Part shown: piece after piece, positions 1-43,227 of the stretch
Position numbering within the stretch: position 1 is the stretch's first letter
Layout: each line of letters opens with the position of its first letter
Assembly: GCF_023699475.1 (NCBI RefSeq)
Contig: NZ_JALXFV010000004.1
Span: 1 to 43,227 of the forward strand
Length of the DNA: 43,227 bases
Source: Halomarina rubra
Lineage (GTDB): Archaea > Halobacteriota > Halobacteria > Halobacteriales > Haloarculaceae
Reading direction: 5' to 3'
The notes under the pieces: generated by a model
Told to the model about the DNA's origin: nothing
Seen by the model: the letters and a program-made list of their open reading frames with translations, nothing else
The model's database searches: none
Translations under genes and position numbers: made by a program

Positions 1-2
1 AC

Positions 3-1520
3 GTCGCGGCCGAGACCGGACTAGCTGAACTCGCTGCCAGGGCCGACGGCGAGCGTGAAGCACTCCGGCCGTTCGTCGGCCCGACGGTCGCTCGCTCGCG
101 GGTCGCCCGTCGCCTCCCGGACGCCGCGACGCTCGTCGACCGCCGCGAACTGTCGACCGGTGCCGTCGTCCGACGCTACGAGCGACCGGCCGACGACCTC
201 CCGACGTACCACCTCGTCCCGGTCGAACTCGACACGAGCGACGCCGCGCTAGCCGTGTTGACCGACGCCGCCGAGCGTCTCGCGTCCGGGGCCGTCTCGG
301 GCGGCGAGCGCGCTCCCGACAGAGCGGTCCGCGAGGCGACGACCGCGAGCAGCCACGCCAGTGCCGACGTGCCGGTCGAGACGTTGAGTCGCGTCCTCCG
401 CAAGCACACACGGGGCAACGGCGTCCTCGACGACCTGTTCGCCGACCCGGACTGCTCGGACGTGTTCGTCACCGCGCCCGCCGCCGCGGGGACGCTCCGG
501 GTCCACGTCGGCGGCGAGGCGATGCGGACGAACGTCAGCCTCACCGAACGCGGCGTCGAGACGCTCGCCTCGCGCTACCGTCGAGCGAGCGGTCGGGCGT
601 TCTCCCGTGCGTCGCCGACGCTCGACGCGACGACGCGCGCCGGCGACCGTCGCGTCCGGGTCGCGGGCGTCACCGACCCCGTCAGCGACGGCGTGGCGTT
701 CGCCTTCCGCGCCCACGACCGCGAGGCGTGGACGCTCCCGGGACTCGTCGACGGCGGGACGCTCCCCGCCGACGCCGCCGCACTCTGCTCGCTGGCGGTC
801 GAGCGCGGCGCGGCGACGCTCGTCGCCGGCGGCCGCGGCGCGGGGAAGACGACGCTGCTCGGCGCGCTCTGTTTCGAACTCCCGGCGGCGGTCCGGACGG
901 TCGCCATCGAGGACACGCCGGAACTCCCCGTCGAGTCGCTCCAGACGGCCGGCCACGACGTCCAGCGGCTCCGCGTCGACGACGAGGGAGTCGGGCCGAG
1001 CCAGGCGCTCCGGACCGCCCTTCGACTCGGTGAAGGAGCGCTCGTCGTCGGCGAGGTCCGGGGCGAGGAGGCCCCCGCGCTGTTCGAGGCGATGCGCGTC
1101 GGGTCGAACGACGGGGCCGCCATCGGCACCGTCCACGGCGAGGGGGTCGCGGGCGTCCGCGAGCGACTCTCGGAACACGGCGTCACCGGCGGCGCGTTCG
1201 CCGCGACCGACCTGCTCGTCACCTGCGAGCGGGTCGACACCGGCCGTCGCGTCGCCCGTATCGAGGAGGTCACCGCCGACGGGGAGGCGACGGCCCTGTT
1301 CGAGCGCGAGGGGACCGACCTCGTCCCGTCGGGTCGTATCGACCGCGGTGCGAGCGTCGTCGTGGCCTCGCTGGCACGCCCCGGCGAGTCGTACGCCGAC
1401 GTCCGGACGGCGCTCGCCGACCGGGCCGCGTGGCTCGACCGGACCGTCGCGGCGGGCGACGTCGCCCCCGAGCACGTCGTCGCCGCACACGCTCGCCGCC
1501 GCGGGTGCGACCGATGCTGA
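3..1520 (+). CDS. Type II/IV secretion system ATPase (archaeal pilus/Tad-like), 5' end missing
   Basis: Hexameric ATPase that powers assembly of type IV pilus-like filaments at the inner face of the cell membrane. The reading frame is open from the left edge, so the N-terminus lies outside the window; the internal ATG at 255 is not the real start. The Walker A motif GGRGAGKTT is encoded at 828-854, and the Walker B-like stretch ALVVGEVRGEE at about 1038-1070, followed by a His-containing TVHGEG segment typical of VirB11/GspE/TadA enzymes. The N-terminal part (YHLVPVEL, about 210-235) resembles the domain preceding the motor in haloarchaeal homologues. The stop codon overlaps the next ATG (ATGCTGA at 1514-1520), so it is cotranscribed with the membrane platform gene. 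Family assignment is firm; which filament it builds is not known. Confidence 0.9.
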   Translation, partial: VAAETGLAELAARADGEREALRPFVGPTVARSRVARRLPDAATLVDRRELSTGAVVRRYERPADDLPTYHLVPVELDTSDAALAVLTDAAERLASGAVSGGERAPDRAVREATTASSHASADVPVETLSRVLRKHTRGNGVLDDLFADPDCSDVFVTAPAAAGTLRVHVGGEAMRTNVSLTERGVETLASRYRRASGRAFSRASPTLDATTRAGDRRVRVAGVTDPVSDGVAFAFRAHDREAWTLPGLVDGGTLPADAAALCSLAVERGAATLVAGGRGAGKTTLLGALCFELPAAVRTVAIEDTPELPVESLQTAGHDVQRLRVDDEGVGPSQALRTALRLGEGALVVGEVRGEEAPALFEAMRVGSNDGAAIGTVHGEGVAGVRERLSEHGVTGGAFAATDLLVTCERVDTGRRVARIEEVTADGEATALFEREGTDLVPSGRIDRGASVVVASLARPGESYADVRTALADRAAWLDRTVAAGDVAPEHVVAAHARRRGCDRC

Positions 1521-3316
1521 GCGACGCCGCCGAGAGCGAGTCGAACTGGGGAGACACCACCGGAGACGCGCTGGCCGAGGCCCTCGCGGTCCTCGGGTGG
1601 CCGGTCACCGCGGCCGGCGTCCGCCGAGCGAGCGACGTCGTCGCGCTGGTCGGCGTCTGCGCGGCGTTGGTCGCGACTACCCTCGTCCCACCGGTCGCAC
1701 CTCTCGCACTCGTGGTCGCCGCCGGTGGGTGGTACGGGGTCCGTCGGCTCCCGGTCGCGGTGGCGTCGGCCCGGGAGACCGCGGCGCTCGGGGCGGCCCC
1801 CGTGGTCGTCTCCCACGCCGTGTTGCGGATGCGCCTCGAACCGACCGTCGAACGGGCCGGCGCGTTCGCCGCGAGCGCCGACGACGGACTCCTCGGACGG
1901 TCGCTCGCCGAGCACGTTCGCCGTGCCCGGGGGACACCCGCCTCCGGACTGGGCGCGTGGGGCGACCGGTGGGGCGAGCGATTCCCCGCGCTCCGCCGCG
2001 CCACCTCGCTCGTCGTCGCGGCCGACCGGGCCCCCTCGACCGAGCGTGCTCGGAGTCTCGACCGGGCGATGGACGCCATCCTCGACGGGACCCGCGACCG
2101 CACCGCGAGCGCCGCGGCGGCGCTCGGCGGCCCCGTGACGGCGCTGTACGCGTTCGGCGTCCTCCTCCCCCTGGCGCTCGTCGCCGTCCTCCCCGCTGCC
2201 CGTGTCGCGGGCGTCGGCGTCACCCTCCCGGTCGTCGTCGTTCTCTACGACGTCGTACTGCCGTTCGTCCTCGTCGTCGCGGGTGGCTGGCTCCTGCTCA
2301 GACGGCCGGCGACGTTCCCCGCGACGCCGGTGCCCGCCGACCACCCCGACCTGCCGGCCCGCCGGTGGCCCGTCCTCGTCGGTGCGCTCGCTGTCGCCAC
2401 GTTCGCGTGGGTCGTCGTCTCCCGCACTCTTCCGGCGTGGATGACTCCGCTGGCGAGTCTCGGCACCGGTGTCGGAGTCGCGCTCGTCGGCTGGTTCCGC
2501 CCCGCGGTCGCCGTCCGCGAACGGACCCGCTCGGTCGAGTCGGGGCTGTCGGACGCGCTCTACCTCGTCGGACGGCGCGTCGCCGAGGGCCGTGCGGTCG
2601 AGGCCGCCATCGAGACGGCAGCCGAGGAGGTGATGGGGCCGATGGGGGCCGTGCTCACCGACACGGCGCGCCGCCAGCGCACGCTCCGCGTGGGCGTCGA
2701 CGAGGCGCTGTACGGCGAACACGGCGCGCTCGCGACCGTCCCGAGCACTCGCGTCGAGAGCACGCTGCGACTGCTCGTCGTCGCCGCCCGCGAGGGATCG
2801 CCCGCCGGTGACGCACTCGTGGTCGTCGGCGACCACGTCGAACAGCTTCGGTCGGTCGAACGGGCGGCCCGACGCGACCTCCGGCGGGTGACGACGACGC
2901 TCACCAACACCGCCGCGGTGTTCGGCCCGCTCGTCGGCGGCGTCACCGTCGCGCTCGCGGCCGCGATGGACGGCCGCTCGCTCGCGGGGCTGTCGTCGGT
3001 CTCGTCGGCGTCTTCGATGCCACCGTCCGGAACGGTCGGGACGGCCCCGTCGACAGCGGTGGTGGGGGCGACAGGTGCGTCGGGCACGAGTGCCTCGTCC
3101 TCGGCCGCGACGACTGCCGCGGCGCTCCCGACGTCGGCGCTCGCGCTGGCCGTCGGCGTCTACGTGCTGGCACTCGCCGCGCTGCTGACCGCGCTCGCGA
3201 CGGGTCTCGAACACGGCGCGGACCGCTCGCGGATCGGCTACCGCGTCGGCCTCGCGCTCCCGACCGCGACGGCGCTGTACCTGACGGCGTTCCTCGTCGC
3301 GGAAACGCTCACCTGA
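1514..3316 (+). CDS. Type II secretion system F family membrane platform protein (TadC/PilC/FlaJ-like)
   Basis: Integral membrane platform that couples the upstream ATPase to filament assembly. The 600-aa product has hydrophobic clusters near residues 40-75, 210-270, 290-335, 470-490 and 545-600, separated by two soluble helical domains, the two-lobed layout of archaeal FlaJ/TadC-like proteins. I start it at the ATG overlapping the ATPase stop (ATGCTGA); the frame is open further upstream, but that would run deep into the ATPase gene. A Ser/Ala/Thr-rich stretch (about residues 500-545, SSVSSASSMPPSGTVG and following) interrupts the last membrane region and is probably a flexible extracytoplasmic or loop insert. 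The gene directly follows the ATPase and precedes four anchored proteins, which supports its role as their assembly platform. Confidence 0.9.
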   Translation: MLSDAAESESNWGDTTGDALAEALAVLGWPVTAAGVRRASDVVALVGVCAALVATTLVPPVAPLALVVAAGGWYGVRRLPVAVASARETAALGAAPVVVSHAVLRMRLEPTVERAGAFAASADDGLLGRSLAEHVRRARGTPASGLGAWGDRWGERFPALRRATSLVVAADRAPSTERARSLDRAMDAILDGTRDRTASAAAALGGPVTALYAFGVLLPLALVAVLPAARVAGVGVTLPVVVVLYDVVLPFVLVVAGGWLLLRRPATFPATPVPADHPDLPARRWPVLVGALAVATFAWVVVSRTLPAWMTPLASLGTGVGVALVGWFRPAVAVRERTRSVESGLSDALYLVGRRVAEGRAVEAAIETAAEEVMGPMGAVLTDTARRQRTLRVGVDEALYGEHGALATVPSTRVESTLRLLVVAAREGSPAGDALVVVGDHVEQLRSVERAARRDLRRVTTTLTNTAAVFGPLVGGVTVALAAAMDGRSLAGLSSVSSASSMPPSGTVGTAPSTAVVGATGASGTSASSSAATTAAALPTSALALAVGVYVLALAALLTALATGLEHGADRSRIGYRVGLALPTATALYLTAFLVAETLT

Positions 3317-3363
3317 ATCGCGAGACCGACCCGGAAGGCGAGAGTTCGGGTGGACTGGGGAGG

Positions 3364-3371
3364 TTCAAGTA
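3364..3371 (+). promoter_or_regulatory. Possible internal TATA element before the first anchored protein
   Basis: TTCAAGTA is centred 27 bp before the ATG at 3395, the spacing expected for a leaderless haloarchaeal transcript. It lies in the only sizeable gap (78 bp) of the pilus-like operon, so the four anchored proteins may have their own promoter. The match to a TATA box is modest. Confidence 0.35.
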
Positions 3372-3394
3372 GGGGGACGCGGCCAGCGCCGGCC

Positions 3395-3868
3395 ATGGAC
3401 ACCGAAGCTCCCGCCGACACACTACCGGTCTGGGTCGGACTGGCCGTCGCCAGCGCCGCGCTCTGTGGCGTCGCGCTCGGCCTCCCGACCGGGACGCCCG
3501 ACGCGAGCACCGTCGCTCGAACCGTCGACGAGGCGGCGTCCTCGCCACACGACGCCACGACCACGACGCGGCTCTCGGCCGCCGACCGCCTCGAACTCGG
3601 TCGACACGCGCTCGACCGGTGTCGCGGCGACGCCTGCGGGCACGCGACGTTCACCTACGGCCCCGTCACGCCGGTCGGGGACGGGGAGTCGCTCGCGAGG
3701 GTCCTGGCAGGTCGGTCGCCAGCGTCCGTCTTCGACTCGCCGGCGACGTTCCGCCGTGCCGTCGAGCGCGCACGCGAGGACGCACCGGTCGTGGTCGACG
3801 GAGCCACGCGACTGACCGCACGCCACGTCACGTGGGGAGGCGTCGATGTCACGCTCGTCGGTGCGTAG
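3395..3868 (+). CDS. Small membrane-anchored protein of the pilus-like operon (possibly DUF7283 family)
   Basis: A 157-aa protein with a short acidic N-terminus, one hydrophobic helix at about residues 11-30 (VWVGLAVASAALCGVALGL) and a soluble C-terminal part expected outside the cell. Two Cys occur close together (CRGDAC, about residues 80-85) and could form a disulfide. I place the start at 3395 rather than the upstream ATG at 3350, because the latter would add a stretch unlike haloarchaeal proteins and a TATA-like element sits 27 bp before 3395. It overlaps the next gene by 23 bp. Position after an ATPase and platform gene suggests a pseudopilin-like or minor filament component. I recall haloarchaeal families DUF7283-DUF7286 in this order, but this was not checked. 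Confidence 0.75.
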   Translation: MDTEAPADTLPVWVGLAVASAALCGVALGLPTGTPDASTVARTVDEAASSPHDATTTTRLSAADRLELGRHALDRCRGDACGHATFTYGPVTPVGDGESLARVLAGRSPASVFDSPATFRRAVERAREDAPVVVDGATRLTARHVTWGGVDVTLVGA

Positions 3869-4244
3869 GGCGCAGGTCGAACCGCTGGCGGCGCTGCTCG
3901 CGCTGACGGTGGTCTGTACCGGTCTGTCGCTGTACGCAGGGGTGCTCGACGGTGCGCTCGACCGGGGCGTCGACGAACACGACTCGACGGCCGACCTCGC
4001 TGCCGACCACGTCCGCGCTCGCCTCGCGCCGGCGGGCGTCGCCGCCCCGGCCAGACTCGACGGTGTCGGTGCGGCCGCCCCCGACGGCTACCACCTCGAC
4101 GCGACGCTCACGTGTCGCGACGAGGAGTGGACGACCCGTGCGACCGCGCCGCCGTCGGCCGACCGCGTGACCGAACCGGTGAGCGTCCGCGTCGCGCCCG
4201 GTCGGGTCCGTCCCTGTCGCCTCACGGTGGCGGTCTGGTCGTGA
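3846..4244 (+). CDS. Pseudopilin/TadE-like anchored protein (possibly DUF7285 family)
   Basis: A 132-aa protein beginning MSRSSVRRAQVEPLAALL. A basic N-terminus, RAQVEP and then a hydrophobic helix of about 20 residues resemble the Gln/Glu-plus-helix start of TadE-type and type IV pilin-like proteins, where a Glu at the head of the helix aids packing into a filament. The remaining 90 residues are hydrophilic and contain two Cys (LTCRDEE near residue 90 and RPCRLT near 125) that could pair outside the cell. It starts 23 bp inside the previous gene and ends in a GTGA overlap with the next, so it belongs to one transcript. Whether a prepilin peptidase processes it cannot be told from sequence; no peptidase gene is in the window. 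Confidence 0.8.
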   Translation: MSRSSVRRAQVEPLAALLALTVVCTGLSLYAGVLDGALDRGVDEHDSTADLAADHVRARLAPAGVAAPARLDGVGAAAPDGYHLDATLTCRDEEWTTRATAPPSADRVTEPVSVRVAPGRVRPCRLTVAVWS

Positions 4245-5056
4245 GGGGACTCAGCACCGCCGTCGACGCCGTCCTGTTCTGCCTGCTCGTGAGCGCCGCC
4301 GTCGGCGTCCTGGCGGTCCCTTCGACCGTGTCCGCTCCCGACCCGCCCCGTGCGGAACGGACCGCCGCGACGCTCGCCACGACGACGCTCTCGGTGCCGG
4401 TCGCCGTCGCCGACGACACCGGCCACCGGCGCGTCGCACGGGGAACGCCCGCCAGCCTGCTTGCCCGCGGTGCGCTCGCCAACGCGACGCTCGACGGTCG
4501 ACGGCTCGCTCCCGACACGCTCCCGCGTCGACTCGGGGCCGCCGTCGGGGGCGCGCTGCCGGCGGCCAACGTTCGCGTCGTCGCCCGCTGGGGGCCGTAC
4601 CCGAACGCGTCGCTGTCGGGGCGACTCGCCGTCGGCCCGGTCCCACCACGCGACGCCGTCACCGACGTGGCGACCGTGGCCGTTCCGAGCGGCGTGGCCC
4701 TCGACCGGGACCGTGCCCGCGCCGCGGCGGACGTGAGCGTCCGTGCGCTCGCCACACTGGTCGCCGAGCGGGTTGTCGCCTCGCGGTTCCCACCGGGTGC
4801 CGGGCGCTCGAACCTCGCCGACGGGGCGGTCGCTTCCCGGACCCGAACACGCTACGAGCGGTTCGGTGCCGTCGTCGGGGCGGACCTCGACGCTGCGCTC
4901 GACGAGGGGGCGGCCTCGACCGCCCGCGACCGCCTCGTCGACGCGCTCGCCGGCCGACTCGCGACCGACATCCGCCAGCGCTTCGAGACTCCCCGACAGG
5001 CCGTCGACGCGCTGACGCTCGACACCGTCCGACTCGTGGTGGTGCGCTGGCGATGA
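4241..5056 (+). CDS. Membrane-anchored protein of the pilus-like operon (possibly DUF7284 family)
   Basis: A 271-aa protein whose start I place at the GTG at 4241, overlapping the preceding stop (GTGA). The frame is open back to 4112, but that extension runs through the previous gene and is rich in Arg/Pro, typical of an out-of-frame read. The product begins MRGLSTAVDAVLFCLLVSAA, a single N-terminal membrane helix (about residues 9-30) with a short cytoplasmic head, then about 240 residues of Ala/Arg/Asp-rich soluble sequence. Several Asn-x-Thr/Ser sites (for example NATLDG, NASLSG) would be available for N-glycosylation if exported. It ends in an ATGA overlap with the 982-aa gene. No enzymatic motif is visible. 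Confidence 0.8.
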   Translation: MRGLSTAVDAVLFCLLVSAAVGVLAVPSTVSAPDPPRAERTAATLATTTLSVPVAVADDTGHRRVARGTPASLLARGALANATLDGRRLAPDTLPRRLGAAVGGALPAANVRVVARWGPYPNASLSGRLAVGPVPPRDAVTDVATVAVPSGVALDRDRARAAADVSVRALATLVAERVVASRFPPGAGRSNLADGAVASRTRTRYERFGAVVGADLDAALDEGAASTARDRLVDALAGRLATDIRQRFETPRQAVDALTLDTVRLVVVRWR

Positions 5057-8001
5057 GGCTCGCCGACGACACCCGTGGCCGGATTCCGTTCGCACTGCTC
5101 GGCGTCCTGTTGCTCGTCACCAGCGCGACGGTGACGACGACCCACCTCGTCGAACCGTCGCGCCCAGCAGACCCGGCGGTCGACCGCGCGATGCGCGAAG
5201 CGACGGCGACGACCCAGACCGCGCTCCGCGATGCCGTCGGCGCTGCGGCCCGGGACGCCGCCCGGAACCCCGTCACCCACGCCGCGGCGACGCCGTTCGG
5301 TCGCGTCCTGAACGATTCGACGACGTTCCGCGACGCCCTCCGTCTTCGGGTCTATCTCGCCGCCAGCGAGCGTCTCGCAGCGATTCGGGCGACGAGCGAC
5401 GGCGTCGTCGTTCGCGCTCGGCTGCCGGCGGTCGACTCGCCGGCCGACCTCCGCGCGGCGAAACGTCGCGTCCACCTCTCGCGGTCGGGGCCGAACGGGA
5501 CCGCGCTCCGCGTCCGCATCGAGGGGGTCCAGCTTCGGGCGACCGACGCGAACCGCCCGGTCGGCGAGAAGCGGGTCGACCCGACGGTCACCGTCGCCTC
5601 GCCGGTCCTCGAACTCCACGACCGAGTCGAACGCTTCGAGACGCGACTCGACGCCGGCCTCGACGCGCCCGGGTTCGAACGACGGTTCACCGCCGGCATC
5701 TACGCCGTCGCCTGGGCCCGGGGGGCGGCCCAGTATCGCGGCGCGCCCGTCGCGAACGTCGTCGGGAACCGCCACGTCGCGCTCGCGGCCAACGACGCCG
5801 CCCTCGGCGTCCAGCGGGCGACGCTCGGCGGGGCCGACCCCGAGGGGGACGAGGCGCTCGCGGCGGGGTGGGCGCGGGCGCTCGCCACCGACCTCGCGCC
5901 GGGGTCGATTCCGGGCCCGGTGGTCGAAGAGACGCTCGACCGCACCGAACGCGGTCTCCGACGACTCGACGAGGGGAGGCGCGAGGAGACGGTGACGGTG
6001 TCGCCGACGGCGGCGGCCGACCACGCTCTCGCCTCGCTGAACGAATCCAGGGTCGACCGCGTCGTCCAGCGAGCGTACGCCGCCGACGTGCGCGTCGTCA
6101 GCGCCGTCTCGCCGACCGGACGCACGGTCGCTCGCGACCCCACCCCCGGTCCGAACTGGACGCGCGTCCGGGTGACGACCCACACCGACCGGACCGTCAC
6201 CCCGGCGACGCGCGCCGACGCTCCGGGCGCGTCCGTGCCCGACGGCTGGACCGCGTTCCGGCGGTACGACCGGCGCGTCGTCGCCCGGGAGACGACGACC
6301 GCCCGCTGGCGACGCGGCGAGGAGACGACCACGACGAGGACCGTCCGAACGCGGACGACCCGGGTCTCGCTGGCCGTCGTCGCCAGACACTCGCCGGCGA
6401 GTCGTGCCCCGCGTCGCGGCGTCGGTGGCGTCTACGAACGCGGCGGTGCGCTCGACGGACCGAACCTCCTCGACGTGCCATCGACGGCGCTCGACCGCCT
6501 CGTCACCGCCCGGGGTGGACCGGACGAACTCGCCCGACGGGCGGTCGGAGGGACGCTCGACGAGTCGGCGGTTCGGGTGGTCGGCGAGCGACCCGCTGAA
6601 CTGCGCCAGTGGCTCCGCGCGGACGTGCTGGCGCTCGACCGACGGGTCCGGAACCGCTCGGTGACGGTCTCGCGGGCCGACGCGGGTACCTACGCCGTCT
6701 CGCCGCCCGCCCGACTCGCGAACCGTCTCCGCGCGAACCGGACCGACCTGCTGGACCTGCCGGCGTCGTACGACGGCGTCGCGGGGAAGGCTCGCGTCGC
6801 CGTCCGCCGAGCGTACCTTGACGACCTGCTCGGACGACTCGACGCTCGCGCCGCCGACCGCGCCGAGACGCGCGCGGACCTGGACGAGTCGCTAGGCGAG
6901 CACGGCAGTTCGCTGGGTCAGGTCCGACGTTCGCTCGACGCCGCGACCGAGGCCCCGCGCGGCCGACGCACCGACGCGACGGACGGTCTGGGTGGTCCGC
7001 TCGCCGTCAGCGTCGACACCGCGCCGTCTTCCCTCACGCTCGACCCCGTCGCCCGCGAGAAGTTCGGCGGCGGGCCGGGGAGCGTCACGCCGCTCGACGC
7101 GCGCAACGTGAACTGGGTGACCGTCCCCTACGGCGCGGCCGCCGGGCCGTTCGCCGACCTGCTCGCTCCCGAGCGTCGGGTGTCGTTACGGGCTGCTGCC
7201 GGCACGCTGCGGGCGAGTGGCCACGTTCCGAACGGCTCGACGGACGAGCGCGAGGCGCTCCGTGGCGCGGTCCGCGACGGCGTGGACGCGGTCCGTGCCG
7301 ACCTGGTGGACGTGCTCCACGAGACCGACGCCTGCGAGACGTCGTCGGACTGCCGGGGCGTCGTCGCGGCGGGGCTGAGCGAGTGGAAGTTCCCCGCTGC
7401 CCGTGCGCTGGCGCTCGCGAACGGCTCCGGTCCGGAGCGCGTCGCGGCCGCCGCGCCCGTCTCCGCGACGGCTTCGCGGCGACTGGCGGCGACGCTTCGC
7501 ACGACGACCCACGAGGCGCTCCGAGCGGACGCGGCCCGCGTCCCCGAGTCCGCCGTCTCGCCGGTCGCGGAGGGCAACCGGGAGGTGCTCCGCGAGGTAG
7601 CGCGAGAGGTCGCGACCAGTGCCGGCGAGCGGGCGACCGACCGCGTCCTCCAGCGAACGGTCGACCGCACGCTCGACAGCGTCCCGCTCGGCATCCCCGT
7701 CGCCCCCGTCCCGGGCTACTGGTACGCGACGCTCAACGGCTGGTCGGTCTCCGTCGAGGGCACCTACGAACGGCTCAGCGTCCGTTCACGGCGAGGCGTG
7801 CGGGACACGGTCTACGTGCGCGACGGGTCGACCGTCCGCCTCGACGTGGACGACGACGGCTCGCGCGAACGCCTCGGTACCGCCCCGAAGGTGGCGTTCG
7901 AGGCGTCGACGACCGTCGTCGTGGTCGTCCCGGCGGGCGTTCGCGGTGTGGCGGACGTCGACGGGAACCGGGACGAACGCTCGCCGGGATACGCCGGGTG
8001 A
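5053..8001 (+). CDS. Giant (982 aa) membrane-anchored surface protein of the pilus-like operon (possibly DUF7286 family)
   Basis: Last and largest gene of the operon, overlapping its neighbour by ATGA. A basic N-terminus (MRLADDTRGRIPF) leads into one hydrophobic helix at about residues 13-30, after which about 950 residues are hydrophilic, Arg/Asp/Ala-rich and predicted to lie outside the membrane; I see no second membrane span. There are many Asn-x-Ser/Thr sequons (for example NDST, NGTA, NWTR, NRSV, NGST). Two Cys are close together in DACETSSDCRG (about residues 758-768). A conserved-looking C-terminal segment, PVPGYWYATLNGWSVSVEG (about 888-906), is followed by a beta-rich stretch ending STTVVVVVPAG. 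No enzymatic motif is recognised. It is probably a filament tip, adhesin or assembly subunit; this is inferred only from the operon. Confidence 0.85.
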   Translation: MRLADDTRGRIPFALLGVLLLVTSATVTTTHLVEPSRPADPAVDRAMREATATTQTALRDAVGAAARDAARNPVTHAAATPFGRVLNDSTTFRDALRLRVYLAASERLAAIRATSDGVVVRARLPAVDSPADLRAAKRRVHLSRSGPNGTALRVRIEGVQLRATDANRPVGEKRVDPTVTVASPVLELHDRVERFETRLDAGLDAPGFERRFTAGIYAVAWARGAAQYRGAPVANVVGNRHVALAANDAALGVQRATLGGADPEGDEALAAGWARALATDLAPGSIPGPVVEETLDRTERGLRRLDEGRREETVTVSPTAAADHALASLNESRVDRVVQRAYAADVRVVSAVSPTGRTVARDPTPGPNWTRVRVTTHTDRTVTPATRADAPGASVPDGWTAFRRYDRRVVARETTTARWRRGEETTTTRTVRTRTTRVSLAVVARHSPASRAPRRGVGGVYERGGALDGPNLLDVPSTALDRLVTARGGPDELARRAVGGTLDESAVRVVGERPAELRQWLRADVLALDRRVRNRSVTVSRADAGTYAVSPPARLANRLRANRTDLLDLPASYDGVAGKARVAVRRAYLDDLLGRLDARAADRAETRADLDESLGEHGSSLGQVRRSLDAATEAPRGRRTDATDGLGGPLAVSVDTAPSSLTLDPVAREKFGGGPGSVTPLDARNVNWVTVPYGAAAGPFADLLAPERRVSLRAAAGTLRASGHVPNGSTDEREALRGAVRDGVDAVRADLVDVLHETDACETSSDCRGVVAAGLSEWKFPAARALALANGSGPERVAAAAPVSATASRRLAATLRTTTHEALRADAARVPESAVSPVAEGNREVLREVAREVATSAGERATDRVLQRTVDRTLDSVPLGIPVAPVPGYWYATLNGWSVSVEGTYERLSVRSRRGVRDTVYVRDGSTVRLDVDDDGSRERLGTAPKVAFEASTTVVVVVPAGVRGVADVDGNRDERSPGYAG

Positions 8002-8085
8002 GCGTCGTCACCACCCCGCGGTCGACCAGTGCCCACCGCGACGACACGTAAACGCACTTGAGCGCCGGCCTGCTACGAGTGGGTA

Positions 8086-8514
8086 ATGATCCAGGACACG
8101 GTCGCCGACCCGGCGGCGCTCTCGGTCGCGGAACTCCGAACCAGCTACGAGGACCGCCTGCGCGAGACCATCGACACCGTCGGTGCGAGCACCGTCGCGG
8201 ACGAGGCGGCGGTGGCACGGTCGACCATCGACGCACTGGCCGCCGAGGAGGACGTGGAGGTGACGCTGGAGGAGGCCGCGGCCATCCTCGCGGCCGACCC
8301 GGCGACGCCCGACGCCGACGCCATCCAGGCGGAGGCGCTCGACGCGCTGATGATGGGGATGTCGATGGCCGTCGTCGACGTCGAGACGCTGTCGAGCGAC
8401 CTCGACGCCCAACTCGACCCCAAGGAGATACAGCAGATGATCGAGGGACGGTTCCCGGTGACGCTGGCGGAGTACGCCCGGATCCACCACGCCATCGAGA
8501 GCCGCAAGCGATGA
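8086..8514 (+). CDS. Conserved haloarchaeal protein, DUF5791-like
   Basis: A 142-aa acidic, wholly soluble and mainly helical protein. It begins MIQDTVADPAALSVAELRTS and ends in a helix rich in charged residues (RIHHAIESRKR). The central part (LAAEEDVEVTLEEAAAILA) looks like a small helical domain followed by a Met-rich segment (LMMGMSMAVVDVE). I recognise it as the haloarchaeal family I know as DUF5791, of unknown function; the name is from memory. Its stop overlaps the next gene's start (ATGA at 8511-8514), so it is translated together with the epimerase downstream. No catalytic or metal-binding motif is visible. Confidence 0.8.
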   Translation: MIQDTVADPAALSVAELRTSYEDRLRETIDTVGASTVADEAAVARSTIDALAAEEDVEVTLEEAAAILAADPATPDADAIQAEALDALMMGMSMAVVDVETLSSDLDAQLDPKEIQQMIEGRFPVTLAEYARIHHAIESRKR

Positions 8515-9410
8515 GCGTCGTCGTCCTGGGTGCGGGCTACGTCGGTCTCGAACTCTGTCGGCGACTCGCGGCCGACCACGACGTGACGGGTGTCCGGCGC
8601 TCGACGGAGGGCATCGCCGCCGTCGAGGCGACCGGCGCGAGCGCGGTCCGCGCGGACGTCACCGACGACACACAGCTCTCCGTGGTGCCCGACTGCGACG
8701 TGCTGGTGTTCGCCGCGTCCTCGGGCGGCCGTGGCGCGGACGCCGCCCGCGAGGTGTACGTCGACGGCCTGCGGACCGTCGTCGAGCACTTCGCCGAGCG
8801 CCCATCGCCGCCCGAGCGACTCGTCTACACCTCCTCGACGAGCGTCTACGGCGACCACGGCGGCGAGTGGGTCGACGAGGAGACGCCGCTCGACCCACAG
8901 ACCGAGAAGACCGAGGTGCTCGTCGAGGCCGAACGCGTCGCCCGCGAGGACGCGCCCGACCACGACATCGACGGCACCGTCGTCCGGTTCGCGGGACTGT
9001 ACGGGCCGGACCGCTACCGCCTCGAACGCTACGTCGAGGGGCCGGTCACCGAGGGGTACCTGAACATGCTCCACCGCGAGGACGCCGCCGGCGTCCTCCA
9101 GTTCGTCCTCGACACCGACCCCGACGACGAGGTGTTGCTGGCCGTCGACGACGAACCGGTCGACCGCTGGTCGCTGGCGGACTGGCTGGCCGACGAGTGT
9201 GGCGTCGAACCGCCCGAGAAGCGAACGACGAGCGAACGACTGGACGAGGGGGACCTCTCGGAAGCCGCCGAGCGTCGCCTCCAGACGAGCAAGCGCTGTT
9301 CGAACGACCGCCTCCACGAGTTGGGCTACGAGTTCGCGTACCCGACCTACCGCGAGGGGTACCGAGCGGCCGTCGACGCCTACCGCGCGGACCTGGGGCT
9401 GTCGGAGTAG
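8511..9410 (+). CDS. NAD-dependent epimerase/dehydratase-like protein (atypical extended SDR)
   Basis: A 299-aa Rossmann-fold protein starting MSVVVLGAGYVGLEL; the dinucleotide-binding GxGxxG is at residues 7-12. Further SDR landmarks are the DVLVFAASSGG strand (about 63-73), YTSSTSVYGDHGG (about 104-116, with the Ser/Thr and Tyr of the active-site region) and VVRFAGLYGPDR (about 157-168). The usual Lys four residues after the catalytic Tyr is missing, as in YeeZ-type proteins, so it may bind NAD(P) without classical epimerase chemistry. I use the ATG overlapping the upstream stop, not the earlier in-frame start at 8058, which would run through the DUF5791-like gene. The substrate is unknown; nothing nearby suggests a sugar pathway. 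Confidence 0.8.
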   Translation: MSVVVLGAGYVGLELCRRLAADHDVTGVRRSTEGIAAVEATGASAVRADVTDDTQLSVVPDCDVLVFAASSGGRGADAAREVYVDGLRTVVEHFAERPSPPERLVYTSSTSVYGDHGGEWVDEETPLDPQTEKTEVLVEAERVAREDAPDHDIDGTVVRFAGLYGPDRYRLERYVEGPVTEGYLNMLHREDAAGVLQFVLDTDPDDEVLLAVDDEPVDRWSLADWLADECGVEPPEKRTTSERLDEGDLSEAAERRLQTSKRCSNDRLHELGYEFAYPTYREGYRAAVDAYRADLGLSE

Positions 9411-9479
9411 CTCCGGGCGAACTCTCGTCTCTCACCGACGTCACGGACCACTGAAGCCTACGGAGCCAGTACGCCGAGT

Positions 9480-10571
9480 ATGGCGACGAAGGAGGCGACG
9501 TGGGCCTACCGCAACGAGTTCCCCGAGTTCGCCCGCACGTACTTCCGACGGTTCGGCGAGGGCGTCGTGTCGAGCGTCGGGTTGGGGACGTACCTCGGCG
9601 ACCCGACCGACGCCGTCGACGAGCGCTACGAGGAGACCGTACGACGGGCGCTCGAACACGGTGTCAACGTCGTCGACACGGCCATCAACTACCGTCACCA
9701 GCGGTCGGAGCGCGTCGTGGGGCGGGCGCTCGCCGACGCACGCGTCGACCGCGAGGCGGTGATGGTCGCGACGAAAGGCGGGTTCGTCGGCTTCGACGGT
9801 GACCGGCCGGCCGACCCCGGAGCGTACGTCCGCGAGGAGTACCTCGACACGGGTATCGCCGACACGGAGGACTTCGCTCGGGGCATCCACTGCATCGCGC
9901 CCGACTACATCGACGACCAGGTGAGCCGCTCGCTGTCGAACCTCGGGCTGGACACCGTCGACCTCTACTACGTCCACAACCCTGAGACGCAGTTGAGTAA
10001 ACGCTCCCGGGAGGACGTCTACGACCTGCTGGAGGCGACGTTCACGCGCCTCGAAGAGCGGGCGGCGGCGGGCGACCTCCGCCACTACGGGGTCGCGACG
10101 TGGCAGGCGTTGCGGGTCGCGCCCGACCACGACCTCCACCTCTCGCTGTCGGAACTGGTCGACCGAGCGCGGGCGGCGAGCGACGCGGCCGGGACCGCCG
10201 CGACGCACTTTCGGGCCGTCCAGTTGCCGTTCAACGTCCACATGGCCGACGCGTTCACCGTTCCGGCTCACGACTCGGTGGACGGGAGACAGAGCGCGCT
10301 CCGGTTCGCCCACGAGGCGGGGCTGAACGTGTTCACCAGCGCCTCCATCGGGCAGGGGGAGTTGGCACGCGAGGGGGCGATTCCCGACGAAGTCGCGGCG
10401 AAACTCGCGGGGGACACGCCCGCCCAGCGCGCCATCAACTTCGCGCGCTCCGCGCCGGGGGTCACCTCGGCGCTGGTCGGAGCGAGTTCGGTCGAGCACC
10501 TGGACGAGAACGTGGCGGCGGGGACGTTCGAACCGATGGGCGCGAACGCGTTCGACGAGACGTTCGAGTAG
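9480..10571 (+). CDS. Aldo/keto reductase
   Basis: A 363-aa (beta/alpha)8-barrel oxidoreductase that should reduce carbonyl compounds with NAD(P)H in the cytosol. The catalytic tetrad is visible: Asp66 in VVDTAINY, Tyr71 in the same motif, Lys99 in VATKGG and His166 in YYVHNPE. After this the protein has the FRAVQLPFN strand and the cofactor-side NFARSAPGVTSALVGAS segment (about 320-336), which matches the family's phosphate-binding region. The length is slightly above the usual 310-340 because of an insertion after Lys99 (VGFDGDRPADPGAYVREE). It stands alone between the epimerase gene and a minus-strand zinc-finger gene. The substrate cannot be deduced. Confidence 0.9.
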   Translation: MATKEATWAYRNEFPEFARTYFRRFGEGVVSSVGLGTYLGDPTDAVDERYEETVRRALEHGVNVVDTAINYRHQRSERVVGRALADARVDREAVMVATKGGFVGFDGDRPADPGAYVREEYLDTGIADTEDFARGIHCIAPDYIDDQVSRSLSNLGLDTVDLYYVHNPETQLSKRSREDVYDLLEATFTRLEERAAAGDLRHYGVATWQALRVAPDHDLHLSLSELVDRARAASDAAGTAATHFRAVQLPFNVHMADAFTVPAHDSVDGRQSALRFAHEAGLNVFTSASIGQGELAREGAIPDEVAAKLAGDTPAQRAINFARSAPGVTSALVGASSVEHLDENVAAGTFEPMGANAFDETFE

Positions 10572-10592
10572 CGTGCGGAGCGTCTCGGGCGG

Positions 10593-10763
10593 TCAGCCGA
10601 GCTGTCGCCACGTCGAGGCGCACTCCGGGCAGGTCCGGAGTTTGCCGACCTCGTCGGGGTCCGACTTCGTGTCGAGCTGTTCCTCGCAGGTCGCACAGAC
10701 CAGTCGTTCGTAGGTGTCCTTCTCGATGTCGCCGGCACGTAGACCCTTCCGGACGGATTCCAT
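10593..10763 (-). CDS. Small zinc-finger protein (HVO_0758-like)
   Basis: A 56-aa protein too short for routine ORF calling. It begins MESVRKGLRAGDIEKDTYER and contains two CxxC knuckles, CATC (residues 23-26) and CPEC (45-48), ending STWRQLG. This pattern and the opening residues match the haloarchaeal single-zinc-ribbon family I know as HVO_0758; the name is from memory. Such proteins are usually thought to act in nucleic-acid or protein binding, without a demonstrated role here. A very clear TATA element lies 27 bp upstream, so it has its own leaderless transcript, divergent from the MFS gene. The ATG in another frame at 10773 leads to no comparable protein. Confidence 0.85.
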   Translation of the reverse strand: MESVRKGLRAGDIEKDTYERLVCATCEEQLDTKSDPDEVGKLRTCPECASTWRQLG

Positions 10764-10786
10764 AGCCTGCCATGGGGCAAGGGGGG

Positions 10787-10794
10787 TAAAAAAA
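10787..10794 (-). promoter_or_regulatory. TATA box of the small zinc-finger gene
   Basis: On the minus strand this reads TTTTTTTA, centred 27 bp before the ATG at 10763. It is the most AT-rich run nearby and predicts a leaderless mRNA. Confidence 0.65.
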
Positions 10795-10873
10795 GCGCCG
10801 TCCGGCCGCGCGACCCCGTCTCACACCATCGCTATCCACGGTACTGTTCGACACTGGCTGTCGGTTCCGCAAC

Positions 10874-10880
10874 CTTTGAA
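10874..10880 (+). promoter_or_regulatory. TATA box of the MFS gene
   Basis: CTTTGAA is centred 28 bp upstream of the GTG at 10905. This supports that GTG as the true start and predicts a leaderless transcript. Confidence 0.55.
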
Positions 10881-10904
10881 CGCGTCCATCCGATACTCTC
10901 CTCC

Positions 10905-12167
10905 GTGTCACGTCGTCAAGTGTTCGGCTCGTTGTGTGCGATGGTCTTTCTCGTCAATCTCGCGCGCATCGTGTTCGCGCCCCTCGTCGTCCCGCTCGAA
11001 GCCGAGTTCGGGGTGACGGCGTCGACGCTCGGCATCATCACCGGACTGACGTGGTTCGGGTCGGCCATCCCGCGGTTCCCCGTCGGCTACCTGCTGACGA
11101 AGATATCGCGCGAGACGATGGTGCTCGTCTCGGGGGGTATCCTCGTCGGCGCATCGCTGTTCACCGCGCTCGCGCCGTCGTTCTCGGTCGCCCTCGCCGG
11201 GCAGACGCTGACGCTCTCGCCCGTCGGGTCGCTGATGATCGGTGCGTTCTCGCTGGGCACCGCCAGCGGCGCGTACTTCCTCTCCGCGAACCCGCTGTTG
11301 AGCCAACTGTTCCCCGAGCGCGTCGGGCGCGTCATGGGCGTCCACGGCGCTGCCAGCCAGTTCGCGGCCGTCCTCGCCGCGCCCATCGTCGTCGCCGTGC
11401 TCGCGTTCGCCGACTGGCGGACGACGTTCTACCTGCTGGCGGCGGTCTCGGCGGTCGCGACGCTCGTGACGTTCCTCGTCGGTCGCGAGACGGAGTCCGC
11501 CGACCGCACGCCCGACCGGGACATCGTGGGGGCCGCCCGCACCCAGTGGCGACTCATCGTCACCGGCATCGCGTTCGTCGCCCTCACCGGCCTCGTCTGG
11601 AACGGCGTGTTCAACTTCTACGTCAAGTACCTCATCGAGGCGAAGTCGCTGTCGGACCCCGCGGCGAACACGCTGTTGACGGTGCTGTTCGCGGCGGGCA
11701 TCCCGGCGTTCGTCGTCGGCGGTGACCTCGTCGAACGGCTCCCGAAGGTGCCGTTCATCATCGGCATCTCGACGACGTTCGCGCTCTCGCTGCTGGCGCT
11801 GTCGGCGACGTCGGGATTCCTCGCGCTCGCCGCCGTGAGCGTCGTCGTCGGCTTCGTCATCCACACGCTGTTCCCGGCGGCCGACACGTACATGCTGTCG
11901 TCGACGCCCGACCACCAGCGCGCGAGCACCTACGCGGTGTTCAGCGGGACGATGATGCTCCCTCAGGCGTTCGGGTCGGTCGTCTTCGGCGCGCTCCTCG
12001 ACACGGGCATCGCGTGGGACCCGCTCGTGGCCGGCGCTGCCGGCGTCGTCCTGGTCGCGATGGGTGTCCTGTTCGCCCTCTACCAGGCGGGCCTGCTCCC
12101 GGAGCAGGCCCGTCGCGCCGAGCAGTCGCCCGCGCCGACGTGCACCACCGAACCGAGCGACGACTGA
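10905..12167 (+). CDS. Major facilitator superfamily transporter
   Basis: A 420-aa polytopic membrane carrier with about 12 hydrophobic segments in two halves separated by a charged loop (GRETESADRTPDRDIVGAAR, about residues 188-207). The first half carries GLTWFGSAIPRFPVGYLLTK (about 45-64), a form of the MFS motif after helix 2, and LFPERVGRVMGVHGAASQFA (about 130-149), resembling the helix 4-5 region. The start is a GTG, chosen because a TATA element lies 28 bp before it and the sequence MSRRQVFGSLCAMVFLVNLA forms a normal basic cap plus first helix. The C-terminus is a short acidic cytoplasmic tail. The substrate cannot be predicted; the nitrate-type signature is not evident. Confidence 0.88.
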   Translation: MSRRQVFGSLCAMVFLVNLARIVFAPLVVPLEAEFGVTASTLGIITGLTWFGSAIPRFPVGYLLTKISRETMVLVSGGILVGASLFTALAPSFSVALAGQTLTLSPVGSLMIGAFSLGTASGAYFLSANPLLSQLFPERVGRVMGVHGAASQFAAVLAAPIVVAVLAFADWRTTFYLLAAVSAVATLVTFLVGRETESADRTPDRDIVGAARTQWRLIVTGIAFVALTGLVWNGVFNFYVKYLIEAKSLSDPAANTLLTVLFAAGIPAFVVGGDLVERLPKVPFIIGISTTFALSLLALSATSGFLALAAVSVVVGFVIHTLFPAADTYMLSSTPDHQRASTYAVFSGTMMLPQAFGSVVFGALLDTGIAWDPLVAGAAGVVLVAMGVLFALYQAGLLPEQARRAEQSPAPTCTTEPSDD

Positions 12168-12241
12168 TTCGGCGCCGACTGGCTCGGCGACGACCGGACC
12201 GACGCCACCCGGACCGGCGACGCCCGCCGCGACTGAGACGG

Positions 12242-12249
12242 ACTTTTGT
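12242..12249 (+). promoter_or_regulatory. TATA box before the 189-aa gene
   Basis: ACTTTTGT, centred 27 bp before the ATG at 12273. It overlaps the alternative TTG start at 12246 and so argues for the shorter protein and a leaderless mRNA. Confidence 0.6.
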
Positions 12250-12272
12250 CTCCCCTCGTCCACCTCCAGACG

Positions 12273-12842
12273 ATGAGTGACGACGCCACGGACGCGGAGC
12301 CTCCCGAGCCGTTCTCCCCGAACGCCGACGCCGTCGCGGGCGTCGTCGACCTGTTCGGCGCGCTCACGCCCGCCGAACTCCGCAAGGCGCTCGCGGAACT
12401 CGCGTTCAAACGCGGCGTCGACGCGCCGCCCGACGCGGTCGTCGAGGCCGCCGTCGACTCCTACCACCTCCTCGACCACGACGGCCTGCTGGTCGTCGGG
12501 CCGGCGGCGTTCCCGACCCTCCCCGAGGGGGCGGCAGACCTCCCGCACATCCTCGACGTCGAGCGCGAGTCCCCTCAGCCCCACGTCCTCGCGACGACCG
12601 CCGAACGCCGATTCCGCGAGGAGGCCGAGCGCGCGCTCGCGGCCGCGACGGGCGGTGACGCGGACGAGGGTGCGAACGAGACGGACGAGGGACAACCCGA
12701 CCTCGACTGGCTCGTCGACGTGAGCTACGACCTCGAAGCGTGGGGGCCGGTCGACGTCGGCGACCTCCGTCGCCGACTGGTCGCCGCTCGGGACGACGAG
12801 GACGGCGGGGTCGACGGGCCCGAGTCCCGCGACCCGCGTTGA
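12273..12842 (+). CDS. Conserved haloarchaeal protein (possibly DUF7109 family)
   Basis: A 189-aa acidic soluble protein. The best-defined part is an N-terminal helical domain, VDLFGALTPAELRKALAEL (about residues 25-43), followed by FKRGVDAPPDAVVEAAVDS, which has the look of a short winged-helix or helical-bundle domain. The second half has an acidic low-complexity linker (about 132-146) and ends with LDWLVDVSYDLEAWGPVDV plus a charged helix. The start at 12273 is set by the TATA element 27 bp upstream. I believe it belongs to a haloarchaeal family named DUF7109, without known function. It lies between the MFS carrier and a NUDIX hydrolase, each with its own promoter, so context gives no clue. 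Confidence 0.7.
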   Translation: MSDDATDAEPPEPFSPNADAVAGVVDLFGALTPAELRKALAELAFKRGVDAPPDAVVEAAVDSYHLLDHDGLLVVGPAAFPTLPEGAADLPHILDVERESPQPHVLATTAERRFREEAERALAAATGGDADEGANETDEGQPDLDWLVDVSYDLEAWGPVDVGDLRRRLVAARDDEDGGVDGPESRDPR

Positions 12843-12877
12843 GCGGGTGTGAACACGCACCACGCGGGGCGTAGGAC

Positions 12878-12885
12878 GTAAATCG
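12878..12885 (+). promoter_or_regulatory. TATA box of the NUDIX hydrolase gene
   Basis: GTAAATCG, centred about 25 bp before the ATG at 12906, in a 63-bp intergenic gap. A leaderless or nearly leaderless transcript is predicted. Confidence 0.5.
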
Positions 12886-12905
12886 TCGCCCACCGTGCGA
12901 GTGGT

Positions 12906-13502
12906 ATGGACCTGTCCCGTCTCGCCGCCCACGACCCGGTCAGCGTGACCGGTCCGAGCCGCGAGGCGGCGGTGCTGGTGGCGGTCGTCGACCGGCCCGA
13001 CCCTGCGGTGGTGTTCGTCAAGCGTGCCGACCACCTCGGCGAGCACGCCGGCCAGATGGCGTTCCCCGGCGGCGGCCGCGAACCCGAGGACGACGACCTC
13101 CTGGCGACGGCGCTCCGAGAGGCCCACGAGGAGGTCGGACTCGACCCCTCGCTCCCGAACGTGGTGGGCCGACTCGACGACATCCCGACCATCTCGGACT
13201 ACTCGGTTCGGCCGTTCGTCGCGCGCATCCCCGACGTGACGTTCGTCCCCGACGGCCGGGAGGTCGCGGAGGTCGCGGTGCTGTCGATTCCCGACCTCAC
13301 CGACATGGCGAACTACGAGTCCGAGCGCCGCGACGACCCCCGGCGCGGGTCGTTCCGCATCCACTACTTCCGCGTCGACGGCTACACGGTGTGGGGGGCG
13401 ACCGGCCAGATGCTCGTCCAGTTCCTCGAACTCGCGACCGACTGGCGGATGCCGTCGGAACCGGACCGGGTCGTCGACCCCGACGCCGAGTTCCCCGTTT
13501 GA
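12906..13502 (+). CDS. NUDIX hydrolase, coenzyme A pyrophosphatase type
   Basis: A 198-aa protein expected to cleave the pyrophosphate bond of coenzyme A or related nucleotides in the cytosol. The CoA-type signature (UPF0035) is visible as VFVKRADHLGEHAGQMAFPG (residues 36-55), directly followed by the NUDIX box, in which GGGREPEDDDLLATALREAH (about 55-74) and EEVGL (75-79) supply the REAxEExG core with Glu72, Glu75 and Glu76 as likely metal ligands. The family is typically about 190-210 residues, so it is complete. It stands alone with its own TATA element. Substrate specificity for CoA over other nucleoside diphosphate derivatives is inferred from the signature only. Confidence 0.88.
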   Translation: MDLSRLAAHDPVSVTGPSREAAVLVAVVDRPDPAVVFVKRADHLGEHAGQMAFPGGGREPEDDDLLATALREAHEEVGLDPSLPNVVGRLDDIPTISDYSVRPFVARIPDVTFVPDGREVAEVAVLSIPDLTDMANYESERRDDPRRGSFRIHYFRVDGYTVWGATGQMLVQFLELATDWRMPSEPDRVVDPDAEFPV

Positions 13503-13732
13503 CCGGCCGAGTGGGCGTCGTCTCGGTGCGGGTTCGAGATACCGAGGCCCTCCGTGGGAGCGCTTCGGAGGTGTTCGCGTCGAGTGCCCCCGGCGCGACT
13601 CCTGTGGACCCCTCCAGGCAATTCCTGCCGCTCACCGACACGCTCTTCAGCGCGCCACACTCCAGACGAACCATGGTCGCATTCGTGGCTGGTCGCGTTC
13701 CGCGTTCGTTCTAGCCACGCCTTCTCGACCCG
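13503..13732 (+). other. 230-bp intergenic region, no gene recognised
   Basis: No convincing coding frame, tRNA or strong TATA box is visible. An open frame continues from within the NUDIX gene to 13714, but in the wrong frame, with no family resemblance. A rare CTAG tetranucleotide lies at 13711-13714, 19 bp before the next start codon. Confidence 0.4.
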
Positions 13733-14542
13733 ATGGAACCTATGTTGACGAGTGATAGCTACGCCCGAACCGGACTGGACGCCCTCGCGCTGAAACCGAC
13801 CGAACACGACCTCGACGTGGCGGCGAGCCTCGACGTCGAGACGCTCGCGCTCGACTACGAGGGCCGCGCACACCTCCCGACCCCGGCGACCCTCGAAGCA
13901 CTCGCGGCCGACCGGACGCTCCACCTCACCGCGCCGGTCCGCGCCGACGGCTTCGACCCGCTTGGCGACGACTCCCTGCTCCGGGAGGTGCCCGAGACGG
14001 TCGCGTTGACGTTCGTCGCCGGCCACGGCGCGTACCTCGACGAGGAAGAGCGCGCCCGCGCCATCGCTCCCAGACTGCGAGCGGCGCTGGACTGGCACGC
14101 CGACCGAGCGAACGAGACGAAACCGTGGGTCGGCACCGAGAGCGTCGAGCGCCTCGCGCTGTCGGCGAGCGAGGAGGCCGTCCAGTACGACCTGCTCGGC
14201 CGCTCGACGGCCGGCGAGGTCCGCGCGATGCGCCGGATGGGGTTCGACGGCGACCTCGCGGTGTACGCTCCGACGGTGCTCACCGACGACGACGACGCGC
14301 TACTCGACGCGCTGGGCGGGTACGTCGCTCGTCGTGGCCCGGTCCGGGCGGCACTCCCCGAGGACGCGTCGACGGACGCGAGTGCGACCGGTCGCGCGCG
14401 GGAGGTGTTGCTCGCGGCGAGTCGTGACTACGCGCTCGCCGGCACGCCGGACGACGTGCGAGACCAGGTCGAGTCGCTCCGCGAGGCGGGCGTCGACACC
14501 GTCGTCGGCTACCCGGCGCGTGGACTGACGCGGTTCCGATAG
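13733..14542 (+). CDS. Conserved haloarchaeal protein, luciferase-like C-terminus (possibly DUF7388 family)
   Basis: A 269-aa soluble acidic protein of unknown function. It starts MEPMLTSDSYARTGLDALAL; the second Met at 13742 is an equally possible start. The C-terminal part, SRDYALAGTPDDVRDQVESL followed by REAGVDTVVGYPARGL, strongly resembles the C-terminal segment of F420-dependent luciferase-like oxidoreductases, where the protein checks a cofactor-proximal loop before a final helix. The rest (about residues 20-200) alternates strands and helices in a barrel-like manner, but the substrate or cofactor residues are not recognisable. I recall a haloarchaeal family DUF7388 of this length. It stands alone; the hsp20 repeats begin 30 bp downstream. 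Confidence 0.7.
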   Translation: MEPMLTSDSYARTGLDALALKPTEHDLDVAASLDVETLALDYEGRAHLPTPATLEALAADRTLHLTAPVRADGFDPLGDDSLLREVPETVALTFVAGHGAYLDEEERARAIAPRLRAALDWHADRANETKPWVGTESVERLALSASEEAVQYDLLGRSTAGEVRAMRRMGFDGDLAVYAPTVLTDDDDALLDALGGYVARRGPVRAALPEDASTDASATGRAREVLLAASRDYALAGTPDDVRDQVESLREAGVDTVVGYPARGLTRFR

Positions 14543-14604
14543 AAGAGCGGTCGTCGGCGGGGCGACCCGGTTACGACTCGCTACTGCTCGTCGCTGTCGA
14601 CGAC

Positions 14605-14621
14605 GTGAATCGGAGATTCAC
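14605..14621. other. Hairpin 1 in the hsp20 downstream repeats
   Basis: GTGAATC-GGA-GATTCAC, a perfect 7-bp stem with a 3-nt loop, lying 17 bp after the end of the 20-bp core of copy 1. No T-run follows on either strand. It may be an RNA 3'-end structure or a protein-binding palindrome. Confidence 0.8.
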
Positions 14622-14656
14622 TGGCCGACGACTCGCTACTGCTCGTCGTCGACATC

Positions 14657-14673
14657 GCGAGACTACGTCTCGC
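14657..14673. other. Hairpin 2 in the hsp20 downstream repeats
   Basis: GCGAGAC-TAC-GTCTCGC, again a perfect 7-bp stem and 3-nt loop at the equivalent place in the second repeat unit. The stem differs from hairpin 1 at several positions on both arms, so pairing has been kept while sequence changed. Confidence 0.8.
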
Positions 14674-14690
14674 TGGCAGACAGCGACTCG

Positions 14691-15272
14691 CTACTGCTCG
14701 TCGCTGTCGACCCCGTCGAACTCGTCGTCCTCGGGACCGTCGGGAATCTCCTCCTCGCTCAGACCCGTCTCGGTGTCGGCGTCGCTGCCGACGTCCGCGG
14801 TGGAGTCCGTGTCGGTCGTGGACTCTGCCGCTCCCGTCGCGTCCTCGTCGGCGGTGTCGTGGGGCACCGACTCGTCGCCGACGGTGACCTCGCGACCGGA
14901 CTCCGTCTTGGGGATGTGGACGCGCAGCGTCCCGTTCTGGGTGACGGTGGCGTCGGCCTCGCGGGCGTCGACGTCGGCGTCGGCCGGGAGGTCGACCGAG
15001 CCGTCGAGCGAGAGCCCCCGTCCGGGCAGGCGCATCTCGTAGTCGTCGTAGAACTCCCGGAAGCGGTCGACGCGGACGAAGACGGTGTTCTCGTCGAACC
15101 GGACCTCGACGTCCTCGCGGCGGACGCCGGGGGCGTCGAACACCGCGAGGTAGGCGTCGTCGCTCTCCAGCAGGTCGACCTTCAGCGGTGTTCGCTCCTG
15201 CCAGCGGGCCGACGACCGGCCGATACCTTCGAGGACGGCACTCTCGACGCGCTCGCCCAACTCCTTGAACAT
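14691..15272 (-). CDS. hsp20: Small heat-shock protein, Hsp20/alpha-crystallin family, with acidic tail
   Basis: ATP-independent holdase chaperone that binds unfolding proteins. The crystallin domain runs from about residue 25 (PLKVDLLESDDAYLAVFDAP) to 125, with the family's DAPGVRREDVEVRF strand-loop, the PGRGLSLDGSVDLPADADVD segment and the closing NGTLRVHIPK strand. After that comes an unusual acidic Thr/Ser/Asp/Glu tail of about 60 residues ending EFDGVDSDEQ. I prefer the Met at 15272 (MFKELGERVESAV): it matches how relatives start, and a TATA element (CCTAATAC on the minus strand) lies 27 bp before it. The ATG at 15293 would add seven residues (MTSQPTS) and leave that TATA only a few bases upstream. 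The 3' end is part of a three-copy repeat. Confidence 0.88.
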   Translation of the reverse strand: MFKELGERVESAVLEGIGRSSARWQERTPLKVDLLESDDAYLAVFDAPGVRREDVEVRFDENTVFVRVDRFREFYDDYEMRLPGRGLSLDGSVDLPADADVDAREADATVTQNGTLRVHIPKTESGREVTVGDESVPHDTADEDATGAAESTTDTDSTADVGSDADTETGLSEEEIPDGPEDDEFDGVDSDEQ

Positions 15273-15295
15273 ACTCGTCGGTTGGCTCGTCATGG

Positions 15296-15303
15296 TATTA
15301 GGC
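15296..15303 (-). promoter_or_regulatory. TATA-like element of hsp20
   Basis: Reads about CCTAATAC on the minus strand, centred 27 bp before the Met codon at 15272. It sits in the 20-bp gap between hsp20 and the small zinc protein gene and supports the shorter Hsp20 start. Confidence 0.5.
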
Positions 15304-15314
15304 GTTCCCCGAGT

Positions 15315-15473
15315 TCAGAGGACGATCTCTTCGAGACCGTCCTGGGTGCCGCAGTACGGGCAGGTGAAGTCTTCGACGCCGGTCTCGCTGGGCATGTCGT
15401 AGGTGTAGTGGAGTTCGAACATGTCCAGTTCGCACGCCGACTCGGTACACTTGACCTCCATCGTCTTGGGCAT
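15315..15473 (-). CDS. Small zinc-binding protein (possibly DUF7559 family)
   Basis: A 52-aa protein, too short for most ORF callers, upstream of hsp20 on the same strand. It begins MPKTMEVKCTESACELDMFE and ends with a CPYC knuckle (residues 38-41). Together with Cys9 and Cys14 (C-x4-C) this gives four Cys for one zinc. The motif order and the LHYTYDMPSETGVEDFTCP core match a haloarchaeal family I remember as DUF7559. Its TATA element is shared with the divergent DUF429 gene. Function is unknown. The 17-bp gap to the hsp20 region would allow cotranscription, although hsp20 seems to have its own TATA. Confidence 0.85.
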   Translation of the reverse strand: MPKTMEVKCTESACELDMFELHYTYDMPSETGVEDFTCPYCGTQDGLEEIVL

Positions 15474-15496
15474 GGGCGGGGCTACGCCCGGACCGC

Positions 15497-15505
15497 TAAT
15501 CAATA
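15497..15505. promoter_or_regulatory. Shared TATA element between two divergent leaderless genes
   Basis: TAATCAATA lies 27 bp from the ATG at 15473 (minus) and 27 bp from the ATG at 15525 (plus). The whole region between the two start codons is only 51 bp, and this is its sole AT-rich run. It therefore looks like one element read in both directions. Confidence 0.6.
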
Positions 15506-15524
15506 CGGCGGCCCCGTGTGCGGT

Positions 15525-16340
15525 ATGGACATCAACGGGGTCGACTTCAGCGGCGCGCGCGACGCGGGGCGCAAGACGTGGCTCGCCGAGGCGACGACCG
15601 ACGACGACGGCCTCCACGTCGAGTCGTGTCGCTCGCTCGCGACCCTCGCGGGCACCGCCGACCGCGCCCCGGCGCTCGTCGAACTGGTCGACCGCCTCCA
15701 GACGGCCGACGCCGCCGGCCTCGACTTCTCGTTCGGTCTCCCCGCGGCGGTCCACGACTGCGACGCCTGGCCGGAGTTCGTCCGCTGGTTCCCCGGCGAG
15801 TTCGACGACCCCGACGAGATGGGGACGCGCTGTCGTGAACGCGCCGAGTACCTGACCGACGGCGACCGGACGTTCGTCCCCCGAGTCACCGACGAGCCAC
15901 TCGGCGCGTCCTCGCCGTACCACTGGCTGGTCGCCCACCAGACGTTCTACGGGGTCCGCGACGTGCTCGGGCCGCTGGTCGCGAACGGCGCTGTCACCGT
16001 CGAACCGATGCAGGAGTTCGAGGGCGACCGCGACGACCGACCGACGCTGTGTGAGGTGTACCCGGCGGCGACGCTCCGCTCGCTCGACCTGCCCGCCCAG
16101 CGCTACAAGGACCCCGCGAGCGACGAAGGCGACGCCTACGCCGAGCGACGAGAGCGCATCGTTGCCGGACTGCCCGAGGACTGTACGCTCGCGCCGGCGG
16201 TCCGCGAGGCGGCGCTCGACGACGAGGGCGGGGACGCGCTCGACGCGGTGGTGGCGGCGTACGCGACTTACCGCGCGAGTCGCGACGGGTTCGCGACCGA
16301 CCGGGAGTACCACCCCGCCGAGGGGTACATCTACGTCTGA
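15525..16340 (+). CDS. DUF429 family protein (predicted RNase H-like nuclease)
   Basis: A 271-aa soluble protein starting MDINGVDFSGARDAGRKTWL, whose GVDFSGA strand with an Asp is the typical first active-site strand of the RNase H-like fold. Further landmarks of DUF429 are GLDFSFGLP (about residues 65-73), the TLCEVYPAATLRSLDLP segment (about 180-196) followed by YKDP, and the final ALDAVVAAYATYRA helix before GYIYV. These supply conserved acidic residues for a metal-dependent nuclease, but activity is not proven for the family. The long upstream extension of the frame (to 14859) runs through the hsp20 gene and is rejected. The start is fixed by the shared TATA element 27 bp upstream. Confidence 0.85.
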   Translation: MDINGVDFSGARDAGRKTWLAEATTDDDGLHVESCRSLATLAGTADRAPALVELVDRLQTADAAGLDFSFGLPAAVHDCDAWPEFVRWFPGEFDDPDEMGTRCRERAEYLTDGDRTFVPRVTDEPLGASSPYHWLVAHQTFYGVRDVLGPLVANGAVTVEPMQEFEGDRDDRPTLCEVYPAATLRSLDLPAQRYKDPASDEGDAYAERRERIVAGLPEDCTLAPAVREAALDDEGGDALDAVVAAYATYRASRDGFATDREYHPAEGYIYV

Positions 16341-16386
16341 GTGTGGGGGCCGGTCGCCGACTCCAAAGAAGTGGATGGTGCGTGAC

Positions 16387-16527
16387 TCAGTCGGCCTTCG
16401 GACGCCAATCGACCGAGTGGCCGGTCGCCCGCTGATGGGCGGCGGAGAGCCCTTCGGCCAGTGATTCGTCCGAGGCTTCGCCGTCGAAGCCACAGTCCGA
16501 ACAGCGCACTTCCCAGGTGGGTTGCAC
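16387..16527 (-). CDS. 46-aa C2H2-type zinc-finger micro-protein
   Basis: A short GTG-started frame in the 300-bp gap between the DUF429 and oxidoreductase genes. The product begins MQPTWEVRCSDCGFDGEASD and ends with AAHQRATGHSVDWRPKAD. It has a CSDC knuckle (residues 9-12) and then His31 and His37 (HQRATGH), a C-x2-C-x18-H-x5-H pattern of the small haloarchaeal zinc proteins with a GH-V-D tail. An in-frame stop lies eleven codons upstream, and a TATA-like GTGATATC on the minus strand is centred about 27 bp before the GTG. Both argue for a real gene. No function can be assigned. Confidence 0.72.
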   Translation of the reverse strand: MQPTWEVRCSDCGFDGEASDESLAEGLSAAHQRATGHSVDWRPKAD

Positions 16528-16610
16528 CGTTCGGAAGGAGGCGACTCTCCGATATCACTCTCTCTGCTGGGAACTGGACAGGTCGGACCGCGCGAGGCCG
16601 TCTCTCGGTG

Positions 16611-16617
16611 AGTTAAG
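16611..16617 (+). promoter_or_regulatory. TATA box of the DAO-family oxidoreductase gene
   Basis: AGTTAAG, centred 27 bp before the ATG at 16641, the only AT-rich run in this stretch. A leaderless transcript is predicted. Confidence 0.55.
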
Positions 16618-16640
16618 ACCCCGGACGGTCATGCCGGGGT

Positions 16641-17804
16641 ATGACACGACCCGACGAATCCGACCCGTCCGTCGCCGTCGTCGGTGGCGGGGCGTTCGGC
16701 GTCACCGTCGCGCACGACCTCGCGGTCCGCGGCGCGAGCGTGACGCTGTACGAACGCGGTGCGGTCGCCGACGGCGCGAGCGGCCGGGCGGCAGGCGTCT
16801 GTTACGACGCCTACGCCGACCGTATCGACGCCGCGGTCGGCGACCGGGCGCTCAAACGGTTCCGCGAGTTCTCCGGGACCGGCGACTTCCGGTTCACGGA
16901 CTGCCCGTACGTCGTCCTCGTCAGGGACGGGGACGACCGCCGCGCCGAGGCCGTCCGAGAGGGCGTCGCCCGGATGCGCGAGCACGACCGGGAGGTCTCG
17001 CTGGTCGACCCCGACGACCTCGCTACCGAGTTCCCCGACCTGCGGACCGACGACGTGGCCCTCGCCGCCGTCGCCCGGAACGCGGGCTACACCGACCCGG
17101 GTGCGTACACGGCCGCGATGGCCGACGCTGCGCGCGAGGCGGGCGTCGAGGTCCGTGAGGGGACGCCCGCCCGTCTCCGGACGGGTGACGGGACCGGGCG
17201 CGACGACACCGGTTCGCCGCGAGTCGAGACCGAGGCGGGGAGCGAGCGCTACGACGCCGTCTGCGTCGCTGCGGGCGCACACACCCGGCGGGTCCTCGCC
17301 GACGCGGACCTCGCCGTTCCGCTCAAGCCCTACCGGGTGCAGGCGCTCGTCACCGACCCGGACCCCGTCACCGACCGCGTCCCGATGGCCTACGACGCGA
17401 CGGGCGGGTACTACCTCCGACCGCGGGAGGGTGGCCTGCTCGTCGGCGACGGCACCGAACCGGTCGAGCGCGACCCCGACGACTGGGTGCGGGACGCCGA
17501 CGACTGGTTCGTCGCGGACTGTGCGGGCTACCTGGAGACCGCGCTCGGGCGGTCGTACCCGGTCGACCGCGCGTGGGCGGGGCTGTGTACGGCCACACCC
17601 GACGGCCACCCGCTGTTCGGCGAGCGCGCACCGGGCGTGTTCGTCGCCGCCGGCTGGCAGGGCCACGGCTTCATGCGTGCACCGGCGCTCGCCGAGCGCA
17701 TGGCCGAGCAGGTGCTCGGTGGGGAGGGTATCGACGCGTTCGACCCGAACCGGTTCGAGGGCGACGAGGAGTTCCCCATCGTCGAGGGGATGGCCCTCGA
17801 CTGA
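16641..17804 (+). CDS. FAD-dependent oxidoreductase, DAO family
   Basis: A 387-aa flavoenzyme of the D-amino acid/glycine/sarcosine oxidase type, oxidising an amine or amino acid in the cytosol. The FAD-binding Rossmann motif is SVAVVGGGAFGVTVAHDLAV (about residues 10-29), with the acidic residue of the second strand in LYERG (about 36-40). The RVQALVTDPD region, the YLRPREGGLLVGDGTEP strand pair and the C-terminal GVFVAAGWQGHGFMRAPALA segment (about 333-352), which contacts FAD in this family, are all present. Length is typical. It stands alone; the downstream lipoprotein gene is convergent. The substrate is not predictable from sequence. Confidence 0.87.
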   Translation: MTRPDESDPSVAVVGGGAFGVTVAHDLAVRGASVTLYERGAVADGASGRAAGVCYDAYADRIDAAVGDRALKRFREFSGTGDFRFTDCPYVVLVRDGDDRRAEAVREGVARMREHDREVSLVDPDDLATEFPDLRTDDVALAAVARNAGYTDPGAYTAAMADAAREAGVEVREGTPARLRTGDGTGRDDTGSPRVETEAGSERYDAVCVAAGAHTRRVLADADLAVPLKPYRVQALVTDPDPVTDRVPMAYDATGGYYLRPREGGLLVGDGTEPVERDPDDWVRDADDWFVADCAGYLETALGRSYPVDRAWAGLCTATPDGHPLFGERAPGVFVAAGWQGHGFMRAPALAERMAEQVLGGEGIDAFDPNRFEGDEEFPIVEGMALD

Positions 17805-17819
17805 CCACCGCCGGGCGGC

Positions 17820-18713
17820 TCAGCCGAAGACGACCGGGGCGCTGTCGAGACGGACCGTCTCGGTCGGGCACTCGGCGGTCAGGACGCCCAACCGTCCGTC
17901 GACGCGGGTGTCGGGTTCGCGGTCGCCGTGCCACTCGGCGAGCGAGAGGCGGTCGCCGACGCCCGCGTCCTCCGGCCGCTCCTCCTCGAACAGCACGACC
18001 CCCTTGAGATACGTCGTCTCCTCGTCGAACAGCCGTCGCCAGCCGCGGCCGAGGACGCCGCTCTCGGGGCCGGGCAGCACCTCGAACCCGAACTCGGCGT
18101 CCTCGGCGAGCGCGTCGGCGAGTCGTCGGCAGTGCTCGTTGGCGTCGGTGAACCGGTCGAGCCGGCCGGTCTGGGTGTCGATGCAGGTTCGGAGCGTCTC
18201 GTCCGGGTCGGCGGTCGGCGCGCGACAGTCGACGAGGTAGTCCCCGCCGACGGCGTACGCCCGGTCGCGGTCGGGTGCACGGAACATCGCCATCGTCCGG
18301 TAGTCGTCGGCGCGCTCTCGGGTGGTCGTGTTCAGGGTGCGTTCGATGCGTCGCCGGTCGAATGCGGCCGCCGAGACGCGCAACGCGGGGAGCGCGTCGC
18401 CGGGGTCGCCGACGCTGAGTTCCCAGTCGACGTCGCGGGTCTCGACGCCGAACGCCCGGTGGTACGGTCGGTGGCGGTCGAGTGCCTCGTCGACGGCGTC
18501 GGTGCCGAGCCAGCGGCGGTGTTCGTCCCACAGTGCGGGCGTCCAGACCGACGCCCGGTAGCGTCGCCAGTCGTCGGCGAACCGACTCGGGTCGTAGAGC
18601 CAGTCGCGGGTCGGGTGGGGTTCCTCGCCCGGTGGCGGCGGGAGGAGGCTACAGCCGGCCAGCGCGGAGAGCAGACCGGCCACACCACCGAGGACGGTTC
18701 GTCGGGAGGGCAT
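17820..18713 (-). CDS. Tat-exported lipoprotein, function unknown
   Basis: A 297-aa surface lipoprotein. The leader MPSRRTVLGGVAGLLSALAG has the twin arginines at residues 4-5 and is followed by Cys in the lipobox LAGC (residues 18-21), the usual haloarchaeal route of Tat export with lipid attachment. A Pro-rich linker (SLLPPPPGEE) follows, then a soluble domain with paired Cys (DCRAP, RTCID, EHCRR; three in all, so not all can pair). I prefer this Met to the one seven codons upstream (MANKGDR), because the twin-Arg would otherwise be too far in, and an AT-rich element lies about 30 bp before 18713. No known fold is recognised. It is monocistronic and convergent with the oxidoreductase gene. 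Confidence 0.82.
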   Translation of the reverse strand: MPSRRTVLGGVAGLLSALAGCSLLPPPPGEEPHPTRDWLYDPSRFADDWRRYRASVWTPALWDEHRRWLGTDAVDEALDRHRPYHRAFGVETRDVDWELSVGDPGDALPALRVSAAAFDRRRIERTLNTTTRERADDYRTMAMFRAPDRDRAYAVGGDYLVDCRAPTADPDETLRTCIDTQTGRLDRFTDANEHCRRLADALAEDAEFGFEVLPGPESGVLGRGWRRLFDEETTYLKGVVLFEEERPEDAGVGDRLSLAEWHGDREPDTRVDGRLGVLTAECPTETVRLDSAPVVFG

Positions 18714-18813
18714 TCGGTCTCCCTTGTTCGCCACCCGGAGGAATAGCTTGTGGGTTCGCCCCTCGCGTCGTCCGTGTCGTCACCGTTTTCCACGTCGGGC
18801 AGGTAACTGGGCC

Positions 18814-20541
18814 ATGACCGACCCGGCGACGCTCGACGTGACGCTCGTGGACGGCTACGTCGACGAGCCGGCACACTTCGGGGTGCCCCCGTACGTCTCG
18901 ACGTACCCCCGATACACCGCCGGCGCGCTCGTCGACGCGGGCGTCCCCGAGTCCCGCATCACCTACCACACCATCGACGCCCTCCGAGAGACGCCCGCGA
19001 AGTGGCAGGACGTCGAGACCGCCGACCTCGTCGTCTACATCGGCGGGATGACCGTCCCCGGCAAGTACGTCGGGGGCACCCCCGCCGAACCCGACGAGGT
19101 CAGGCGGATGGCGTGGATGGCCGAGGGGACGACGCTGATGGGTGGTCCCGTCCGCTTCGGCGTCGGCGACCAGAACGAGGGCGCGAGCGACATGGAGCGC
19201 AAGGACCTCGACTACGACTTCGTCGCGAAGGGCGACGTCGAGGCGGCCGCCTTCGACCTCGTCGAGAGCGGTCTGGAGGGGTTCAACAACCGGATGCGCG
19301 ACGTCGAGGAGGTGACGCGCTGGGCGCAGAAGGGCGCGTTCGTCGTCGAGAACCACCCCAACCACCCCGACTACCTCATCGCCGAGTTGGAGACGGGCCG
19401 GGGCTGTCCGTACCGCTGTTCGTTCTGCACCGAACCGCTGTACGGCAACCCGACGTTCCGCCCGCCCGAGACCGTCGTCGCCGAGGTGGAGGCGCTGTAC
19501 GAACGCGGCGTCCGACACTTCCGACTGGGGCGACAGGCCGACATCCTCGCGTACGGCGGCGACGGCGAGGCCCCGAACCCCGACGCGCTCCGGGAGCTGT
19601 ACGGCGGTATCCGCGAGGTGGCTCCCGACCTCGGGACGCTCCACCTCGACAACATGAACCCCATCACCGTCGTCGAGTACCCCGAGCGCTCCCGAGAGGG
19701 TATCGAGGTCATCGCCGAACACAACACGCCCGGCGACACCGCGGCGTTCGGCCTCGAATCGGCGGACCCCGTCGTCCAGGAGGAGAACAACCTCAACGTC
19801 ACCGCCGACGAGTGCTTCGAGGCGGTCCGCATCGTCAACGAGGCCGCGGGGTGGCGACCCGGCGACGATCCCTCGCAGGCCCCGACCCACGGCGAGGACG
19901 CTACGAGCCGCCTCCCGAAGCTCCTGCCCGGCATCAACCTGCTCCACGGGCTGAAAGGCGAGACCCGGGAGACCTACGAGTTGAACGAGCAGTTCCTCCA
20001 CCGCGTCTACGACGCGGGCCTGATGCTCCGACGGGTCAACATCCGGCAGGTGATGGCGTTCGACGGGACCGAGATGTCGGAGACCGGCTCACAGATCGCG
20101 AAGGACCACAAGAAGCTGTTCAAGCAGTACAAGAGCCGCGTCCGAGAGGAGATAGACCAGCCGATGTTGCGACGCGTGGCTCCCGCGGGCACCCGTCTGC
20201 CGAACGTCCACCTGGAGTACCACCAGGACGGCAAGACGTTCGGCCGGCAGTTGGGTACCTACCCCCTGCTCGTGGCGATACCGGGCGAACACGAACTCGG
20301 TCGCACCCTCGACGTCGCGGTCACCGACCACGGCTACCGGTCGGTTTCGGGTGTGCCGTACCCGTTGGACGTCAACGCCGCGTCGATGGACGAACTGACG
20401 GCGATTCCGGGCCTCGGAAAGCAGCGCGCCGGGAACCTCGTCGTGGACCGACCGTTCGACGCGCTCTCGGACGCGGAGGAGCGCGTCGAGACCTCGCTGG
20501 CGGACTTCGCGGAGGTCCGCTCGCCCGGGGGCGCGGACTGA
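18814..20541 (+). CDS. Radical SAM enzyme with C-terminal helix-hairpin-helix (COG1031 type)
   Basis: A 575-aa iron-sulfur enzyme that generates a deoxyadenosyl radical. The 4Fe-4S cluster motif is CPYRCSFC, Cys198, Cys202 and Cys205, at the start of the barrel. The N-terminal 190 residues (DVTLVDGYVDEPAHFGVPPY and YIGGMTVPGKYVGG) form a separate Rossmann-like domain akin to the cobalamin-binding-like domains of other radical SAM proteins, but without the DxHxxG motif. A helix-hairpin-helix DNA-binding-type motif is near the C-terminus (NAASMDELTAIPGLGKQRAG, about 520-539). This domain order is that of COG1031, widespread in archaea and of unknown reaction. The start is the Met at 18814, 27 bp after an AT-rich CGTTTTCC. 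The reaction is unknown. Confidence 0.87.
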   Translation: MTDPATLDVTLVDGYVDEPAHFGVPPYVSTYPRYTAGALVDAGVPESRITYHTIDALRETPAKWQDVETADLVVYIGGMTVPGKYVGGTPAEPDEVRRMAWMAEGTTLMGGPVRFGVGDQNEGASDMERKDLDYDFVAKGDVEAAAFDLVESGLEGFNNRMRDVEEVTRWAQKGAFVVENHPNHPDYLIAELETGRGCPYRCSFCTEPLYGNPTFRPPETVVAEVEALYERGVRHFRLGRQADILAYGGDGEAPNPDALRELYGGIREVAPDLGTLHLDNMNPITVVEYPERSREGIEVIAEHNTPGDTAAFGLESADPVVQEENNLNVTADECFEAVRIVNEAAGWRPGDDPSQAPTHGEDATSRLPKLLPGINLLHGLKGETRETYELNEQFLHRVYDAGLMLRRVNIRQVMAFDGTEMSETGSQIAKDHKKLFKQYKSRVREEIDQPMLRRVAPAGTRLPNVHLEYHQDGKTFGRQLGTYPLLVAIPGEHELGRTLDVAVTDHGYRSVSGVPYPLDVNAASMDELTAIPGLGKQRAGNLVVDRPFDALSDAEERVETSLADFAEVRSPGGAD

Positions 20542-20590
20542 GCGGCCGTGGAACGTCGTTCGGGCCTGAACACGATACGCACCCAGAAGG

Positions 20591-20598
20591 TTGATACG
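20591..20598 (+). promoter_or_regulatory. TATA box of the aglD-like gene
   Basis: TTGATACG is centred about 27 bp before the ATG at 20621. It also shows that the earlier in-frame ATG at 20591 lies in the promoter and is not the start. Confidence 0.55.
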
Positions 20599-20620
20599 TC
20601 GGAGCACGCAACCGCGAGCA

Positions 20621-22438
20621 ATGACCGTCGAGGTGAGCGTCGTCCTCCCCGCGTACAACGAGGAGGCGACCATCGAGGGCACCATCGGGACGACCCTCGA
20701 CACGCTCGGTTCGTTTCTCCCCGAGGACACGTTCGAAGTCATCGTCGCGGAGGACGGCTGTGACGACCGCACGCCGGAGATAGCCGCCCGCTTCGCGGGT
20801 CGAGACCACCGCGTCCGCCACGTCCACTCCGACGAACGACTGGGACGGGGCGGCGCGCTCGTCCGGGCGTTCCGCGAGGCCGACGGCGAGACGCTCGTCT
20901 ACTTCGACACGGACCTCGCGACCGACATGCACCACCTCGAAGAGCTGGTCGAGTCGGTGCGCTCGGGCGAGTACGACGTCGCGACGGGGTCGCGTTGGAT
21001 TCCCGGCGAGGTCGCCGACCGCCCCCGAAAGCGCGGGGTCCCCTCCCGTGGGTTCAACACGATGACCCGACTCATGCTCGGGTCGGACCTCCGGGACCAC
21101 CAGTGCGGGTTCAAGGCGTTCGACCGCGAGGCGCTGTTCTCCCTGCTCGACGACGTGGAGGACCAACACTGGTTCTGGGACACCGAGGTGCTCGTGCGCG
21201 CCCAGCGCGAGGGCTACCGCATCAACGAGTTCCCGGTTCGCTGGACGCCCAAGGGCGACACGAAGGTCGACCTCGTGCGCGACGTGTTCGGGATGGGCAG
21301 TCAGATTCTGCGGTGCTGGTACGAGTTCTCCGTCAAACCGAGAGCGACGCCACGGGCGACCATGGCGGCAGGGACGCTGCTCGTCCTCGTCGCGACGCTG
21401 TTGATGACCCAGTACATCGACTTCGGGCAGGTGCTCGAGGAGATGGCGCAGGCCGACCCGACGTACGTCGCCGTGGCGGCGGGCGTCTACCTGCTGTCGT
21501 GGCCGCTGCGTGGCGCACGCTACCGCGACATCCTCGCCGAGTTGGGGTATCGCGAGAGCGCGCGGTTCCTCACCGGGGCGGTGTTCATCTCACAGACCGG
21601 CAACCTCGTGTTCCCGGCGCGGGCGGGCGACGCCGTCCGGGCGTACATCGTCAAGGCCCGGCGAGGGATTCCGTACCCCTCGGGGTTCGCGTCGCTGGCG
21701 GTCGAGCGGGTGTTCGACCTGCTCACCATCACGGTGCTGGCGGGGACGGTGCTCGTGGGACTCGCCGCCTCGGGGTTGGCCGACCCGTCGGCCGTCGGCG
21801 GCGTCTCGGGCGACCTGGAGTCCGCCGAGAGCGGTCGGACCGCGCTGTACGTCGCGGCGTTCGTCGGCGTCACGACGCTCTGTCTCGTCTCGCTCATCGT
21901 CGCCAGCGCACGTGCGGAGACGAACCTCGTCCGCCGGGCGGTCGGGCGGGTGAGTTCGGACTCGTACGCCGACTACGTCGCGGGGGTCATCGAGCGGTTC
22001 GTCGGCGACGTCCAGCAGGTGGCGAGCAGTCGGCGCGCGTTCGCGAGGGTGGGTGCGTCGAGCGTCGCCATCTGGACGCTCGACGTGGTGACCGCGCTGC
22101 TCGTGTTCACGGCGTTCGACGTCTCGCTGTCGCCGGTCGTGCTGGTCGCCGTCGGCTTCTTCGCGGTGAGCGTCGGCAACCTCGCGAAGGTGCTCCCCCT
22201 CACCCCCGGCGGTGTCGGCCTCTACGAGGGGGCGTTCACGCTCATCGTCGTCGCCTTCACGCCCGTCCCCTCGGCGGTCGTCGTCGGCGCGGCCGTCCTC
22301 GACCACGCGGTGAAGAACCTCGTCACGCTCGCCGGTGGCGTCGTCTCGACGCTCCTGCTCAACGTCTCGCTGACGACCGCGGTCGAGCAGTCGCGCGACG
22401 CCACGCCCGAGGCCGAGGTCCCCGAGTACGACGACTAG
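20621..22438 (+). CDS. aglD: Dolichyl-phosphate hexosyltransferase AglD-like: GT2 domain fused to flippase-like membrane domain
   Basis: A 605-aa enzyme that probably charges dolichol phosphate with a hexose (mannose in Haloferax volcanii) at the membrane for the final step of S-layer N-glycosylation. Residues 1-240 are a GT2 glycosyltransferase: VVLPAYNEEATIEG, EDGCDD (44-49) and the metal-binding DTD (Asp96 and Asp98, corresponding to the Asp pair shown to be essential in AglD). The second half has about eight membrane segments of the LPG_synthase_TM/UPF0104 type (from about 248), including FPARAGDAVRAYIVK and LTPGGVGLYEGAFTL. AglD of H. volcanii has this fusion, and a similar neighbourhood. 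The start is the Met at 20621, preceded by the TATA box at 20591. Specific sugar is inferred from the homologue. Confidence 0.82.
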   Translation: MTVEVSVVLPAYNEEATIEGTIGTTLDTLGSFLPEDTFEVIVAEDGCDDRTPEIAARFAGRDHRVRHVHSDERLGRGGALVRAFREADGETLVYFDTDLATDMHHLEELVESVRSGEYDVATGSRWIPGEVADRPRKRGVPSRGFNTMTRLMLGSDLRDHQCGFKAFDREALFSLLDDVEDQHWFWDTEVLVRAQREGYRINEFPVRWTPKGDTKVDLVRDVFGMGSQILRCWYEFSVKPRATPRATMAAGTLLVLVATLLMTQYIDFGQVLEEMAQADPTYVAVAAGVYLLSWPLRGARYRDILAELGYRESARFLTGAVFISQTGNLVFPARAGDAVRAYIVKARRGIPYPSGFASLAVERVFDLLTITVLAGTVLVGLAASGLADPSAVGGVSGDLESAESGRTALYVAAFVGVTTLCLVSLIVASARAETNLVRRAVGRVSSDSYADYVAGVIERFVGDVQQVASSRRAFARVGASSVAIWTLDVVTALLVFTAFDVSLSPVVLVAVGFFAVSVGNLAKVLPLTPGGVGLYEGAFTLIVVAFTPVPSAVVVGAAVLDHAVKNLVTLAGGVVSTLLLNVSLTTAVEQSRDATPEAEVPEYDD

Positions 22439-22956
22439 CGGTACTGCTCGGAGACGAACGGTCCGAGCGCGGCGGCGACACCGGTCGAGAGACTCGCCGT
22501 GCGGTCGACCATCCCGGCGGTGAACACGCCCGCCGCGCCCTGTCTCTTCTTCACGTCTGACTCGCCGAGTTCGTCGTCCATGACGGGGCCGAGTTCCTCC
22601 CCGCCACCGACGCGCCGGGCGACGTGGTCGGGCAGTGGGAACGACGGCCCGGTCGCGCGCGACAGCCGGTCGCCGTCGGTCGCCGCCGCCCAGTTGACGA
22701 GGAACAGCCCCGAACAGCCCTCGACGCGGGCGACGCCGCCCTCGATGCCGACGCCGAGCCTCGATTCGGGGTCGTCGCTCGTCGCGTACGCCGCCCGTGC
22801 GCGGTTCTCCGCGCCGGTCCGAGTCTCCTCGTGACCACGTGGCTGTTCGGCGACGTCCGAGGGGACGGAGACGCCCTCGACCGTCCACGCTCGGGCGACG
22901 ACCGACTCGACCGCCCGGCGTTTCACCGGGTTTCCGCTGCCGACGACGACGTGCAT
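22435..22956 (-). CDS. yjjX: Inosine/xanthosine triphosphatase (YjjX/DUF84 family)
   Basis: A 173-aa cytosolic house-cleaning enzyme that hydrolyses the non-canonical nucleotides ITP and XTP to keep them out of nucleic acids. The N-terminus MHVVVGSGNPVKRRAVESVV carries the family's nucleotide-binding SGNPVK with Asn9. Other landmarks are the HEETRTGAENRA helix (about 42-53), GVGIEGGV with its acidic residue, and the C-terminal FTAGMVDRT. Length matches the family. The gene converges on aglD: the two stop codons share the CTAG at 22435-22438, each strand reading TAG, a 4-bp tail overlap. Activity is inferred from family membership. Confidence 0.85.
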   Translation of the reverse strand: MHVVVGSGNPVKRRAVESVVARAWTVEGVSVPSDVAEQPRGHEETRTGAENRARAAYATSDDPESRLGVGIEGGVARVEGCSGLFLVNWAAATDGDRLSRATGPSFPLPDHVARRVGGGEELGPVMDDELGESDVKKRQGAAGVFTAGMVDRTASLSTGVAAALGPFVSEQYR

Positions 22957-23170
22957 ACGGGTCGGTGCGCGCGTCGGAAGTTCGCTCTTGCGAAGCGAGA
23001 CCGCAGAGAAACCCGTACACTCACATTGGAGTGACAGTATCGAGAACTCTGGTATCCCCTCGAAGGAGTATCGGAATGGTTAAGAAGGTTTCGGGCGAAG
23101 GTAAACCACTAAACAGCTGTCCGGGATTTTCGGGGGTAACCTGCCCGGATAGCGTGCGCCCTCGACCAAA
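22957..23170 (+). other. 214-bp AT-richer regulatory region before tfb
   Basis: This divergent region contains several candidate TATA elements for tfb: GGTTAAG near 23076, GGTAAACC near 23100 and CGGATAG near 23146. If the middle one is used, the mRNA has a leader of about 40 nt. An inverted repeat TCCGGG/CCCGGA (about 23119 and 23142) would form a hairpin in that leader. Which start site is used is not clear. Confidence 0.45.
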
Positions 23171-24139
23171 ATGAGCGACTCGAACACACGAACCCGAGAG
23201 AGAGCGACCGAGGAGGAGACCGAGCGGAGCGACGAGCGCGAGGGACTCGACTGTCCCGAGTGCGGCGGTCAACTGATCAACGACAGCGAACACGGCGAGA
23301 CGGTCTGTCAGGACTGCGGTCTCGTCGTCGAGGAGGACGCCGTCGACCGCGGCCCCGAGTGGCGCGCGTTCGACTCCGCGGAGAAAGACCAGAAGTCCCG
23401 CGTCGGTGCGCCGACGACGAACATGATGCACGACAAGGGACTGTCGACCAACATCGACTGGCGGGACAAGGACGCCTACGGGAACTCCCTGGGGAGCCGC
23501 CAGCGCGCGAAGATGCAGCGGCTCCGGAAGTGGAACGAGCGGTTCCGCACCCGCGACTCGAAGGAGCGCAACCTCAAGCAGGCGCTCGGCGAGATCGACC
23601 GCATGGCGAGTGCGCTCGGCCTCCCCGAGAACGTCCGGGAGACCGCGAGCGTCATCTACCGCCGCGCGCTCGACGAGAACCTCCTGCCGGGACGCTCCAT
23701 CGAGGGCGTCGCCACGAGCGCCGTCTACGCCGCCGCCCGCCAGGCCGGCGTCCCGCGCTCGCTCGACGAGATCGCCGACGTGAGTCGCGTCGAGAAGAGC
23801 GAGATCGCCCGCACCTACCGGTACGTGGTGCGCGAACTCGGCCTCGAAGTGAAGCCCGCGGACCCCGAGAGCTACGTGCCGCGGTTCGCCAGCGCCCTCG
23901 GCCTCTCCGACGAAGCGGAGAACCGCGCCCGACAGCTCCTCCGCAACGCCAAGGAGAAGGGCGTCCACTCCGGGAAGTCGCCCGTCGGCCTCGCCGCGGC
24001 CGCCGTCTACGCCGCCGCGCTCCTGACGAACGAGAAGACGACCCAGGCCGCCGTCAGCGACGTCGCCGACATCTCGGAGGTCACCATCCGCAACCGCTAC
24101 CACGAACTGCTCGAAGCCGAGCAGGACCTCCCGGTGTAA
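23171..24139 (+). CDS. tfb: Transcription initiation factor IIB (TFB)
   Basis: A 322-aa general transcription factor that bridges TBP on the TATA box and RNA polymerase. After a charged 25-residue N-terminus comes the zinc ribbon with Cys28, Cys31, Cys46 and Cys49 (CPECGG, CQDCG), then the B-finger RGPEWRAFDSAEK (about 60-72), and two cyclin-like repeats of about 85 residues each (about 125-210 with SIEGVATSAVYAAARQAG, and 220-310 with SPVGLAAAAVYAAALLT). The end, EVTIRNRYHELLEA, is the usual HTH of repeat two that reads the BRE. Haloarchaea carry several tfb paralogues; I cannot say which one this is. The long, AT-rich upstream region suggests regulated expression. Confidence 0.95.
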   Translation: MSDSNTRTRERATEEETERSDEREGLDCPECGGQLINDSEHGETVCQDCGLVVEEDAVDRGPEWRAFDSAEKDQKSRVGAPTTNMMHDKGLSTNIDWRDKDAYGNSLGSRQRAKMQRLRKWNERFRTRDSKERNLKQALGEIDRMASALGLPENVRETASVIYRRALDENLLPGRSIEGVATSAVYAAARQAGVPRSLDEIADVSRVEKSEIARTYRYVVRELGLEVKPADPESYVPRFASALGLSDEAENRARQLLRNAKEKGVHSGKSPVGLAAAAVYAAALLTNEKTTQAAVSDVADISEVTIRNRYHELLEAEQDLPV

Positions 24140-24182
24140 GCCGGACCCCAGCGGATTCTCACGCCGAGACGATTCCACCGTC

Positions 24183-24190
24183 GATTTTTG
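24183..24190 (+). promoter_or_regulatory. TATA box of the 139-aa membrane protein gene
   Basis: GATTTTTG, centred 27 bp before the ATG at 24214; a leaderless transcript is predicted. Confidence 0.55.
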
Positions 24191-24213
24191 TCCCCTCACG
24201 CGAACGTCCAGCC

Positions 24214-24633
24214 ATGCGCCCCCGCTACGACGCCGGTTACGGGCTGTTCTTGCTCGTCCTCTCGGTCGGTTTCCTCGTCCTGTTCGACGTCCCCCTCGAC
24301 CCGACGGCGTGGTCGAACGCCACCGAGGGCCGCGTCGCGCTCGCCGGGATGGCCCTGATGTTCGCGGCCGGAGTGTCGGGGCTCGTCGCCGCACGCCGTC
24401 CACACGGTATCGTCGCGGGCCGTCGAATCGACCACCTCACGTTCCGCGGCGTCTCGACGCTGTTGCTCGGCGTCGCGATGCTGCTGCTCGGTGGCTTCTC
24501 CCTCGCCGGGAGCGACCTGTCCGGCCTCCTCAACGTCGCTATCGGCGCGTTCTTGCTCCTCCTCGGGGTCGGGACGATGCAGCGCCGACCGGCGTTCGTC
24601 TCTGCGGGCGACCTCACCGAACGGTCGGCGTAG
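24214..24633 (+). CDS. Small four-helix membrane protein, function unknown
   Basis: A 139-aa protein with four hydrophobic helices at about residues 9-26 (GLFLLVLSVGFLVLFDV), 41-60 (VALAGMALMFAAGVSGLVAA), 82-97 and 104-124 (LLNVAIGAFLLLLGVGTM). The pairs are linked by basic loops (ARRPHGIVAGRR, MQRRPAF), so the ends face the cytoplasm. There is no signal peptide and no catalytic motif. The start is set by the TATA box 27 bp upstream, as the earlier open frame runs through tfb in the wrong phase. It lies between tfb and the CTAG methylase gene but has its own promoter. I recognise no family. Confidence 0.75.
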   Translation: MRPRYDAGYGLFLLVLSVGFLVLFDVPLDPTAWSNATEGRVALAGMALMFAAGVSGLVAARRPHGIVAGRRIDHLTFRGVSTLLLGVAMLLLGGFSLAGSDLSGLLNVAIGAFLLLLGVGTMQRRPAFVSAGDLTERSA

Positions 24634-24645
24634 ACTCCCACGGCC

Positions 24646-24661
24646 CCTTGCGACCGCAAGG
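24646..24661. promoter_or_regulatory. Inverted repeat upstream of zim, operator candidate
   Basis: CCTTGCG-AC-CGCAAGG is a perfect 7+7 palindrome with a 2-bp centre. It ends 29 bp before the ATG at 24691, directly beside the TATA position, where BRE and many archaeal regulators bind. Confidence 0.6.
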
Positions 24662-24663
24662 CA

Positions 24664-24667
24664 CTAG
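24664..24667. promoter_or_regulatory. CTAG site at the TATA position of the CTAG methylase gene
   Basis: CTAG begins exactly 27 bp before the ATG at 24691, in CACTAGGT, the only AT-containing run at the place of the TATA box. CTAG is both rare in the window and the presumed target of the enzyme encoded just downstream. The overlap may be chance. Confidence 0.45.
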
Positions 24668-24690
24668 GTCGTTCACGTCGACCTCCGACC

Positions 24691-25770
24691 ATGCAGACCG
24701 AACACGCGGTCCACGTCGGCGACGCCCGGGACCCGCCGCTCGCAGCGGACGCCGTGGACCTCGTGGTCACCTCGCCGCCGTACCCGATGATCGAGATGTG
24801 GGACGACCTGTTCTGCGAGTTGGACCCCACCGTCCGGGACGCCCTCGACGCGGGCGACGGCGACCGTGCGTTCGACCTGATGCACGACGCGATGGACCCG
24901 GTGTGGGCCGAACTGTCCCGGGTGCTCGCGCCGGGCGGTATCGCCTGTATCAACGTCGGCGACGCCACCCGGACCGTCGAGGAGTTCGCGCTCTACCCGA
25001 ACGGCGCGGAACTCGCGACCCGACTGCGCGCCCACGGCTTCACCCAACTGCCGGGAATCCGCTGGCGCAAACCCACCAACAGCGGCACGAAGTTCATGGG
25101 GTCGGGGATGCTCCCGCCGAACGCCTACCCGACGCTCGAACACGAACAGATTCTCGTGTTCCGTAACGGTGGCCCCCGACGACTCGAACCGAAGGCCGAC
25201 GACCGCTACGAGGCGGCGTACTTCTGGGAGGAGCGCAACGAGTGGTTCTCGGACCTCTGGACGTTCACCGGGACGAGTCAGCGCCTCTCCGAGCAGGCCC
25301 GCGAGCGCTCGGCGGCGTACCCGCTCGAACTCCCGCTCCGACTGGTGCGGATGTTCTCGACGTACGGGGACACGGTGTTCGACCCGTTCTGGGGGACGGG
25401 GACGACGACGCTCGCCGCGATGGTCGCGGGTCGGAACTCGGTCGGCACCGAACTCGACACCGGCCTCGTCGAGGCGTTCGCCGACCGCCTCGCCGACCTC
25501 CCCGAACGGACCCGCGAGCGCGCGACCGACCGGTTGGCCCGCCACGCCACGTTCGCCGCCGAGAACGACACCAACTACGAGGCAGAACACTACGACTTCG
25601 GGGTCGTCACGGCTCAGGAGCGCCGGATTCGGCTGTACGCCGTCGACGGGGTCACGAGCCAGGGGGCTCCCGACTCGCGGGTCGCCGCGACGGCCCCCGA
25701 CGGCGGGACCGACACCGAACCGCCCGCGACCCGGCGGTGGTCCTGCGAGCACACCCCGGTCGAGTTTTGA
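24691..25770 (+). CDS. zim: CTAG-type N4-cytosine DNA methyltransferase (Zim-like), orphan
   Basis: A 359-aa S-adenosylmethionine-dependent enzyme that methylates cytosine N4 in duplex DNA. The catalytic motif IV TSPPYP is at residues 27-32 and the SAM-binding motif I DPFWGTGTT at 231-239; motif IV before motif I is the beta-class order. Ser in TSPPY points to N4-cytosine rather than adenine. I recognise it as the haloarchaeal CTAG methylase (zim; HVO_0794 in Haloferax volcanii, shown by SMRT sequencing to methylate CTAG). As there, it is near aglD and has no restriction endonuclease beside it, so it is an orphan modification enzyme. The target sequence here is inferred from homology. A palindrome and a CTAG lie in its promoter. 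Confidence 0.85.
   Translation: MQTEHAVHVGDARDPPLAADAVDLVVTSPPYPMIEMWDDLFCELDPTVRDALDAGDGDRAFDLMHDAMDPVWAELSRVLAPGGIACINVGDATRTVEEFALYPNGAELATRLRAHGFTQLPGIRWRKPTNSGTKFMGSGMLPPNAYPTLEHEQILVFRNGGPRRLEPKADDRYEAAYFWEERNEWFSDLWTFTGTSQRLSEQARERSAAYPLELPLRLVRMFSTYGDTVFDPFWGTGTTTLAAMVAGRNSVGTELDTGLVEAFADRLADLPERTRERATDRLARHATFAAENDTNYEAEHYDFGVVTAQERRIRLYAVDGVTSQGAPDSRVAATAPDGGTDTEPPATRRWSCEHTPVEF
25763..25770 (+). promoter_or_regulatory. TATA box of aroD, inside the end of zim
   Basis: AGTTTTGA overlaps the last codons and stop of zim and is centred 27 bp before the aroD ATG at 25794. aroD is therefore likely transcribed on its own as well as by read-through. Confidence 0.5.
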
Positions 25771-25793
25771 GGCTCCGTCTCGACGGGCCGAGC

Positions 25794-26474
25794 ATGGACT
25801 TCGAGGGGTTCGTCCTCGCCGCGAGCACCGCCGACCTCACCGAGGAACCCGACGCCCGCGCCCACGCCGACGCCGTCGAGTTCCGGATGGACCGGTCGAG
25901 CGACCCGCTAGCGGCGCTCGACGACTACGACGGCGACCTGCCGCTGCTCGCGACCAACCGCGTCGAGTGGGAGGGCGGCGACGCGCCCGACGACGAGGAC
26001 CGACTGATGGCGCTGGCGGCCGCGGCCGAACACCCGTCGGTCGAGGCCGTCGACGTCGAACTCGCGGCCATCGTCGGGGCGCGCAACGACGACGCCCTCT
26101 GGACGGTCGCCCACGCCCGCGAGCACGACGCGGCGGTGGTGGTGTCCATCCACGACTTCGAGGAGACGCCCGCGAGGAGCGAGTGCGCCCGCCTGCTGGG
26201 CCAGGCCAGGGAGTTCGGCGACGTCGCGAAACTCGCGGTGACCGCCGAGGACCGTTCGGACGTCCTCCGACTGCTCGCGCTGACGAACGCGCAGACCGCG
26301 GCCGGTCACCGGGTCGCGACGATGGCGATGGGCGAGGTGGGCCGCCACTCGCGAGCGGTCGCGCCGGTGTACGGGTCGTGTCTCGGTTTCGCGCCCGTCG
26401 ACCCCGAGCGAGCGACCGCGCCGGGTCAGTACGACCTCGCGACGCTCCGCGAGTTGGTCGACACGCTGCGCTGA
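25794..26474 (+). CDS. aroD: 3-dehydroquinate dehydratase, type I
   Basis: A 226-aa shikimate-pathway enzyme that dehydrates 3-dehydroquinate to 3-dehydroshikimate in the synthesis of aromatic amino acids, through a Schiff base. The catalytic residues are visible: His120 in VSIHDFEETP and Lys146 in DVAKLAVTAED. The N-terminal VEFRMDRS strand with Glu and Arg (about residues 28-35) binds the substrate's carboxylate, and AVAPVYGSCLGFAPV (about 189-203) is the family's last strand-loop, ending in PGQYDL. Length matches the type I family (about 230). Other aro genes are not in the window, so it acts with genes elsewhere. The start is the ATG 27 bp after the TATA box. Confidence 0.92.
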   Translation: MDFEGFVLAASTADLTEEPDARAHADAVEFRMDRSSDPLAALDDYDGDLPLLATNRVEWEGGDAPDDEDRLMALAAAAEHPSVEAVDVELAAIVGARNDDALWTVAHAREHDAAVVVSIHDFEETPARSECARLLGQAREFGDVAKLAVTAEDRSDVLRLLALTNAQTAAGHRVATMAMGEVGRHSRAVAPVYGSCLGFAPVDPERATAPGQYDLATLRELVDTLR

Positions 26475-26601
26475 GTGTCGCGCCGAGATGTCGGAACGCC
26501 GCGGTCAGATTCGGGCGCGCTGAGGGGTCGAGACTGTCGTTCGCGGCGAGTGTGTCACGAACTACACAACGCTCTTGTGTATCGAGAGTCGAGAACGAAC
26601 G

Positions 26602-27027
26602 ATGAGCAGGCGTCGACCGTGGCTCGCGGCCATGCTGGCGTTCGTCTACCCCGGTCTCGGGCACGTCTACCTCCGGGAGTGGCTCCGAGCGCTGCTCTGG
26701 TTTCTCCTGTCGGTCTCGACGTTCTTCTACGTGTTCGACGACGCCGGCCTCGACGCCGAGAGTCTCGGTGCGGCCGTCGACGCCGTCCTCGCCGCCCAGG
26801 AGAGCCTGCCGCTGTGGGCGGTGGCGCTGTTGTACTCGGTGACGCTGTTCAGCATCGTCGACGCCTACTGGCTGGCGAGTCGCGGGGCGGACGCCCCGAC
26901 CGCCCGTGGGACCGCCAGCGGGACGGCGAGCGCGGCCGACGGTGGGTCGACCGACCGCTGTCCCAACTGTCGGCGGACCATCGAGGGCGACTACGACTTC
27001 TGCCCGTGGTGTGCGGCCGAGCGGTGA
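26602..27027 (+). CDS. Membrane protein with C-terminal zinc ribbon
   Basis: A 141-aa protein starting MSRRRPWLAAMLAFVYPGLG. It has hydrophobic helices at about residues 7-22, 31-47 and 73-92, the first ending in the PGLGHVYL turn known from DUF5683/TM2-like small membrane proteins. A low-complexity Ala/Gly/Thr linker (about 95-115) is followed by a zinc ribbon, CPNC at 119-122 and CPWC at 134-137, in the CPNCRRTIEGDYDFCPWCA segment, which must be cytoplasmic if the zinc is to be held. I place the start at 26602, not at the ATG at 26575, which lies in the putative TATA region (TCTTGTGTA). Its job is unknown. Confidence 0.8.
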   Translation: MSRRRPWLAAMLAFVYPGLGHVYLREWLRALLWFLLSVSTFFYVFDDAGLDAESLGAAVDAVLAAQESLPLWAVALLYSVTLFSIVDAYWLASRGADAPTARGTASGTASAADGGSTDRCPNCRRTIEGDYDFCPWCAAER

Positions 27028-27116
27028 GTCGACGGAACGGGTCGACGGTCGAGTGAACCGACGGCCCGACGGCCCGAATCGACCGGTTCGACCGGGTCGG
27101 CGTGTCGGTCGCTCGC

Positions 27117-27857
27117 TTACTGGAACATCCGCAGCGGCTGGGCTTGTGAGCTCTCGTCGCCCTCTGCCTGTTGCATCCGCTCGGCGAGTCGCTCGCGGGC
27201 CTCGCGGATCTCCTCGGCCTGGTCGACTAGGTCGTCGGTGTCGACCTCCACGTCCGCGAGCGGTTCGACGCCGTACTCCAGCACCGACCGGGCGGCCTCG
27301 GGGTCGGGGAACTGCTTGCTGGCCTCGGCGATGAGACCGACGCTCGTGACGCCCTGTTCGCCCGCTTCGGCGAGCAGCGCGCCGGTCGGACCGCTGACGA
27401 GGCCGCCTTCTGCGGGCGGGACGATGCCGGCCTCGTCGAGCAGGGCGTTGCCGTCGCCCGTCGCCACGCCGTAGAGGTCGGGGACGTCGGCGTCTTTCTC
27501 GCTGGGTAGGCCCGAGATGTACAGCGGCGTCACGTCGTTCTCGACGACCCACGAGGTGATGCACTCGGCGAACCCGCCGGCCACCTGTGGGGAGACGGGG
27601 ATGTCGCTCTGGAGGACGAGCAGCGTCCCGTCGTCGTTGACGTAGAGGCGGACCGGCGGGAGTAGGTCCGAAGAGTCCGCCTGGTAGACGGACACCTGCG
27701 GGATGCCGTCGCAGTGGACGGCCGCGTAGTACTCCAGGTCCAGCGAGGAGACGAGATGGTCGGCCGCGATCTTCCCGACGAGACCGAGCCCGGGAAGCCC
27801 CTCGACCATCGCGGGGGCGTCGAGTTCGACGTCCGAGTGGACGGCAATATGTGCCAT
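27117..27857 (-). CDS. Proteasome assembly chaperone (PAC2) family protein
   Basis: A 246-aa soluble protein of the PAC2/COG2047 family, whose eukaryotic and archaeal relatives assist assembly of the 20S proteasome by binding C-terminal tails of alpha subunits. The opening MAHIAVHSDVELDAPAMVEG and the GLPGLGLVGKIAADHLVSSL segment (about 20-39) are typical. The core continues with LYVNDDGTLLVLQSDIPVSP and YISGLPSEK, and TGALLAEAGEQGVTSVGLIA (about 158-177). The tail from about 205 is a charged helix that may form a coiled coil, then QPLRMFQ. Regulation: a TATA box (GCGTTAAC on the minus strand) lies 27 bp upstream. Proteasome genes are absent nearby, so the role is inferred from the family. 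Confidence 0.85.
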   Translation of the reverse strand: MAHIAVHSDVELDAPAMVEGLPGLGLVGKIAADHLVSSLDLEYYAAVHCDGIPQVSVYQADSSDLLPPVRLYVNDDGTLLVLQSDIPVSPQVAGGFAECITSWVVENDVTPLYISGLPSEKDADVPDLYGVATGDGNALLDEAGIVPPAEGGLVSGPTGALLAEAGEQGVTSVGLIAEASKQFPDPEAARSVLEYGVEPLADVEVDTDDLVDQAEEIREARERLAERMQQAEGDESSQAQPLRMFQ

Positions 27858-27880
27858 ACCCCGTCATCGGGAGGTGGCGG

Positions 27881-27888
27881 GTTAACGC
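27881..27888 (-). promoter_or_regulatory. TATA box of the PAC2 gene
   Basis: Reads GCGTTAAC on the minus strand, centred 27 bp before the ATG at 27857; predicts a leaderless mRNA. Confidence 0.55.
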
Positions 27889-27964
27889 TATGCCCGTCGG
27901 TGGATGGGGCGTTCGGCCCCCTGCGGATGGAAACGCACAAACGCGGCCACCGGGTACGCGGCGT

Positions 27965-28888
27965 ATGGTGCTGGAGCGCTACGACCCGCTCGTCGACGAC
28001 GCCGCGGCGTTTCGGGCGGCCTGCGACCGCCCGCTGCCCTCCGTCGTTCGGGTCAACACCGTCAAGACCACCGTCGAGCGGGCGATGCGTGCGCTCGACG
28101 AGGACGGCCACGGCTACGAACGGGCCGACTGGCTGCCCGAACTGCTCAGACTCGACTCGGACTCGCCGGGCACGTCGTGGCCCTACTTCCACGGCTGGCT
28201 CTACGGCCAGGAGGAGGTGAGTGCCCTCCCCGCGCTCGTCTGTGACCCACAACCGGGCGAACGCGTCCTCGACCCGTGTGCCGCCCCCGGCTCGAAGACC
28301 ACCCAGCTCGCGGCGATGATGGACGACACGGGGACGCTCGTCGCCAACGACAACAACCTCGGGCGACTCTCCGCGTTGCGGTCGAACGCCGAACGCTGTG
28401 GCGTCACCAACCTCGTCGTCACGAACCAGGACGCCCGCAACCTCTCGCTCAAGCCGTTCACGCCGGCGGGGAGCGACGAGCAACCCCGCTTCGACCGGGC
28501 GCTCGTCGACGTGCCGTGCTCGTGTGAGGGGACCATCCGGAAGAACCCCGACGCCCACGACGACTGGTCGCTCGGCCACGTCCAGCAGATAGCGGGCATC
28601 CAGCGCGAGATCCTCCGGCGGGCCGTCCGGACGACCCGTCCCGGCGGCACCGTCGTCTACTCGACGTGTACGTTCGCCCCCGAGGAGAACGAGGCGGTCC
28701 TCGACGCCGTGCTCGCCGAGGAGTCGTGCGAACTCGTCGCGTTCGACGTCCCGCTCGACACCCGCCCCGGTGTCACCGATTGGAAGGGCGAGGAGTACGA
28801 CCCGAGCGTCGAGTTGGCCCAGCGCGTCTGGCCCCACCTCAACGACACGGGCGGCTTCTTCTGTGCGAAACTGGAGGTGACCGCATGA
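27965..28888 (+). CDS. RsmB/NOP-type (NSUN-like) RNA cytosine-C5 methyltransferase
   Basis: A 307-aa SAM-dependent enzyme that makes m5C in tRNA or rRNA. After an RNA-binding N-terminal region (SVVRVNTVKTTVERAMRAL) the Rossmann domain carries motif I DPCAAPGSKTTQ (103-114), motif IV DVPCSCEGT with Cys185, and motif VI STCTFAPEENE with Cys235, the catalytic pair in this family (nucleophile in VI, release Cys in IV). The start at 27965 follows a CACAAACG element about 25 bp upstream; earlier in-frame codons lie in the PAC2 promoter. Its stop overlaps the next gene's ATG (ATGA), whose product may supply an RNA-binding domain that other family members carry in one chain. The exact target base is unknown. 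Confidence 0.88.
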   Translation: MVLERYDPLVDDAAAFRAACDRPLPSVVRVNTVKTTVERAMRALDEDGHGYERADWLPELLRLDSDSPGTSWPYFHGWLYGQEEVSALPALVCDPQPGERVLDPCAAPGSKTTQLAAMMDDTGTLVANDNNLGRLSALRSNAERCGVTNLVVTNQDARNLSLKPFTPAGSDEQPRFDRALVDVPCSCEGTIRKNPDAHDDWSLGHVQQIAGIQREILRRAVRTTRPGGTVVYSTCTFAPEENEAVLDAVLAEESCELVAFDVPLDTRPGVTDWKGEEYDPSVELAQRVWPHLNDTGGFFCAKLEVTA

Positions 28889-29457
28889 GCGACGGCCCCG
28901 GCGAGGACTTCGCGACGTACGACGAGCGCCGCGACGACGCGGACGGGACGTTCGAGGAGAACCGCAGTCAGGTGTTCGAGCGCCTCCCCGAGACGGCTGC
29001 CGACCGCGAGGTCGAGGGTCGGCCCTCCCGCGAGGCCGTCGTCGACTTCTGGGCCGACCGCTTCGGCGTTCCGCCCGAGACGTTCGACGGCTACACGTTC
29101 TGGGAGAAGGGCGCGGGGAAGCTCTGGGCGTACGCGGGCGACGCCCCCGACGCCATCGACGTCGAGGCGCTCGGGATGGTGTTCCTCAGGGTCCGTCAGG
29201 ACCACTGGAAACCCACCACGGACGCCGTCCAGCGGTTCGCTCGCGATGCGAGCGAGAACGTCGTCCTCCTCGACGACGAGCAGGCCAAGCGGTTCGTCGC
29301 CGGCGAGGACCAGGACCTGAAGTGGGACGGCGACTGGGGCTACCTCGTCGTCAGCCACGACCTCGCGGGTGCGGTCGAACCGCTCGGCGTCGGTCTCTAC
29401 CTCTACGGGGAGCTCCGTTCGCAGGTCCCGAAAGGTCGCAAGCGGGACATCGACTGA
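28885..29457 (+). CDS. Partner of the RNA methyltransferase, PUA-like (possibly DUF7122 family)
   Basis: A 190-aa soluble protein translationally coupled to the NSUN-like methyltransferase by an ATGA overlap. After an acidic 40-residue start it reads VVDFWADRFGVPPETFDGYT (about 52-71), FWEKGAGKLWAYAG, and ends with YLVVSHDLAGAVEPLGVGLY then GELRSQVPKGRKRDID. This resembles the C-terminal RNA-binding domain found fused to RsmF/NSUN-type methyltransferases, where a basic RSQVPKGRKR tail touches RNA, so the pair may be a split enzyme. I recall the family name DUF7122, not checked. No catalytic motif of its own is visible. Confidence 0.75.
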   Translation: MSDGPGEDFATYDERRDDADGTFEENRSQVFERLPETAADREVEGRPSREAVVDFWADRFGVPPETFDGYTFWEKGAGKLWAYAGDAPDAIDVEALGMVFLRVRQDHWKPTTDAVQRFARDASENVVLLDDEQAKRFVAGEDQDLKWDGDWGYLVVSHDLAGAVEPLGVGLYLYGELRSQVPKGRKRDID

Positions 29458-29569
29458 CCGCGCGCGCCACGGTCAGTCCAGTCGTTCGCTCGTGGTGTGC
29501 GCTCGGCGAGCGTCGGGCGACTCCTCTCGGGTCGTTCCTCCCCGCTCGTCTTTCGGAGATTCTCACTCG

Positions 29570-30511
29570 CTAGCGCTCGTCACCCTGTGGCGCGTAGCGA
29601 ACGTGTTCGCCGCGGGTCAGGTACGCCCACCGCTGGCGACCCCGTGCCCCCTCGCGGACCCGCTCGACGCCGGTGAACGCCGGCGGCAGCCCCATCGTCG
29701 CGTAGAACCCCGGCGTGTCCTGCAACTGGTAGTGGAGGTGCGGTTCGGTGGAGTTCCCGGAGTTGCCACACCGCCCGACCTGCTCGCCCACGTCGACGTG
29801 GTCGCCCGGTTCGACCGCGACGCTCCCCTCCTGGAGGTGTGCGAGCAGACTGTACTCCTCGCCGTGGTCGACGACGACGTGGTTGCCTCGGATGTCCCAC
29901 GTCCGCCACTCGGTCCAGCCGGTGCCGGGTTCGGGGTGGTCGCGCTGGCCGTCCTTCGCAGCGACGACGGTGCCGGCGGCGGGCGCGAGGACGGGTTCGC
30001 CGAACGCGAAGTAGTCGTCGAGGAAGACGCCGTCCCCGATGTGGGTCCGTCCACGCTCGTCGGTGACGAGGAAGTCGTAGGCGTAGCGCTGGGCGAGTAG
30101 GCCCCACGAGTGGCTGGTCGCCTTCGTGACGCCGCCGTTGACGACGGTCCACTCGCCCTCGAACGGCGGGCGGAGCGCGGCGGTCTGGTCGAACGACTCC
30201 GGCGTCGGTGGCGAGCCTCGATACCGGACGAACGCCACGACAGTGCCGAACAGCTGGGCCACGCTCGCGAGGAAGCCCCACGGCGTCAGCCCGAAGACGA
30301 ACTGCGAGACGAGGAATCGGGCGTTCGTCGCGCGGTCGTACGGCCGCATCCCGTGGTCGCCGTCGTCCGAGCGTACGAGCGGCAGGAAACCCGCGAGGAA
30401 GAACAGTCCGAACAGCTCGAACCACTCCGGGCCCAGTCCGACCGCCGGCAGGAACATCAGGAAGCCGAGGGCGAACAGCCACGTTGCGTCGACCCGGCGC
30501 AGCACGCTCAT
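29570..30511 (-). CDS. Membrane-anchored M23 family metallopeptidase
   Basis: A 313-aa protein with three hydrophobic stretches in the first 95 residues (about 9-28, 31-46 and 68-95) followed by a LytM-type peptidase domain. The zinc ligands are visible: His134 in ATSHSWG and Asp146 in AYDFLV, and the HLH motif in NSTEPHLHYQL (about 258-268); the NHVVVDHGEEYSLLAHLQEG strands (about 205-224) also fit. In bacteria such enzymes cut peptidoglycan peptides; archaea lack murein, so here it may trim a cell-surface protein. This is inference. The stop codon lies in a rare CTAG (29570-29573). Its own promoter is unclear; it is convergent with the methyltransferase partner gene. Confidence 0.85.
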   Translation of the reverse strand: MSVLRRVDATWLFALGFLMFLPAVGLGPEWFELFGLFFLAGFLPLVRSDDGDHGMRPYDRATNARFLVSQFVFGLTPWGFLASVAQLFGTVVAFVRYRGSPPTPESFDQTAALRPPFEGEWTVVNGGVTKATSHSWGLLAQRYAYDFLVTDERGRTHIGDGVFLDDYFAFGEPVLAPAAGTVVAAKDGQRDHPEPGTGWTEWRTWDIRGNHVVVDHGEEYSLLAHLQEGSVAVEPGDHVDVGEQVGRCGNSGNSTEPHLHYQLQDTPGFYATMGLPPAFTGVERVREGARGRQRWAYLTRGEHVRYAPQGDER

Positions 30512-30578
30512 CGCGCCGGGATATGTCCAGGTCGGTGAAGAACCTATCGCGAGACGCGTGTCCCGGCCGTCCCGCCGG

Positions 30579-32078
30579 TCACCGTTCGTGGAGCGTCCCG
30601 CCGCTCAGTCCCTCCCACTCGACGCGGTAGCCCAGTCGAGAGAGCACCGCGCTCGCGTCCGTGATACCCTCCTCGGCCAGCACGGCCTCGGCGTCGGCGA
30701 GCGCCATCCCCGCCTCGACGCGGCCGGCCAGCGCCTCCAGCACCGCGGGGCGAATCAGCGTCCGGCCGACGCGTTCGTGGTCGGGGAACGGCTTGCCCTC
30801 GACGGCGTCCTCGCTGACGCCGTACTCCGCCGCGAGCGCGGCGATGGTCGTCACGTCGGCGTCGGGGCGCACCTCGCCGGGCAACGAGGCGGCGCTCGCG
30901 GCGACCAACTCGTCCTCGTATCGGCGCAGCGCGTCACGCACGTCCTTGACCCGAACGGTGCCGCGGTAGGGGATGGCGCGGTGGTCGAGCGCTTCGAGGT
31001 CCTCGCCGACGCCGAGCGACTCGTCGACGGCGACGAGCAACTCGACGTCCTCCAGGTCGGCCAGTCGCGAGAGCTTCTTCGCGACGTACTCGGGCGTCCA
31101 AAAGCCCATTATCTCGAAGAAGACGCGGAACGGCGCGTGGTCGTAGTCGAACGCGAAGTCGGGGATGACGACGTGTGCGCCGGATTCGAGCGGTTCGGGT
31201 TCGCGCACCAGCGACCAGTCGAGGTCGAGCGACCGAAACCGGGTCGCGAAGTCGGCCTCGACGCCGCTGTCGAAGGCGGGTTCGGCGACGGGGTCGGTGC
31301 CGGGTGGCGAGAGGTCGTCGGCGTCCAGTTCGAGGGTGCGTTCGGTCCCGCGGTCGTCGACGGTCGCGGTGAGTCGCCAGTCGCTCGTCTTCACGAGCGT
31401 CCGCAGCAGGCGGGCGAAGCGCGTCCCGTAGCGTCTGGAGGTCCGGAACAGCGCGTCCGGGCCGGTGACGACGACCTCCCGTCCCGCCTCGGTCCGGCGA
31501 ATCTCGTACATCAGCCGGAGGCGTTTGACCGCCGAGACGAACGCCTTCGGGTCGTTCGTCCGCACCCGGACCTCGGTGGCGTCGAACAGCGCCGTCTGGG
31601 CCAGCGAGAGGTCGTACTGCCGGCGAAGCTCGTCCGGCTCCCAGCGCGCGTCGAACGTCGCGAGCACCTGGCGCTCCTCACGGTCGGCGTACAGCGAGTC
31701 GGAGACGGCGTCGGGGGTCGTCCCCAGTCGCTCGGCGGCGGTCGCCAGCGCCGCCGCCCGGTCGTCGTCGGTGACGACACCCCGTTCGGCGGCGACGCCG
31801 AACACGACGTCACGGGTCCGTTCGGGGTCGACGGCAGCACGGGTCTCGAACGTCGCTTCGCGGTCGAGGAGACTGGCGAACCCGCGGACGAGTTTGAAGT
31901 CGTCGGCCCCGCGTTCGAGGTCGGTGAGCGCGGCCTGCAACTCGGTCCGCGTTCGGCCGACGTGACCCTGGTAGACGCCGAGGACGCGAGCGGCGAGGCG
32001 GACGTCGCCCTCGTCGGTGAACTGCGGCCGGTAGCCACCGCCCCGGCGACTGACCCGGAGGAGGTCCTTCGTCAGCAC
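30579..32078 (-). CDS. bax1: Bax1-like nuclease, XPB-associated (DUF790 family)
   Basis: A 499-aa partner of the archaeal XPB helicase; Bax1 proteins are structure-specific nucleases that cut DNA opened by XPB. The start is the GTG at 32078 giving MLTKDLLRVSRRGGGYRPQF, the canonical start of DUF790 proteins; earlier in-frame codons belong to another context. A TATA-like CTTTCCC lies 27 bp before. The N-terminal 250 residues hold the Cre2/RED-like region (RRQYDLSLAQTALFDATEVR). The nuclease core is at about 315-345: PDFAFDYDHAPFRVFFEIMG followed by FWTPEYVAKKL, with Asp, Glu and Lys of a PD-(D/E)xK site. xpb is upstream on the same strand but separated by a regulator gene, an unusual spacing for this pair. 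Confidence 0.87.
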   Translation of the reverse strand: MLTKDLLRVSRRGGGYRPQFTDEGDVRLAARVLGVYQGHVGRTRTELQAALTDLERGADDFKLVRGFASLLDREATFETRAAVDPERTRDVVFGVAAERGVVTDDDRAAALATAAERLGTTPDAVSDSLYADREERQVLATFDARWEPDELRRQYDLSLAQTALFDATEVRVRTNDPKAFVSAVKRLRLMYEIRRTEAGREVVVTGPDALFRTSRRYGTRFARLLRTLVKTSDWRLTATVDDRGTERTLELDADDLSPPGTDPVAEPAFDSGVEADFATRFRSLDLDWSLVREPEPLESGAHVVIPDFAFDYDHAPFRVFFEIMGFWTPEYVAKKLSRLADLEDVELLVAVDESLGVGEDLEALDHRAIPYRGTVRVKDVRDALRRYEDELVAASAASLPGEVRPDADVTTIAALAAEYGVSEDAVEGKPFPDHERVGRTLIRPAVLEALAGRVEAGMALADAEAVLAEEGITDASAVLSRLGYRVEWEGLSGGTLHER

Positions 32079-32101
32079 GTCGTGTCGTCGGGCGAGCGCC
32101 G

Positions 32102-32108
32102 GGAAAGC
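32102..32108 (-). promoter_or_regulatory. TATA-like element of bax1
   Basis: Reads GCTTTCC on the minus strand, centred 27 bp before the GTG at 32078. It implies that bax1 can be transcribed on its own. Confidence 0.45.
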
Positions 32109-32171
32109 GACTTCGGTCGACCCGACCGCCGCCGAGACGGTCGGTGGCGACTGCTGGGCGGTGGATAGAGT

Positions 32172-32199
32172 GTCGGCCGGAAGGTGGTGGCCGGCCGAC
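32172..32199. other. Hairpin/palindrome between the Bat-like regulator and bax1
   Basis: GTCGGCCGG and its reverse complement CCGGCCGAC flank a 10-nt centre, a perfect 9-bp stem. It lies in the 250-bp gap between 32079 and 32328, which holds no gene. It may end the upstream transcript or be an operator for bax1; no T-run follows. The rest of the gap is AT-richer towards 32280-32330 (TTTTATATA at about 32325), overlapping the regulator's stop. Confidence 0.6.
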
Positions 32200-32328
32200 G
32201 AGAACCGACGGTGTGCCTCTGACAAGTCCCGATCTGCTGTCCGGTGCAGGTGTGACGTAGTGCGCTTCTCGCGCAGTAACCTGTTTCGGACATCGGTCGA
32301 AGAAGCGTCACGTTTCTCACCTGCTGTT

Positions 32329-33000
32329 TTATATACGGTCGCGGTCCCCGCCCAGCACCGCCTCGACGAGACCCGCGGTTCCGCGTCGGAGCCGTCGCCC
32401 CACTGCCGTCGCCGAGATGTCGAGCGTCGACGCGATGTCTTCGAGCGACGACAGTCGCGGTTCGTCGAAGTAGCCGGCCTCGTAGGCCGCGAGCAGGGCT
32501 TCGCGTTGACGGTCGGTGAGTCCGGCGTCGCCCCAGTCGCCCGCGTCGTCGGCACGGTACAGCCGTTGGACGTCGAACGTGAGGCCGTTGTCACAGCAGA
32601 ACTCGCGCATCGTGACGAGCGCCTCCCGGCCCGGGAACTGATAGCGACCGGTCCACGCGCCGTCGCGACAGTACGCGCTGAGCATCGCGCCGCCGTGTCT
32701 GGTGAGTACGGGGACGACGAGCAGTTCGGGCGTGGGTTCGACGCGGTACAGTCGGTCGGCGTCGCTGCCGCCGTCGACGACCACGACCGGGTCCGCCACC
32801 GACGGGTCCTCGGCCAGCGCCGCGTCGAACGCGCCGAAGTCCTCACAGCGAACCGCGTAGAACAGGTACGGGATGTCCTGGTCCGTCGCGGCGTGGTAGC
32901 GGGTCTCGATGGTGGCGTCCGGCACCGCCCGCGTCGTGCCGTAGAAGATCTGCTTGGGGCTCTCCGTTCTGATCTCCGCGATGATACTGTCGTCGACCAT
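32329..33000 (-). CDS. Bat-like helix-turn-helix transcription regulator
   Basis: A 223-aa haloarchaeal DNA-binding protein of the bacterio-opsin-activator (HTH_10) group. The N-terminal 150 residues form a sensor-like alpha/beta domain (SIIAEIRTESPKQIFYGTTR, YLFYAVRCEDFGAFDAALAE, LYRVEPTPELLVVPVLTRHG), without PAS-GAF ligands that I can name. The C-terminal HTH reads LTDRQREALLAAYEAGYFDE (about 165-184) followed by SSLEDIASTLDISATAVGRR, the typical order of this family. The stop TAA is in a TATATAA-like run. Genes of this class regulate nearby or distant targets; its place between xpb and bax1 suggests regulation of DNA repair or simple insertion. The signal sensed is unknown. Confidence 0.85.
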   Translation of the reverse strand: MVDDSIIAEIRTESPKQIFYGTTRAVPDATIETRYHAATDQDIPYLFYAVRCEDFGAFDAALAEDPSVADPVVVVDGGSDADRLYRVEPTPELLVVPVLTRHGGAMLSAYCRDGAWTGRYQFPGREALVTMREFCCDNGLTFDVQRLYRADDAGDWGDAGLTDRQREALLAAYEAGYFDEPRLSSLEDIASTLDISATAVGRRLRRGTAGLVEAVLGGDRDRI

Positions 33001-33106
33001 GCCTCGAACGGCGGGCGAGTCCCCGCCTCTTCGCGGGTCTCACACGTGGACGCGGAAATAGATATCGGCCCACGTCACCCGGTCGTCCCGGCACTCGCCG
33101 GGTGGT

Positions 33107-34546
33107 TCAGCGCCTGCGAGCGGCGACGCCCTCCTCGGCGGTCTCCTCGGTGACGATCTCGTAGAGCACGGCCCGACCAGCACGCGCCGCCGACACCTCG
33201 TCGGGCGTCGGCCCGTCGGTCTCGGCACCGGCGTCCTCGCCGACCCCTGTGTTCCCGAGGTCCTCGTCGTCGCCGGTGCCCTGCGCCCCTTTCGGGCGCA
33301 GCACTCGGCCGAGACGCTGGGTGAACTCGCGTTCGCTCCCCGACCCCGAGAGGACGACGGCGACGTTCGCGTCGGGCACGTCGACGCCCTCGTCGAGCAC
33401 GTTCGCCGTGACGACCCGCGAGTACGTCCCCTCGCGGAACCGTCGGAGGGTGTCGCGGCGTTCTGCCGTCCCCGTCTCGTGGGTGATGGCCGGAATCAGG
33501 AACCGTTCGGAGAGGCGGTAGACGAGGTCCGTCGAGGCGGTGAACACGATGACGCGGTCCTCGCGGTGACGGTCGAGGATGGCTTCGAGTTCTTCGACCT
33601 TCGCGTCGGCGTGCATCATCACGTCGCGGGCGCGCTGTTTCGCCAGCAACGCCTCCCGGGCACGCGGGTCCGACCCCGAGCGCATGACGAGTTTCTGGTA
33701 GTCGCTCCCCGAGCGCAACTGGAGGTTCGAACTGGCGAGGTAGTCGGTGAACGTCCCCTGTTCCTCCTCGTACTCCGCTCGCTCCTCGTCGTTCAGTTCG
33801 ACGCTGATGCGCTTGATGTCGTAGTCCGCGAGGTGTTCGCCCGCCAGGTCGTCGACGCTCACGTCGTAGACCAGCGGCCCGACGAGGTCCTCGACGACCG
33901 CGTGTGCGCCGTCCGGTCGCTCGAACGTCGCGGTCAGCCCCATCCGGGCGGGTGCGGCCAGCAGGCGGGCGATGTCGCGGTAGCCCTCCCCGCCGAGGTG
34001 GTGGACCTCGTCGAAGACGACGAAGCCGAACCGGCCGCCGACCTCGTCGGCCCGGAGGTACGCCGAGTCGTACGTCGAGACGGTCAACGGGCCGAACTCC
34101 TGTGTCCCGCCGCCGAACTGGCCGACCTCGCAGTCGAACTCCGTCGTCAGTTCGCGTCGCCACTGCTCGACGAGGTCGATGGTCGGGACGACGACGAGCG
34201 TCGGAACGCCGAGGGCGGCGATAGCGGCGATAGCGACGACGGTCTTGCCGCTCCCGGTCGGGAGTTCGAGGACGCCCCGGTCGTCGTTCGCGCGCCACGC
34301 GTCGAGGGCGGCGCGCTGGTAGCTTCGGAGTTCGTAGCTCGTCGTCAGGTCGAGCGGCACGGTGTCGAGCACCGCGTCCTCGTAGTCGACGCCGAGCGCG
34401 TCGAGTTCCTCGCGGAGGGCGGCGTAGCGGTGGCCCGGCGCGCGGGCCGTCTTCGTCCGCGGGTCGGTCTCGACCCACGGGCAGTCGAGGGCGTCGGGTG
34501 GGTCCGTGATTCGGACCGTCCCCTCCTCGAACGAGAGCCGTGTCAC
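33107..34546 (-). CDS. xpb: XPB-like DNA helicase (superfamily 2)
   Basis: A 479-aa ATP-driven DNA helicase/translocase, the archaeal counterpart of the TFIIH subunit XPB used in repair. Motif I is LPTGSGKT (95-102), motif II DEVH (179-182), motif III GLTATF (203-208). XPB's RED motif, which usually follows as RED, appears as ERPDG, so the Glu is Pro. An N-terminal damage-recognition-like domain (residues 1-70) precedes the motor. Motifs V and VI are seen in VVTANVLDEGVDVPDANVAV and FTQRLGRVLRPKG. A low-complexity acidic linker with Asp/Glu/Gly follows before the C-terminal end. It works with the Bax1 nuclease encoded downstream on the same strand. The start is the Met at 34546, adjacent to divergent grpE. 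Confidence 0.88.
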   Translation of the reverse strand: MTRLSFEEGTVRITDPPDALDCPWVETDPRTKTARAPGHRYAALREELDALGVDYEDAVLDTVPLDLTTSYELRSYQRAALDAWRANDDRGVLELPTGSGKTVVAIAAIAALGVPTLVVVPTIDLVEQWRRELTTEFDCEVGQFGGGTQEFGPLTVSTYDSAYLRADEVGGRFGFVVFDEVHHLGGEGYRDIARLLAAPARMGLTATFERPDGAHAVVEDLVGPLVYDVSVDDLAGEHLADYDIKRISVELNDEERAEYEEEQGTFTDYLASSNLQLRSGSDYQKLVMRSGSDPRAREALLAKQRARDVMMHADAKVEELEAILDRHREDRVIVFTASTDLVYRLSERFLIPAITHETGTAERRDTLRRFREGTYSRVVTANVLDEGVDVPDANVAVVLSGSGSEREFTQRLGRVLRPKGAQGTGDDEDLGNTGVGEDAGAETDGPTPDEVSAARAGRAVLYEIVTEETAEEGVAARRR

Positions 34547-34584
34547 ACGCCGAGTTGCGAGCGAGCGGCCATGTCGATTCCGGT

Positions 34585-34592
34585 CGGGTTAA
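34585..34592 (+). promoter_or_regulatory. TATA box of grpE
   Basis: GGTTAAAC, centred about 29 bp before the ATG at 34618, in the 71-bp region between the divergent xpb and grpE genes. Confidence 0.6.
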
Positions 34593-34617
34593 ACGGCCGC
34601 CGACCGTCGGTTCGGGT

Positions 34618-35301
34618 ATGAGCGACGAGACGCCGCCGACGGACGCGACGGACGCGAGCGAGGGTGCGGACGCGACCACCGCGGAGTCCGACGACGGCGA
34701 CTCCCCGGAGACGGCAGCGCAGACGGACGGTCCCGACGCCGAGACGACGGCCACGGACGCCGAGGAGGTCCCCACCGACCTCGTCGAGCGCGTCCGCGAG
34801 AGCGACGCGGAGACCATCGCCCGCGAGATAACGGCGCTCCGTGCGCGCGCCGAGGAGGCCGAGGCCCGACTGGCGGAGGCCGACGAGACGACCGAGGACC
34901 TCCAGAACCAACTGAAACGCAAACAGGCGGACTTCCAGAACTACAAGAAGCGGATGGAGAAGCGCCGCGAGCAGGAGACCAAACGCGCGACGGAGGACCT
35001 CGTCACCCGGATGGTCGACGTTCGGGACAACCTCAAACGCGGCCTCGACCAGGAGGGCGACATCCGCGATGGCGTCGAGTCCACACTGCGGCAGTTCGAC
35101 GACGTCCTCGACGCGGAGAACGTCGAGGAGATATCGCCGGAACCGGGCGAGACGGTCGACCCCCAGCGCCACGAGGTGCTGATGCGCGTCGACAGCGACC
35201 ACCCCGAGGGCACCGTCGCGCAGGTCCACCGGCCGGGCTACGAGATGGCCGAGAAGGTCATCCGGAGCGCGCAGGTGACGGTGAGCGACGGGGAGGAGTA
35301 G
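34618..35301 (+). CDS. grpE: Nucleotide exchange factor GrpE
   Basis: A 227-aa co-chaperone that releases ADP from DnaK so that it can drop its client. The first 60 residues are a disordered acidic Thr/Asp/Glu-rich extension (MSDETPPTDATDASEG and on), common in haloarchaea. A long coiled coil follows (about 70-125, ARAEEAEARLAEADETTEDL and on), which reads into KQADFQNYKKRME, the family signature. The C-terminal beta domain that contacts DnaK contains NVEEISPEPGETVDPQRHEV (about 170-189) and GYEMAEKVIRSAQVTVS. Other starts upstream are in the TATA element or in xpb, so the Met at 34618 is taken. It is the first gene of a chaperone set with dnaK next. Confidence 0.93.
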   Translation: MSDETPPTDATDASEGADATTAESDDGDSPETAAQTDGPDAETTATDAEEVPTDLVERVRESDAETIAREITALRARAEEAEARLAEADETTEDLQNQLKRKQADFQNYKKRMEKRREQETKRATEDLVTRMVDVRDNLKRGLDQEGDIRDGVESTLRQFDDVLDAENVEEISPEPGETVDPQRHEVLMRVDSDHPEGTVAQVHRPGYEMAEKVIRSAQVTVSDGEE

Positions 35302-35391
35302 CGCGGTTCGGACTGAGCGAAGCGAGTGAGCGTCAGGACGAACGAGACAACGGCGCGACCGGTCACACCGAGCCGACTGGTACGGAACTTC

Positions 35392-35399
35392 TGTATAAA
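35392..35399 (+). promoter_or_regulatory. Distal TATA box of dnaK
   Basis: TGTATAAA, the best TATA match in the window, is 120 bp before the dnaK ATG. A start site about 27 bp downstream would give a leader of about 100 nt that contains the hairpin at 35434-35449. Confidence 0.55.
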
Positions 35400-35433
35400 G
35401 CTTCGTAGGTGGGTCGGGGGCAGGTCGCCGAAA

Positions 35434-35449
35434 ACCGCACCACTGCGGT
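35434..35449. other. Hairpin in the dnaK upstream region
   Basis: ACCGCA-CCAC-TGCGGT, a perfect 6-bp stem with 4-nt loop, 71 bp before the dnaK ATG, between the two TATA elements. Confidence 0.55.
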
Positions 35450-35486
35450 CGATTGGGCCGAAAGTGTGTGACGGCGTATTCAGCAA

Positions 35487-35494
35487 GCTTTACC
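35487..35494 (+). promoter_or_regulatory. Proximal TATA box of dnaK
   Basis: GCTTTACC is centred about 29 bp before the ATG at 35520 and would give a leaderless transcript. With the distal element it makes two candidate dnaK promoters. Confidence 0.5.
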
Positions 35495-35519
35495 AGTGCG
35501 ACGCCGGTATGGGACGGTA

Positions 35520-37439
35520 ATGGCGAGCAACAAGATTCTCGGTATCGACCTCGGTACCACCAACTCCGCGTTCGCGGTGATGGAAGGTGGCGACCCCGAA
35601 ATCATCGTCAACGGGGAGGGCGACCGCACGACACCCTCCGTCGTCGGCTTCACCGACGAGGAGCGACTCGTCGGCCGCCCCGCGAAGAACCAGGCCATCC
35701 AGAACCCAGAGCGCACCATCTCCTCCATCAAGCGCCACATGGGCGAGGAGGACTACACCGTCGACATCGACGGCGAACAGTACACGCCCGTCGAGATCTC
35801 GGCGATGATCCTCCAGAAGATCAAGCGCGACGCCGAGGAGTACCTGGGCGACGACGTCGAGAAGGCCGTCATCACGGTCCCGGCGTACTTCAACGACAAA
35901 CAGCGCCAGGCGACGAAAGACGCCGGCGAGGTCGCCGGCTTCGAGGTCGAGCGCATCGTCAACGAACCGACCGCCGCGTCGATGGCGTACGGTCTCGACG
36001 ACGACTCCGACCAGACCGTCCTCGTCTACGACCTCGGGGGCGGCACGTTCGACGTCTCCATCCTCGACCTGGGTGGGGGCGTCTACGAGGTCGTCGCCAC
36101 GAACGGGGACAACGACCTCGGGGGCGACGACTGGGACGAGGCCATCATCGACCACCTCGCCGACGAGTTCGAGGCCGAACACGGCGTCGACCTCCGCGAG
36201 GACCGACAGGCACTCCAGCGGCTGAAGGACGCCGCCGAGGAGGCGAAGATCGAGTTGTCGAGTCGCAAGGAGACGACCATCAACCTGCCGTTCATCGCGG
36301 CGACCGATTCCGGCCCGCTCAACCTGGAGACGAAGTTGAGCCGCGCGAAGTTCGAGTCGCTCACCAGCGACCTCGTCGGGCGCACCGTCGAACCGACCGA
36401 ACAGGCGCTCTCGGACGCCGGCTACTCGAAGTCCGACATCGACGAGGTCATCCTCGTCGGTGGCTCCACGCGGATGCCCCAGGTTCAAGAGCAGGTCGAG
36501 GAGCTCACCGGCCAGGCCCCGAAGAAGAACGTCAACCCCGACGAGGTCGTCGCGCTGGGCGCGGCGATTCAGGGTGGCGTGCTCGGCGGGGAGGTCGACG
36601 ACATCGTCCTGCTCGACGTGACGCCCCTCTCGCTCGGTATCGAGGTCAAGGGCGGCCTGTTTGAGCGTCTCATCGAGAAGAACACGACCATCCCGACCGA
36701 GGAGTCGAAGATATTCACCACCGCGGCGGACAACCAGACCAACGTCCAGGTCCGTGTGTTCCAGGGTGAACGGGAGATGGCCGACCAGAACGAACTGCTC
36801 GGCGAGTTCCAACTCGCCGGTATCCCGCCCGCGCCTGCCGGCACGCCACAGATCGAGGTGACGTTCAACATCGACGAGAACGGCATCGTCAACGTCGAGG
36901 CCGAGGACAAGGGATCGGGTAACGCCGAGTCCATCACCATCGAGGGCGGTGCGGGGCTCTCCGACGACGAGATCGACCGGATGCAACAGGAGGCCGAAGA
37001 GCACGCCGAGGAGGACAAGGAGCGGCGCGAGCGCATCGAGGCGCGCAACGACGCCGAAGGCTCCGTCCAGCGTGCCCGCACGCTCATGGAGGAGAACGAG
37101 GAGAACGTCTCCGACGACCTCCGCGAGGACATCGAGGCGGCCATCGAGGACGTCGAGGAGACGCTCGAAGACGAGGACGCCACGACCGAAGACCTCCGCG
37201 ACGCCAGCGAGGCGCTCGCGAAGGAGCTCCAGGAGATCGGCAAGCAGATGTACGAACAGCAGGCCGCCGCGGGCGGTGCGGGTGCCGGCGCAGGCCCCGG
37301 TGCGGGCGCTGGCGCGGCGGGCGCAGGTCCCGGCGAAGCGGGTGCCGGCCCCGGCGCGGGTCAGGAGTCGGAGTACGTCGACGCCGACTTCGAGGACGTT
37401 CAGGAGGACGACGAGACCGAGGAAGACGACGACGCGTAA
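35520..37439 (+). CDS. dnaK: Hsp70 chaperone DnaK
   Basis: A 639-aa ATP-dependent chaperone that refolds and protects proteins with DnaJ and GrpE. The nucleotide-binding domain starts with [17 protein letters not shown] (about 5-21), and shows [20 protein letters not shown] (about 118-137), [18 protein letters not shown] and [14 protein letters not shown]. The substrate-binding domain begins near [20 protein letters not shown], and the lid contains [21 protein letters not shown] Gly/Ala/Pro-rich run, [20 protein letters not shown] and on (about 590-620), and an acidic end (EEDDDA) replace the EEVD tail of eukaryotic forms. Two TATA elements and a hairpin upstream suggest regulated expression, as expected for a heat-shock gene. 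Archaeal dnaK is usually regarded as an ancient acquisition from bacteria. Confidence 0.97.
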
Positions 37440-37451
37440 CCGAACGACTCT

Positions 37452-37976
37452 CTACGACTCTTCTGCTGTCGTCGACACGACCGGCGAGCCGTGGCCTTCG
37501 ATAGTGGTCGCCACGGACGGGTCGACGGTCGTCTCGAACGTCGTTCCGAACTCGGGGTGGCGGTGGTCGACGGCCACCGTGTCGACGCGGTCGGGGTCGA
37601 CCTGCAGGGCGACGCGGTAGTCGATGTCCGCGGCCCCACAGTCGTACTCGTCGAGGTCGTCGAATAGGGGGGACTGGTCGACGACGACGACGACCGTCCG
37701 GTCCACGAGGGTCACGTCGCCCAGGTGGAACTCGTGACAGCCGTCGAGGTGTGCGCGTCCGGTCACGACGACCCGACGCTCTCCGGCGTGGGCCGTGGCT
37801 CGGGGCTCGTCGTTCGGCCCGACGTACCCGCCGAGCGTCTCGAACGACGCTGGGACGGCCCGCACCGGCGTTTCAGTCGGCGTGTCGACACGAGTCGCGT
37901 CACTGCCACCGAGAACTGAGGTACAGCCAGCGAGCGGGACGGTGACGAGCGACGTGAGGAGGGCGCGGCGGTGCAC
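37452..37976 (-). CDS. Lipoprotein, function unknown
   Basis: A 174-aa exported protein. The N-terminus MHRRALLTSLVTVPLAGCTS has a twin Arg followed by a short hydrophobic core and a lipobox LAGC with Cys18, the form of haloarchaeal Tat lipoproteins. A Thr/Pro/Ser-rich linker precedes a beta-rich domain, RRVVVTGRAHLDGCHEFHLG and VTLVDRTVVVVVDQSPLFDD, with two Cys (GCHEF, YDCGAA) that could form a disulfide. The layout suggests a small surface domain of immunoglobulin-like or lipocalin-like kind, but no family is recognised. A TATA-like GAGGTTTTT (minus) is centred 27 bp upstream. Its stop is only 12 bp beyond dnaK's, so the genes are convergent. Confidence 0.78.
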   Translation of the reverse strand: MHRRALLTSLVTVPLAGCTSVLGGSDATRVDTPTETPVRAVPASFETLGGYVGPNDEPRATAHAGERRVVVTGRAHLDGCHEFHLGDVTLVDRTVVVVVDQSPLFDDLDEYDCGAADIDYRVALQVDPDRVDTVAVDHRHPEFGTTFETTVDPSVATTIEGHGSPVVSTTAEES

Positions 37977-38036
37977 ACGGTCACTGAAGCGGGCCGAGAG
38001 AAAAACCTCGGGTGAGTGCTGGAGCGACCGCGTCGC

Positions 38037-38837
38037 CTACCGGCCGACGAACTCGGCGTCCTCTTTCCCGAAGAACGCGGCGTACCCGCGCTCGTAGTCC
38101 TCGGTCTGGGTCGCGTTGGCGATGGTGTCGGTCTCTGCGGCCATCTGCCCCGGCAGGTCGCGCCCGTAGCTCTCGACGAGCAGGCGTTTGGTCGCGCCGA
38201 ACGCCTTCGTCGGGCCGCTGGCGAGACGGTCGGCCATCGCGGCAAGGCGGTCGTCGAACTCCTCGCTCGGGACGGACTCGGTGACGAGGCCCAGCGAGAC
38301 GGCGTAGTCGGCGTCGATTGGTTCGTCCATCAGGACGAGTTCCTTCGCGCGGCGGAGGCCGACGAGGCGCGGGAGCCAGAACGTCGACCCACCGTCGCCG
38401 GTCAGACCGATGCGGCCGTAGGCGAACTCCAGACGCGCGTCGTCGGCCATCACGACGGCGTCGCCGGCGAGCGCCATCGAGAAGCCCGCGCCGGCGGCGA
38501 CCCCGTTGACTCCGACGACGACGGGTTTCGGAGCCTGGTGGAACGCGAGGACGGTGTCGTGGAGCGTCGAAGCCAGCGAGCGCAGGTCGGGAGCGTCGCT
38601 GTCGTCGCCGTCGAACAGCGCGAGGTCCGCGCCGGCACAGAACACACCGTCGGTGCCGCGGACCGTGATACATCGAACGGACTCGTCGTCGGCCAGTCGC
38701 GTGGCGGCGTCGAACAGTTCGTCGGCCATCGTCGGGTTGAGCGAGTTGAAGTTGCTCGTCGAGGCGAGCGTCAGGTGGGCGACGCCGTCGGCGACGGTCA
38801 GTTCGAGGTTCTCGTAGTCGGTGTCGAAGTCGGACAT
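38037..38837 (-). CDS. Enoyl-CoA hydratase/isomerase family protein
   Basis: A 266-aa crotonase-fold enzyme acting on acyl-CoA thioesters. The N-terminal ADGVAHLTLASTSNFNSLNP segment, the oxyanion-hole strand GVFCAGADLALF (about 80-91), and PKPVVVGVNGVAAGAGFSMA (about 116-135) with the following AGDAVVMADDARLEFAYGRI are the family pattern; Glu residues that would act as acid/base are seen only in part, so hydratase versus isomerase is open. I use the Met at 38837, not the earlier ATG at 38870, as a TATA-like element (GATAAAACA on the plus strand) sits 27 bp upstream of it. The downstream gene is a lipoprotein on the same strand, with its own promoter. Confidence 0.86.
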   Translation of the reverse strand: MSDFDTDYENLELTVADGVAHLTLASTSNFNSLNPTMADELFDAATRLADDESVRCITVRGTDGVFCAGADLALFDGDDSDAPDLRSLASTLHDTVLAFHQAPKPVVVGVNGVAAGAGFSMALAGDAVVMADDARLEFAYGRIGLTGDGGSTFWLPRLVGLRRAKELVLMDEPIDADYAVSLGLVTESVPSEEFDDRLAAMADRLASGPTKAFGATKRLLVESYGRDLPGQMAAETDTIANATQTEDYERGYAAFFGKEDAEFVGR

Positions 38838-38860
38838 ACTCGGGGTTACAACGCAGTTGC

Positions 38861-38869
38861 GATAAAACA
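38861..38869 (-). promoter_or_regulatory. TATA box of the enoyl-CoA hydratase gene
   Basis: Reads TGTTTTATC on the minus strand, centred 28 bp before the ATG at 38837. It overlaps the rejected upstream ATG at 38870. Confidence 0.6.
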
Positions 38870-38909
38870 ACTGGGATGGTCTCTCGGTGCGGCACCGACA
38901 CGCACGGAA

Positions 38910-38918
38910 CTTTATACG
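38910..38918 (+). promoter_or_regulatory. TATA box of the acidic-linker protein gene
   Basis: CTTTATACG is centred exactly 27 bp before the ATG at 38941, one of the best-placed TATA elements of the window. Confidence 0.65.
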
Positions 38919-38940
38919 TGGACTCCCGAACGCCTCTCAT

Positions 38941-39735
38941 ATGCAACAGCTCGACGTCACCGACGACCAGTTGGCGTACCTCGAACGCGTGCGTGCGACC
39001 CTCGAATCGGAGTACCTCGGCCCCTACGGCACGGTGAGCATCCAGGACGCGCTCCAGTACCTCATCGACGTCCACGAGGCGACCGCACCCGAGATGCCCC
39101 AGGCCGACGCGGGCGTCGTCGCGGCCGCGACGGCGGGCGAGACGTCGGGGGCGAGCGTCTCCGTGTCCGTCACGAACGGGGTCGACGACGCGGCCTCGGC
39201 AACAGTCTCGGCCGAACCGGTCGCCGAGGACACCCCGTCAGACGAGTCGACCACCGACGAGTCGTCGACCGACGCGCAGACGGAGGACGCACCCGTTGCG
39301 GACCCCGACGAGGACGCGGCTGGGACCGAGCAGGACGCTCCCCCGGCCGCCGAGGCGGCCACCGGTGTCTCGGATGCGGACGAGCACCCCACCGAGACGG
39401 ACGGTTCGACGGCCGACACCGAGGCGAGCGCGGACGCCGAGGAAAGCGTCGACACCGACGAGTCGGCCGCGACCGACGTCGACGCGGACGCCGAGGAGTC
39501 GACGCCCGAGGACGCGGCGGACGAGAGCCAGTCCGACGACGGTGGGGCCGCCGCGCCCGAGTCGGGTGGCAACGACCGACTCCAGGCGATGATGAACCTC
39601 CTCGACACCCACGGCGACAAGTGGCGCGAGGGCGACGGCGAGGCGCGCTACGAGGTCGACCTGCCCGACGGGTCGGTCGAGACGGTCCAGACGCGCGACG
39701 ACGTGCGCGCCGTACTGTTCAAGAACTACCGGTAG
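38941..39735 (+). CDS. Two small domains joined by a long acidic linker, function unknown
   Basis: A 264-aa soluble protein. Residues 1-48 form a compact helical unit, MQQLDVTDDQLAYLERVRAT and SIQDALQYLIDVHEA, that looks like the ribbon-helix-helix or small helical domains of haloarchaeal regulators. From about 60 to 208 comes a low-complexity linker of Asp, Glu, Ala, Thr and Ser with repeating DES/TDE/ADAEE units and almost no hydrophobic residues. The last 53 residues fold again: NDRLQAMMNLLDTHGDKWRE followed by ARYEVDLPDGSVETVQTRDD and VRAVLFKNYR. The two ends may thus bind different partners at a distance. No signal peptide or membrane span is present. I recognise no family. Confidence 0.78.
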   Translation: MQQLDVTDDQLAYLERVRATLESEYLGPYGTVSIQDALQYLIDVHEATAPEMPQADAGVVAAATAGETSGASVSVSVTNGVDDAASATVSAEPVAEDTPSDESTTDESSTDAQTEDAPVADPDEDAAGTEQDAPPAAEAATGVSDADEHPTETDGSTADTEASADAEESVDTDESAATDVDADAEESTPEDAADESQSDDGGAAAPESGGNDRLQAMMNLLDTHGDKWREGDGEARYEVDLPDGSVETVQTRDDVRAVLFKNYR

Positions 39736-39768
39736 TCCTCCTCGTTCCGAGCAGCGAGTCGGCCCCGT

Positions 39769-41550
39769 TTACTCGACCTCGTGCAACCGCTCGCCCTGGT
39801 GAAGACGCGTCGCGATGGAGAACGTCTGCTCGGCCGAGCGTCGCGTCGGGAAGTGCGCGGCCATGTAGCGCGCCGGCGCGACGAGCGCCAGTCGCTTCTC
39901 GAGTTCGTCGGTCGTCGGGTCGGCGACGAGCGCGTCGTACCGCTGGAACCCGGCCTCGACGTTCTGGAGCGTGTGGAACCCCACGTCCTCACGCAGGAGG
40001 CCGCGCCCGAGCGTCCGTTTCAGGTCCGCCGGGTCGCCCCCGGCGTCGAAGTGCTCGCTGACGAGGCTGGCGGCGCGGTTGACGCTGCCCTGCTCGTCGA
40101 AGCACGACAGGAGGTCCTCGCGGACGTCGACCGGGTCGCGGTCGCTCTCGCCGGGCGTCGGGACGGGTGCGCGTGGCTGGTTGAGAAAGCGGTCGAGGTA
40201 CACCGACATCGCGGCGTCGAAACAGCCGCGGTACAGTTCGGTGGCGTCGGTCTTCGCCGTCGCGCGGTGGACCGCGTTCGCGTAGCTGAGCGTGTGGTGG
40301 ACGGTGTTCCAGTCGCCGAACTCGTTGTTCGTCGCGAAGTACGCCAGGCGTCGGGAGGCCGCACGCGCCACCGCGTCCGAGAGCTGCTCGGTCGTCGCCC
40401 CCTTCCGGACGGCGTCGGTGAGCGCGTCGACGATGCGTTCCGGGTCGTCGCCGAGGAGCGTCTCGACGAAGTCGTCGGGCCGCGTCCACTCCTGTCCCGC
40501 GCCGGCGGCGACGAGGTCCGGCAGCAGGTCGTGCGCGTCGAAACACAGTTCGGCGATGTCGACCGGCTGTCGCCACGAGGAGAGTTCCTCCGAGCGTGTC
40601 GCGCCCGTGAGTTGGTCGAGCGTCGAGGCGAGGGCGGCGTCGGCGTGGTCCTCCCACCCCACGTGCTCTAGCGTCTCGAACGCTTTGTTGACGAAGTCCA
40701 GCGAGTGGCCGTTGTTCAGGTAGAGGCTGTCGGTCGCCGCGGTGAACAGGATGTCCGCGACGTCCTCGCGCGGGAGGTTCCCGATGGCGGTCAGCAGGAC
40801 GCGCTCCGCGCCGTCGCGGTCCCGGACCTCGACGCAGTCGCGGAACCACTGTTTGAGGCGTGCTTTCGAGAGGTCGCGGTTCTCGAAGGCGTACTGCTGG
40901 AACCGTGGGGGTTCGCCCGCCGTCTCGTCGGCCACCTCGCGGACGCCCACGAACATCGCGCGACGCTTGTCGCGGCCGCCGACCTCGTCGTAGAGGTTCG
41001 CCATACAGCCGAGGGTGGTCAGCCCGCGGCCCCACCCCATCTCGCGGTAGCGCGTCCCGAAGTTGACGGCCGTCTCGACGGGCGTGTGGAACCCCTCGTC
41101 TTGCTCGTCGAGTCCGATGACGGCCTTCGCCATCACCAGCGAGAGGTTCTCGTGGAGGCCGTCGGCGAGACGGTTGCGCCAATGGGTCGCGGGGTCGACG
41201 TCGCTCGGTGGGTCCGGGTCGAGGTAGACGCCGTCCTCGCGCAACTCGACGGGGAACGTCCGGACGTCGTCGGCCCAGATGTCGAACGTGTCGCCAGCCT
41301 CCAACTCGAACCGGGCGTGGTGCCAGTGGCAGGTGAGGATGCCGTCCTCGATAGAGCCTCTGGAGAGAGGGAAGCCCATGTGCGGACAGCGGTTGTCGAC
41401 GGCGAACACCTCGCCCTCGTGGTGGAACAGCGCGATGGCCTGGCCGTCCTCGCTGACGACTGCCTGGCCCTCGGTCTCGAGCGTCTCGCGGTCGGTGACG
41501 CGAACGAATCGGTCGTCGGCCGGTGCGTCGGTGTCGGGGTCCGTTGCCAT
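39769..41550 (-). CDS. Rieske [2Fe-2S] protein with large C-terminal helical domain
   Basis: A 593-aa soluble protein. The N-terminal 110 residues are a ferredoxin-type Rieske domain: Cys55 and His57 in NRCPHMGFPLS, Cys74 and His77 in ILTCHWHHARFE, the spacing that binds a [2Fe-2S] centre. The following 480 residues are mostly helical, with conserved-looking His and Asn (NEFGDWNTVHHTLSYANAVH near 413-432, FHTPVETAVNFGTRYREMGW near 151-170), and no dioxygenase iron site pattern (2-His-1-carboxylate) is certain. I recall multi-domain Rieske proteins of about 600 aa in actinobacteria and haloarchaea, without known role. The TATA element (TACTTGTG, minus) lies about 27 bp upstream, and a CTAG at 41564-41567. 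It is monocistronic, convergent with the acidic-linker gene. Confidence 0.85.
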   Translation of the reverse strand: MATDPDTDAPADDRFVRVTDRETLETEGQAVVSEDGQAIALFHHEGEVFAVDNRCPHMGFPLSRGSIEDGILTCHWHHARFELEAGDTFDIWADDVRTFPVELREDGVYLDPDPPSDVDPATHWRNRLADGLHENLSLVMAKAVIGLDEQDEGFHTPVETAVNFGTRYREMGWGRGLTTLGCMANLYDEVGGRDKRRAMFVGVREVADETAGEPPRFQQYAFENRDLSKARLKQWFRDCVEVRDRDGAERVLLTAIGNLPREDVADILFTAATDSLYLNNGHSLDFVNKAFETLEHVGWEDHADAALASTLDQLTGATRSEELSSWRQPVDIAELCFDAHDLLPDLVAAGAGQEWTRPDDFVETLLGDDPERIVDALTDAVRKGATTEQLSDAVARAASRRLAYFATNNEFGDWNTVHHTLSYANAVHRATAKTDATELYRGCFDAAMSVYLDRFLNQPRAPVPTPGESDRDPVDVREDLLSCFDEQGSVNRAASLVSEHFDAGGDPADLKRTLGRGLLREDVGFHTLQNVEAGFQRYDALVADPTTDELEKRLALVAPARYMAAHFPTRRSAEQTFSIATRLHQGERLHEVE

Positions 41551-41669
41551 AGTTCGACGTGGGCTAGCTCGTCACAAGTAGGTTCGCTGAAACCCGTTTT
41601 GGTCCGAGAACCGACACGTGCACGAGGCGGTCTGTTCAAGTGGCTCAACGGACAACGCTTCCCCAACGA

Positions 41670-42821
41670 ATGAGCGAGGACTTCTACGACGCACTCGGGG
41701 TCTCCCGGGACGCGGACGCCGACGAGATCAAACAGGCGTACCGCAAGAAGGCCGCCGAGTACCACCCCGACGTGAGCGACGACCCGAACGCCGAGGAGAA
41801 GTTCAAACAGGTCAAGAAGGCCAAGGAGGTGCTCACGGACGAGGACGCCCGCGCCGCCTACGACCAGATGGGTCACGACCGCTACGAACAGGCCGAGAAA
41901 CGCGGCTTCGACGCCAGCCAGAACGGTCAGGACCCGTTCGGTGGGATGGGCGGGATGGGTGGCGGCCAGGGAAGCCCGTTCGACGACATCTTCGAGCAGT
42001 TCTTCGGCGGCGGTGGCGGCGGGCGCGGCCGGGGCGGCCCGCGGCCGGGTCGTGACCTCCGCGCGGCGCTCACCATCGACCTCGAGGACGCGTTCTTCGG
42101 CACCTCCCGGGAGATGACCGTCACACGCCCGACGCGCTGTTCGACCTGTGACGGCCACGGCCACCCCGAGGACGCCGACGCCCGCACCTGTCCGGGCTGT
42201 GACGGTCGCGGCCAGCAGGTCCGGGTTCAGCAGACGCCACTCGGGCGCGTCCAGCAGACGACCACCTGTCCACAGTGTGAGGGTGAGGGGACGCTCTACA
42301 GCGAGACCTGCCCGGACTGCGACGGCGAGGGCGTCGTGATGGAGGAGTCCACCATCGACATCGAGGTGCCCGAGGGCATCCGCGACGGCCAGACCCTCCG
42401 GATGGACGGCGAGGGTGCGCCCGGCGAACCGGGTGCGCGCGACGGCGACCTGCTCGTCGAGATCTCGGTCGAAGCCGACGAGCGCTTCGAACGCGACGGC
42501 GACGACCTCTACGTCACTCACCCGGTCTCGTTCCCGCAGGCCGTCTTCGGCGACGACCTCGAGGTGGAGACGCTCGACGGCACCGTCTCGATGGACCTCC
42601 CGAAGGGCACCCAGAGCGGCGAGACGTTCCGCCTGCGCGGGAAGGGGATGCCCCGTCTCCAGCGTCGCGGGCAGGGCGACCTCTTCGTCCGCGTGCAGGT
42701 CGTCACCCCCGACCAGATGAACGCCGAACAGCGCGAGGCGCTCGAAGCGTTCGCCGAAGCCGGCGGCGAGGAAATCGACGTGAAAGAAGGGTTCTTCGAG
42801 AAGATCCGCAACTCGCTGTAG
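41670..42821 (+). CDS. dnaJ: Co-chaperone DnaJ (type I Hsp40)
   Basis: A 383-aa J-protein that delivers clients to DnaK and stimulates its ATPase. The J domain occupies residues 1-70 with the catalytic His-Pro-Asp at 32-34 (EYHPDV). A Gly-rich region follows (GGMGGMGGGQG to GGGGGGRGRGG, about 91-123). The zinc domain has four CxxCxGxG repeats: CSTCDGHG (157), CPGCDGRG (174), CPQCEGEG (200) and CPDCDGEG (214). The C-terminal client-binding domains contain VPEGIRDGQTLRMDGEG and RLRGKGMPRLQRRGQGDLFV. I start at the Met at 41670; the earlier codons (from 41640) lie in the probable promoter (GTTCAAGT near 41636). It completes the grpE-dnaK-dnaJ set, although four genes separate it from dnaK. Confidence 0.96.
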   Translation: MSEDFYDALGVSRDADADEIKQAYRKKAAEYHPDVSDDPNAEEKFKQVKKAKEVLTDEDARAAYDQMGHDRYEQAEKRGFDASQNGQDPFGGMGGMGGGQGSPFDDIFEQFFGGGGGGRGRGGPRPGRDLRAALTIDLEDAFFGTSREMTVTRPTRCSTCDGHGHPEDADARTCPGCDGRGQQVRVQQTPLGRVQQTTTCPQCEGEGTLYSETCPDCDGEGVVMEESTIDIEVPEGIRDGQTLRMDGEGAPGEPGARDGDLLVEISVEADERFERDGDDLYVTHPVSFPQAVFGDDLEVETLDGTVSMDLPKGTQSGETFRLRGKGMPRLQRRGQGDLFVRVQVVTPDQMNAEQREALEAFAEAGGEEIDVKEGFFEKIRNSL

Positions 42822-42823
42822 CG

Positions 42824-43129
42824 CTACGTTCCGCTCCCCGCCTCGCCCGTCTCGTCCAGGCGCGACTCGTACTTCGCCAGCGCGGTCTCCAGCGCCGACT
42901 CGGCGTCGGTGCCCGTCTCCTCACAGAGCGCGAGCAAGCAGAACAGCGCGTCGCCCAGTTCGTCCTCGGCGACGGCGACCGTCCCGGGCGAGTCGCCGTA
43001 GTCCGTCGAGGTGTTGACCTCCTTGGCGAGTTCGCCGACCTCGGAGGCGAGGTCGAGGACGCGGTGGGCGGGCGGGGCGTGCAGGTCGTGGTCGTCGAGG
43101 AACGTGGCGACCCGTCGCTGGTGGTTCAC
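42824..43129 (-). CDS. MazG-like nucleotide pyrophosphohydrolase
   Basis: A 101-aa helical enzyme of the MazG/dUTPase-like superfamily that removes pyrophosphate from (d)NTPs. The metal-binding residues lie in DLASEVGELAKEVN (ExxE) and AEDELGDALFCLLAL (ExxD), the classic pair of helices in such four-helix proteins. The start is the GTG at 43129, giving MNHQRRVATFLDDHDLHAPP, the usual first helix of relatives. A longer frame to 43219 would add a Ser/Arg-rich stretch and overlap the preceding minus-strand gene. AT-rich GATAGCTTC on the minus strand is about 30 bp upstream. Its stop is 3 bp past dnaJ's, so the genes are convergent. The substrate is not known. Confidence 0.82.
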   Translation of the reverse strand: MNHQRRVATFLDDHDLHAPPAHRVLDLASEVGELAKEVNTSTDYGDSPGTVAVAEDELGDALFCLLALCEETGTDAESALETALAKYESRLDETGEAGSGT

Positions 43130-43178
43130 GTCCAACTCGGGAGAACGGAGCGGCCTGAAGCTATCGGAGTCGCCCGAC

Positions 43179-43227
43179 TCAGTCCGCGAGGTGGTTCGTC
43201 CCGGCCTCGACGACGACATCGCGTTCG
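43179..43227 (-). CDS. C-terminal end of a gene that continues beyond the window
   Basis: Only 15 residues and a TGA are within the window, reading ERDVVVEAGTNHLAD on the minus strand. The frame is open to the right edge, and the composition is normal for this genome. It lies 50 bp before the MazG-like gene on the same strand, compatible with an operon. No family can be recognised from so short a tail. Confidence 0.45.
   Translation of the reverse strand, partial: ERDVVVEAGTNHLAD

Follow-up and report, generated by a model that had tools for sequence, protein, structure and literature searches.

A young array of predicted stem-loops derived from the end of an hsp20 gene in a haloarchaeal convergent gap

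Organization of the hsp20 gene end

What kind of element arises when the end of a stress gene is repeated just behind its own stop codon? This question is raised by a 148-bp gap (14543..14690, considered on both strands) in a 43,227-nt stretch, hereafter the window, of a haloarchaeal genome of 4.07 Mb. The gap separates hsp20 (14691..15293, minus strand), an open reading frame of 200 aa ending in DSDEQ-TAG and matching Pfam HSP20 (PF00011, E 1.1e-8), from a convergent neighbour on the plus strand (13733..14542) that codes for a DUF7388 family protein (PF24114, E 1.5e-112) with a weak luciferase-like match. Both genes, together with a 52-aa DUF7559 gene, make up a conserved neighbourhood (13733-15473). 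The distance between hsp20 and DUF7388 is larger than 1.1 kb in some other genera, and Natronorubrum has a gene for an FAD-binding oxidoreductase between the two. The sole match in a plasmid collection was a distant Natronorubrum relative of the hsp20 neighbourhood, and a search of the literature on haloarchaeal hsp20 untranslated regions found nothing relevant.

A sequence-only reading of the window had described three repeats 55 bp apart, the third being the end of hsp20, and had attributed them to tandem duplication of the gene end. The analysis bore this out: the core copies start at 14574, 14629 and 14684, with start-to-start distances of 55 and 55 bp, and the third (14684-14711) coincides with the end of the hsp20 reading frame, including the stop codon TAG (14691-14693, minus strand), an arrangement that supports the duplication. 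The sequence CGACTCGCTACTGCTCGTCG (19-20 bp) is identical in all three copies, and the outer two have 28 bp in common. The two perfect hairpins reported between the copies, with 7-bp stems and 3-nt loops, were also confirmed. The first, B1 (14657..14673; GCGAGAC-TAC-GTCTCGC), starts 17 nt past the hsp20 stop, and the second, B2 (14605..14621; GTGAATC-GGA-GATTCAC), is placed 69 nt after it in the convergent gap; both are strand-neutral.

The earlier reading overlooked that the repeat unit, too, forms a hairpin around the stop codon. The resulting A hairpins present a 9-bp stem interrupted by a tandem G·A mismatch and closed by an AGUA loop (GAC-GA-GC-AGUA-GC-GA-GUC). Hairpin A1 (14679..14708, minus strand), with the tandem G.A/A.G followed by 2 bp and the loop, includes the hsp20 stop codon, reaches a local fold of –20.6 kcal/mol and forms part of the region-wide MFE structure, while A2 (14624..14653, minus strand), with the same core and loop, folds at –18.8 kcal/mol. 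In the third core copy, A3 (14574..14593, minus strand), the inner stem alone pairs; its 3′ side consists of the older downstream flank, which explains the loss of the outer pairing. In the orientation of hsp20, the chain is A1-B1-A2-B2-weak A3, five stem-loops whose neighbours lie 2-5 nt apart. Read-through of the UAG was also considered; the frame continues as far as a TAA within the third copy, but it would encode an arginine-rich peptide unlike hsp20.

As perfect 17-bp palindromes, B1 and B2 share the pattern GYGARWCnnnGWYTCRC, and their regular spacing would suit an array of palindromic DNA sites for a binding protein, an option also raised by the sequence-only reading. It found no support and is considered very improbable, given that the loose B pattern has only six further matches in 4 Mb, that the array is located between two convergent gene ends and in no promoter position, and that its conservation is highest in the A core, which is imperfect as a DNA palindrome.

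Folding and uniqueness of the array

Single hairpins with 7-bp stems and 3-nt loops are unremarkable in the window, where 11 were seen and about 12 expected. Taken as a whole, the hsp20-sense strand of the array folds with a z of –4.4 relative to dinucleotide shuffles, and the array ranked 4 among 11,176 segments of 150 nt by GC-corrected folding energy, with the GC content regressed out and 0.84 Mb of stretches from the same genome as background. In this 0.84 Mb, the array repeat was the only three-copy cluster of exact 18-mers without coding-type periodicity. Moreover, the hsp20-sense strand reaches –72.2 kcal/mol vs –64.3 kcal/mol for the other strand, a difference due to the G.A tandem, which reads U.C on the latter. 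This advantage of 8 kcal/mol, together with the uncorrected G.A tandem, suggests that the chain acts in RNA.

The genome-wide search for the core that had been proposed as a check returned the three copies at this locus only, the next best match having 2 mismatches. This result bears on a further alternative, that a mobile or repeated REP-like element was inserted behind hsp20. Bacterial REP/BIME palindromes are mRNA 3′ stabilisers dispersed in many copies; like the array, they are clustered between or behind genes and could block 3′ exonucleases. The array also consists of repeated palindromic units, and the genome has other hairpin clusters. Nevertheless, the unit is restricted to one locus and derived from the gene itself, being the gene's own end and partly present in the nearest congener (G004), and the hits of a covariance model of the unit elsewhere were unrelated hairpins, so that such an insertion ranks as the most improbable of the explanations considered here.

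Other attempts to assign the unit to a family were equally unproductive. No Rfam family was matched up to E 1. The inspected non-self hits of the covariance model among 59 genomes corresponded to unrelated or coding-region hairpins, its E-values being inflated by the GC-rich composition. The A core was also tried as a widespread CTCGC-nnn-GCTCG motif, which is near background in the same genome, with 58 occurrences vs about 36 in Markov sequence.

The locus in congeners

The same convergent pair was found in six congeners, with gaps of 10, 39, 42, 61, 66 and 114 bp. None of the six presented the array or a perfect hairpin in the hsp20/DUF7388 gap, nor was the same structure, kept with covariation, found at these orthologous loci, so the array is private to this genome. 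In the nearest congener, G004, whose Hsp20 is 79% identical, one degraded A core was kept: of the 21 nt that follow the stop, 17 are preserved vs 58% identity at fourfold sites (P 0.02), although 2 of the 9 A-stem pairs are broken. No B hairpin occurs at the homologous place, and the G004 gap folds no better than its own shuffles. Therefore, from its absence in the six congeners and the single degraded core in G004, the array is young.

The flank GTAACCGGGTCGCC resembles GTAACTGGTCGCC, which lies directly behind the stop in the congener G006, and this likeness suggests that the duplications were inserted between the stop and the old flank. In G006 the hsp20 locus appears twice with identical match values, near the ends of contigs C1 and C2 (L006 and L012), representing either a duplication or an assembly overlap.

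Paired changes between the units

The sequence-only reading had further stated that the two B stems differ on both arms with pairing intact. In fact, unit-to-unit alignment revealed six arm differences between B1 and B2, corresponding to three whole pairs, all of them complementary; that is, 3 of the 7 pairs were exchanged on both sides and none was broken. When six arm changes were placed at random, all Watson-Crick pairs were kept with P ~7e-4 (0.07% of trials), or P 2.8e-3 (0.28%) if G-U was allowed. Since the arms alone are insufficient proof of homology, we infer it from the equivalent position of B1 and B2 and the GCCAG-GA--C that they share on the left side. The A hairpins changed in a comparable manner: A1 carries a 3-nt block (AGC with GCT) on both sides of its stem that A2 lacks, and the 55-bp spacing stays equal despite two indels because these 3-nt indels offset each other.

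From such differences selection for pairing had been concluded, a step that the present evidence does not bear. The comparison involves two paralogous units of one genome, no congener has the array, and in G004 the B hairpin is missing and A pairs are broken. Templated correction of a quasi-palindrome would give a similar picture. A neutral origin is the strongest competitor, less probable than a functional 3′ region and still a serious candidate. Slippage would have copied a 55-bp quasi-palindromic gene end, and templated mutation by strand switching would have kept the arms complementary, leaving an array devoid of function. Slippage is known to act on palindromes and short direct repeats, the array occurs in one genome only, and the congener gaps, from 10 to 114 bp, are without constraint. 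Nevertheless, the tandem G.A mismatch of the A stems is unaltered in all three copies, though correction should have erased it, which argues against simple templated repair of DNA. Moreover, the core shows 100% identity, against differences at more than one third of positions in the B segments, and triloop hairpins are in excess at 3′ ends throughout the genome.

Hairpins behind haloarchaeal genes

This excess was verified with gene calls from a simple home-made finder on 0.84 Mb of the same genome and, at 0.4 Mb per genome, on a congener (G002) and a genome from another family (G037). Perfect hairpins with a 3-nt loop and a stem of at least 7 bp were counted, and the expectation was taken from a Markov model. 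In convergent gaps, 13 were seen against 3.4 expected in the own genome, 13 against 1.6 in G002 and 6 against 1.4 in G037; the corresponding values for codirectional gaps were 31/9.0, 12/4.0 and 19/5.0, and those for divergent gaps, with a weaker excess, were 8/4.7, 9/3.1 and 5/2.6. With stems of at least 9 bp, the codirectional gaps of the own genome held 15 hairpins for 0.6 expected. The bias toward gaps that hold 3′ ends had the same direction in the congener and also in the other-family genome, where the divergent gaps showed it less clearly. The convergent excess in the own genome persists without B1 and B2 (11 vs 3.4, P 8e-4). The density of hairpin starts is 0.78 per kb over the 20 nt that directly follow stops and 0.08 per kb over the 20 nt that precede starts, about a tenfold difference, and several other hairpins of this genome begin 15-22 nt past a stop, the range to which B1, at 17 nt, belongs.

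Clusters of perfect 3-nt-loop hairpins were also observed at L136 (18277-18427 and 19063-19160), L101 (19758-19805) and L102 (6542-6680), and at C15 and C11 of the own genome. A CCAGAACGC-nnn-GCGTTCTGG hairpin occurs in clusters at 9 places in the own genome and in 21 of 59 haloarchaeal genomes, with 0 for the reversed control; the same clusters also hold GCCAGAAA..TTTCTGGC, GTCAGAGC..GCTCTGAC and a large outer stem with TTTTA/TAAAA. In L136 (18229-19180), two hairpin clusters in inverted order flank about 600 bp without a called gene and sit between two minus-strand genes, like the ends of an element. Like the hsp20 array, the CCAGAACGC-nnn-GCGTTCTGG clusters consist of perfect triloop hairpins behind genes, 4-6 nt apart; unlike it, they are dispersed, have another sequence and recur among genomes.

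A putative 3′-end element

A T-run is the usual archaeal termination signal. Between 14401 and 14800 no T or A run of at least 4 was found on either strand, and a U-tract intrinsic terminator was thereby ruled out. The array is a real, local structure. Its kind is ordinary, whereas its form, the product of recent duplication, is unusual. On balance, it is somewhat favoured that it represents a structured 3′ region common to the convergent hsp20 and DUF7388 mRNAs, serving as a 3′-end signal or protector; the order of duplication, the action at the RNA level and the termination or protection function are all inferred from sequence. The excess of triloop hairpins behind stops, together with the position of B1 at a common distance, makes a 3′-end role the most economical reading. 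The hsp20 end, comprising the stop and the next ~35 nt, already foldable around the stop, would have undergone two tandem duplications in this lineage, and the resulting chain of stem-loops might act as a 3′-end element in RNA. Such a chain could slow RNA polymerase or define a zone of termination or processing between the convergent genes, and the hsp20 mRNA would be left with a stem-loop tail resisting 3′ exonucleases. A more specific version, in which the duplicated stop-codon hairpin of this stress gene changed compensatorily in its copies and the stop hairpin plus its tail make hsp20 termination or stability depend on temperature or salt, is regarded as unlikely.

The 3′-end or processing element proposed by the sequence-only reading thus fits the genome-wide hairpin excess and is weakened by the comparison among relatives, the array and the B hairpins being missing from the six congeners with the same gene pair. 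Also counting against a 3′-end role are the lack of a T-run in the gap, the mild hairpin enrichment in divergent gaps of two other genomes, the conclusion on pairing being drawn from two units only, and the G004 gap folding worse than shuffles.

Comparable structures have been reported in other systems. Hairpins immediately precede 503 mapped 3′ ends in Haloferax volcanii, and one of them, when tested in vivo, caused termination of 59% of transcripts (Berkemer et al. 2020, PMC7237163). The array, whose stem-loops would likewise lie at haloarchaeal mRNA 3′ ends, has their location, behind a stop in a gap holding gene 3′ ends. In contrast, the H. volcanii hairpins were mapped with RNA-seq data, and no tandem copying of a gene end was described for them, whereas the array comprises five chained stem-loops known from sequence. 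Work cited in PMC8303175 linked mRNA stability to a stem-loop close to the gvpA stop. Clustered-hairpin terminators proposed in PMC8355165 also place several adjacent hairpins past the stop; these are bacterial and, unlike the array, not described as made by duplication of a coding end.

The concentration of 3-nt-loop hairpins behind haloarchaeal stop codons is testable now with existing Term-seq data. How mRNAs end at archaeal convergent genes lacking a T-run is poorly known, and, on the favoured reading, this locus would provide a fresh case of a 3′-end structure born from the duplication of a gene's own end.
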